From: Aliarcobacter sp.
GTDB lineage: Bacteria > Campylobacterota > Campylobacteria > Campylobacterales > Arcobacteraceae
Length of the DNA stretch: 36,841 nucleotides
NCBI GenBank assembly: GCA_017995775.1
Contig: JAGOIF010000003.1
Coordinates: 25,474-62,314 of the forward strand
Direction of reading: 5' to 3'
Shown here: piece after piece, positions 1 through 36,841 of the stretch
Numbering within the stretch: position 1 is the first letter of the stretch
Layout: each line of letters begins with the position of its first letter
Notes under the pieces: generated by a model
What the model was told of the DNA's origin: nothing
The model's input: only the letters and a program-made list of their open reading frames with translations
The model's database searches: none
Program-made: the position numbers and the translations under genes

Positions 1-227
1 GCGATTCCTAAACCTGAAAAAACTAATAATATCATTGAATCTTTTTTTAATCCAAGAATTAAGTTCTTATAATTTATCAAAATATATGGCAATAGTAATA
101 CTAATACAAAAAACCATCTAAAAAATGATAGTTGAACAGGTTCTATATTACTTGAAATATATCTTCCAAATATAAAATTTCCTGACCAAAAAAGTACTGC
201 TAAAACTAAAAATATATAATATTTCAT
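1..227 (-). CDS. EamA/DMT-family transporter, N-terminal part (cut by window start)
   Basis: Reading leftward from an ATG at 225-227 gives an open frame to the window edge, about 75 residues, so the C-terminal part lies outside. The start (MKYYIFLVLAVLFWSGNFIF) is a membrane helix with the FWSGNF-type motif that opens EamA drug/metabolite transporters. It is followed by GRYIS, the segment VQLSFFRWFF and a second helix (about residues 38-54). Complete members have about ten helices and export small metabolites or amino acids; the substrate cannot be told from this piece. An in-frame ATG further upstream runs straight into a stop, so this start is preferred. The ribosome binding site is weak. 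Divergent from maf, with overlapping promoter regions. Confidence 0.75.
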   Translation of the reverse strand, partial: MKYYIFLVLAVLFWSGNFIFGRYISSNIEPVQLSFFRWFFVLVLLLPYILINYKNLILGLKKDSMILLVFSGLGI

Positions 228-273
228 TTGTTGATGTTCATCTTTTTTCTACTTGTAAATATTTTCAAAACTT

Positions 274-279
274 ATTATA
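274..279 (-). promoter_or_regulatory. Putative -10 element (TATAAT) for the EamA-type transporter
   Basis: On the minus strand the hexamer TATAAT lies about 47 bp before the transporter start. No clear -35 box is seen, which is usual for sigma-70 promoters in Campylobacterota. Assigned from sequence and position only. Confidence 0.4.
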
Positions 280-290
280 TACAAATTGAC

Positions 291-296
291 TATAAT
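291..296 (+). promoter_or_regulatory. Putative -10 element (TATAAT) for maf
   Basis: TATAAT sits 20 bp before the maf TTG codon and about 12 bp from the divergent -10 box. The predicted transcript would start close to the AAAAAGG ribosome binding site (303-309), giving a very short leader. Confidence 0.5.
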
Positions 297-316
297 GCAA
301 ATAAAAAGGCTTACTT

Positions 317-862
317 TTGATTAGACTTGGTTCAAATTCTCCTACAAGAGCATTAATTCTTAAAAATTTTAAAATAGATTTTATTCAAAATGGTGGCACC
401 TTTGATGAAGATTCTATATTAACTACAAATCCAAAATCTTTTTGTTATGAAGCAACAAAAGGTAAGTTTGATGAATTGTATAAGAAATTTGGTATTGATG
501 ATATGCCATTATTAGTTGCTGATTCAGTTGTTACTTGCCAAGGAAGATTACTTCGTAAAGCAAAAGATTTAGATGATGCCAAAGATATGTTAGAGCTTCA
601 AAGTGGGAATAAAACATCTGTTATTACTTGTATGATTTATAAATCAAAGTCAAAAGAGATTATTGATATATCTATTACTACTTATGAATTTTTGCCTTTT
701 GATAAAAATCATATGAGTGAATATCTAGCTTCTGGTGAATGTTTTGGAAAAGCTGGTGCTATTATGGTTGAAGGATTTTGTAAACCTTATATAAAAAGTG
801 TTAAGGGTTATGAAAGTACTGCTATGGGATTGTGTGTTGAGAAGTTAAGAGCTTTTATTTAA
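317..862 (+). CDS. maf: Maf-family nucleoside triphosphate pyrophosphatase
   Basis: A 181-residue protein of usual Maf length. The N-terminus MIRLGSNSPTRALILKN carries the family signature (S-x-S-P-R/T-R near residues 6-12). LLVADSVV (about residues 63-70) supplies the acidic residue expected at the active site. Maf proteins are cytoplasmic and hydrolyse non-canonical or modified nucleoside triphosphates; older literature links them to septum inhibition. The start is TTG at 317, supported by AAAAAGG at 303-309 with 7 nt spacing and by alignment of the first residues with the family. The 3' end overlaps the convergent gene by 8 bp, with no terminator between them. Confidence 0.88.
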   Translation: MIRLGSNSPTRALILKNFKIDFIQNGGTFDEDSILTTNPKSFCYEATKGKFDELYKKFGIDDMPLLVADSVVTCQGRLLRKAKDLDDAKDMLELQSGNKTSVITCMIYKSKSKEIIDISITTYEFLPFDKNHMSEYLASGECFGKAGAIMVEGFCKPYIKSVKGYESTAMGLCVEKLRAFI

Positions 863-1325
863 ATAAATTCTTTATAATCGTAAGCATACCTTGATGTAAA
901 TTATATATTGAAATAGGAAAATCTAAACTATCTTCATCTACTAAATTTACTTTATTAGAAGATAAATAGATTCCTAGTTTTTCTAAATCGATTGTTTTGT
1001 AATCTACATTCTTATAATCAGTTCGTAGTAATTTATTTTGTTCATTACTTTGTTGTATTGTAAATGCCAATGTTTTTAAGCAAACCAAATCACTCCATCT
1101 ATAAAATAATTCACTATCTAAACTATTTACTATTTTACCCTCAGGAGAAAATAGTAAATTTTGTTCTTTTAAAGGAAGTAAAACTGATAAAATTGCTTCA
1201 CTATAAGGTATTATTTTTTCTTTCCAAAAATCAGCTTCATCGCTTTTTTTTAGCTTTTCTTCTATATTTTCTAATATCTCTTTTTGTGAAGAGTTTTGTA
1301 ATAAAATAGTAAAATTATCATTCAT
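855..1325 (-). CDS. Conserved-looking hypothetical protein, 156 aa
   Basis: Not recognised. The product is 156 residues, soluble, with no signal peptide or membrane helix. The N-terminal half is charged and probably helical (QKEILENIEEKLKKSDEADF). A middle part resembles packed amphipathic helices (FWKEKIIPYSEAILSVLLPL). The gene starts 10 bp after dxs on the same strand, so it is probably the last gene of the lysA-pheA-hisC-dxs unit. It converges on maf with an 8 bp overlap of stop regions. Base composition matches its neighbours and the frame is intact, which supports a real gene. The FWKE...AILSVLLPL stretch faintly recalls conjugation coupling proteins, but that is too weak to name. Confidence 0.7.
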   Translation of the reverse strand: MNDNFTILLQNSSQKEILENIEEKLKKSDEADFWKEKIIPYSEAILSVLLPLKEQNLLFSPEGKIVNSLDSELFYRWSDLVCLKTLAFTIQQSNEQNKLLRTDYKNVDYKTIDLEKLGIYLSSNKVNLVDEDSLDFPISIYNLHQGMLTIIKNLFK

Positions 1326-1335
1326 TTTCTAATCT

Positions 1336-3141
1336 TTACTTTATTTTTAATACAAGTTGCTCTGGTAATAAACCTAAACTTTCTTCAACTTGTTTTGTAT
1401 CACCATGATCTATGAAACTGTCTTCATATTCAAATGTTGTTATTTGTACATTTTTAATTTTTTCATCATTTAAAACTTCTAAAATTGCACTTGCAACACC
1501 AGCTTGTTTTTGTGAATCACTAAATACATACCAATCATCATATTTTTTTGATAATTCAACTAAAGTCTCTTTATCAATTGGTTTTACAAATCTTAAATCA
1601 AGTATTGCAATATCATCTTTATGCAATGCTTCTGTATCAATGGCTCTATTTACACCCGCACCATAAGCTATGAATAATTTTTTAGAATTTCCATGTTTTA
1701 AAAGTTCGGCTTTTCCTAAAATAAATGGAGTTGATTCATATTCAAGTTCTTTAAAGGCACCTCTTGGATATCTAATTGCGCAAGGACCGTTTAGTGTGTA
1801 TGCGAACTCTAAACTTTGTTCTAGTGTTTTATCATCTCTTGGTGCAACTAAAATCATATTAGGAATAAATCTTAAAAAAGAGATATCAAATGCACCTTGA
1901 TGTGTTTCTCCGTCATTTCCTACAATTCCTGCTCTATCCATTGCAAAAACAACTGGAAGATTCATAATACAAACATCATGGATTATTTGGTCAAATCCTC
2001 TTTGTAAAAATGTTGAATAAATTGTAATAAATGGTTTAAAACCTTCTTTTGCCATTGCAGCCATTGAAGTAACCGCGTGTTGTTCAGCGATTGCAACATC
2101 CCAAAACCTATTTGGGAACTCTTCCATAAGTTTATTAATTCCAGTACCACTTGGCATTGCAGCTGTTACTCCAACTACATTTTCATATTTTCTCGCTAAT
2201 TCTGATAAAGCATCTGCATATACAGCCGTCGCAGATTTAGGTACCACTTTTTTTACAAAAACTCCATCATCCACATTAAAAGGTCCAACTCCATGCCATT
2301 GTTCATGTTGTCCTTCTGCTATTTTATAGCCTTTTCCTTTTACTGTTCTTGCATGAACGATTACTGGTTTTCCCAAATCTTTTGCAAGCTGTAATGTATC
2401 TATAACCTCTTCAATATCATGTCCATCAATTGGACCAATATAATCAATTCCCATCTCTTCAAATAAAATTCCTGGAGTTATAAGTTTTAATGCTTCTTCC
2501 ATTCTTTTTGCTATATAAGTGGTGCCTTCAGGCATATTTTTTTTAATAAACTTATCAACTTTCCCTTTGAAACCTTGATAATATTTACCTGCTAGAAGTT
2601 TTGATAAATATTTAGAAATTGCACCAATTGGTTTTGCTATTGACATCTCATTGTCATTTAAAATAATTACAACGGGAAGTTTAATATCACCTAATTCATT
2701 TAAAGCTTCATAAACCATCCCAGCAGTCATAGAACCATCACCAATCATTACAACTGGAACTCTATTCTCTTTTTTTAAAGCTATCGCCTTAGCGGCTCCC
2801 ACAGCTAAAGAAATAGAGGTAGAACTGTGACCTGCTACAAAATAATCAGCTGGGCTCTCATTTGGTTTTGTAAAACCACTAAGCCCTCCAAATTGTCTTA
2901 CAGTTTCAAACTCTTCCCATCTTCCTGTTAGAAGTTTGTGAGGATAACATTGATGTGAAACGTCAAAAATAAAAGGATCACTACATGCATCAAATACATA
3001 ATGCATTCCAAGAGTTAACTCAACAGCTCCAAGTGTAGATGAAAAATGTCCACCTTTCCTTGATACCACATCAATAATTCTATCTCTTATATCTTGTGAT
3101 AATGTCTCTAACTCTTCTAATGATTTATCTTTTATTTCCAT
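1336..3141 (-). CDS. dxs: 1-deoxy-D-xylulose-5-phosphate synthase
   Basis: A 601-residue thiamine-diphosphate enzyme. It condenses pyruvate and glyceraldehyde-3-phosphate to make 1-deoxyxylulose-5-phosphate, the first step of the MEP isoprenoid pathway. It shows the N-terminal GHFSSTLGAVELT block (about residues 31-43) and GHSSTSIS near 104. The ThDP/metal motif runs from GDGSMTAG (134-141) to NDN (162-164). The transketolase middle domain has the DVAIAEQHAV glutamate motif, and a transketolase C-terminal domain follows. Length is near the usual 600-640. It lies 13 bp downstream of hisC, so probable co-transcription links it to the amino-acid genes. Its substrate comes from the gap/tpiA steps encoded nearby. 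Confidence 0.97.
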   Translation of the reverse strand: MEIKDKSLEELETLSQDIRDRIIDVVSRKGGHFSSTLGAVELTLGMHYVFDACSDPFIFDVSHQCYPHKLLTGRWEEFETVRQFGGLSGFTKPNESPADYFVAGHSSTSISLAVGAAKAIALKKENRVPVVMIGDGSMTAGMVYEALNELGDIKLPVVIILNDNEMSIAKPIGAISKYLSKLLAGKYYQGFKGKVDKFIKKNMPEGTTYIAKRMEEALKLITPGILFEEMGIDYIGPIDGHDIEEVIDTLQLAKDLGKPVIVHARTVKGKGYKIAEGQHEQWHGVGPFNVDDGVFVKKVVPKSATAVYADALSELARKYENVVGVTAAMPSGTGINKLMEEFPNRFWDVAIAEQHAVTSMAAMAKEGFKPFITIYSTFLQRGFDQIIHDVCIMNLPVVFAMDRAGIVGNDGETHQGAFDISFLRFIPNMILVAPRDDKTLEQSLEFAYTLNGPCAIRYPRGAFKELEYESTPFILGKAELLKHGNSKKLFIAYGAGVNRAIDTEALHKDDIAILDLRFVKPIDKETLVELSKKYDDWYVFSDSQKQAGVASAILEVLNDEKIKNVQITTFEYEDSFIDHGDTKQVEESLGLLPEQLVLKIK

Positions 3142-3154
3142 TTTTTATAATACT

Positions 3155-4261
3155 TTATTTTAAATTTTCTAATACTTCGTCTAACTGTTTAAATACTCTT
3201 GTATTTTGCTCTTGTGTTCCTATTGTAATTCTAATTGCATTTTGTTTATAACTTGTCAAATCTCGAACAATTACACCTGTTTCTAAAAGTTTTTGTGCAA
3301 CTTCTTTTGAAACAAATTTATCTGCAAATAAAATAGTAATAAAGTTTGTATAAGAAGGAATAAACTCAAAACCTTTTTTAGTTACATACTCTTCATATCT
3401 TTTCATTTGCTCAAAGTTTTTTGCAATACATGCATTTACAAACTCTTCATCTTTAAGTGCTTCAATAGCAGCTGCAAGTGTTAAAGTAGTAATATTAAAA
3501 GGAGCTCTTAGTTTGTAAAAAGTTTTAATTATATTTTCTTGTGCAATCCCATATCCAACTCTCATTCCACCAAGGGCATATGCCTTTGAAAAAGTTCCTA
3601 AATAGATTGTATTTGGGAATTTCGTGATTAAATCTTTTGCATCAATTCTTTTTTTCTCATCTTTAAAAGATGCATATTCTTGATAAGCTCCATCAACTAC
3701 AACCAAAGTATTTGAATCAATTGTTTCTAAAAATGCATAAACATCATCTTTATCTAAACATTCACCCAATGGATTATTTGGTAAACATAAAAATATAACA
3801 TCAGCTCCGTGCTCTTTATATAATTTTGAGAATTGCTCTAAATTATGTTGATCATCTTCTGTTTTTATAATAGTTGCGCCTGTTTGTCTTCCATAAATTT
3901 CATACATAGCAAATGTTGTTTTTGCCATTAAAATTTTTGAACCTTTTTCACATTTTGCATGAACGCAATATTCTAAAATTTGATCACTTCCAGATCCTAT
4001 GATTACATTTTCTTTATTTACTTTAAATTTATTTGCCAATGCATCTTTTAATTCATACATAGAATCATCAGGATAAACAAACATATTTTTAGCTAATTCT
4101 TGAATTTTTGCTACAACTTTTGGACTTGTTCCATAAGGGTTTTCATTTGAAGCCAATTTTACTACATTTTCAGGTTTTACACCATATTCTCTTACAACTA
4201 ATTCTATTGGTTTTCCAGCTTCATAAGTTGTTAAGTTTTCTAATACATCATTAAATTTCAT
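3155..4261 (-). CDS. hisC: Histidinol-phosphate aminotransferase
   Basis: A 368-residue fold-type I PLP aminotransferase of usual HisC length. It interconverts imidazole-acetol phosphate and histidinol phosphate using glutamate, and family members can also act on aromatic keto acids. Visible motifs are LASNENPYG (about 36-44), PNNPLG (161-166) and the PLP-lysine site [17 protein letters not shown] with Lys226. RITIG near the C-terminus is the substrate arginine region. It sits 25 bp after pheA and 13 bp before dxs on the same strand. Its place directly after the phenylalanine gene fits a double role in histidine and aromatic amino-acid synthesis, which is an inference. Confidence 0.95.
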
Positions 4262-4286
4262 CTATCTTCCTATTTTTTAGAGTCTT

Positions 4287-5363
4287 TTAAATATCATTAA
4301 TTTCTTTTACGTACGATCCTAATACTTTAACTGTTGTTTTGTATTTTTCAAGAATCGGTTTAATATGTTCATCATCTTTATGTCCATCAAAATCAATAAA
4401 GAATATTGAATTACCTTCAACTATATGTGATTTAATTTTTGTTAAGTTTATTCCAGCATTATTAAAATCAGATAAAAATTCAACTAAAACACCTTGTCTA
4501 TCTGGTAATTTTACTAAAATTGAAGTTTTATCATTTCCACTTTGTGCATTTTCAAAATCACTTATTATAAAGAATCTTGTTTTATTATTGTCTTTATCTT
4601 CAATATTTTCAAACAAAATAGGAAGATTATGCAACTTAGCTCCTACGTGAGGACAAATAGCTGCACTTCCTGGTTCTTTAGCTGCTAATTTTGCAGCTTT
4701 TGTTGTTGATTCAACTGGTATTTGTTCAACTTCATCAAGACCCATATTTGTTAAGAATTTTCTACATTGATCAAAAGCTATATCTTTTGAATAAATTCTT
4801 TTTATATCTTTTATTTTATCACAAGTAGTTGCAAGTGTATGGTGAATATCTAAAACAACTTCTGCAATAATTTTTAAATTATAATCACTTAAACAAGTAA
4901 TAGTATCAGTTACAATTCCATTTGAAGAATTTTCAATAGGAATTACCCCAAATTTAACTTTTTTTGTATCAACTTCTCTAAAAATTCCTTTTATTGAACT
5001 AACTGAAATATATGAACTCATAGCACCAAATCTGCCTTCAGCAGCTTGGTGAGTAAAACTTCCCTCAGGTCCTAAATATGCAATATTTTCAGGTAACTCA
5101 ATATTTCTTGAAATTGCAAAAATTTCTAAAAACAAGGCTTCAATAGCACTTCTATTTAATAATCCAACTTTTTCATTATTTATTAATTCGAGTCTATCAA
5201 TAATTGCTTTTTCTCTTTCAGGTCTATAAATTGCACCACCACTTTTAGCTTTTAAAGCTCCAACTTGATGAACTATATGCATTCTTTCATTTATTAAATC
5301 TAAAACTGTATTATCAATATTATCAAGTTTATTTCTTAATTCTAATAACCCTTCTTCACTCAT
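4287..5363 (-). CDS. pheA: Bifunctional chorismate mutase / prephenate dehydratase
   Basis: A 358-residue P-protein that makes phenylpyruvate from chorismate. An N-terminal AroQ-type chorismate mutase (about 1-88) has LRNKLDNID and ALKAKSG plus the arginine-bearing YRPEREKAI. The prephenate dehydratase domain (about 93-268) starts IAYLGPEGSFTHQAA, has PIENSSNGIV (142-151), and ends with the catalytic TRF motif (262-264). A C-terminal ACT domain (about 280-350) follows. In the ACT domain the usual GALV motif is GVLV (291-294). The usual ESRP motif, part of the phenylalanine site, reads KSHI (311-314), so feedback control may differ. The gene lies 22 bp after lysA. Confidence 0.95.
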   Translation of the reverse strand: MSEEGLLELRNKLDNIDNTVLDLINERMHIVHQVGALKAKSGGAIYRPEREKAIIDRLELINNEKVGLLNRSAIEALFLEIFAISRNIELPENIAYLGPEGSFTHQAAEGRFGAMSSYISVSSIKGIFREVDTKKVKFGVIPIENSSNGIVTDTITCLSDYNLKIIAEVVLDIHHTLATTCDKIKDIKRIYSKDIAFDQCRKFLTNMGLDEVEQIPVESTTKAAKLAAKEPGSAAICPHVGAKLHNLPILFENIEDKDNNKTRFFIISDFENAQSGNDKTSILVKLPDRQGVLVEFLSDFNNAGINLTKIKSHIVEGNSIFFIDFDGHKDDEHIKPILEKYKTTVKVLGSYVKEINDI

Positions 5364-5385
5364 ATAAAGCCTTTGCCTAATCTAA

Positions 5386-6594
5386 TTATTTAATAAACTC
5401 TTCTTCTAAAGCAATTATATCTTCAAAAGTTTCTCTTTTTCTGATTAATCTATCAATTCCCTTTTCAACAGCAATTTCAGCAACTCTTCCTCTTGTGTTA
5501 TAGTTACTAGCCATCGTAAATCCATAAGCGCCAGCTGAATAAATAGCTACTAAATCATTATGTTGCGTTTTTGGTAATTGCACATTTTTAGCAAAGAAAT
5601 CTCCACTTTCACAAACAGGTCCTACTAAATTACAATCACTTAATTCTGTATTATCTGTAATTACTTCAACCCTATGATAAGCATCATATAAAGATGGTCT
5701 AATTAAATCATTCATTCCACCATCAACAATAACAAATCTTTTATTTCCATTTATTTTTTCATATAAAACTTTAGTTACAAAAGTTCCACTATTTCCAACT
5801 AAAAATCTTCCTGGTTCACAAATAACTGTAATATCTAATCCAAACATAGTATCTAAAACAGATTGTGCATATTCTTTTGTATCAATAAGTGTTTCATTGT
5901 CATAAACAATTCCTAAACCACCACCAATATCCATAAAAGATAGTTCAATTTTAATTGCTTTTAAATTTCTTATTAAATCAGCCACGATTTTTACTGATTC
6001 TTTTATTGGTTGTAATTGAGTTAATTGAGAACCAATATGACAATGCATTCCAACAGGTTCTAAACTAGGCGAATTTTTACATTGAATATACATTCTTTTT
6101 GCTGTATCAATATCTACACCAAATTTGTTTTCATGTAATCCTGTTGAAATATATGGGTGAGTTTGAGGATCAATATTTGGATTAACTCTAATTGAAATTC
6201 TTGCAACTTTTCCAAGTTCTTTTGCAATTATTTCAACTCTATTTAACTCAGCATCACTTTCTACGTTTATCATTAAAATATCAAGCTCTAGTGCTTCTTT
6301 AATTTCTGAATCAATTTTTCCAACACCTGAAAAAATAATCTTATAAGGAGCAATTCCAACTTTTAAAGCACGTCTAACTTCACCAATACTAACACAATCA
6401 GCCCCAGCTCCAAGCTGTGCTAAGTGTTTAATAACAGAAAGATTCGAGTTTGCTTTAACAGCATATGCAATAAGAGATTTTCTTGCTTTAAAAGCTCCTT
6501 TAAGTTCTTCATATTGTTTAGTAATATGGTCAAAATCATATACATAATAAGGTGTTTGATATTTGTTTGCTAATTCTTTAAAATTTATACTCAT
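5386..6594 (-). CDS. lysA: Diaminopimelate decarboxylase
   Basis: A 402-residue PLP enzyme of the alanine-racemase-fold decarboxylase group. It converts meso-diaminopimelate to lysine. The PLP lysine is in AYAVKANSN (Lys47). Other motifs are HCHIGSQL (about 182-189), the glycine-rich phosphate loop GGGLGIVY, CEPGRFLV and the CESGDFF site cysteine. It heads a minus-strand unit with pheA, hisC and dxs. Two hairpins lie in the 104 bp between it and fabI. The ribosome binding site (AGGAT about 14 nt ahead) is only fair. No lysine riboswitch is visible upstream; the space is too short and lacks its conserved parts. Confidence 0.96.
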   Translation of the reverse strand: MSINFKELANKYQTPYYVYDFDHITKQYEELKGAFKARKSLIAYAVKANSNLSVIKHLAQLGAGADCVSIGEVRRALKVGIAPYKIIFSGVGKIDSEIKEALELDILMINVESDAELNRVEIIAKELGKVARISIRVNPNIDPQTHPYISTGLHENKFGVDIDTAKRMYIQCKNSPSLEPVGMHCHIGSQLTQLQPIKESVKIVADLIRNLKAIKIELSFMDIGGGLGIVYDNETLIDTKEYAQSVLDTMFGLDITVICEPGRFLVGNSGTFVTKVLYEKINGNKRFVIVDGGMNDLIRPSLYDAYHRVEVITDNTELSDCNLVGPVCESGDFFAKNVQLPKTQHNDLVAIYSAGAYGFTMASNYNTRGRVAEIAVEKGIDRLIRKRETFEDIIALEEEFIK

Positions 6595-6617
6595 TTTTTA
6601 TAATCATCCTATTTTTA

Positions 6618-6659
6618 AAATTTCACTTTTAAACTTCATTAAATTTAAAAGTGAAATTT
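6618..6659 (-). terminator. Long perfect hairpin upstream of lysA
   Basis: AAATTTCACTTTTAAA (6618-6633) is an exact inverted repeat of 6644-6659, with a 10-nt loop. The stem is 16 bp but AT-rich. On the minus strand it is followed by TTTTAAAAA, so it could end transcripts arriving from fabI or form a leader structure for lysA. It lies 24 bp before the lysA start. Confidence 0.5.
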
Positions 6660-6671
6660 CCTCTATTTATA

Positions 6672-8234
<1,563 letters not shown>

Positions 8235-8235
<1 letters not shown>

Positions 8236-9437
8236 TAATTATCTTCCTCTATAACAAGAGCTTTTACACCTGGTAAAATTTTTCCTTCTATTAATTCTAA
8301 AGAAGCTCCACCACCTGTGCTTATGAAAGTCATTTCATCTTCGTCACCTGTGATTCTAACTAAGTCAGCTGTATCTCCACCACCAACAACAGTTGTTGCA
8401 AATGAGCTTGCAACTGCGTGAGAAATTTTTGTGCTTCCTTTTGCAAATTTATCCATTTCATAAACACCCATTGGTCCATTCCATAAAATAGTATTTGCAT
8501 CTTGAAGAGCTTCACTAAATAATAATGCACTTGCTGGTCCAATATCAAGTCCCATCCAACCTTTAGGAATTTCTTGAATTGTAACTATTTTTGCAATTGC
8601 TTCTGCATTAAATGCTTCTGCTGCAACAACATCAACTGGCAAATATAATTTTACGCCTAGTTTTTTTGCTTTTTCCATTATTATAAGTGCTTCTGGAATT
8701 AAATCTTCTTCTACTAATGAGTTTCCAATTTCATGACCTAATGCTTTTAAGAATGTAAATGCCATTCCTCCACCAATAATGATTTTGTCAACTTTTGGTA
8801 CAAGATTATTAAGTGCTTCTAATTTTCCTGAAATTTTTGAACCACCTACAATTGATACAAATGGTCTTTTTGGATTATGAACTATATGATGGAAAAATTT
8901 AATCTCTTTTGCCATTAAAAACCCTGCAGCTTTATGTTGCATATCAAAATATTTAGCGATTCCTTCAACAGATGAGTGAGCTCTATGTGAAACACCAAAA
9001 GCATCATTTATATAAACATCTGCCATTGAAGCTAATTTTGAACTTAGTTCTTCATCATTTTTTGTTTCACCTGTTTCAAATCTCATATTTTCTAATAATA
9101 ATATTTCACCAGCTTGTAAATCTTTTGCCATCTTCATTGTTTCATCGCAAATGATACTTGTTGCCATTTTAATCTCTTGTTTTAAAAGAGTATGTAATCT
9201 TTTTGCAATTGGTTGTAACGAGTACTTTTCTTCAAAGCCTCCTTTTGGTCTACCAAAGTGTGATGCTAAAATTACTGAACAATCATTATCAATACAATAT
9301 CTAATTGTATTTAATGCACTTCTGATTCTTCTATCATCTGTAATATTATTATATTCGTCCATTGGTACGTTAAAATCACATCTTATGAAAACTTTTTTAC
9401 CAGTAATATCAATATTTTTAATTTCTTGTAATTTCAT
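8235..9437 (-). CDS. pgk: Phosphoglycerate kinase
   Basis: A 400-residue two-domain kinase of usual length that transfers phosphate between 1,3-bisphosphoglycerate and ADP. N-terminal substrate residues are in FIRCDFNVP (about 17-25) and in the SHFGRP arginine motif. The C-terminal nucleotide domain has [11 protein letters not shown], the NGPMGVYE segment and GGGDTADL, and ends with STGGGASLE. It lies 8 bp after gap and overlaps tpiA by one base. Confidence 0.97.
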
Positions 9438-9445
9438 TTTTTACC

Positions 9446-10444
9446 TTATTTATTAGCTACGTAAACAGCCATATCTACTAATCTAGCAGAATATCCCCAT
9501 TCATTGTCATACCAAGTCATTACTTTAATCATATTTCCGCAAACAACTTGAGTTAAATCACTTGCAATTATTGTTGAGTTAGTATTTCCAATTAAATCAG
9601 AAGATACCATCATTTCATTATCAACTGCAACAATTCCTGCTAATTCTTTTGATTTTGATTCAAATAATGCATTAATTTCTTCTTTAGTTGTATCTTTTTT
9701 TACAATAAAGTTAACATCAATCATAGAAACGTTTGGAGTAGGAACTCTAACACTTTGACCATGAATCTTACCATCAAGTTGTGGCATAATTAATTTCATA
9801 GCTTTTGCAGCACCTGTTGAAGTAGGTATCATATTAGCAGCACCTGCTCTTGCTCTTCTTTTATCTGATTTATGTTTTACATCTAAAATATTTTGATCAT
9901 TTGTATATGAGTGAATTGTAGTCATTAAACCTTTTTCAATTCCAAAAGCGTCATCAATAATTTTAGCAACTGGTCCTAAACCATTTGTTGTACAAGAAGC
10001 ATTAGAAATAATTTTTTGTCCCTTATACTCATGCTCATTTACACCTAATACAAAAGTAGGCGTATTATCTTTTGCAGGTGCCGACATTACAACTTTTTTA
10101 GCACCATTGTCAATATGCACTTGACATTTTTCTTGAGTTAAATAAGCACCTGTACATTCTAAAATAACTTCTGCTCCACACTCTTTTGAGAAAGTTAATT
10201 CATTTGCATCTCTAGTTGAATATAGTTTTGCTTTTACTTTTCCCATATGTAAATAACCATTTTCTATTTTCACAACACCATCAAATGTTCCGTGAACCGT
10301 ATCATATTTTGTAATATATTCTAACATATCAGGAGCCGCTGTATCATTTATCGCAACTAATTCTACATCATCTCTTGATGCGATTATCCTAGCAACACAT
10401 CTTCCAATTCTTCCAAAACCATTTATTGCAACTTTAATAGCCAT
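9446..10444 (-). CDS. gap: Glyceraldehyde-3-phosphate dehydrogenase
   Basis: A 332-residue GAPDH. The Rossmann motif INGFGRIGR (about 7-15) leads. The catalytic cysteine is Cys151 in SNASCTTN and the partner histidine is His178 in TTIHSYT. Asp34 in AINDTAAP favours NAD over NADP. It is the first gene of gap-pgk-tpiA-fabI, with a strong AAAGGGGAAA binding site ahead of the ATG. The start faces nadD across an 89-bp divergent promoter region. The enzyme serves glycolysis or, probably more often in this group, gluconeogenesis (inference). Confidence 0.97.
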   Translation of the reverse strand: MAIKVAINGFGRIGRCVARIIASRDDVELVAINDTAAPDMLEYITKYDTVHGTFDGVVKIENGYLHMGKVKAKLYSTRDANELTFSKECGAEVILECTGAYLTQEKCQVHIDNGAKKVVMSAPAKDNTPTFVLGVNEHEYKGQKIISNASCTTNGLGPVAKIIDDAFGIEKGLMTTIHSYTNDQNILDVKHKSDKRRARAGAANMIPTSTGAAKAMKLIMPQLDGKIHGQSVRVPTPNVSMIDVNFIVKKDTTKEEINALFESKSKELAGIVAVDNEMMVSSDLIGNTNSTIIASDLTQVVCGNMIKVMTWYDNEWGYSARLVDMAVYVANK

Positions 10445-10471
10445 ATTTTCCCCTTTGTATAAATCTAATTG

Positions 10472-10486
10472 TAGATATTTTATCTA
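10472..10486. promoter_or_regulatory. Perfect inverted repeat between divergent gap and nadD
   Basis: TAGATA-TTT-TATCTA is a perfect 6-bp inverted repeat with a 3-nt spacer, placed between the two divergent genes. It covers a possible minus-strand -10 (TAAAAT, 10477-10482) for gap and lies just upstream of the nadD -10 box. It could be an operator, but AT-rich inverted repeats of this size can arise by chance. Confidence 0.3.
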
Positions 10487-10494
10487 AAAATTGC

Positions 10495-10500
10495 TATAAT
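10495..10500 (+). promoter_or_regulatory. Putative extended -10 promoter of nadD
   Basis: The bases TGCTATAAT (10492-10500) form an extended -10 element 33 bp before the nadD GTG. Position and match to consensus support it. Confidence 0.5.
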
Positions 10501-10533
10501 AATATTTAAGTATATTACAAAGGTTTTAAATAG

Positions 10534-11091
10534 GTGCGAATTGCAATATTTGGTGGAAGTTTTGACCCGTTACACATAGCACATGTTGCTGTTGTTAACA
10601 GTGCGCTAGATAAACTCGATATTGATAAATTGATTATTGTTCCTACTTATCTAAATCCTTTCAAAAATAGCTTTTATTTAGACCCCGTTACTAGATTCGA
10701 ACTATTAAAAAAAGTTTTTTATAAATTTGATAATGTTGAAATTTCAGATTATGAAATAACTCAACAAAAACCAAGTTACTCTATTGATACTGTAAATTAT
10801 TTAAAAAATCTTTATAAACCATCAAAGATTTATCTAATCATTGGTGAAGATAATATAGAAGACTTAGATAAATGGTACAAGTATAATGAGTTAAAAGAAC
10901 TAGTAGAGTTTGTAGTTGCATCTAGAATTGGTTTTAAATCAAAAAAAGCTAATGAGTTTAAAAGTTTGGATATAAACATTGATATTAGTTCTACACAATT
11001 AAGAAATAGTATGAATTTAGCTTATATTCCAATTGAAATTAAAGATGATATATTAAATCTTAAAAGAGAAGGTAAAGTTTTTGAATACTAG
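10534..11091 (+). CDS. nadD: Nicotinate-nucleotide adenylyltransferase
   Basis: A 185-residue nucleotidyltransferase that joins nicotinate mononucleotide to AMP from ATP on the way to NAD. The N-terminus has GGSFDPLHIAHV with the (H/T)xGH-type motif. DISSTQLRN (about 152-160) is the C-terminal ISSTxxR motif. The start is GTG at 10534, preceded by CAAAGG at 10518-10523; alignment of the first residues (MRIAIFGGSF) supports it. The end overlaps rsfS by 11 bp. The nadD-rsfS pair is a common arrangement in bacteria. Confidence 0.93.
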   Translation: MRIAIFGGSFDPLHIAHVAVVNSALDKLDIDKLIIVPTYLNPFKNSFYLDPVTRFELLKKVFYKFDNVEISDYEITQQKPSYSIDTVNYLKNLYKPSKIYLIIGEDNIEDLDKWYKYNELKELVEFVVASRIGFKSKKANEFKSLDINIDISSTQLRNSMNLAYIPIEIKDDILNLKREGKVFEY

Positions 11092-11410
11092 ATTAGAAAA
11101 CATAAAAAAAATATTAGACGACAAAAAAGCAGAAAAAATAGAAATTATTGATTTAAGATCAAAAGAGTATATAGTTGACTATGTTGTAATTGCTACAACA
11201 TTAAATTCAAAACATGGATATTCTTTATTAAATTACTTAAGAACAGACTTAAAACCAACAGGTGAAGAGTTTTTAAGAGTTGATGAAGATGATGAGTGGA
11301 CAATTATTGACTTAGGTGATATGTTTATTCACTTAATGAGTGAAAATTATAGAAAAAAATATTCTTTAGAAGATTTTTTATCTAAATTAGGTACAAAAGA
11401 CGAAGAATAA
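11081..11410 (+). CDS. rsfS: Ribosomal silencing factor RsfS
   Basis: A 109-residue RsfS/YbeB/Iojap-family protein. This family binds ribosomal protein uL14 and keeps 50S and 30S subunits apart under starvation. Family features visible are IEIIDLRSKEYIVDYVVIAT near residues 21-40, a WTIIDLGDMFIHLM block near 74-87 and the tail YSLEDF. The start is TTG at 11081, inside the end of nadD, with AGAGAAGG upstream. It follows nadD in one transcript. Confidence 0.92.
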   Translation: MNTRLENIKKILDDKKAEKIEIIDLRSKEYIVDYVVIATTLNSKHGYSLLNYLRTDLKPTGEEFLRVDEDDEWTIIDLGDMFIHLMSENYRKKYSLEDFLSKLGTKDEE

Positions 11411-11423
11411 AAGAGTTTAAGAA

Positions 11424-11439
11424 GGGAATAACTATTCCC
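11424..11439. terminator. Short hairpin between rsfS and the 41-aa gene
   Basis: GGGAAT-AACT-ATTCCC forms a 6-bp stem just after rsfS and across the stop of the minus-strand small gene. Neither strand has a good T run directly after it, so termination is only possible, not clear. Confidence 0.3.
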
Positions 11440-11557
11440 CTCCTCCACCTCTTAATATTTTATTATAATTTCCAGCGGCATCTCTAGCACCACCCATATT
11501 CCCAGTATAAATAGCATAAGCTATAACTATAGCTAAAACCGAAATTATCCATTTCAT
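11432..11557 (-). CDS. Small membrane peptide, 41 aa, downstream of argS
   Basis: A 41-residue open frame starting MKWIISVLAIVIAYAIYTGN. The first 18 residues form one hydrophobic helix. A short glycine-rich tail (NMGGARDAAGN...LRGGGGE) follows. The ATG shares its A with the argS stop (TAATG), and AAGGAGAT lies at ideal spacing within the end of argS. These are strong signs of a translated, coupled gene. The helix is probably a membrane anchor with the tail on either side. I do not recognise the family. Routine annotation would easily miss it because of size. Confidence 0.6.
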   Translation of the reverse strand: MKWIISVLAIVIAYAIYTGNMGGARDAAGNYNKILRGGGGE

Positions 11558-13146
11558 TACATTATCTCCTTAGCCTTAATACCAAGTAATGACAATCCAA
11601 CGTTAATACTTAATGACGCCATACTAAGTACTTTTAAATATACATTTTGTTCATCACTTCCAATAACCTTGTGTTCATTATAAAACTTATGTACACTTGC
11701 TGCTATTGAATATAAATATTCTGTAATTTTTTGCATATCTCTTTTTGCAAATGCTTCACTTAATATTGACTCTAAAAGTAAAGACTCATAAACTAAGTTT
11801 AGTCCATCTTGATTTAAATTATCAAAACTAACATCTTTAATATCTTCAAAAGTAATTCCAGCTTTTACAAAAACTTGATTAATTCTTGCGTGGGCATAGT
11901 TGATATAAAAAATAGGATTTGATGAATCTTGATTTTTTAACATATCAATATCAAACTCTAAATGTGTATCACTCTTTCTTGTTAAGAAAATAAATCTAAG
12001 AGCATCAGCACCAATTTCTTCTGTTATTTCAGACATTAAAATAACATTACCAGCTCGTTTACTCATTTTATAAGGCTCGCCACCTTTTAAAAGTTGAACC
12101 ATTTGAGATAAAATTACTTCAAGTTTTGAAGAATCATGCCCTAAAAATTCTACAGCTGCTTTTACTCGTGGAATATATCCATGGTGATCTGCACCCCAAA
12201 TATTTATGTATCTGTCAAATTTTCTATCATATTTATTTTTATGATAAATAATATCACCAGCTAAATACGTAGGAATTCCATTATCTCTTACAACAACCCT
12301 ATCAGAATCATCTCCATATTGTGTTGATTTTAAATAGATTTTGTCATCTTTAGGATAAAGAGAACCATTTTTTTCTAATACATCTTTTGTATCTTCCCAA
12401 GATGAATATAATGATTTTTCTGACACGAAATTATCAAATTCAATTCCAAGATCTTTTAAATCTTTTATAATAATTTCCATAACTAAATCTTTTGAGAAAA
12501 ATGCTATATCTTTATATTTAGATTTATCATAGATAATCTCTTTTCCAAATTTTTCAATCACTATATTTGCGATATCTATTAAATAATCACCTCTATAATA
12601 AGTTTCTGGATAAGTTACATCTTCTTTAAAAATAAAATCTCGTGCTGCTAGACATACAGATAAACCAAGAAGATCCATTTGAGCACCAGCATCGTTGATA
12701 TAATATTCAGTTGTAATATCATAACCTAGATATTTCCCAACACGAGCTAGTGAATCGCCTGCTACTGCACCTCTTGCATGACCTATATGTAAAGGTCCTG
12801 TTGGATTTGCAGAAACATATTCTAATAAAATTTTCTCATTTTTTTTATCTTGTTTTGCAAAACTATCTCTATTTAATAATGCTGTATCAACTAATGATTG
12901 TAAAAAAGAAGTTGATAGCTTAAAGTTTATAAAACCTTTTACCGCTTCAACTTTTTCAAACATTAAAGAGTCTTTGAATTTTAAAACTAACTCATCAGCG
13001 ATTGCCATTGGAGATTTTTTCAACTCTTTAGCTAAAGAAAATGCAACGGGTGTTGCATAATGTCCAAAAGAGATATCTTTTGGTTTTTCTAAAACTACTG
13101 GTGTTTCTAATATTTTTTCAATAAATTCTTTTACTAAATTTTGCAA
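11557..13146 (-). CDS. argS: Arginine--tRNA ligase
   Basis: A 529-residue class I aminoacyl-tRNA synthetase. It has an N-terminal Add-1 domain (about 1-75), SANPTGPLHIGHARG with HIGH at 120-123, and YKMSKRAGNV as the KMSKS loop. It ends with a DALR-type all-helical anticodon domain (about 410-529). It charges tRNA-Arg with arginine. It lies 9 bp downstream of tatA and its end is coupled to the 41-aa gene. From memory, tatA-argS adjacency is also found in Campylobacter. Confidence 0.96.
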   Translation of the reverse strand: MQNLVKEFIEKILETPVVLEKPKDISFGHYATPVAFSLAKELKKSPMAIADELVLKFKDSLMFEKVEAVKGFINFKLSTSFLQSLVDTALLNRDSFAKQDKKNEKILLEYVSANPTGPLHIGHARGAVAGDSLARVGKYLGYDITTEYYINDAGAQMDLLGLSVCLAARDFIFKEDVTYPETYYRGDYLIDIANIVIEKFGKEIIYDKSKYKDIAFFSKDLVMEIIIKDLKDLGIEFDNFVSEKSLYSSWEDTKDVLEKNGSLYPKDDKIYLKSTQYGDDSDRVVVRDNGIPTYLAGDIIYHKNKYDRKFDRYINIWGADHHGYIPRVKAAVEFLGHDSSKLEVILSQMVQLLKGGEPYKMSKRAGNVILMSEITEEIGADALRFIFLTRKSDTHLEFDIDMLKNQDSSNPIFYINYAHARINQVFVKAGITFEDIKDVSFDNLNQDGLNLVYESLLLESILSEAFAKRDMQKITEYLYSIAASVHKFYNEHKVIGSDEQNVYLKVLSMASLSINVGLSLLGIKAKEIM

Positions 13147-13155
13147 TCTTTTCTC

Positions 13156-13383
13156 TTACGCTTGTGTTGTTTCGTTTTTATTTACTGTTGTTTCTGCTTT
13201 TTTTTCAATTTCATCAGACTTTTTTACTTCAGCAACTTCATCTTCGTCATCTTTAACAGCTTTTTTAAAGTTCTTAATTCCTGAACCTAAACCTTTCGCA
13301 AGTTCTGGTATTTTCTTACCACCAAATAATAATAAAACAACTAATGCAATTAATAACCACTCCATACCACCTGGCATACTCAT
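13156..13383 (-). CDS. tatA: Sec-independent translocase subunit TatA
   Basis: A 75-residue protein. A single N-terminal helix (about 7-21) is followed by the [20 protein letters not shown] hinge and amphipathic helix, which is the TatA/TatE signature. A charged Lys/Glu tail follows. TatA forms the pore of the twin-arginine pathway that moves folded, often cofactor-containing proteins across the inner membrane. An AAGGAT site precedes ATG at 13383. The tatB and tatC genes are not in this window. Confidence 0.93.
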
Positions 13384-13412
13384 GACTTATCCTTATATTC
13401 AAATTTGGAAAT

Positions 13413-13418
13413 ATTATA
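13413..13418 (-). promoter_or_regulatory. Putative -10 element for tatA-argS
   Basis: TATAAT on the minus strand, 30 bp before the tatA start, in the only gap between crcB and tatA. It suggests tatA-argS and the small gene form their own transcript. Confidence 0.45.
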
Positions 13419-13450
13419 ACTATATAATGCTTAAAGAATTTTTGAAAGCC

Positions 13451-13837
13451 CTATTTTAAGAAGAAATGAATCAATTTGTATCCACTTCCTGCTGCAATTA
13501 TTGTTCCTATTAAATTTAATGCTATATTTGTAAGTGCTAAATATATTGACGTTCCAAATAATAAATAAGATTCGATTGCAAAAGTTGAATAAGTTGTTAA
13601 TGCGCCTAAAAAACCAGTAGTTAAAAATGCTTTTAGATTAACATTAACTGTATTAAAAGAGAAATAAGCAAATAATACGCCTATTATAAAAGAACCTATT
13701 AAATTTACTAGAAGTATTCCAAGAGGAAATTCCATAGGTATATGTTTGTTTGTAAGATGTACTGCATATGCTCTAGCTATTGCTCCTAAAAATCCTCCAA
13801 ACCCAATTGCTATAATTGTTTGCCAACTAAGAGGCAT
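13451..13837 (-). CDS. crcB: Fluoride ion exporter CrcB/Fluc
   Basis: A 128-residue membrane protein with four predicted helices. It has the Fluc-family N-terminal IAIGFGGFLGAIARAYA, the N-G/S motif LLVNLIGSFIIG, and TTGFLGALTTYSTFAIES, which contains the threonine/serine/phenylalanine track. Family members work as antiparallel dimers that let fluoride leave the cell. The gene overlaps the end of plsC by 11 bp. No fluoride riboswitch is seen, and none would fit because the upstream sequence is coding. Confidence 0.93.
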   Translation of the reverse strand: MPLSWQTIIAIGFGGFLGAIARAYAVHLTNKHIPMEFPLGILLVNLIGSFIIGVLFAYFSFNTVNVNLKAFLTTGFLGALTTYSTFAIESYLLFGTSIYLALTNIALNLIGTIIAAGSGYKLIHFFLK

Positions 13838-14513
13838 AATTTTTACACTCTTTATCGAAAACCATTTTCATATTTTTTTCAGTTTCTTCAAACCAATCTG
13901 TATTTTTATCAGCTTGAATAGAGTCTAAGAAGATAACTTTCACAACACCTGGAGTTGCTCTTAATTTTTTTGAATCAACTATATTTCTTGTATTAAATAA
14001 AATAATTGGTTGCACTTTTAGATTGTATTTATTTGCAATCATTTTAGCACCTGGCTTGAAATTCAACATTGCTTTTCCATTGCTTCTTGTACCTTCTGGA
14101 AACATTGCAATTGGTCTATTTTTATCAAGTCTATCTTTTGCTTCTTTTAAAAGATGAATAATTCCTGCTTTATTTTCTCTATCAACACTTATCATTCGTG
14201 GAGCTTTAATAATGTGCCCAAAAAAGAAAAGATCTGCAATTTCTTTTTTTGCAACCCAAGCTAAATCTCTTGAGTGAATATACTCAATTACAATAATATC
14301 AAGTAAAGATTGGTGGTTCATCATAACCATGTCACAAGTCTCATCAAGTGTCCCTTGTGTTTCAAGTTTTATCCCTAAAACAAACATTTGAAAGCTCATC
14401 CATGCTTTAATTATCTTATGTGTATGATTTTTAAACATATACATTAAAACAACAGTAATTGCTACTGTTATTGAAAATTGTATTAAAAGTATTATTCCTC
14501 TAATCCGTGCCAA
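13827..14513 (-). CDS. plsC: 1-acyl-sn-glycerol-3-phosphate acyltransferase
   Basis: A 228-residue inner-membrane enzyme that acylates lysophosphatidate to phosphatidate in phospholipid synthesis. One N-terminal helix (about 7-27) is followed by the acyltransferase motifs: NHQSLLD with His67 and Asp72 (HX4D), motif II near SVDRE, and FPEGTRS (138-144). The length fits PlsC. The start overlaps the preceding SH3-protein gene by 14 bp and the end overlaps crcB by 11 bp, so all three are coupled. Confidence 0.93.
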   Translation of the reverse strand: MARIRGIILLIQFSITVAITVVLMYMFKNHTHKIIKAWMSFQMFVLGIKLETQGTLDETCDMVMMNHQSLLDIIVIEYIHSRDLAWVAKKEIADLFFFGHIIKAPRMISVDRENKAGIIHLLKEAKDRLDKNRPIAMFPEGTRSNGKAMLNFKPGAKMIANKYNLKVQPIILFNTRNIVDSKKLRATPGVVKVIFLDSIQADKNTDWFEETEKNMKMVFDKECKNYAS

Positions 14514-15570
14514 AGCTTTCTTCCTTTATCCAACCTATGAAATTACTATCATTACCTAGAACTTTAATAAAACCATTTTTTCTTTGTAAAATTTCAACAT
14601 TTTGGTTGTTTTCAACTTTAAAAAATATTGTTGAATTTTTTGTTGGCAAAATATAAACATAAGAATCTTTTTTAACAACACCTTTACTATTTGGCAAGTT
14701 ATACATGATTGCTGTGATAAAACTTATAATTGTTAAAATTAATAGTATTCTATTTCTTTTAATAATATATAAAATCAAAAATAATACAAAAACAATTATT
14801 ACAAATATTTTTTTATACTTCTCAAAATTTGAATCATTTGGATTTAAATCTGTTTGAGTACTTACTAATTCATTTTGTAAAATCAAAGGAATTGTTACAT
14901 CTTTAAAACTTTTCGTTGCAAGATTATAATATGTAAATACAACCTTTTTTTCATAAATAGGTGTCACAAAATAATATACAAGATTTTGTTTATTGCCTTC
15001 ATCTTTTATATTTGAAATACCTTGTTCTGTTATTCCTTGTAATTTAAAATCTTCTAAATTAGAATTAAGTGCATCGATATCTATTATTGTTAAAGCTTCT
15101 TTGTTATTGTACTGTTTTGTTTTGTATGCTTTTAAAATAAATTTATCAGCAATTGCACCTGAAAATCTAGTATCACCTGTACCAACATCAGAATATCTAA
15201 TTGTTGGAGTTGATAAACTACTTTCATCAATAACAGAGCCACTTGATAATAATTTAACACTAATATTTGGTAATCTAAAATTAGCACCTTTTAATTTAAA
15301 ATAGTAACTATTTTCATAAGTATCATTTGATATTTTTCGCCAAGAGCTATTTGAATTTAATATTGTTACGTTTGATGAGTTTGAAAATGTAGTAGATAAG
15401 CTATCAAAATCATTTGTTGTTATCAAAGCTTTTACAACAACTTCAATTTTCTGATTTTTATATACTTGATCTGGAATTTTTTTATAAGAAAGATATAAAT
15501 TTTTTGCTGCAAAAAGATTTATAGATAAAAAAATGTTTAATAAAATTATTAGATAAATTATTCTTTTCAT
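14500..15570 (-). CDS. Membrane-anchored periplasmic protein with C-terminal SH3-like domain
   Basis: A 356-residue protein with a signal peptide (about 1-21, cut near LFAA-KN). A beta-rich extracytoplasmic part (about 22-250) resembles BatD-type domains. Two close membrane helices follow (about 252-268 and 274-291). The C-terminal segment (about 300-356) looks like a bacterial SH3 fold: YVYILPTKNSTIFFKV, VEILQRKNGFIKV and GWIKEE. SH3 domains of this kind often bind peptidoglycan or peptides. From memory, a similar protein lies between purQ and plsC in Campylobacter. Its role is unknown. Its ribosome binding site lies in the 3' arm of a large hairpin after purQ. Confidence 0.75.
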   Translation of the reverse strand: MKRIIYLIILLNIFLSINLFAAKNLYLSYKKIPDQVYKNQKIEVVVKALITTNDFDSLSTTFSNSSNVTILNSNSSWRKISNDTYENSYYFKLKGANFRLPNISVKLLSSGSVIDESSLSTPTIRYSDVGTGDTRFSGAIADKFILKAYKTKQYNNKEALTIIDIDALNSNLEDFKLQGITEQGISNIKDEGNKQNLVYYFVTPIYEKKVVFTYYNLATKSFKDVTIPLILQNELVSTQTDLNPNDSNFEKYKKIFVIIVFVLFLILYIIKRNRILLILTIISFITAIMYNLPNSKGVVKKDSYVYILPTKNSTIFFKVENNQNVEILQRKNGFIKVLGNDSNFIGWIKEESFGTD

Positions 15571-15575
15571 TTAAC

Positions 15576-15613
15576 TTTTTACAGTAAAGAGAAAATTCTC
15601 TTTATTGTAAAAA
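15576..15613. repeat. Large hairpin at the purQ stop and before the SH3-protein gene
   Basis: TTTTTACAGTAAAGAGAA (15576-15593) pairs with 15596-15613 over 18 positions, with one G-T wobble. The stop codon of purQ lies inside it. On the minus strand no T run follows the stem, so it does not look like a standard terminator. The 3' arm holds the weak AAAAG binding site of the next gene, so it could limit that gene's translation or protect the pur mRNA end. Confidence 0.55.
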
Positions 15614-16273
15614 ACCCTTTAGCATATTTATACCATCAGTTGAACCTAATAACTCTTCAATTGCTCGCTCTGGATGTGGCATTAAACCAAATACATTTTT
15701 TTCTTTATTACAAATACCTGCGATATTTGAAACAGAACCATTCATATTTGTAAGGTTTCCATCTTTGTCACAATATTTTAAAAGAATTTGACCATTTTGT
15801 TCTAATTCTTTTAAACCTTTGTCATCAATAAAGTAGTTTCCATCATGGTGAGCAACAGGAATATTTAATACTTCATCTTTTTTTAATAATGATAAAAATG
15901 TATTATCATTATTTATTACTTTTAATGTATGATATTTAGAAATAAAATGTAAAGAATCATTTCTCTTCATAGCACCTGGTAATAATCCAGCTTCAAGTAA
16001 AATTTGGAATCCATTACAAATCCCTAAAACTTTTCCACCTTTTGATGCATATTCTTGAACAGATTCCATAACATTTGCAAATCTTGCAATTGCTCCACTT
16101 CTTAAATAATCTCCATAAGAAAATCCTCCAGGAATTACTAATAAATCAGTATCAGCTGGTATGCTTTTTTCTTTATGCCAAATTATTTCTACTTCGCAAC
16201 CTAATTGTTCAAAAGCATATTTTGCATCATATTCACAGTTTGTTCCAGGAAATTGTAATACTGAAATTTTCAT
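15602..16273 (-). CDS. purQ: Phosphoribosylformylglycinamidine synthase, glutaminase subunit
   Basis: A 223-residue class I glutamine amidotransferase that supplies ammonia to PurL for FGAM synthesis in purine biosynthesis. The nucleophile Cys86 is in GKVLGICNGFQ. The His200-Pro-Glu202 pair in GLMPHPER completes the triad. The start GxxxxxxxPGTNCE near residues 4-14 is typical of PurQ. It follows purS by 1 bp and belongs to the purC-purS-purQ run. The large subunit purL is not in the window. Confidence 0.96.
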   Translation of the reverse strand: MKISVLQFPGTNCEYDAKYAFEQLGCEVEIIWHKEKSIPADTDLLVIPGGFSYGDYLRSGAIARFANVMESVQEYASKGGKVLGICNGFQILLEAGLLPGAMKRNDSLHFISKYHTLKVINNDNTFLSLLKKDEVLNIPVAHHDGNYFIDDKGLKELEQNGQILLKYCDKDGNLTNMNGSVSNIAGICNKEKNVFGLMPHPERAIEELLGSTDGINMLKGFLQ

Positions 16274-16274
16274 A

Positions 16275-16520
16275 TTAACCTACTATTTCTATATTGTAAT
16301 CTTCAATAACAGTATTAGCTAAAAGTTTTTCGCACATTTTTGTAACTTCAACTCTTGCTTCTTCTTCATTTGAAGAGTTTAATTCAATAATAATTTGTTT
16401 ACCAATTCTTACATTTTTTACTAAATCTTTAAAACCTAAAGTATCCAACGCGTGGTGAGTTGCTTTTCCTTGATCATCAAGAACACCTTGTTTTAATGCT
16501 ACATTTACAATTGCTTTCAT
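16275..16520 (-). CDS. purS: Phosphoribosylformylglycinamidine synthase subunit PurS
   Basis: An 81-residue small subunit that bridges PurQ and the short form of PurL. The sequence MKAIVNVALKQGVLDDQGKA and ALDTLGF are the usual PurS markers. The C-terminal CEKLLANTVIEDYNIEI matches as well. Its presence implies that the organism uses the three-part PurSQL enzyme. It lies 86 bp after purC, with a weak hairpin in the gap, and 1 bp before purQ. Confidence 0.95.
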   Translation of the reverse strand: MKAIVNVALKQGVLDDQGKATHHALDTLGFKDLVKNVRIGKQIIIELNSSNEEEARVEVTKMCEKLLANTVIEDYNIEIVG

Positions 16521-16580
16521 TTGTTACCTTCAATTTATATTTTTGTGATTATATCTAAAATTCTCTTACAACAATTTAGA

Positions 16581-16604
16581 CTAAAAAAACTTAGGCTTTT
16601 TTAG
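16581..16604 (-). terminator. Weak AT-rich hairpin between purC and purS
   Basis: CTAAAAAA pairs with TTTTTTAG around an 8-nt loop just after the purC stop. The T run is part of the stem. It might cause partial termination or processing between purC and purS. Confidence 0.3.
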
Positions 16605-16606
16605 AT

Positions 16607-17560
16607 CTATTTACTTAATCTATTTAAGATAGTTTTATAACCATCTAAAATTTTATCTTTGATTTCTTGTGGAACATTTACTTCAAGTTTTTCACCTGAT
16701 TTTAAACTTTTTGCTTTTTCTTTCCAATCATTTGCTTTTCCAAAATCTCTAAGGATTTGTTTATCCATAGATATGAAATTTTGTGCTTCAAAATCTTCTT
16801 TAGAAATAAATCTTGAACTTTCAGGTGTTAAAACTTCATCACCTAAAACCCATTCACCTTTAGAGTTTACAAATATTTCAAATTTAGTATCAACTACTAT
16901 GATTCCTCTATTTTCTGCAAATATTGTAAAGTCATTAAATAGTTTTTCTAAACTTGTTACGATTTCTGGAAATAACTCTCTTACTTTTGCACTGTTTAAA
17001 GGCTCATCTTTTATTCCCTTAGTTGTAGGTGTAAAGATTGGTGTTTCAAACTTATGCCATTGTTTTAAACCACATGGTAAATTTAGACCATATGGATCAT
17101 TTCCACTTTGACAAGCATCAAATAAAGAACCCGTTAAATAATTTCTATATATTAGTTCAAACTGTACAACTTCACCATCAATCGTAGCTTCTAATGGTTT
17201 ACATAGTTCCATTAGTTGGCATCTTGGCGCGATTGCAAGTGACTGATCTATTGTTTCTGATAATATTGCCGTTCTTATTCCTGATTCTTTTGCAAATAAT
17301 GCTCCGTTATTTGAAATAGTTGTTTGGAAAATTCCTTTTCCTTCAATTTCAAGATTTAAAGGAATATCAAATACAGAACTTCTATCACTTCTTACAAGTA
17401 AAACTTTTGCTTCCTTACTAGGACATGTATAAAGATCTGCATTTTTTCCAATATAAAATAGATTATATCCTAACTCTTCAAGTTCAGATAAACCTTTTTT
17501 TGATGTAGTTTTTTTTGAATCAGGCCAAAGACCAAGGGCAACTATATCGCTTATTTTCAT
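16607..17560 (-). CDS. purC: Phosphoribosylaminoimidazole-succinocarboxamide synthase
   Basis: A 317-residue SAICAR synthetase that joins aspartate to CAIR using ATP. It has RSDRSSVFD near residue 77, the YRNYLTGSLFD block (about 143-153), DTKFEIF (about 225-231) and the DEVLTPESSRF signature (about 242-252). At 317 residues it is the long form, similar in length to yeast-type enzymes. Many bacterial PurC proteins, including as I recall that of C. jejuni, are near 235. It sits 41 bp after ctpA and ahead of purS-purQ. Confidence 0.94.
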   Translation of the reverse strand: MKISDIVALGLWPDSKKTTSKKGLSELEELGYNLFYIGKNADLYTCPSKEAKVLLVRSDRSSVFDIPLNLEIEGKGIFQTTISNNGALFAKESGIRTAILSETIDQSLAIAPRCQLMELCKPLEATIDGEVVQFELIYRNYLTGSLFDACQSGNDPYGLNLPCGLKQWHKFETPIFTPTTKGIKDEPLNSAKVRELFPEIVTSLEKLFNDFTIFAENRGIIVVDTKFEIFVNSKGEWVLGDEVLTPESSRFISKEDFEAQNFISMDKQILRDFGKANDWKEKAKSLKSGEKLEVNVPQEIKDKILDGYKTILNRLSK

Positions 17561-17601
17561 TTATTTTCTCCCAATTGCATTTAGTTTATTTATTTTAAAA
17601 A

Positions 17602-18897
17602 TCATTTATTCATTATTATTAAGCTTTTTAATATAGCAATAGAAGTATTCAATTGATTATCCCCTAGTATATCTTCGCTTGTAATTACTTTTTTATTTTC
17701 ATCTTCAACAATTTTGTCTTCTTTTTTTACATCAGCTACTTTTTCAAGTTCTCCCTCTAGATGTTTTTTCAAATCAGCTTCTTTTATTTTAAATCCATTA
17801 TCTTCTAATTGAGTAACTTTTCCAGCATTTGTAACAACATCAGGAGTTACTCCAACAGCTTGAATAGTTCTTCCACTTGGTAAATAGTATTTTGCTATTG
17901 TTAATTTAATATTTTCAGTTCTTTCATTATCAATTGGTAAAACTGCTTGAACAGAACCTTTACCAAAAGTTTTTTGACCAATTATAATCGCTCTTTTATG
18001 GTCTTGTAATGAACCACTTACTATTTCAGATGCTGATGCTGAACCTTCATTTACAAGTACAACCAAAGGAAGTTTTGTTCTTGTATTTGAACTTGATGCT
18101 TCGAATTTTTCTTCATCTTCAGCTGTTCTTCCTTTTTGTGAAACAATAATTCCTTTGTCAACAAATAAATCAACAACGCCAATAGCTTGAGATAATAATC
18201 CACCTGGATTGTTTCTTAAATCAAGAATGAAACCTTTTTTATCTGCATTAGCTTTTATGATTTTTTCTAAATCTTCTGTAACATTAGCATCAAAACTTGC
18301 AACTCTTAAATATAAAATATTTTCATTTTCAATAGTTTTTGAAAATACTGATTGTATTTTAATGATTTCTCTTGTCATTTTTATTTCTAATGGTTTAGGC
18401 TCACCTTTTCTAACAATTGTTAAAACAATATCAGTTTTAGGTTTTCCTCTCATTAAATTTACTGTTTCGTCTAAAGTCATATTTATAGTAGACGTTTCAT
18501 CAATTTTTAAAATAATATCTAAAGGTTTAATTCCAGCTTTAAAAGCAGGTGTATCATCAATTGGAGATATTACAGTTAAAGCACCATCTCTCATACCAAC
18601 AGTGATTCCTAGACCACCAAATTCACCTTGAGTTTGAACACTCATCTCTTTTGATGCTTTTTTATCCAAATAACTAGAATGGGCATCTAATTCTTGCATT
18701 AAACCTTTTAAAGATTTATCCACTATTTCCTGTAGCTTTACATCATCAACATAATATTTTTCTACAGTTCCTATAACTTTTGTTAATTTAGACAAAGACT
18801 CAAATCTTGATTGCTCTGGAGCTACAACTTCTTCCTTTGAAAAAAGAGTTTGTGACAAAACTAATGTCAACGCTGAAGTTAATAATAATTTATTCAT
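17602..18897 (-). CDS. ctpA: Carboxyl-terminal processing protease (S41 family)
   Basis: A 431-residue periplasmic protease. A signal peptide (about 1-20, NKLLLTSALTLVLSQTLFS) precedes a PDZ domain (about 85-165, GEFGGLGITVGM...PAFKAGIKPLD). The S41 core carries LRNNPGGLL, the catalytic serine in NEGSASASEI (about 293-302) and the general-base lysine in TFGKGSVQ (Lys313). A charged Lys/Glu tail follows. The family trims C-termini of envelope proteins. An ATG nine bases upstream (18904-18906) lies only 2 nt from the AAAAGG site, so the ATG at 18895-18897 is preferred. It precedes purC on the same strand. Confidence 0.92.
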   Translation of the reverse strand: MNKLLLTSALTLVLSQTLFSKEEVVAPEQSRFESLSKLTKVIGTVEKYYVDDVKLQEIVDKSLKGLMQELDAHSSYLDKKASKEMSVQTQGEFGGLGITVGMRDGALTVISPIDDTPAFKAGIKPLDIILKIDETSTINMTLDETVNLMRGKPKTDIVLTIVRKGEPKPLEIKMTREIIKIQSVFSKTIENENILYLRVASFDANVTEDLEKIIKANADKKGFILDLRNNPGGLLSQAIGVVDLFVDKGIIVSQKGRTAEDEEKFEASSSNTRTKLPLVVLVNEGSASASEIVSGSLQDHKRAIIIGQKTFGKGSVQAVLPIDNERTENIKLTIAKYYLPSGRTIQAVGVTPDVVTNAGKVTQLEDNGFKIKEADLKKHLEGELEKVADVKKEDKIVEDENKKVITSEDILGDNQLNTSIAILKSLIIMNK

Positions 18898-18930
18898 ATT
18901 TCTCATAACCTTTTGAATTTATAGACAAAT

Positions 18931-18936
18931 ATTATA
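18931..18936 (-). promoter_or_regulatory. Putative -10 element for ctpA
   Basis: TATAAT on the minus strand, 33 bp before the preferred ctpA start, in the divergent gap to the YfgM-like gene. Confidence 0.45.
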
Positions 18937-19011
18937 CAAAAAAATTCATAAAAGTAAGATTTTATCAAAAATTTTGTACCATATCAACTACTTTTTGAAA
19001 AGGTTATAAAA

Positions 19012-19593
19012 ATGAGTATAAAAGAAAACGTTGATTATATAAAAGAAGAACTAAGTAGCCAAGAGAAATTTCTTGAAAATTTTGTAAAAGGTGAAAGATT
19101 TTATAAGAAATACAAAACATTAATCTTCGCATTTATCGCTATTGCTATTCTAGGTGGAATTGGTCTTGTAATTAAAAACAATATTGATGAATCAAATAAA
19201 TTAAAAGCAAATATAGCTTTTAACAAAGTACTTCAAAATAGTACTGATACACAAGCTTTAGAAGAATTGAAAAATACAAATGAAAAACTTTATGAAGTTG
19301 CATTATTTTTACAAGCAAAAAAAGAGAATAAAGCTGTAGATATAAATATTCCTTTATTAAAAGAATTATCAAAATATCAAGTAGCTTTAGCAAACAAAAA
19401 TGTGGATGAATTAACAAATTTATCAATGCAAAATGATTTTTTATTAAAAGAATTTGCAATTTTTAATAAAGCACTTTTATTATCAAATGAAGGTAAATAC
19501 GATGATGCAAAGGCAACTTTAAAGTTGATTCCTCAAACATCAAAAGCATTTGAGTTGGCTAATTTATTAAATCACTATTTACTTACAAAATAA
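19012..19593 (+). CDS. YfgM-like membrane-anchored TPR-type protein
   Basis: A 193-residue protein. A cytoplasmic N-terminus of about 36 charged residues leads to a single membrane helix (about 38-58, TLIFAFIAIAILGGIGLVI). An all-helical region (about 65-190) has TPR-like spacing (LYEVALFLQAKKEN, FNKALLLSNEGKYDDAKATL). This is the layout of E. coli YfgM, a periplasmic chaperone-network protein tethered to the inner membrane. The next gene encodes a BamB-like lipoprotein, as in the E. coli yfgM-bamB pair, which strengthens the reading. Sequence identity appears low, so function is inferred. ATG with AAAAGG at about 9 nt. Confidence 0.7.
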   Translation: MSIKENVDYIKEELSSQEKFLENFVKGERFYKKYKTLIFAFIAIAILGGIGLVIKNNIDESNKLKANIAFNKVLQNSTDTQALEELKNTNEKLYEVALFLQAKKENKAVDINIPLLKELSKYQVALANKNVDELTNLSMQNDFLLKEFAIFNKALLLSNEGKYDDAKATLKLIPQTSKAFELANLLNHYLLTK

Positions 19594-19603
19594 GGAAGAC
19601 CAC

Positions 19604-20587
19604 ATGAAATATATTTTAACTTCACTACTATCTCTATTTTTATTTACAGCTTGTTCTGGTAAAAAATACTACGAACCAGAAGATGTAAGTAGTAATATTG
19701 AACTAAACAAAGAATCTATGTCTTCATCTATATCATCAATGAATAAAATTGGTGGAACACTTAACAATAAACAAGTTATTACAAAAAATGGTATCTCTAG
19801 TTATGAATTACCTGAAGGTTTTGATTTCTTGAATATTACAGAAGATGGAAGAATTATTGCTACTAATTATATTGATAAAATATTAATTGGCAAAGAAGAA
19901 AGAGTTGTAAAAGATGTTGTTGTTGCTGCTTCTTTAAAAAATGAGAAATTAGCTTTAGTTTATTCAAGTAATACTATTGAATTATTAGACATAAATACTT
20001 CAAAAACTCTATTTAAAGAGTATTTGCCATTATCATTAGCAAACGACACAAGAATCACAAATCCATATTTTATGGGTAATTTAATTTTATTCCCTACTTT
20101 AAATGGGAAAGTGATTATCGTTTCTTCATCAAATAATGAATCAATAAAAAACATCTCAGTTGATCCTGATAATGAATTTAATAATATTATTTCATTAAAT
20201 GTAATTGAAAGTACACAAACATTAATTGTTGCAAGTCCAAACAAAATTGTATCAATTTCTCCAAAAGAAATTTTGTCAAAAGATTATGAAATAAGAGATA
20301 TTATTGTAAATAAAGAAAATATTTATCTTGCAACTATTGATGGTCAAATCATAAAACTTACAGCAAATCTTGATCAAGTTGCAAAAAAGAAATATAAATA
20401 TGCAAAGATTCATGCTTTAGCATTTACAGACTCTTTATATGCTGTTGAATCACAAGGTTATTTAATAAATATTAAAGATGATTTTGCAGAAGATACAATT
20501 TATAATTTTGGTTTTGATAATGAAGAAAGAATGATTGCAATTGGAAACAAAGTATATTTTGGTTCAAAATATATAACTTTACCATAA
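19604..20587 (+). CDS. BamB-like lipoprotein with beta-propeller repeats
   Basis: A 327-residue lipoprotein. The signal peptide ends in a lipobox FTAC (lipidated Cys17). The remainder is a string of short beta-strand repeats of the form xxIYLATIDGQIIKLT and LILFPTLNGKVIIVS, typical of PQQ-type eight-bladed propellers such as BamB. BamB belongs to the BAM complex that inserts beta-barrel proteins in the outer membrane. The residue after Cys17 is Ser, which fits outer-membrane sorting. An AAGGAAG site precedes the ATG. The gene lies 10 bp after the YfgM-like gene. Assignment rests on architecture and gene pairing. Confidence 0.65.
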   Translation: MKYILTSLLSLFLFTACSGKKYYEPEDVSSNIELNKESMSSSISSMNKIGGTLNNKQVITKNGISSYELPEGFDFLNITEDGRIIATNYIDKILIGKEERVVKDVVVAASLKNEKLALVYSSNTIELLDINTSKTLFKEYLPLSLANDTRITNPYFMGNLILFPTLNGKVIIVSSSNNESIKNISVDPDNEFNNIISLNVIESTQTLIVASPNKIVSISPKEILSKDYEIRDIIVNKENIYLATIDGQIIKLTANLDQVAKKKYKYAKIHALAFTDSLYAVESQGYLINIKDDFAEDTIYNFGFDNEERMIAIGNKVYFGSKYITLP

Positions 20588-20612
20588 TTAAAACTCAAAA
20601 ATAATGCAAAAA

Positions 20613-20643
20613 AATAGGTCTGAAGTAAAACTTCAGACCTATT
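20613..20643. terminator. Strong terminator between convergent bamB-like gene and truD
   Basis: AATAGGTCTGAAG, loop TAAAA, CTTCAGACCTATT: a perfect 13-bp stem. On the minus strand it is followed by seven T residues (plus-strand A run 20606-20612), so it is a good intrinsic terminator for dksA-truD. For the plus strand no T run follows, but the stem could still act on the incoming transcript. Confidence 0.8.
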
Positions 20644-20662
20644 AAATCTAAGAAAATCTCTT

Positions 20663-21661
20663 TTAAGAAAAGTTTCTATTAGCTAAAAACTCCACTAATA
20701 CAGTAGCATATGAACCTTTTGGTAATACAAAATCTAAAGCACAAACCTTCTTACTAGCATCATATTTACAAGATATATCTCTTGGGAAAATTATAGCTTC
20801 TCTTCTATAACCTTTTTCTTGAATATATAAATCATCATACTTTTCTTCAATCTTTAAAGCATCACCCATAGCTTTAAAAACTTTTCTTCCAGGAAGTAAT
20901 CCCGTTGGAGTTATTTTAGAGCTTTTAAAATCATTTAATATATTTGCAGTTATTACTTTTGGTGTGAATATTTTATCTTTTTCTAAATCCATAAAAACAT
21001 CACCATTTAAAAGCACAAACTCATCTTTTGATAATTTAAGTCTTTCAACTAACCATGCATTAAAAAAACTACTTTGATAAGCTGCAATTAACATCTTTGA
21101 TAATTTTTTATCTTTAACAATCTCATCGCCATAAACAACTTCTTTTGCTTTGGCAAGATTATCAACAACTTCTTTTCCAAATCTTTGGTATCCAAAATAG
21201 TTTGGCATACCATCTCTTGTAATAATCTTTAGAATTTTTTGAATATGATTTATATCTTCAATTTCTACATTATGAAGATTTATTTTAAATCTATTCCCCT
21301 CTAAATCACCAATATTTAACTTGGCATTATGCAAAAATGTATCTAGAATTTGGATTTTTTTACTTCTAAAAAGTTTTATTTCTTTTGAGTATTTTTTTGG
21401 AATAGTAATATATTGAATAGTTGTAGCTCTTTTATCTTTTAATCCTGCATATCCAATCTCATTTGAAAATACATTTAAAAATTTTGCTAATCTATCTATA
21501 AGTTCCCACGTATCGCAGTTTGCTTTTTCAACTTTTAAAACTAAAAAACTTCCATTTCCAGAAAATTTTATAGCTTGTTCTTCAACTATAAAATCTTCAT
21601 CATTTTGTACGAAATTAAAATTTAAAACTTTATCATTTTGAGGATAAAATCTTTTTATCAA
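20663..21661 (-). CDS. truD: tRNA pseudouridine(13) synthase TruD
   Basis: A 332-residue pseudouridine synthase that modifies U13 of tRNA-Glu in E. coli. The catalytic aspartate is Asp76 in GYAGLKDKRATT. NYFGYQRFG (about 156-164) is a second TruD signature, and the TRUD insertion domain follows in the middle. The C-terminal LDFVLPKGSYATVLVEFL is typical. The start overlaps the dksA-type gene by 4 bp, so they are coupled. Confidence 0.95.
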   Translation of the reverse strand: MIKRFYPQNDKVLNFNFVQNDEDFIVEEQAIKFSGNGSFLVLKVEKANCDTWELIDRLAKFLNVFSNEIGYAGLKDKRATTIQYITIPKKYSKEIKLFRSKKIQILDTFLHNAKLNIGDLEGNRFKINLHNVEIEDINHIQKILKIITRDGMPNYFGYQRFGKEVVDNLAKAKEVVYGDEIVKDKKLSKMLIAAYQSSFFNAWLVERLKLSKDEFVLLNGDVFMDLEKDKIFTPKVITANILNDFKSSKITPTGLLPGRKVFKAMGDALKIEEKYDDLYIQEKGYRREAIIFPRDISCKYDASKKVCALDFVLPKGSYATVLVEFLANRNFS

Positions 21662-22029
21662 TTTTTTGCTCTTTTTAAAGATTCATGTTCATAAACTGTT
21701 CTACATTCTGTACAAAATTTCGCAAATGGTTTTGCTTTTAATCTTCCTAATGGAATTACAACTCCACACATATCACAAATTCCGTAAGTTCCTTTTACAA
21801 TCTTTATTAAAGATTCTTCAATTTGCTTTAGTTCTTCCACTTGATGATTTGCTATCATTCCTTCTGTAAAAGAATCACTTACAAGCTCCGCATAATCTAA
21901 ATCATCATTTATTTCTTGATTTTTTAATTCATCAATATTAGCTCTGCTACTACTTATGTTCGCTAAAATGCTTTCTTTTCTTGCAAGTAAAATTATTTTT
22001 AACTCGTCAATTTGACTTTTATTTGGCAT
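21658..22029 (-). CDS. dksA: DksA/TraR-family zinc-finger regulator
   Basis: A 123-residue protein. A helical hairpin (about 1-78) carries the DDLDYAELV tip, which matches the DxxDxA motif DksA places in the RNA polymerase secondary channel. A four-cysteine zinc finger follows (Cys85, Cys88, Cys106, Cys109; CDMCG...CTEC). DksA works with ppGpp in the stringent response. The protein is shorter than the 151-residue E. coli form but usual for Campylobacterota. AAGGAGATGAT precedes the ATG. Shares its transcript with truD. Confidence 0.9.
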   Translation of the reverse strand: MPNKSQIDELKIILLARKESILANISSSRANIDELKNQEINDDLDYAELVSDSFTEGMIANHQVEELKQIEESLIKIVKGTYGICDMCGVVIPLGRLKAKPFAKFCTECRTVYEHESLKRAKN

Positions 22030-22053
22030 ATCATCTCCTTGAATATTCGCGCA

Positions 22054-22059
22054 ATTATA
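22054..22059 (-). promoter_or_regulatory. Putative -10 element for dksA-truD
   Basis: TATAAT on the minus strand, 24 bp before the dksA start codon, in the sequence GGTATAATTG. No -35 box is apparent. Confidence 0.5.
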
Positions 22060-22237
22060 CCTTGTTTATAATATATATCCAATTAATACTAGTAAAGCAC
22101 CTAAGTATAGGTATCTAGGACAAATAAAATAATTGCTAAAACATCTAAAAAAGAATAATTTTTTATTTTATATATATTTATTTAATACATACTTAACTAA
22201 AAAGAGATAAAATCACAAATAATAAAAGGAGTTTATT
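22060..22237. other. Intergenic region before the ABC/cysteine cassette
   Basis: About 180 bp of very AT-rich sequence without a gene. It holds a short hairpin ACCTA-AGTA-TAGGT (22099-22112) and a possible -10 box TAAAAT (22208-22213) for the plus-strand cassette. The AAAAGGAG ribosome binding site is at 22224-22231. I see no known riboswitch. Confidence 0.4.
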
Positions 22238-22495
22238 ATCACTACTTTATCAAAAAAATTTATACTTTTTATATCATTGTTATTAAGCCTTTTTATTTTT
22301 CTTATTTTTATTCATCCAATTTTAAATAAAGAAATTGACTACTCATTTAAAATAAGTGCCATTACGAAACTTTCAAATATTGCATATTCAAATAGTATTT
22401 ATGAAGTAAGAATAAAAGACAATCAAGATTTTTCAAATAACTTACACAATATGCCTTTACAAATAAAATATCTGGATTTTATCTATGAAGATTAG
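22238..22495 (+). CDS. Small membrane-anchored periplasmic protein, first gene of ABC cassette (ATC or ATT start)
   Basis: From ATC at 22238 the frame encodes 85 residues: a basic start (TTLSKKF), one membrane helix (about 8-28) and a periplasmic tail of about 57 residues without cysteine. I do not recognise the family. The only site with Shine-Dalgarno character is AAAAGGAG at 22224-22231. The codons at usual distance are ATT (22235) and ATC (22238). An in-frame stop lies at 22223-22225, and no ATG, GTG or TTG occurs before TTG at 22277. A start at 22277 has no binding site and would drop the basic residues that orient the helix. The end overlaps the permease gene by 11 bp. It may be an accessory subunit of the transporter. 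Confidence 0.6.
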   Translation: MTTLSKKFILFISLLLSLFIFLIFIHPILNKEIDYSFKISAITKLSNIAYSNSIYEVRIKDNQDFSNNLHNMPLQIKYLDFIYED

Positions 22496-23663
22496 TGTAT
22501 TTTTTAATTTCTTATTTTTATTACTGTTCACACATAAATCAAAACATTTAGCAATTTTTTTTATTTCTATTTTAATAGTTTTTCTAAGTTCTTCAATACT
22601 TTTTATTTCAAATACTTTAAAAAAAGAGATATTTACAACACTTGAAAATCAAAGTGATTTTGTAATTCAAAAAATCAATAGTGGTAAATCTCAATATACT
22701 CCTATTTCTTGGATTGAAGATTTTAAAGAAATTTCTGGAGTAAAAAATATTCAGCAAAGGGTTTATGGTCAATATTACTTTATGCCTGAGGATGCTTATT
22801 TTACTATTGTTGGAATTGATTTATTTGAGGAAGGCAGTTCTAAAAATATCAAAGAGCTTTTAAAGGTTTTAAATATTTCTGAGTTTTTACAAAGTGATTC
22901 TATGATTATTGGAAATGGAATTAAAAAACTATTTGATAAATATAAATATATAGATTCATATGATTTTAAACTTTTTAATAATGATTTAAAAGAGATAAAA
23001 ATCTTTAAAGATTTACCACAAAAAGCAAATTTAGTAGCAAATGATTTAATAATTATGGATATAAATCTTGCAAAAGAGATTTTAAACATAAAAGAAGATG
23101 AAGCCACAGATATAGTTTTGAATGTTCCAAATAATCTAGAGCGAGCAAATGTAAAAGATCAATTGATTTTAAAACACTCAAATACAAGAATTCTTCAAAA
23201 AGAAAACTTGAAAAAAGAGTATGAAAATATGTTCAACTACAAAGGTGGGATATTTTTGATTTTATTTATTGTTGTAATTTTAACTTTTACTTTGATTTTA
23301 TATCAAAGATATTCAATGATAAGTTTAGGAGATAAAAAAGAGATAGGGATTTTAAAAGCTGTTGGATGGAGTATAAAAGATATTTTAAAACTTAAAATTA
23401 TGGAAAATTTCATCGTGGCTTTTATGGCCTTTATTATTGGAATAATTTTATCTTATATATTTGTATTTATTTTAAATGCACCTATTTTAAAAAATGTTTT
23501 TATTGGTTCACAAAATTTGCAAAATGATTTTATTTTTAATGCAAATATTCAAATAGATAGTTTAATCACCCTATTTTTATTTTTCATGATTCCATTTTTA
23601 AGTGCAGTTTTAATTCCTGTTTGGAAAGTAGCAATCATAGATTCAACACAGAGTATGAAATGA
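22485..23663 (+). CDS. ABC transporter permease, FtsX/MacB type
   Basis: A 392-residue permease with the MacB/FtsX plan. Helix 1 is at about 21-43, and a large periplasmic domain spans about 44-255. Three C-terminal helices follow (about 256-275, 307-330, 361-380). The coupling segment GDKKEIGILKAVGWSIKDI (about 285-303) is the hallmark of the FtsX domain. Type VII ABC systems of this kind usually act mechanically on periplasmic partners or move lipoproteins, rather than pumping solutes through a channel. Only one permease gene is present, so a homodimer is likely. It overlaps the small gene before it (11 bp) and the ATPase after it (4 bp). Confidence 0.88.
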   Translation: MKISVFFNFLFLLLFTHKSKHLAIFFISILIVFLSSSILFISNTLKKEIFTTLENQSDFVIQKINSGKSQYTPISWIEDFKEISGVKNIQQRVYGQYYFMPEDAYFTIVGIDLFEEGSSKNIKELLKVLNISEFLQSDSMIIGNGIKKLFDKYKYIDSYDFKLFNNDLKEIKIFKDLPQKANLVANDLIIMDINLAKEILNIKEDEATDIVLNVPNNLERANVKDQLILKHSNTRILQKENLKKEYENMFNYKGGIFLILFIVVILTFTLILYQRYSMISLGDKKEIGILKAVGWSIKDILKLKIMENFIVAFMAFIIGIILSYIFVFILNAPILKNVFIGSQNLQNDFIFNANIQIDSLITLFLFFMIPFLSAVLIPVWKVAIIDSTQSMK

Positions 23664-24331
23664 TAAAAATTACAAATTTAAATAAAGTATTTAATGAAAA
23701 TACAAAAAAAGAGTTCCACGCTTTAAAAGATATAAATCTTGAAATAAAAACTTCTTCATGTGTTATTTTAAAAGGTGTTAGTGGAAGTGGAAAATCAACT
23801 CTTTTATCAATAATTGGAACACTTTTAAAACCAACAAGTGGTGAAATAAAAATAGACGAAGAAAGTGTTACTAAACTTCCTGATTTACACGCATCTGCTT
23901 TTAGAGCAAAAAAATTAGGTTTTATTTTTCAATCATATAATTTATTCAACGAATTAAGTGTGAAAGATAATATCTCACTTCCTTTAATTCCTCTTGGATA
24001 TTCTCAAAAACAAATAAATGAACAAACTTTAATAGCTTTAAAACTTGCAAACATAGAACATAAAAAAGATGAGCTTGTCTATAACCTTTCAGGTGGTGAG
24101 AAACAAAGATGTGCAATTGCAAGAGCATTAGTGAATAATCCTGATATTATCCTTTGTGATGAGCCTACGGCTAATTTAGACTATGATAACTCTATGATAT
24201 TTATACAAAGTCTAAAAGAGCTTAAAAAACTAAATAAAACTATAATCGTTGCAACTCATGATCCTATTTTTGAAAGCTTAGATTTTGTGGATGAGATTAT
24301 AAATATAAAAAATGGAACTATTTGTGAATAG
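23660..24331 (+). CDS. ABC transporter ATP-binding protein, LolD/MacB type
   Basis: A 223-residue ATPase. All motifs are present: Walker A GVSGSGKST (39-47), Q-loop Gln91 in FIFQSYNLF, signature LSGGEKQR (143-150), Walker B ILCDEP (163-169 region, Glu168) and switch His200 in ATHD. The start ATG overlaps the permease stop as ATGA, giving MIKITNLNKVF as in the family. An upstream in-frame start at 23621 would add 13 unrelated residues inside the permease gene. It pairs with the FtsX-type permease to drive the cassette. Confidence 0.92.
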   Translation: MIKITNLNKVFNENTKKEFHALKDINLEIKTSSCVILKGVSGSGKSTLLSIIGTLLKPTSGEIKIDEESVTKLPDLHASAFRAKKLGFIFQSYNLFNELSVKDNISLPLIPLGYSQKQINEQTLIALKLANIEHKKDELVYNLSGGEKQRCAIARALVNNPDIILCDEPTANLDYDNSMIFIQSLKELKKLNKTIIVATHDPIFESLDFVDEIINIKNGTICE

Positions 24332-25292
24332 TGTTCTTCTTTCAAATGAAATAATTATCTATATTTTCGTTCAAATGATTTTAATTTTATTACTTTTTAT
24401 TGCATTTTATTTTTCTATTTCAATTATAAAAAACTGGGATTATGAAAAAACAACAACAACTCAATACAAATTAGAAAATAAATCCTATTTAGTAATCTTG
24501 ATAATAAGCTTTACTCTAATTGTAAAAATATTTTTATTTCCTTATTTTGCTTACAGTTTAGATAATCTTTCAAATATCGTCCCAGGAGCCATGTGTGCTG
24601 CTGGAATTGTGGGTGCAAATGATTTTGGACAGATAAATCTTGCTTTAAAAATACTAATCTTATTTTTCATAGGTGTTTGGCTGATTATAAATTCCCTTGA
24701 TTTAAAAGCAAAAACCTATCCTTATACTAAAAAGAAATATTGGTTTTATTCTTTTATTTTTTTTCTTTGTATTATTGAAATATTTTTAGATTTTTTCTTT
24801 TTAAATGGGATTTCTACAAAAGAGCCTGTTATGTGTTGCTCAACAATATTTGGAATAAATAGTGTTGGAAGTAATATTCCTTTTGATTTAAGTATTTCAA
24901 TGCTTTTAGTACTATTTTATCTTTTATATATTTTGATTGTTTTTATAAATATTCAAAAGCAAGCTTTTTTAAATCTGATTTTTAACTTCTTATTTTTATA
25001 TATTGCATATTATTGTGTGACTTATTTCTTTTCAACTTATGTTTATGAACTTCCTACACATCAGTGTCCATTTTGTATGCTTCAAAAAGAGTATCATTTT
25101 ATTGGATATTTTATTTGGTCAACACTTTTTTTAGGAACTTTTTTTGGAGTTGCTAGTTATATTTTGAAAACTTTTATAAATAAGGATTTAGAATATACTT
25201 ATAAATATTCTTTAGTTTTTAATTCTATTTTTGTATTTATTTGTAGTTTTTATGTGATTAGGTATTATTTGATAAATGGAGTTTTTTTGTAA
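24312..25292 (+). CDS. Polytopic membrane protein with periplasmic cysteine motifs (unknown function)
   Basis: A 326-residue protein with about eight helices (near 11-38, 58-80, 109-128, 142-165, 194-213, 217-242, 262-286, 298-318). Basic loops (39-57, 129-141, 213-218, 287-297) suggest that side is cytoplasmic. The three other long loops are then periplasmic, and each carries cysteine: PGAMCAAGIVGANDFG (Cys95), EPVMCCSTIFGINSVG (Cys175, Cys176) and THQCPFCMLQKEY (Cys252, Cys255). The first two look like copies of one motif. CPFC with a following helix recalls DsbB-type CxxC sites but the fold differs. It overlaps the ATPase gene by 20 bp. A GTG at 24324 is an alternative start. Metal or heme binding, or thiol exchange, are possible. 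Confidence 0.7.
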   Translation: MELFVNSVLLSNEIIIYIFVQMILILLLFIAFYFSISIIKNWDYEKTTTTQYKLENKSYLVILIISFTLIVKIFLFPYFAYSLDNLSNIVPGAMCAAGIVGANDFGQINLALKILILFFIGVWLIINSLDLKAKTYPYTKKKYWFYSFIFFLCIIEIFLDFFFLNGISTKEPVMCCSTIFGINSVGSNIPFDLSISMLLVLFYLLYILIVFINIQKQAFLNLIFNFLFLYIAYYCVTYFFSTYVYELPTHQCPFCMLQKEYHFIGYFIWSTLFLGTFFGVASYILKTFINKDLEYTYKYSLVFNSIFVFICSFYVIRYYLINGVFL

Positions 25293-25299
25293 AAATTCC

Positions 25300-25319
25300 A
25301 TGATAGTTTAAACTATCAT
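25300..25319. terminator. Bidirectional terminator after the ABC cassette
   Basis: ATGATAGTTT-AAACTATCAT is a perfect palindrome. The stem can extend outward over ATTC/GAAT with one mismatch. T-rich sequence follows on both strands (CTTTTAATTTT on plus, GGAATTTTTAC on minus). It sits between the convergent cysteine membrane protein and lipoprotein genes. Confidence 0.7.
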
Positions 25320-25341
25320 AGAATCTTTTAATTTTAAAAAA

Positions 25342-25608
25342 TTATTTAGTTTCTTCTTTTACTGTATCTTCTTTGATTACATCTTCTTTTTCATTTTCTT
25401 CAGCTTGCTCATTTACTTCTTCAGCTGCTTGTTCTTTCATCGCTGCTTCATCTTCTTTAACTTCTTCTGTTGATGTTGCTTGTACAGCTATTACTTCGTC
25501 TTTTTTAACTTCTTGTGTTGCTTCAGCTTGTGCAACTGGTTTTTTCTCTTCGTTACAACCTGTTAATAACGCTAATAATACAGCTGATCCTAATAAAATT
25601 TTTCTCAT
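25342..25608 (-). CDS. Small acidic lipoprotein, 88 aa
   Basis: MRKILLGSAVLLALLTGCN is a lipoprotein signal peptide with lipobox LTGC (Cys18). The mature part is about 70 residues of low-complexity Glu/Lys/Ala/Thr sequence (EEVKEDEAA, EEVNEQAEE, VKEETK), very acidic and probably disordered or coiled. The start chosen is the ATG at 25606-25608, with AAAAGGAT seven bases ahead; earlier in-frame starts give an N-terminus that does not fit a signal peptide. The asparagine after the lipid cysteine does not settle inner or outer membrane placement. Function unknown. Confidence 0.75.
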   Translation of the reverse strand: MRKILLGSAVLLALLTGCNEEKKPVAQAEATQEVKKDEVIAVQATSTEEVKEDEAAMKEQAAEEVNEQAEENEKEDVIKEDTVKEETK

Positions 25609-25684
25609 AGATTGCATCCTTTTGTGTTTTGTTTTTAATAAACAATTGCGGAATAATATCAAAATTATTGTGTAGTAATTGTGT

Positions 25685-25706
25685 TAGATAATTATAGAAT
25701 TATCTA
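25685..25706. repeat. Inverted repeat upstream of the lipoprotein gene
   Basis: TAGATAATT-ATAG-AATTATCTA, a perfect 9-bp inverted repeat with a 4-nt centre. It lies about 77 bp upstream of the lipoprotein start and before a possible -10 (TATTAT, 25653-25658, minus strand). It may be an operator or a short stem-loop. Confidence 0.35.
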
Positions 25707-25723
25707 CAATTTTAATACTTTAG

Positions 25724-25761
25724 AAAAAAGTATAAACTCACTTAAAAATTTATACTTTTTT
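25724..25761 (-). terminator. Terminator of the YitT-like/cytidylate-kinase-like gene
   Basis: AAAAAAGTATAAA (25724-25736) pairs exactly with 25749-25761, giving a 13-bp stem with a 12-nt loop. The minus strand ends the stem in six T residues. It includes the stop codon of the gene. Confidence 0.65.
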
Positions 25762-27069
25762 ATCTATTTTACTATGAATAAGCCCAATTACTTTTTGTAT
25801 ATTTTCTTTTGTTTCACAAAAAGATGCATCTATACAAAGATGATAATTTGTAGCATCTTTCCAGTTTTTGTGAGTAAAGTGCATACAATAATTGGCTCTT
25901 TTTTCATCGAAATCTTTTAAATCTTGCCATGTAATATTTTTTGTTGGTGAGTATTCATTATTTATTTTTTCTACTCTGTATTTTGCATTTGCATGTATGA
26001 AAATATTGATACAATTTTCATAATCTTTTAAAATAAAGTTGGCACATCGCCCTACTATTACACAAGATTCTTTAGCACATATCTCTCTTATAATTTTACT
26101 TTGAACTAAAAATAAATCATCTTTTGGAGGTATCTCATCATTTACATAGGCATAGTTTTGTTCATACAAATCATAAAGAAGTGAGTTGCTTAAAGTTTGT
26201 TCATTTTGTTGAATATAGTCTAATGTGTAGCCTGTTTTTTGAGCCGTTAACTGGATTAACTCTTTATCATAAAAAGAAATTCCCAACTCTTTTGCAATTG
26301 CTTGAGCAATTTCGTGTCCGCCACTTCCATATTCTCTTGAAATAGTAATAACATAGTTGTTTGATGCTCGATTTGCAGATGAAGGCTCTCTTTCTTTGGA
26401 TGATTTATCCATAAGCCATCTTTCCATAAAAGCTAATTTAATACTAAAAAACTTAATCAAAGCTCCAATTAACAGTGCCGCAATAATACTTCCTTCTCTG
26501 ATTCCTACTAACTCATAAAAGAAGATTATTGAGCTGGTTATTCCTATAATTACCATCAAAGAATCCATAGAAATTTTGATAGTTCCAAACTCTTTTTTAA
26601 AAGTTTGTGAAATAACCATAACCAAACCTTCTAAAGGCAAATAAGTTAGTCTTGTTTTAACAACAAGAAATATACCAAATGCCAAAACAAGGCAAGAAAG
26701 TATACATAAAATGAATTGTTCCATATAATTTGAAGGATTTAGGTTTTTTACCATAGACATCGTAATATCTATACAATAGCCAAAAAATATAAGTGCAGGA
26801 AGTTGAACAAGTTGAATTAATTTATATTTTTTTCGTAATATTGCAATTTGTATGAGCATAAATATAGCATTTAAAAGTATCGTAAATTCTCCAATAGATA
26901 AGGAAAAATATAAACTATAAATATAAGGTACGCATGAAATTGGAGAAACTCCTATTCCTGCTTTTACTGAAAATGAAACTCCAAATGCCATAATACAAAG
27001 ACCTACTATAAAAACAAGTATTCTTTTTATAAAATTTATATTTAAAGTCTCTATTTTTTTAATCTGCAT
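25750..27069 (-). CDS. YitT/YczE-like membrane domain fused to cytidylate-kinase-like domain
   Basis: A 439-residue fusion. The N-terminal half (about 14-215) has five or six helices and motifs of the YczE/YitT group (FGVSFSVKAGIGVSPISC near 29-46, LPLEGLVMVIS near 144-154). After a charged polar linker (about 216-236) comes a P-loop kinase domain of the cytidylate-kinase-like family (about 239-437), opening YVITISREYGSGGHEIAQAIAKEL and continuing FYDKELI and VIVGRCANFIL. The glycine loop lacks the classic GK[ST], as is usual in this family. The substrate is unknown. It probably phosphorylates a nucleotide or similar small molecule at the membrane (inference). Confidence 0.82.
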   Translation of the reverse strand: MQIKKIETLNINFIKRILVFIVGLCIMAFGVSFSVKAGIGVSPISCVPYIYSLYFSLSIGEFTILLNAIFMLIQIAILRKKYKLIQLVQLPALIFFGYCIDITMSMVKNLNPSNYMEQFILCILSCLVLAFGIFLVVKTRLTYLPLEGLVMVISQTFKKEFGTIKISMDSLMVIIGITSSIIFFYELVGIREGSIIAALLIGALIKFFSIKLAFMERWLMDKSSKEREPSSANRASNNYVITISREYGSGGHEIAQAIAKELGISFYDKELIQLTAQKTGYTLDYIQQNEQTLSNSLLYDLYEQNYAYVNDEIPPKDDLFLVQSKIIREICAKESCVIVGRCANFILKDYENCINIFIHANAKYRVEKINNEYSPTKNITWQDLKDFDEKRANYCMHFTHKNWKDATNYHLCIDASFCETKENIQKVIGLIHSKIDKKV

Positions 27070-27191
27070 AATTGTTTCCTTTTATTTTAAAGAATTTATT
27101 ATACTCCTTTGAGCTTTCTTTTTCTAAAATATATTAATAGAATAAATTATTAGGTCAATGAATTAAAGTTTAATATTTGAGAGAAAATAAG

Positions 27192-27280
27192 TGGCAGACA
27201 ATGTCGGATTCGAACCGACGGTAGATTGCTCTACGCTACCCTTCCAAGGTAGTGGATTAAACCAGCTCTCCCAATTGTCT
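27192..27280 (-). tRNA. tRNA-Ser (GGA)
   Basis: Read on the minus strand: acceptor AGACAAT/ATTGTCT, discriminator G and an encoded CCA (27192-27194). The anticodon arm is CTACC-TTGGAAG-GGTAG with anticodon GGA. The long variable arm has a GTAGA/TCTAC stem, as expected for a class II tRNA, and the T arm is GTCGG-TTCGAAT-CCGAC. Length 89 nt. Confidence 0.93.
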
Positions 27281-27397
27281 AAAAATAGGCGTGAAGTCTA
27301 TCATATATCTTTATAAAACTTTATAAATTCTTCAAGCATAGGTTTATTAAAAATATTTGTTAGAGAGTCTTTTTATGTTAATTGATTTAATTTTTTA

Positions 27398-28885
27398 TCA
27401 AAAACTTGTTTTATTTCTTCCTGTACTTTTTGAAATATAAAGTAAATCATCAAGTCTTTTTAGAAAAGCAAGAGTTGATTCATCTTCTTGTTTTTGTGCA
27501 ACAGAAAAACTCACAGTTATTTGTCCTACTGTTTTAAATACACTTTTTTCTATCATCACTCTTAATTTTTCAGCAAGTTTTACAGCACCTTCTAAATCAA
27601 CTTCAGGAGTAAGTATCAAAAACTCTTCTCCTCCCCAACGTACTAGATAATCACTTTCTCTTATATTTTTATTTATTAAATTACTCATAGATACCAAAAT
27701 TTCATCTCCAACTAAATGTCCATAGGTATCATTTACATTTTTGAAAAAATCAATATCAAACATAATCATAGAAAATGCACTGTTATATCTATTACATCTT
27801 TTTGTTTCATTTTCATAAATATACTCAAACCCATTTCTATTATATGTTTTAGTTAAATTATCATATAAATGTTTTTTCTCTTTTTTTCTCATATAAAAAG
27901 TCAATACCGATGCTATAAGAAAAATAAAAACTATTAAATATAGAAGAACATGATATATTTTTAACATATTTTCATTTTCTGTTTGATCAAAAAGTATTGA
28001 ATACATTATCTTGGCATTTGAAGATATTGGATTTTCTTGAATAAGAAATACTTCATGAAATATATTCTTATCTTTTTTTATAATATTTTCAATAGGACTA
28101 TTTAAATCTAATTTTGATAATTCCTTACCTTTTTTAAGTCTACTATTCATCTCTTCCAAAGATGGTTTTAATTCTTTGTAATTTTTAAAATAAAAATCCG
28201 CTGTATATTCTTCATCTTCAAAGTATAAATAAGCTTTTAGATCTTTTATTTTTTTATATTTATCTACATTATTATATAGTTCTTTTAAATTATCTTCGAA
28301 ACCTTTATATGTATAGCTAACTTGTAATATTTTTTTATCATTAGGAAGACCCAAATATGTATCAGAAAAACTAAATAACCTTTTTGAACTAGGTTCCATA
28401 GTTGGAGCAGAAATACCAATAACATTGTTATTTTTATGTCTTGCAAAAGTCTCTTTTGCAAATGATAAATCAAATCCTATATCATTTTTAAAAGTGGTAT
28501 TTTTTATAACTAGATTGTCATCTGTAATAAATATATTATATTTTTTATCCTCATCATTAATTTTATTAAGAATCTCTTGTAAATCAATATTTAATGGGTC
28601 TTTTTGTTTATTTATATATTCTAATACTATTTCATGTTTTTGTTTTAATATATGTTTTTGTTGTTCATATTTATATAAAACTTTTGTAAGAATATTTGAA
28701 GTATCTCGCTGTATTGTATTAAACATAATTTCTTGTTCTAACTTACTTGAAACAATTAAATTATTCTTTAAAAAAAGTACACTAATAAATGATATTGCAG
28801 CAAATATCAATAGAAAGAATCCAACATATGTTGATAAATTTAGTTTATTTATTATTTTAGTCATTACAGTTATTTTAGCCTTCAT
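27398..28885 (-). CDS. Membrane-bound diguanylate cyclase with periplasmic sensor domain
   Basis: A 495-residue protein. Helix 1 is at about 19-39. A periplasmic sensor of about 265 residues (40-305) has Cache-like features such as ITDDNLVIKN and GISAPTMEPSSKRLFSFS. Helix 2 is at about 309-331, followed by a GGDEF domain (about 335-490). The active-site motif is GGEEF (418-422). The product-inhibition site RxxD is present as RESD (409-412), five residues ahead. Substrate residues FDIDFFKNVNDTYGH are intact, so it should make cyclic di-GMP. No EAL or HAMP domain is present. A second in-frame ATG (eighth codon) is an alternative start. It lies downstream of the LRR-kinase gene on the same strand. 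Confidence 0.92.
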   Translation of the reverse strand: MKAKITVMTKIINKLNLSTYVGFFLLIFAAISFISVLFLKNNLIVSSKLEQEIMFNTIQRDTSNILTKVLYKYEQQKHILKQKHEIVLEYINKQKDPLNIDLQEILNKINDEDKKYNIFITDDNLVIKNTTFKNDIGFDLSFAKETFARHKNNNVIGISAPTMEPSSKRLFSFSDTYLGLPNDKKILQVSYTYKGFEDNLKELYNNVDKYKKIKDLKAYLYFEDEEYTADFYFKNYKELKPSLEEMNSRLKKGKELSKLDLNSPIENIIKKDKNIFHEVFLIQENPISSNAKIMYSILFDQTENENMLKIYHVLLYLIVFIFLIASVLTFYMRKKEKKHLYDNLTKTYNRNGFEYIYENETKRCNRYNSAFSMIMFDIDFFKNVNDTYGHLVGDEILVSMSNLINKNIRESDYLVRWGGEEFLILTPEVDLEGAVKLAEKLRVMIEKSVFKTVGQITVSFSVAQKQEDESTLAFLKRLDDLLYISKSTGRNKTSF

Positions 28886-28939
28886 TTACTTGATTAAAAA
28901 GGAAATCAGAAAAACATGCTAATAAAAAATTTAAAAAGT

Positions 28940-30241
28940 CTAAATATTCTCATATAATAGTTTTAATACTTGTTTAAACAAGGGTCTTTTGTTAGGCATC
29001 TCATCTAAACATAGTGTTTTTAATTGTAATAGTGAATCTCTTATATTTTTATACTCAAAATCTTGTTTTGATACATATAACAAGTCTTCAATTAAACATC
29101 CAAAAGCTCTTACTTCAAATTGTTCTAAAGTCTTTTGAATTTGAACATCTTCTTGCTCATAATATGATGCACCACCAAAATCACCTAAAATACAATTGTC
29201 ATTTTTATCTATCAAAATATTATGTGCATAAAAATCACCATGCATAATACATCTTTCGTGCATATGAACAGCAGCATTTGCCATTGCTTTTAATATTTTA
29301 AGAACAGACTTTGTTGAAAGAATAAAATCTTTAGGATAAACATCTCGTGTACAAGTTTCAAAACTAGGTGGCAGCCCTAGGTTTGTGTAAGAGCTGGGTA
29401 TTAGTTCTAACATCAACACATCTTTTCCTTGTGGATGTTGTGATACAAGCGCCAGAACATCTATAAGATTTTCATGAACTCCCATAGAAATATTTATATC
29501 CATCTCTTCTTGTGGTAAGCCATCTGATGTCATCTCACCTTTAAATACTTTTATAGCAACAGCTTTTTCTTTATAAATAGCTTTATAAATATCTCCAGAT
29601 GCACCTTGTCCTAATAACTCTTTTATTTCAAGTTCATTCCATAAAATTGTTTGTAATTTATTATTAGAATCTGGATGTTTTTTACAAAAAGGATTTCCAC
29701 CATATGCCAACCACGAAAGTTTGGGCAAAGATAAAAGAGAAGTTGGAAACGCATCTAGTTTATTTGCAGATATTCGCAAAAGTTCTAAATTTGTGCACTT
29801 ACTAATAGTATCTGGTAAAAATCTTATTTTATTTCCAGATATCATAAATTTTTGAAGTAATGTTAAATCTCCAATAGAAGAAGGAAGTATCTTTATATTA
29901 TTATCAGTAAGTATCAACCATCTTGTACTAAGTGGTAAAGAATTTTCTTCAAATATTTTTATCTGATTATTTCGTATCCCAATCATAGATAAATTTGGAA
30001 GTTTTGCTAATACTTTTGGAACATGAGTAAATCTATTATTAGATAAAAAAAGTCTTTTTAGCTTTGTAAATCTATCAAAATCCTTTGGTAAATCAGACAA
30101 ATTATTATCAGTTAAATCTAAAACTTCTAAAGTTTCTACAAGTGTATATAACTCTTTTGGGAAAGTTTCAAGTCCTACTGCGATTTTTATAGATTTTGAG
30201 CCTAATAAATTTCCATTTTTTAATTCTTTTAGTATTTGCAT
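28940..30241 (-). CDS. Leucine-rich-repeat protein kinase fusion
   Basis: A 433-residue soluble protein without a signal peptide. The N-terminal part (about 15-185) holds about six or seven leucine-rich repeats of 22-23 residues (LEVLDLTDNNLSDLP, LKRLFLSNNRFTHVP, LELLRISANKLDAFP). The C-terminal part (about 205-430) is a protein-kinase-like domain with glycine loop GQGASG (211-216), VAIK (Lys231), catalytic loop HGDFYAHN (His334, Asp336, Asn341) and DFG (354-356). The catalytic residues are therefore complete, although the loop has HGD in place of HRD. The repeats probably bind a protein partner. No phosphatase gene is adjacent. The ribosome binding site is weak. Confidence 0.88.
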   Translation of the reverse strand: MQILKELKNGNLLGSKSIKIAVGLETFPKELYTLVETLEVLDLTDNNLSDLPKDFDRFTKLKRLFLSNNRFTHVPKVLAKLPNLSMIGIRNNQIKIFEENSLPLSTRWLILTDNNIKILPSSIGDLTLLQKFMISGNKIRFLPDTISKCTNLELLRISANKLDAFPTSLLSLPKLSWLAYGGNPFCKKHPDSNNKLQTILWNELEIKELLGQGASGDIYKAIYKEKAVAIKVFKGEMTSDGLPQEEMDINISMGVHENLIDVLALVSQHPQGKDVLMLELIPSSYTNLGLPPSFETCTRDVYPKDFILSTKSVLKILKAMANAAVHMHERCIMHGDFYAHNILIDKNDNCILGDFGGASYYEQEDVQIQKTLEQFEVRAFGCLIEDLLYVSKQDFEYKNIRDSLLQLKTLCLDEMPNKRPLFKQVLKLLYENI

Positions 30242-30390
30242 TTGTGTTGTATTTCCAAACTTTGGTTTTTTATTGTTAAATAATTAGATAAATTATGTTT
30301 GATAGTTATTTATAATATTTATTAAGAGAAGTTGTTGAATTTGATGATTAAAAAATGAGAAAGTTATATTTTTGATTGTTTTAAAAAAAG

Positions 30391-30466
30391 TGGAGGAGGT
30401 AGTCGGACTCGAACCAACGCATGTCGGATTTGCAATCCGAGGCATTACCAGCTTTGCTATACCTCC
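30391..30466 (-). tRNA. tRNA-Cys (GCA)
   Basis: Minus strand. Acceptor GGAGGTA/TACCTCC, discriminator T, encoded CCA. The anticodon arm is TCGGA-TTGCAAA-TCCGA with anticodon GCA. The T arm is GTTGG-TTCGAGT-CCGAC with one wobble pair. Length 76 nt. Confidence 0.94.
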
Positions 30467-30527
30467 AACAGAAATGTATAGTTATTTAAATCTTACAGTG
30501 TTAAATTTAGATGAATTGTTTAAATAA

Positions 30528-30616
30528 TGGCAGAGAGCAAGGGATTCGAACCCTCGGAGGCTTTCACCTCGCCGGTTTTCAAAACCGGTACAATCGACCA
30601 ACTCTGTCAACTCTCT
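30528..30616 (-). tRNA. tRNA-Ser (TGA)
   Basis: Minus strand. Acceptor AGAGAGT/GCTCTCT with a terminal wobble, discriminator G, encoded CCA. The anticodon arm is CCGGT-TTTGAAA-ACCGG with anticodon TGA. It has a long variable arm (class II) and T loop TTCGAAT. Length 89 nt. Confidence 0.93.
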
Positions 30617-30625
30617 ACATTATAA

Positions 30626-30712
30626 TGGTGCGAATGGTGAGAATCGAACTCACACTCCGAAACCGGAACGGGATTTTAAGTCCCGCGCGTCTACCTATTC
30701 CGCCACACTCGC
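30626..30712 (-). tRNA. tRNA-Leu (TAA)
   Basis: Minus strand. Acceptor GCGAGTG/CATTCGC, discriminator A, encoded CCA. The anticodon arm is CGGGA-CTTAAAA-TCCCG with anticodon TAA. It has a long variable arm and T loop TTCGATT. Length 87 nt. Only 9 nt separate it from tRNA-Ser(TGA), so they are likely cut from one transcript. Confidence 0.94.
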
Positions 30713-30760
30713 ACATTTGTTAGGTCAATTTAAATTGATGTTCAATTAAATTGGACTGGA

Positions 30761-30766
30761 ATTATA
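30761..30766 (-). promoter_or_regulatory. Putative -10 element for the Leu-Ser-Cys tRNA cluster
   Basis: Minus-strand TATAAT about 48 bp before the tRNA-Leu 5' end, in the gap to ilvD. The stretch ATTATAAT also reads TATAAT on the plus strand, so direction is not certain. Confidence 0.4.
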
Positions 30767-30774
30767 ATAGGTTT

Positions 30775-30796
30775 TAATCTCTTTGTCAAGAGATTA
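30775..30796. repeat. Hairpin upstream of ilvD
   Basis: TAATCTCTT-TGTC-AAGAGATTA is a perfect 9-bp stem with a 4-nt loop, between the tRNA promoter region and the ilvD promoter. No T run follows on either strand, so its role is unclear. Confidence 0.4.
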
Positions 30797-30860
30797 TGAA
30801 AAGAATTTATAAATTTATAAAAATCTATCTAATTTAATTAAAAATGAAAAGCAATAAATG

Positions 30861-30866
30861 TATAAT
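30861..30866 (+). promoter_or_regulatory. Putative -10 element for ilvD
   Basis: TATAAT 37 bp before the TTG start at 30904. It lies downstream of an upstream in-frame ATG (30844), which supports the later start. Confidence 0.5.
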
Positions 30867-30903
30867 CAAGGTATATAAATTACCATATTTTAAAGGATTT
30901 ACA

Positions 30904-32592
30904 TTGAGAAGTGATGAAGTAAAAAAAGGCTTTGATAGAACACCACATAGATCTTTATTAAGAGCTACTGGATTAAAAGATGAAGATTTCAATAAGCCAT
31001 TCATTGGAGTTGCTAACTCTTTTATTGAAATAATTCCTGGACACTTTTTTCTAGATAAAGTTTCAAAAATTATTAAAGAAGAAATTAGAGCAAATGGTTG
31101 TGTTCCATTTGAGTTTAATACTATTGGTGTTGATGATGGTATTGCTATGGGTCATGATGGTATGTTATTTTCATTACCTTCAAGAGAATTAATTGCAAAC
31201 TCAATTGAAACTGTAATGAATGCACATAAACTAGATGCAATGATTGCTATTCCAAATTGCGATAAAATCGTTCCTGGTATGATTATGGGAGCTTTAAGAG
31301 TAAATGTTCCAACTATTTTTGTAAGTGGTGGACCTATGGAAAAAGGTTACACACAAGATGGAACTCCAATAGATTTAGCAACTGCTTTTGAAGCTGTTGG
31401 AAAACACGAAGCTGGAGAAATGAGTGATGAAGAGCTAAAAGATATCGAGTGCAACGCATGTCCAAGTGGTGGTTCATGTTCTGGTATGTTTACAGCAAAC
31501 TCTATGAATACACTTATGGAAGCTATGGGAATCGCCTTGCCTGGAAATGGAACTATCTTAGCACTAACGCCTGAGAGAGAAGTATTATATAGACAAGCTG
31601 CAAGAAGAATTTGTGAAATTGCTTTAGATGCCCAAGCAAGAGAAAAATATAAATTAACAAATATTTTAAATGAGAATGCAGTTAGAAACGCATTTGCTGT
31701 TGATATGGCAATGGGTGGAAGTTCAAATACAGTTCTTCACATGTTAGCAATCGCAAAAGAAGCAAAAGTTAATTTTAATCTTGAAGATATTAATAAAATT
31801 TCTAAAAGAGTTTCACATATTGCAAAAATTTCTCCATCTTTATCAACTGTTCATATGGAAGATATCAATAAAGCTGGTGGAGTTAATGCTGTTATGAAAG
31901 AAATGAGTAAAAGAGGTGATGATATCTTATTAGATAACCTTACTATTTCTGGTGAAACATTATTAGAAAAAATTAAAGATGCACATATCAAAGATACAAA
32001 TATTATTCATACTATTGATAATCCATATTCTGCGGTTGGTGGATTGGCGATTTTGTACGGTAACTTAGCAGAGCAAGGTGCGGTTATTAAAACAGCTGGA
32101 ATTACAGGATCTAGAGTAATGACTGGTAAAGCTGTTTGTTTTAATGGTCAAGCTGAATGTATCAAAGGAATCGTAAACGGAAAAGTAAAAGCTGGTGATG
32201 TTGTAGTTATTAGATACGAAGGTCCAAAAGGTGGTCCTGGTATGCAAGAAATGCTTGCCCCTACTTCACTTATCATGGGAATGGGACTTGGTGATAGTGT
32301 TGCACTTATTACTGATGGAAGATTCTCAGGAGCTACAAGAGGAGCATCGATTGGTCACGTTTCTCCAGAAGCTGCTGAGGGTGGAATGATTGGATTATTA
32401 CAAGATGGCGATGAAATTCATATTGATGTTGATGAATATATTTTATCTGTAAAATTAAGTGATGAAGAAATTGCTCTTAGAAAAGCTAATTTTAAACCTC
32501 TTAAAAAACCTCTTAACTCAAGCTGGCTAGGACAATATAGAGCTTTAGTTACAAATGCAAGTAGCGGTGCTGTATTAAAAACTGATTTATAA
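30904..32592 (+). CDS. ilvD: Dihydroxy-acid dehydratase
   Basis: A 562-residue iron-sulfur enzyme of the IlvD/Edd family. It dehydrates dihydroxy acids to the keto acids that become valine, isoleucine and leucine. Cluster cysteines are in [10 protein letters not shown] (Cys119) and [17 protein letters not shown] (Cys192). The N-terminal [11 protein letters not shown] has no third cysteine, which matches the oxygen-sensitive [4Fe-4S] class typified by E. coli Ilv[13 protein letters not shown] is another signature. The start is TTG at 30904 ([18 protein letters not shown]), with AAAGGA at 30892-30897 and 6 nt spacing; an ATG at 30844 would lie before the predicted promoter. Confidence 0.95.
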
Positions 32593-32595
32593 TAA

Positions 32596-32623
32596 AATAA
32601 ATAGGGCAAAGCCCCTATTTATT
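32596..32623. terminator. Hairpin after ilvD
   Basis: AATAAATAGGG (32596-32606) pairs with CCCTATTTATT (32613-32623) around a 6-nt loop. It immediately follows the ilvD stop. There is no clean T run, but AT-rich sequence follows. Confidence 0.5.
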
Positions 32624-32669
32624 AACTAATTATTAACTTTTGATTGAAAAATAGTTTACTCTTATGGTT

Positions 32670-32675
32670 TATAAT
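32670..32675 (+). promoter_or_regulatory. Putative -10 element for htrA
   Basis: TATAAT 34 bp before the GTG start at 32710, within GGTTTATAATCTG. It probably drives htrA and the two-component genes. An in-frame ATG at 32644 lies upstream of it. Confidence 0.5.
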
Positions 32676-32709
32676 CTGTCTTATAAAAAAATTACAAAAG
32701 GATTTAAAA

Positions 32710-34143
32710 GTGAAGAAAAAACTTTTGATTATTTCTACTTTAATAGCTACACAATTATTTGCAAAAACAATTGATTTTGAATTGATGGAACAAAACCCAG
32801 CAAGGGTTGCGCCAAATTCGAGCAACGAAATTCTATCTTTCAATAATAGTATAAAAAGCTCTGTTAATTCTATAGTAAATATCTCTGCAAAAAAACATGT
32901 TGATTCAAATGTTGATACGCTTCCTTTACAACAAATGTTTAACGACCCTTTATTTAAAAAATTTTTTGGTGAACAGTTTGGTGGTGGAAATCAATTTAAA
33001 CAAAATAGAGTTCAAAGATCACTAGGTTCAGGTGTAATTATTTCAAAAGATGGTTATATTGTTACAAATAATCATGTGGTTGAAAATGCAGATGAAATAA
33101 CTGTAACAATAGGTGATGACACAACTGAATTTAATGGAAAATTAATCGGTCGAGATGCGGATAGCGATATGGCTGTTATTAAAATTGAAACTACAAAAAA
33201 TTTAATTCCTATAAAAATGGGTGATTCAAATACTCTTCAAGTTGGTGATTTGATTTTTGCAATTGGAAATCCATTTGGTATTGGAAGTACAGTAACTCAA
33301 GGTATTATTTCAGCACTTAATAAAAATAAAGTTGGAATAAATAGATATGAAAACTATATTCAAACTGATGCTTCTATAAACCCTGGAAATAGTGGTGGTG
33401 CTTTAGTTGATAGTCGTGGTGCATTAATTGGTATTAATACAGCTATCATTTCAAAAAGTGGTGGAAATAACGGTATCGGATTTGCAATTCCTGTTGCCAT
33501 GGTAAAAGATGTTGTTACAAAATTAGTCGCTGATGGTAAAGTTACAAGAGGTTACCTAGGAGTTGTTATTGGTGATATTGATAATGAGCTTTTAAAAGTT
33601 TATAAAAGAAAAGAAGGTGCTTTAGTTTTAGATATTTCAGCTGATACCCCTGCTTTTAAATATGGACTAAAAAGAGGTGACTTAATTTATGCAATTAATG
33701 GTAAAGCTATAAAAGATAGAAACACTTTACAAAATACAATTGCTTCATTTAAACCTGATGAAAAAATCATTCTTCAAGTTGAAAGAGATAATAAAGACAT
33801 TGAAATTAGCATAATATTAAGCGATAGAAGTACAAGTTTAGAAGTTCCAGTGGATAGTTCTATTTCTGTTTTAGGTGGTTTAAAACTAAGTGCAATAGAT
33901 AGTGAAACACAAAAACAATTTAGATTACAAAATGATGTAAATGGTATTTTAATTTCAGATGTTGAGCCAAAATCAAAAGCAGAGAAATCTGGTTTTCAAG
34001 CAGGTGATGTTATTGTTCAAATTGAAGATATAGAGATTAAAACTTTTTCAAATATTGAAACGGCTTTAAAAAAATTTAGTAATAAATATAAAAGAATTTA
34101 TGTAAATAGATATGGTCAAACTATTCTATTTGTAATTCAATAA
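32710..34143 (+). CDS. htrA: Periplasmic serine protease/chaperone HtrA (DegP type)
   Basis: A 477-residue Do-type protease. The signal peptide MKKKLLIISTLIATQLFA ends near residue 18. The trypsin-like domain has His122 in TNNHVV, Asp153 in DSDMAVI and Ser228 in NPGNSGGAL. Two PDZ domains follow (about 275-365 and 380-475, for example RGYLGVVIGD and GDVIVQIEDIEI). It degrades or refolds damaged envelope proteins; in related pathogens some is secreted. The start is GTG at 32710, with AAAAGGA at 32696-32702 and 7 nt spacing; an earlier ATG (32644) precedes the promoter and spoils the signal peptide. It lies 10 bp before the response regulator. Confidence 0.94.
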   Translation: MKKKLLIISTLIATQLFAKTIDFELMEQNPARVAPNSSNEILSFNNSIKSSVNSIVNISAKKHVDSNVDTLPLQQMFNDPLFKKFFGEQFGGGNQFKQNRVQRSLGSGVIISKDGYIVTNNHVVENADEITVTIGDDTTEFNGKLIGRDADSDMAVIKIETTKNLIPIKMGDSNTLQVGDLIFAIGNPFGIGSTVTQGIISALNKNKVGINRYENYIQTDASINPGNSGGALVDSRGALIGINTAIISKSGGNNGIGFAIPVAMVKDVVTKLVADGKVTRGYLGVVIGDIDNELLKVYKRKEGALVLDISADTPAFKYGLKRGDLIYAINGKAIKDRNTLQNTIASFKPDEKIILQVERDNKDIEISIILSDRSTSLEVPVDSSISVLGGLKLSAIDSETQKQFRLQNDVNGILISDVEPKSKAEKSGFQAGDVIVQIEDIEIKTFSNIETALKKFSNKYKRIYVNRYGQTILFVIQ

Positions 34144-34153
34144 AGGATAAATT

Positions 34154-34831
34154 ATTATAAAAGTACTTATGATAGAGGATGATTTAGAATTAGCTCAAAT
34201 CATCACTGATTATTTAAAATCATTTGATATAGAAGTTATAAATACTGATAGCCCTTATAATGGGCTATCAATGCTTAATGTGCATAAAGATTATCAGCTA
34301 ATTATTTTAGATTTAACTCTTCCTGAAATAGATGGATTAGAATTAATTCCAAAAATTAGAGAAAAATCTAATATCCCTATCATCATAAGTTCAGCTAGAG
34401 ATGATATCTTGGATAAAGTTATGGGTTTAGAGCGAGGTGCTGATGATTATCTTCCTAAACCATATAATCCAAGAGAACTTCAAGCTAGAATAAAAACTAT
34501 TTTAAAAAGAGTTGATACAAAAAGTGAAACTAAAAAAGTTGAACAAAACTCTTTATTTGAAATAAGACAAAATGATATGCAAATCTTATTTAGAGATATT
34601 CCCCTTACTCTTACTTTAGCAGAATATGATATTTTAAAATTATTAATTCAAAGAAATCATGGTGTTGTTGCAAGGGAAGATTTTATTTATGCAAGTGATA
34701 ATATAGAAGATGATTCATCACTAAAAAATATTGATGTAATTATTTCAAGAATAAGAACAAAATTAGCAAAAATTGATGAAAATAATACTCACATTAAATC
34801 AGTAAGAGGTATTGGATATCAGTTAATATGA
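34154..34831 (+). CDS. cprR: OmpR-family response regulator, CprR-like (ATT start)
   Basis: From ATT at 34154 the product has 225 residues. The receiver domain begins IKVLMIEDD (acid pocket Asp9/Asp10). Phosphoacceptor Asp53 is in LILDLTLPEIDG, with Ser80 and Lys102 (LPKPYNPREL). A winged-helix DNA-binding domain (about 130-225) ends VRGIGYQLI. AAAGGA lies at 34142-34147. A stop codon (34148-34150) and ATT, ATT, ATA, AAA, GTA, CTT precede the first ATG at 34169. Starting there would remove the first beta strand and is 21 nt from the binding site. Linkage to htrA and the next kinase matches, as I recall, cprRS of Campylobacter. Confidence 0.82.
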   Translation: MIKVLMIEDDLELAQIITDYLKSFDIEVINTDSPYNGLSMLNVHKDYQLIILDLTLPEIDGLELIPKIREKSNIPIIISSARDDILDKVMGLERGADDYLPKPYNPRELQARIKTILKRVDTKSETKKVEQNSLFEIRQNDMQILFRDIPLTLTLAEYDILKLLIQRNHGVVAREDFIYASDNIEDDSSLKNIDVIISRIRTKLAKIDENNTHIKSVRGIGYQLI

Positions 34832-36051
34832 TAAAAAATATCTCTATTTCTACCTTTGTTAATATTGTTTTTGCTTTAGCTTTCACATCTATTTTTATAA
34901 CTTTTGCAATGTTTATAAACTATGATAAACAAAAACATGAAATATCATTGCAAAATAGATATGAATTAATTGCAGAAAATTTTTTAAGTACCTTTCAAAA
35001 TCAACCAAGTTTTGAAACACTTCTTGCTTTATATAAAAAATTTCAAGTAGCTCCCATTGAAGATAGAGATAAAAAACTTGAAATCATAAAAAGTGCACAA
35101 GAACTTACAATCACTCAAAACTATCTAGGAACTTATAGAGTTTATAGATACGATGATATTTATTATATTTATGTTCAACAATATGGTTACAACTTGATGT
35201 TAAAAGACTCAACTAATCATAACTATAGTATGGCATTTATAATTGTTGGTTTTGCTATTTCATTATTTACATTTTTATTTTTATATGAGATTTTAAAAAG
35301 AAAATTGCATCCATTAAAAATATTAAATAAACAAATAATTGAGTTTTCAAATGGAAATAAAGATATAAAATTAAACTATACAAACAACGATGAAATAGGA
35401 ACTATCGCCAAAAATTTCAATGAAGCCATAAATATAATAAATAATCAATCGAAATCAAAAGAGTTATTTATGCGAAATATGATGCATGAATTAAAAACTC
35501 CTATTACAAAAGCTATGTTTATTGCAGAAACTTTAAATGATGAAAATAAAAAAGATACTTTACAACGAGCTTTTAAAAGAATGGATGACATTATAAAAGA
35601 GCTTGCAACCGTTGAAAAACTTACTTCTAAAAATACTATGATTTATAAAGAAGAGAGTTCATTTTTCAAAATATATACAAGAACTTTAGAAATCATGATG
35701 ATTAATCCTGAAAATATTGCAACGAAAATAAGAGATTTTAAATTTGAAGTTGATATTTCTATGATGTCAATTGCACTTAAAAACCTAATTGATAATGCAA
35801 TTAAATTCTCACCAAATAAAAAAGCAATTATAAATGCAAATAAAGAACAAATAGAGATTATCTCACTTGGAGAACCTTTGAATTTCCCTTTGTCTTATTA
35901 CACAGAAGCATTTTCACAAGAAGAAAAAAGAAGTGATGGTTTTGGACTTGGACTTTATATAGTAAAAACAATCGTAAATCTTCATGGATATAAACTTGAT
36001 TATAAATATGAAGGAGGAAGAAATTATTTCATCATAAATATGGTGAAATAA
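34828..36051 (+). CDS. cprS: Membrane sensor histidine kinase, CprS-like
   Basis: A 407-residue kinase. Helix 1 is at about 11-30, with a short periplasmic sensor (about 31-133) and helix 2 at about 134-156. A HAMP-like linker (about 157-207) has the EIGTIAKNFNEA motif. The phosphorylated His220 is in MMHELKTPITK. The N box is LKNLIDNAIKFSPN (Asn319, Asn323) and the G2 box is GFGLGLYIVK. In the G1 region the usual Asp is absent (SLGEP). The start ATG overlaps the regulator stop by 4 bp. It probably senses envelope state and controls htrA through its regulator, as reported for CprRS; that is inference here. Confidence 0.85.
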   Translation: MIKNISISTFVNIVFALAFTSIFITFAMFINYDKQKHEISLQNRYELIAENFLSTFQNQPSFETLLALYKKFQVAPIEDRDKKLEIIKSAQELTITQNYLGTYRVYRYDDIYYIYVQQYGYNLMLKDSTNHNYSMAFIIVGFAISLFTFLFLYEILKRKLHPLKILNKQIIEFSNGNKDIKLNYTNNDEIGTIAKNFNEAINIINNQSKSKELFMRNMMHELKTPITKAMFIAETLNDENKKDTLQRAFKRMDDIIKELATVEKLTSKNTMIYKEESSFFKIYTRTLEIMMINPENIATKIRDFKFEVDISMMSIALKNLIDNAIKFSPNKKAIINANKEQIEIISLGEPLNFPLSYYTEAFSQEEKRSDGFGLGLYIVKTIVNLHGYKLDYKYEGGRNYFIINMVK

Positions 36052-36067
36052 TTTACTTTTTATAAGA

Positions 36068-36499
36068 TTAAGACTTATTTGGTCTTACATCTTTCATGGC
36101 TTCAAACCAATTTGCCTTAAAATCGTTTGCTTTAATGTATTTTGCTCTATGTGGAATCGTACATCCTGAACAATCATGATGAATATAATCATCACCTTCA
36201 AATTTAGCACCTTTTTTTGAATCAATACTACAAAAAGAATAGACAACTTTTTCACCTATTTTTTCAAATCCAAGATCATCAAATCTAAAGTGTGGACAAG
36301 CACATAAATAGCAATTTAGTTCTTCTACATCGTGGCATTTTTTATTATCTTTATATAGTGGGCAAAAATCTGGTTCGTTTTTCACCATATTTTCAAATTT
36401 AAAATATTCTATTATTTCATCGACACTTTTGTGTGTCAATTTTTTCATTACATTACTATGTAGTTCCCCTTGTAATTGGAACCACTGGTCATAAGTCAT
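36068..36499 (-). CDS. Cysteine-rich putative metal- or Fe-S-binding protein
   Basis: A 143-residue soluble protein with eleven cysteines. The pattern is CPLYKDNKKC (about 46-55), NCYLCACPHF (about 62-71), a lone FCS, and HHDCSGCTIPHR (about 107-118). The NCxxCxCP...DCSxCxxPH order resembles the cysteine-rich small domain family (Pfam zf-like), from memory. Zinc or an iron-sulfur cluster is likely. The start ATG at 36497-36499 has TAGGAG eight bases ahead; a TTG one codon earlier is also possible. It converges on cprS with 16 bp between and no obvious terminator. Confidence 0.75.
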   Translation of the reverse strand: MTYDQWFQLQGELHSNVMKKLTHKSVDEIIEYFKFENMVKNEPDFCPLYKDNKKCHDVEELNCYLCACPHFRFDDLGFEKIGEKVVYSFCSIDSKKGAKFEGDDYIHHDCSGCTIPHRAKYIKANDFKANWFEAMKDVRPNKS

Positions 36500-36594
36500 C
36501 AAAAAAACTCCTAAAAAATATTAATATAAATATATAACAACAATATATTACTTCCAATCTACAAATCTAATGATTTTAATTTTTTTATACGTGT

Positions 36595-36600
36595 TATAAT
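36595..36600 (+). promoter_or_regulatory. Putative extended -10 promoter of the epimerase-type gene
   Basis: TGTTATAAT (36592-36600) is a match to the extended -10 element, 44 bp before the ATG at 36645. Confidence 0.55.
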
Positions 36601-36644
36601 TTACCAAATGAAATATTATCATTTCTTAAGTAAAAGGAGTCCAT

Positions 36645-36841
36645 ATGAAAGTTTTGTTAACAGGATCATCAGGTTATATAGGAAGAAGGCTCAAGCAAAA
36701 ATTACTTCAAGATGAAAATATTGAACTTAGATTATTAGTAAGAAATAAAAAAAGTGTTTCAGAAGACTTAGATAAAAAAGTACAAGTTTTTGAAGGTGAT
36801 ACATTTAATGTAGATTCACTTAAAGATGCACTAAAAGATGT
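36645..36841 (+). CDS. NAD(P)-binding epimerase/NmrA-type protein, N-terminal part (cut by window end)
   Basis: The first 65 residues of a Rossmann-fold protein. MKVLLTGSSGYIGRRL holds the GxxGxxG dinucleotide motif (7-13). LRLLVRNKKS follows strand 2, and VQVFEGDTFNVDSLKDAL is the acidic turn and helix common to atypical short-chain dehydrogenases. These proteins act on sugars or quinones or serve as NAD sensors; the exact group needs the missing part. AAAAGGAG at 36632-36639 marks the start. Confidence 0.8.
   Translation, partial: MKVLLTGSSGYIGRRLKQKLLQDENIELRLLVRNKKSVSEDLDKKVQVFEGDTFNVDSLKDALKD

Follow-up and report, generated by a model that had tools for sequence, protein, structure and literature searches.

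The chaperone NosL binds a single Cu(I), and NosZ depends on NosFY/NosD for its CuZ centre (PMC7558416, PMC6530538). The haem-copper sulfite reductase MccA is counted among the cuproenzymes as well (PMC7558416). Copper import in C. jejuni has been described as unknown (PMC8267372), and no account was found of the route that brings copper to the haem-copper site of MccA or to further copper enzymes in the Campylobacterota. A five-gene insertion between nosL and nosY was drawn, without a function, in the Sulfurospirillum cavolei nos cluster; it comprises genes for a hypothetical protein, an ABC permease, an ABC ATPase and two further hypothetical proteins (PMC4794192, Fig. 5). MacB-type ABC proteins have been described as transmitting motion and not carrying substrate through the membrane (PMC5985334, PMC6172431).

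The locus studied here is a cassette of four genes on the plus strand (22238-25292) of a 36,841-nucleotide stretch of Aliarcobacter DNA, which is called the window below. The genes encode a small membrane-anchored protein, a permease, an ATPase and a protein with eight predicted transmembrane helices and conserved cysteines, here called the cysteine protein (Table 1). As originally predicted, they overlap end to end, namely by 11 nt between genes 1 and 2, by 4 nt (ATGA) between genes 2 and 3 and by 20 or 8 nt between genes 3 and 4, depending on the start used. The cassette is flanked by a divergent dksA-like gene on one side and by a convergent gene on the other (25342-25662, minus strand); the latter encodes a small Glu/Lys/Ala-rich lipoprotein and adjoins the cassette in several Aliarcobacter loci. 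Further on, a gene on the minus strand (25750-27069) combines a YczE/DUF6198-type membrane domain (PF19700) with a cytidylate-kinase-like domain (PF13189), which is an unusual pair. The palindrome that follows the operon is a possible bidirectional terminator; a scan for GC-rich terminators gave it no score.

Table 1. Positions of the cassette genes and associated elements in the window.
Feature	Position	Strand	Remarks
GGAG ribosome-binding site of the 85-aa gene	22228..22231	+	6 nt before the ATC start; 14 or more genomes of the genus keep GGAG-N6-AT(C/T) at the cassette
85-aa membrane-anchored protein	22238..22495	+	one N-terminal TM, short tail ending FVY/FIY; ATC start; frame kept in relatives
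FtsX-type ABC permease, 392 aa	22485..23663	+	TM1, large periplasmic domain, C-terminal TMs; PF02687, E 8.7e-13
LolD/FtsE-type ABC ATPase, 223 aa	23660..24331	+	ATG start; PF00005, E about 1.1e-34
8-TM cysteine protein, 326 aa	24312..25292	+	probable start GTG 24324; invariant Cys/Met/His in three loops
Perfect 20-bp AT-rich palindrome ATGATAGTTTAAACTATCAT	25300..25319		directly after the operon

The proposal that permease and ATPase form a machine of the FtsX/LolD type agrees with the domain searches. An FtsX-like C-terminal domain is present in the permease (PF02687, 48.8 bits against a cut-off of 25.5), which also gave weak profile matches to the structures of YtrF, MacB and LolC. All motifs of the ATPase (PF00005) are intact (Walker A GVSGSGKST, signature LSGGE, Walker B DEPTANLD and H-loop THD), and it is of the LolD/FtsE type; LolD, FtsE and L_ocin_972 were its best NCBIfam matches, all under cut-off, and no curated NCBIfam cut-off was reached for LolCE, MacB, LolD or FtsE equivalogs. 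MacA, a LolC/E pair, EnvC and P19/Ftr1, which had been listed as missing, are indeed absent from the locus, and neither gene of the P19/Ftr1 iron system was identified near the cassette, be it in the window or in relatives. The alignment of the permease contained no column of conserved cysteines and no conserved Met/His cluster; therefore, the permease is not an obvious copper channel.

The cysteine protein matched no Pfam or NCBIfam family. Most of its relatives start four codons later than the longest frame, which corresponds to the GTG at 24324. The alignment of 38 members has 29 invariant positions. Eight of these are soft-metal ligands (five Cys, two Met, one His), arranged as M94-C95, C175-C176 and H250-x-C252-P-F-C255-M256. 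The AlphaFold2 model (mean pLDDT 89) has eight long helices, with the invariant ligands in the loops TM2-3, TM4-5 and TM6-7. Provided that every helix crosses the membrane, the three loops would lie on one membrane side in this model. Since the Lys-rich loops are modelled on the opposite side, the positive-inside rule predicts that the cysteine loops should face the periplasm. When either the whole model or a fragment comprising TM4-7 was used in a PDB fold search, no clear match was obtained.

No ATG, GTG or TTG is present at the beginning of the 85-aa gene; the position 6 nt after the GGAG is occupied by ATC. At least 14 species of the genus have ATC or ATT here, and never ATG. The first canonical in-frame start (TTG at 22277) is not conserved, and a canonical start codon could be ruled out, as none is conserved in frame. 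In relatives outside the genus, ATG or GTG is often found near the start position. Non-ATG starts of this kind are rare and sometimes regulatory, as in infC, and low translation of the first gene of the operon may therefore be deliberate. The conservation of ATC/ATT suggests that weak or regulated initiation has been selected. The 85-aa protein itself might, as a guess, be an assembly or anchoring subunit.

Of the 298 Campylobacterota genomes sampled, 107 contain relatives of the cysteine protein, which nearly always follow the permease and ATPase of the cassette directly; the protein was furthermore identified in 37 of 60 nearer relatives and at 46 loci of a wider genome collection. A few copies occur in metagenome-assembled genomes labelled Krumholzibacteriota and Desulfosarcina. 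An adjoining ATPase was found at 41 of 43 loci and an adjoining permease at 38; of the five permease misses, three fall at contig ends or where little sequence is available upstream. The order permease, ATPase, cysteine protein is kept almost everywhere. As the two ABC genes are adjacent in nearly every relative, the cassette is not a chance arrangement; it is old and conserved, and the prediction of one functional unit holds. Homologues of the cysteine gene are not found mostly outside such operons, which would have spoken against the prediction: only two copies lack permease and ATPase (L049:8013-8969 and L052:8001-8969), and both stand beside NosL-like genes. The copper module may therefore be centred on the cysteine protein. 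On a Sulfurovum contig (L043:222-2981), two cysteine-protein genes are present with NosL-like and SafE genes between them. An origin from a phage or virus was ruled out, as viral contigs contain no relatives. A tree built from the cysteine protein sets the Aliarcobacter clade apart from an mcc-linked clade, a nos-linked group and several groups linked to SafE; the mcc-linked copies and most of the nos-linked copies form supported clades, and the long branches L080, L062 and L058 are placed with uncertainty.

The genes around the cassette connect it to NosL. Outside Aliarcobacter, a single or double NosL gene precedes the cassette, and downstream of it lie genes for a NosL-like anchored protein and a membrane protein of the DsbD_2/SafE type. 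At the 24 non-Aliarcobacter loci with full flanks, NosL2 was found 22 times, the second NosL-like anchored protein 19 times and DsbD_2/SafE 18 times, and every locus has at least one of them. Among the matches listed, NosL lies ≤6 kb from the cassette at 95 of 126 loci, about 0.6% being expected per hit. The link was also observed at the level of whole genomes. NosL is encoded by 130 of the 298 Campylobacterota genomes, comprising all 107 with the cassette and 23 of the 191 without it; the Fisher test for this association (p ~1e-58) takes no account of shared ancestry, related species not being independent samples. By genus, the cassette is present in 26 and NosL in 31 of 58. After removal of the 88 genomes with nosZ, 210 were left, of which 40 have both, none the cassette only, four NosL only and 166 neither. 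Among genomes of the window's own genus that are at least 90% complete, 23 have both, five neither and none one alone; in two incomplete genomes of the genus (G005 and G017) NosL was found and the cassette was not detected, G017 keeping the start motif of the 85-aa gene. The Aliarcobacter cassette is isolated, adjoined by neither NosL nor a client gene, and the genome of the window carries a 365-aa double-NosL gene on another contig (G000:C29:538-1635). The window copy is thus a reduced version of the cassette, with its NosL gene elsewhere in the genome. By association the link of the cassette to copper is strong. NosL and cassette could, however, also occur together because they share a copper regulon and not because they form one machine.

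As candidates for the client, MccA and NosZ were considered. All 48 close MccA homologues (≥60% identity) are found in genomes with the cassette, 47 of them within 16 kb of it, and the 48th (G223) lies at the edge of a contig other than that of the cassette. None of the 37 distant homologues (46-53% identity) has the cassette nearby. These form an MccA-like octahaem clade (G232, G255, G095 and 34 other genomes), and since no cassette is nearby and most of the genomes also lack NosL, it may be asked whether these enzymes use copper. Of 90 nosZ genes, 15 have a cassette at a distance of up to 20 kb, and a link to NosZ alone is ruled out by the 40 nosZ-less genomes that carry the cassette. Both NosZ and a close MccA are missing from 28 of the 107 cassette genomes, and the window genome has neither NosZ nor MccA. 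In the Wolinella-like genome G208 the gene order is mccA, a gene for an FKBP-type isomerase, mccC, mccD, a gene for a CcsA1-like haem lyase, two further genes, NosL2 and the cassette. Counted from mccA, the cysteine protein is encoded by the 12th gene and might thus correspond to MccL. The same genome contains a second, very divergent copy (L080:5431-10921) downstream of CcoG and a 322-aa protein; CcoG (TIGR02745, 559 bits), two genes before this copy, was described in Rhodobacter as a Cu(II) reductase (PMC7558416).

Combining these results, it is considered reasonably probable that the cassette is an inner-membrane ABC machine for NosL-dependent handling or insertion of Cu(I), which would resemble NosDFY in action and use an unrelated permease. 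The original prediction of metal, heme or thiol handling stands in its metal and thiol part, and is sharpened to copper, most probably, with a NosL-type chaperone as partner. The role of NosL, NosFY and NosD, the mechanics of MacB and the ligand set together lead to the simplest model, in which Cu(I) would pass from NosL to the eight-helix protein and the ABC unit would drive its release to the client. Periplasmic NosL proteins, in the window genome the double-NosL protein, would bring Cu(I). The cysteine protein would take it up through its three Cys/Met/His loops, or would keep the right thiol state. ATP hydrolysis would set the FtsX permease with its periplasmic domain in motion, in the manner of MacB or LolCDE, and this motion would help to transfer copper to an exported respiratory enzyme or to insert it there. 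Each lineage would have a client of its own, this being MccA in the mcc-linked clade and NosZ in the nos-linked clade; in Aliarcobacter it would probably be another cuproenzyme, for which a cbb3-type oxidase is a guess. More tentatively, the cassette could represent a second class of NosL-dependent copper insertase, unrelated to NosDFY, that diverged to serve MccA, NosZ and a further client in Aliarcobacter and other genomes that have neither MccA nor NosZ.

The cysteines also allow a reading in which copper is involved indirectly and the eight-helix protein is a VKOR/DsbB-like, quinone-linked thiol oxidoreductase that holds cysteines of NosL or the client in the reduced or oxidised state. The CPFC just before a TM helix and the CC loop two helices earlier follow the VKOR order (TM, loop Cys, TM, TM, CxxC, TM), hhalign placed CPFC in register with the VKOR cysteines, and CC too in one comparison, and DsbD_2 and thioredoxin-like genes are among the neighbours of the cassette. 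Pfam VKOR matches one orthologue (G039, residues 174-251, E 0.0018), but the best score of PF07884, in one orthologue, was 18.8 bits against a gathering score of 27.5, and none of the 38 aligned members matched. The hhalign probabilities were 0.2-13% for VKOR and 0.3% for DsbB, the alignments being thin. Homology to VKOR, tempting because of the cysteine register and the Pfam match, is not carried by profile and fold tests; VKOR was absent among the fold matches, and the resemblance of TM4-7 is kept as a lead. Homology to DsbB appears improbable, with its low hhalign probability and no PF02600 match. Invariant Met and His beside the Cys suit Cu(I) better than a thiol-redox role. The thiol-redox reading is held to be unlikely.

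The machine might instead clear Cu(I) out of the membrane or the periplasm. Exporters are common among MacB-like ABC systems (PMC5985334), NosL and the cysteine loops could serve as Cu(I) sinks, and no client gene adjoins the cassette in Aliarcobacter. The strict pairing with mccA and the partial pairing with nos clusters argue against detoxification, and the flanking genes showed no recognisable TolC and no adaptor of MacA type. This reading appears quite improbable. A LolCDE-like role, in which a lipoprotein or NosL itself would be extracted or sorted without metal chemistry, would suit a permease and ATPase nearest to the LolCDE/MacB/FtsEX group, and NosL of denitrifiers is a lipoprotein (PMC7558416). 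However, the double-NosL proteins have, by eye, a plain signal peptide and no lipobox Cys, the permease scored 25.7 bits against a LolC/E cut-off of 362, and the invariant Cys loops would be left unexplained. Of the readings, this is the least credible. LolCDE lipoprotein sorting and MacAB efflux as such were rejected, with scores far under the cut-offs and partners missing. SirEFG of Shewanella was rejected as a copper ABC system, since it is a haem lyase according to PMC6976685.

For the preferred reading, NosL-dependent copper handling, a cassette that was never found without NosL and tracks MccA almost perfectly provides named genes for a direct test, and it suggests that enzymes other than N2O reductase also receive copper with the help of an ABC system. 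As food-borne organisms are found among the Aliarcobacter species, the reduced cassette may also be relevant to their respiration. No paper assigning a function to the cassette was found; the original mcc papers lie outside the literature covered and may already name its genes. The original statement that no named system has this composition was too strong, as the cassette is part of the mcc cluster in G208 and its gene set was drawn in the S. cavolei nos cluster.

With the MacB/LolCDE/FtsEX superfamily, the cassette shares the FtsX-fold C-terminus of the permease, the LolD/FtsE-like ATPase and, probably, mechanotransmission; it differs in its single, separate permease gene and in that MacA, LolA and EnvC partners were not found. 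Unlike the MacB tripartite pump, it has ATPase and permease as separate genes and no MacA adaptor in the operon. The cysteine protein resembles VKOR/DsbB in that a CxxC precedes a TM helix and that a previous loop, facing the same side, contains Cys, but it has eight TM helices and an extra MC loop, and its profile matches are not significant. The cassette is not NosDFY, because the permease families differ: FtsX (PF02687) in the cassette, ABC-2 type (ABC2_membrane_2, PF12679) for NosY at these loci. Moreover, it lacks NosD, adds the cysteine protein and the small anchored protein, and is present in genomes without nosZ. What both systems have in common is an ABC ATPase with a permease, linked to NosL chaperones and to copper enzymes that are exported, and in some Sulfurospirillum-like genomes the cassette lies inside the nos cluster. 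The S. cavolei insertion, which the 2016 paper left without a link to other loci (PMC4794192), fits the order small protein, permease, ATPase, cysteine protein and NosL-like protein found at the same place in L084 and L087, as matched by order and annotation and not by alignment. The mcc cluster known from Wolinella succinogenes MccA is matched by G208, where NosL2 and the four cassette genes follow mccABCD and CcsA1, whereas the window copy lies outside an mcc cluster, in a separate Aliarcobacter clade without adjacent NosL.
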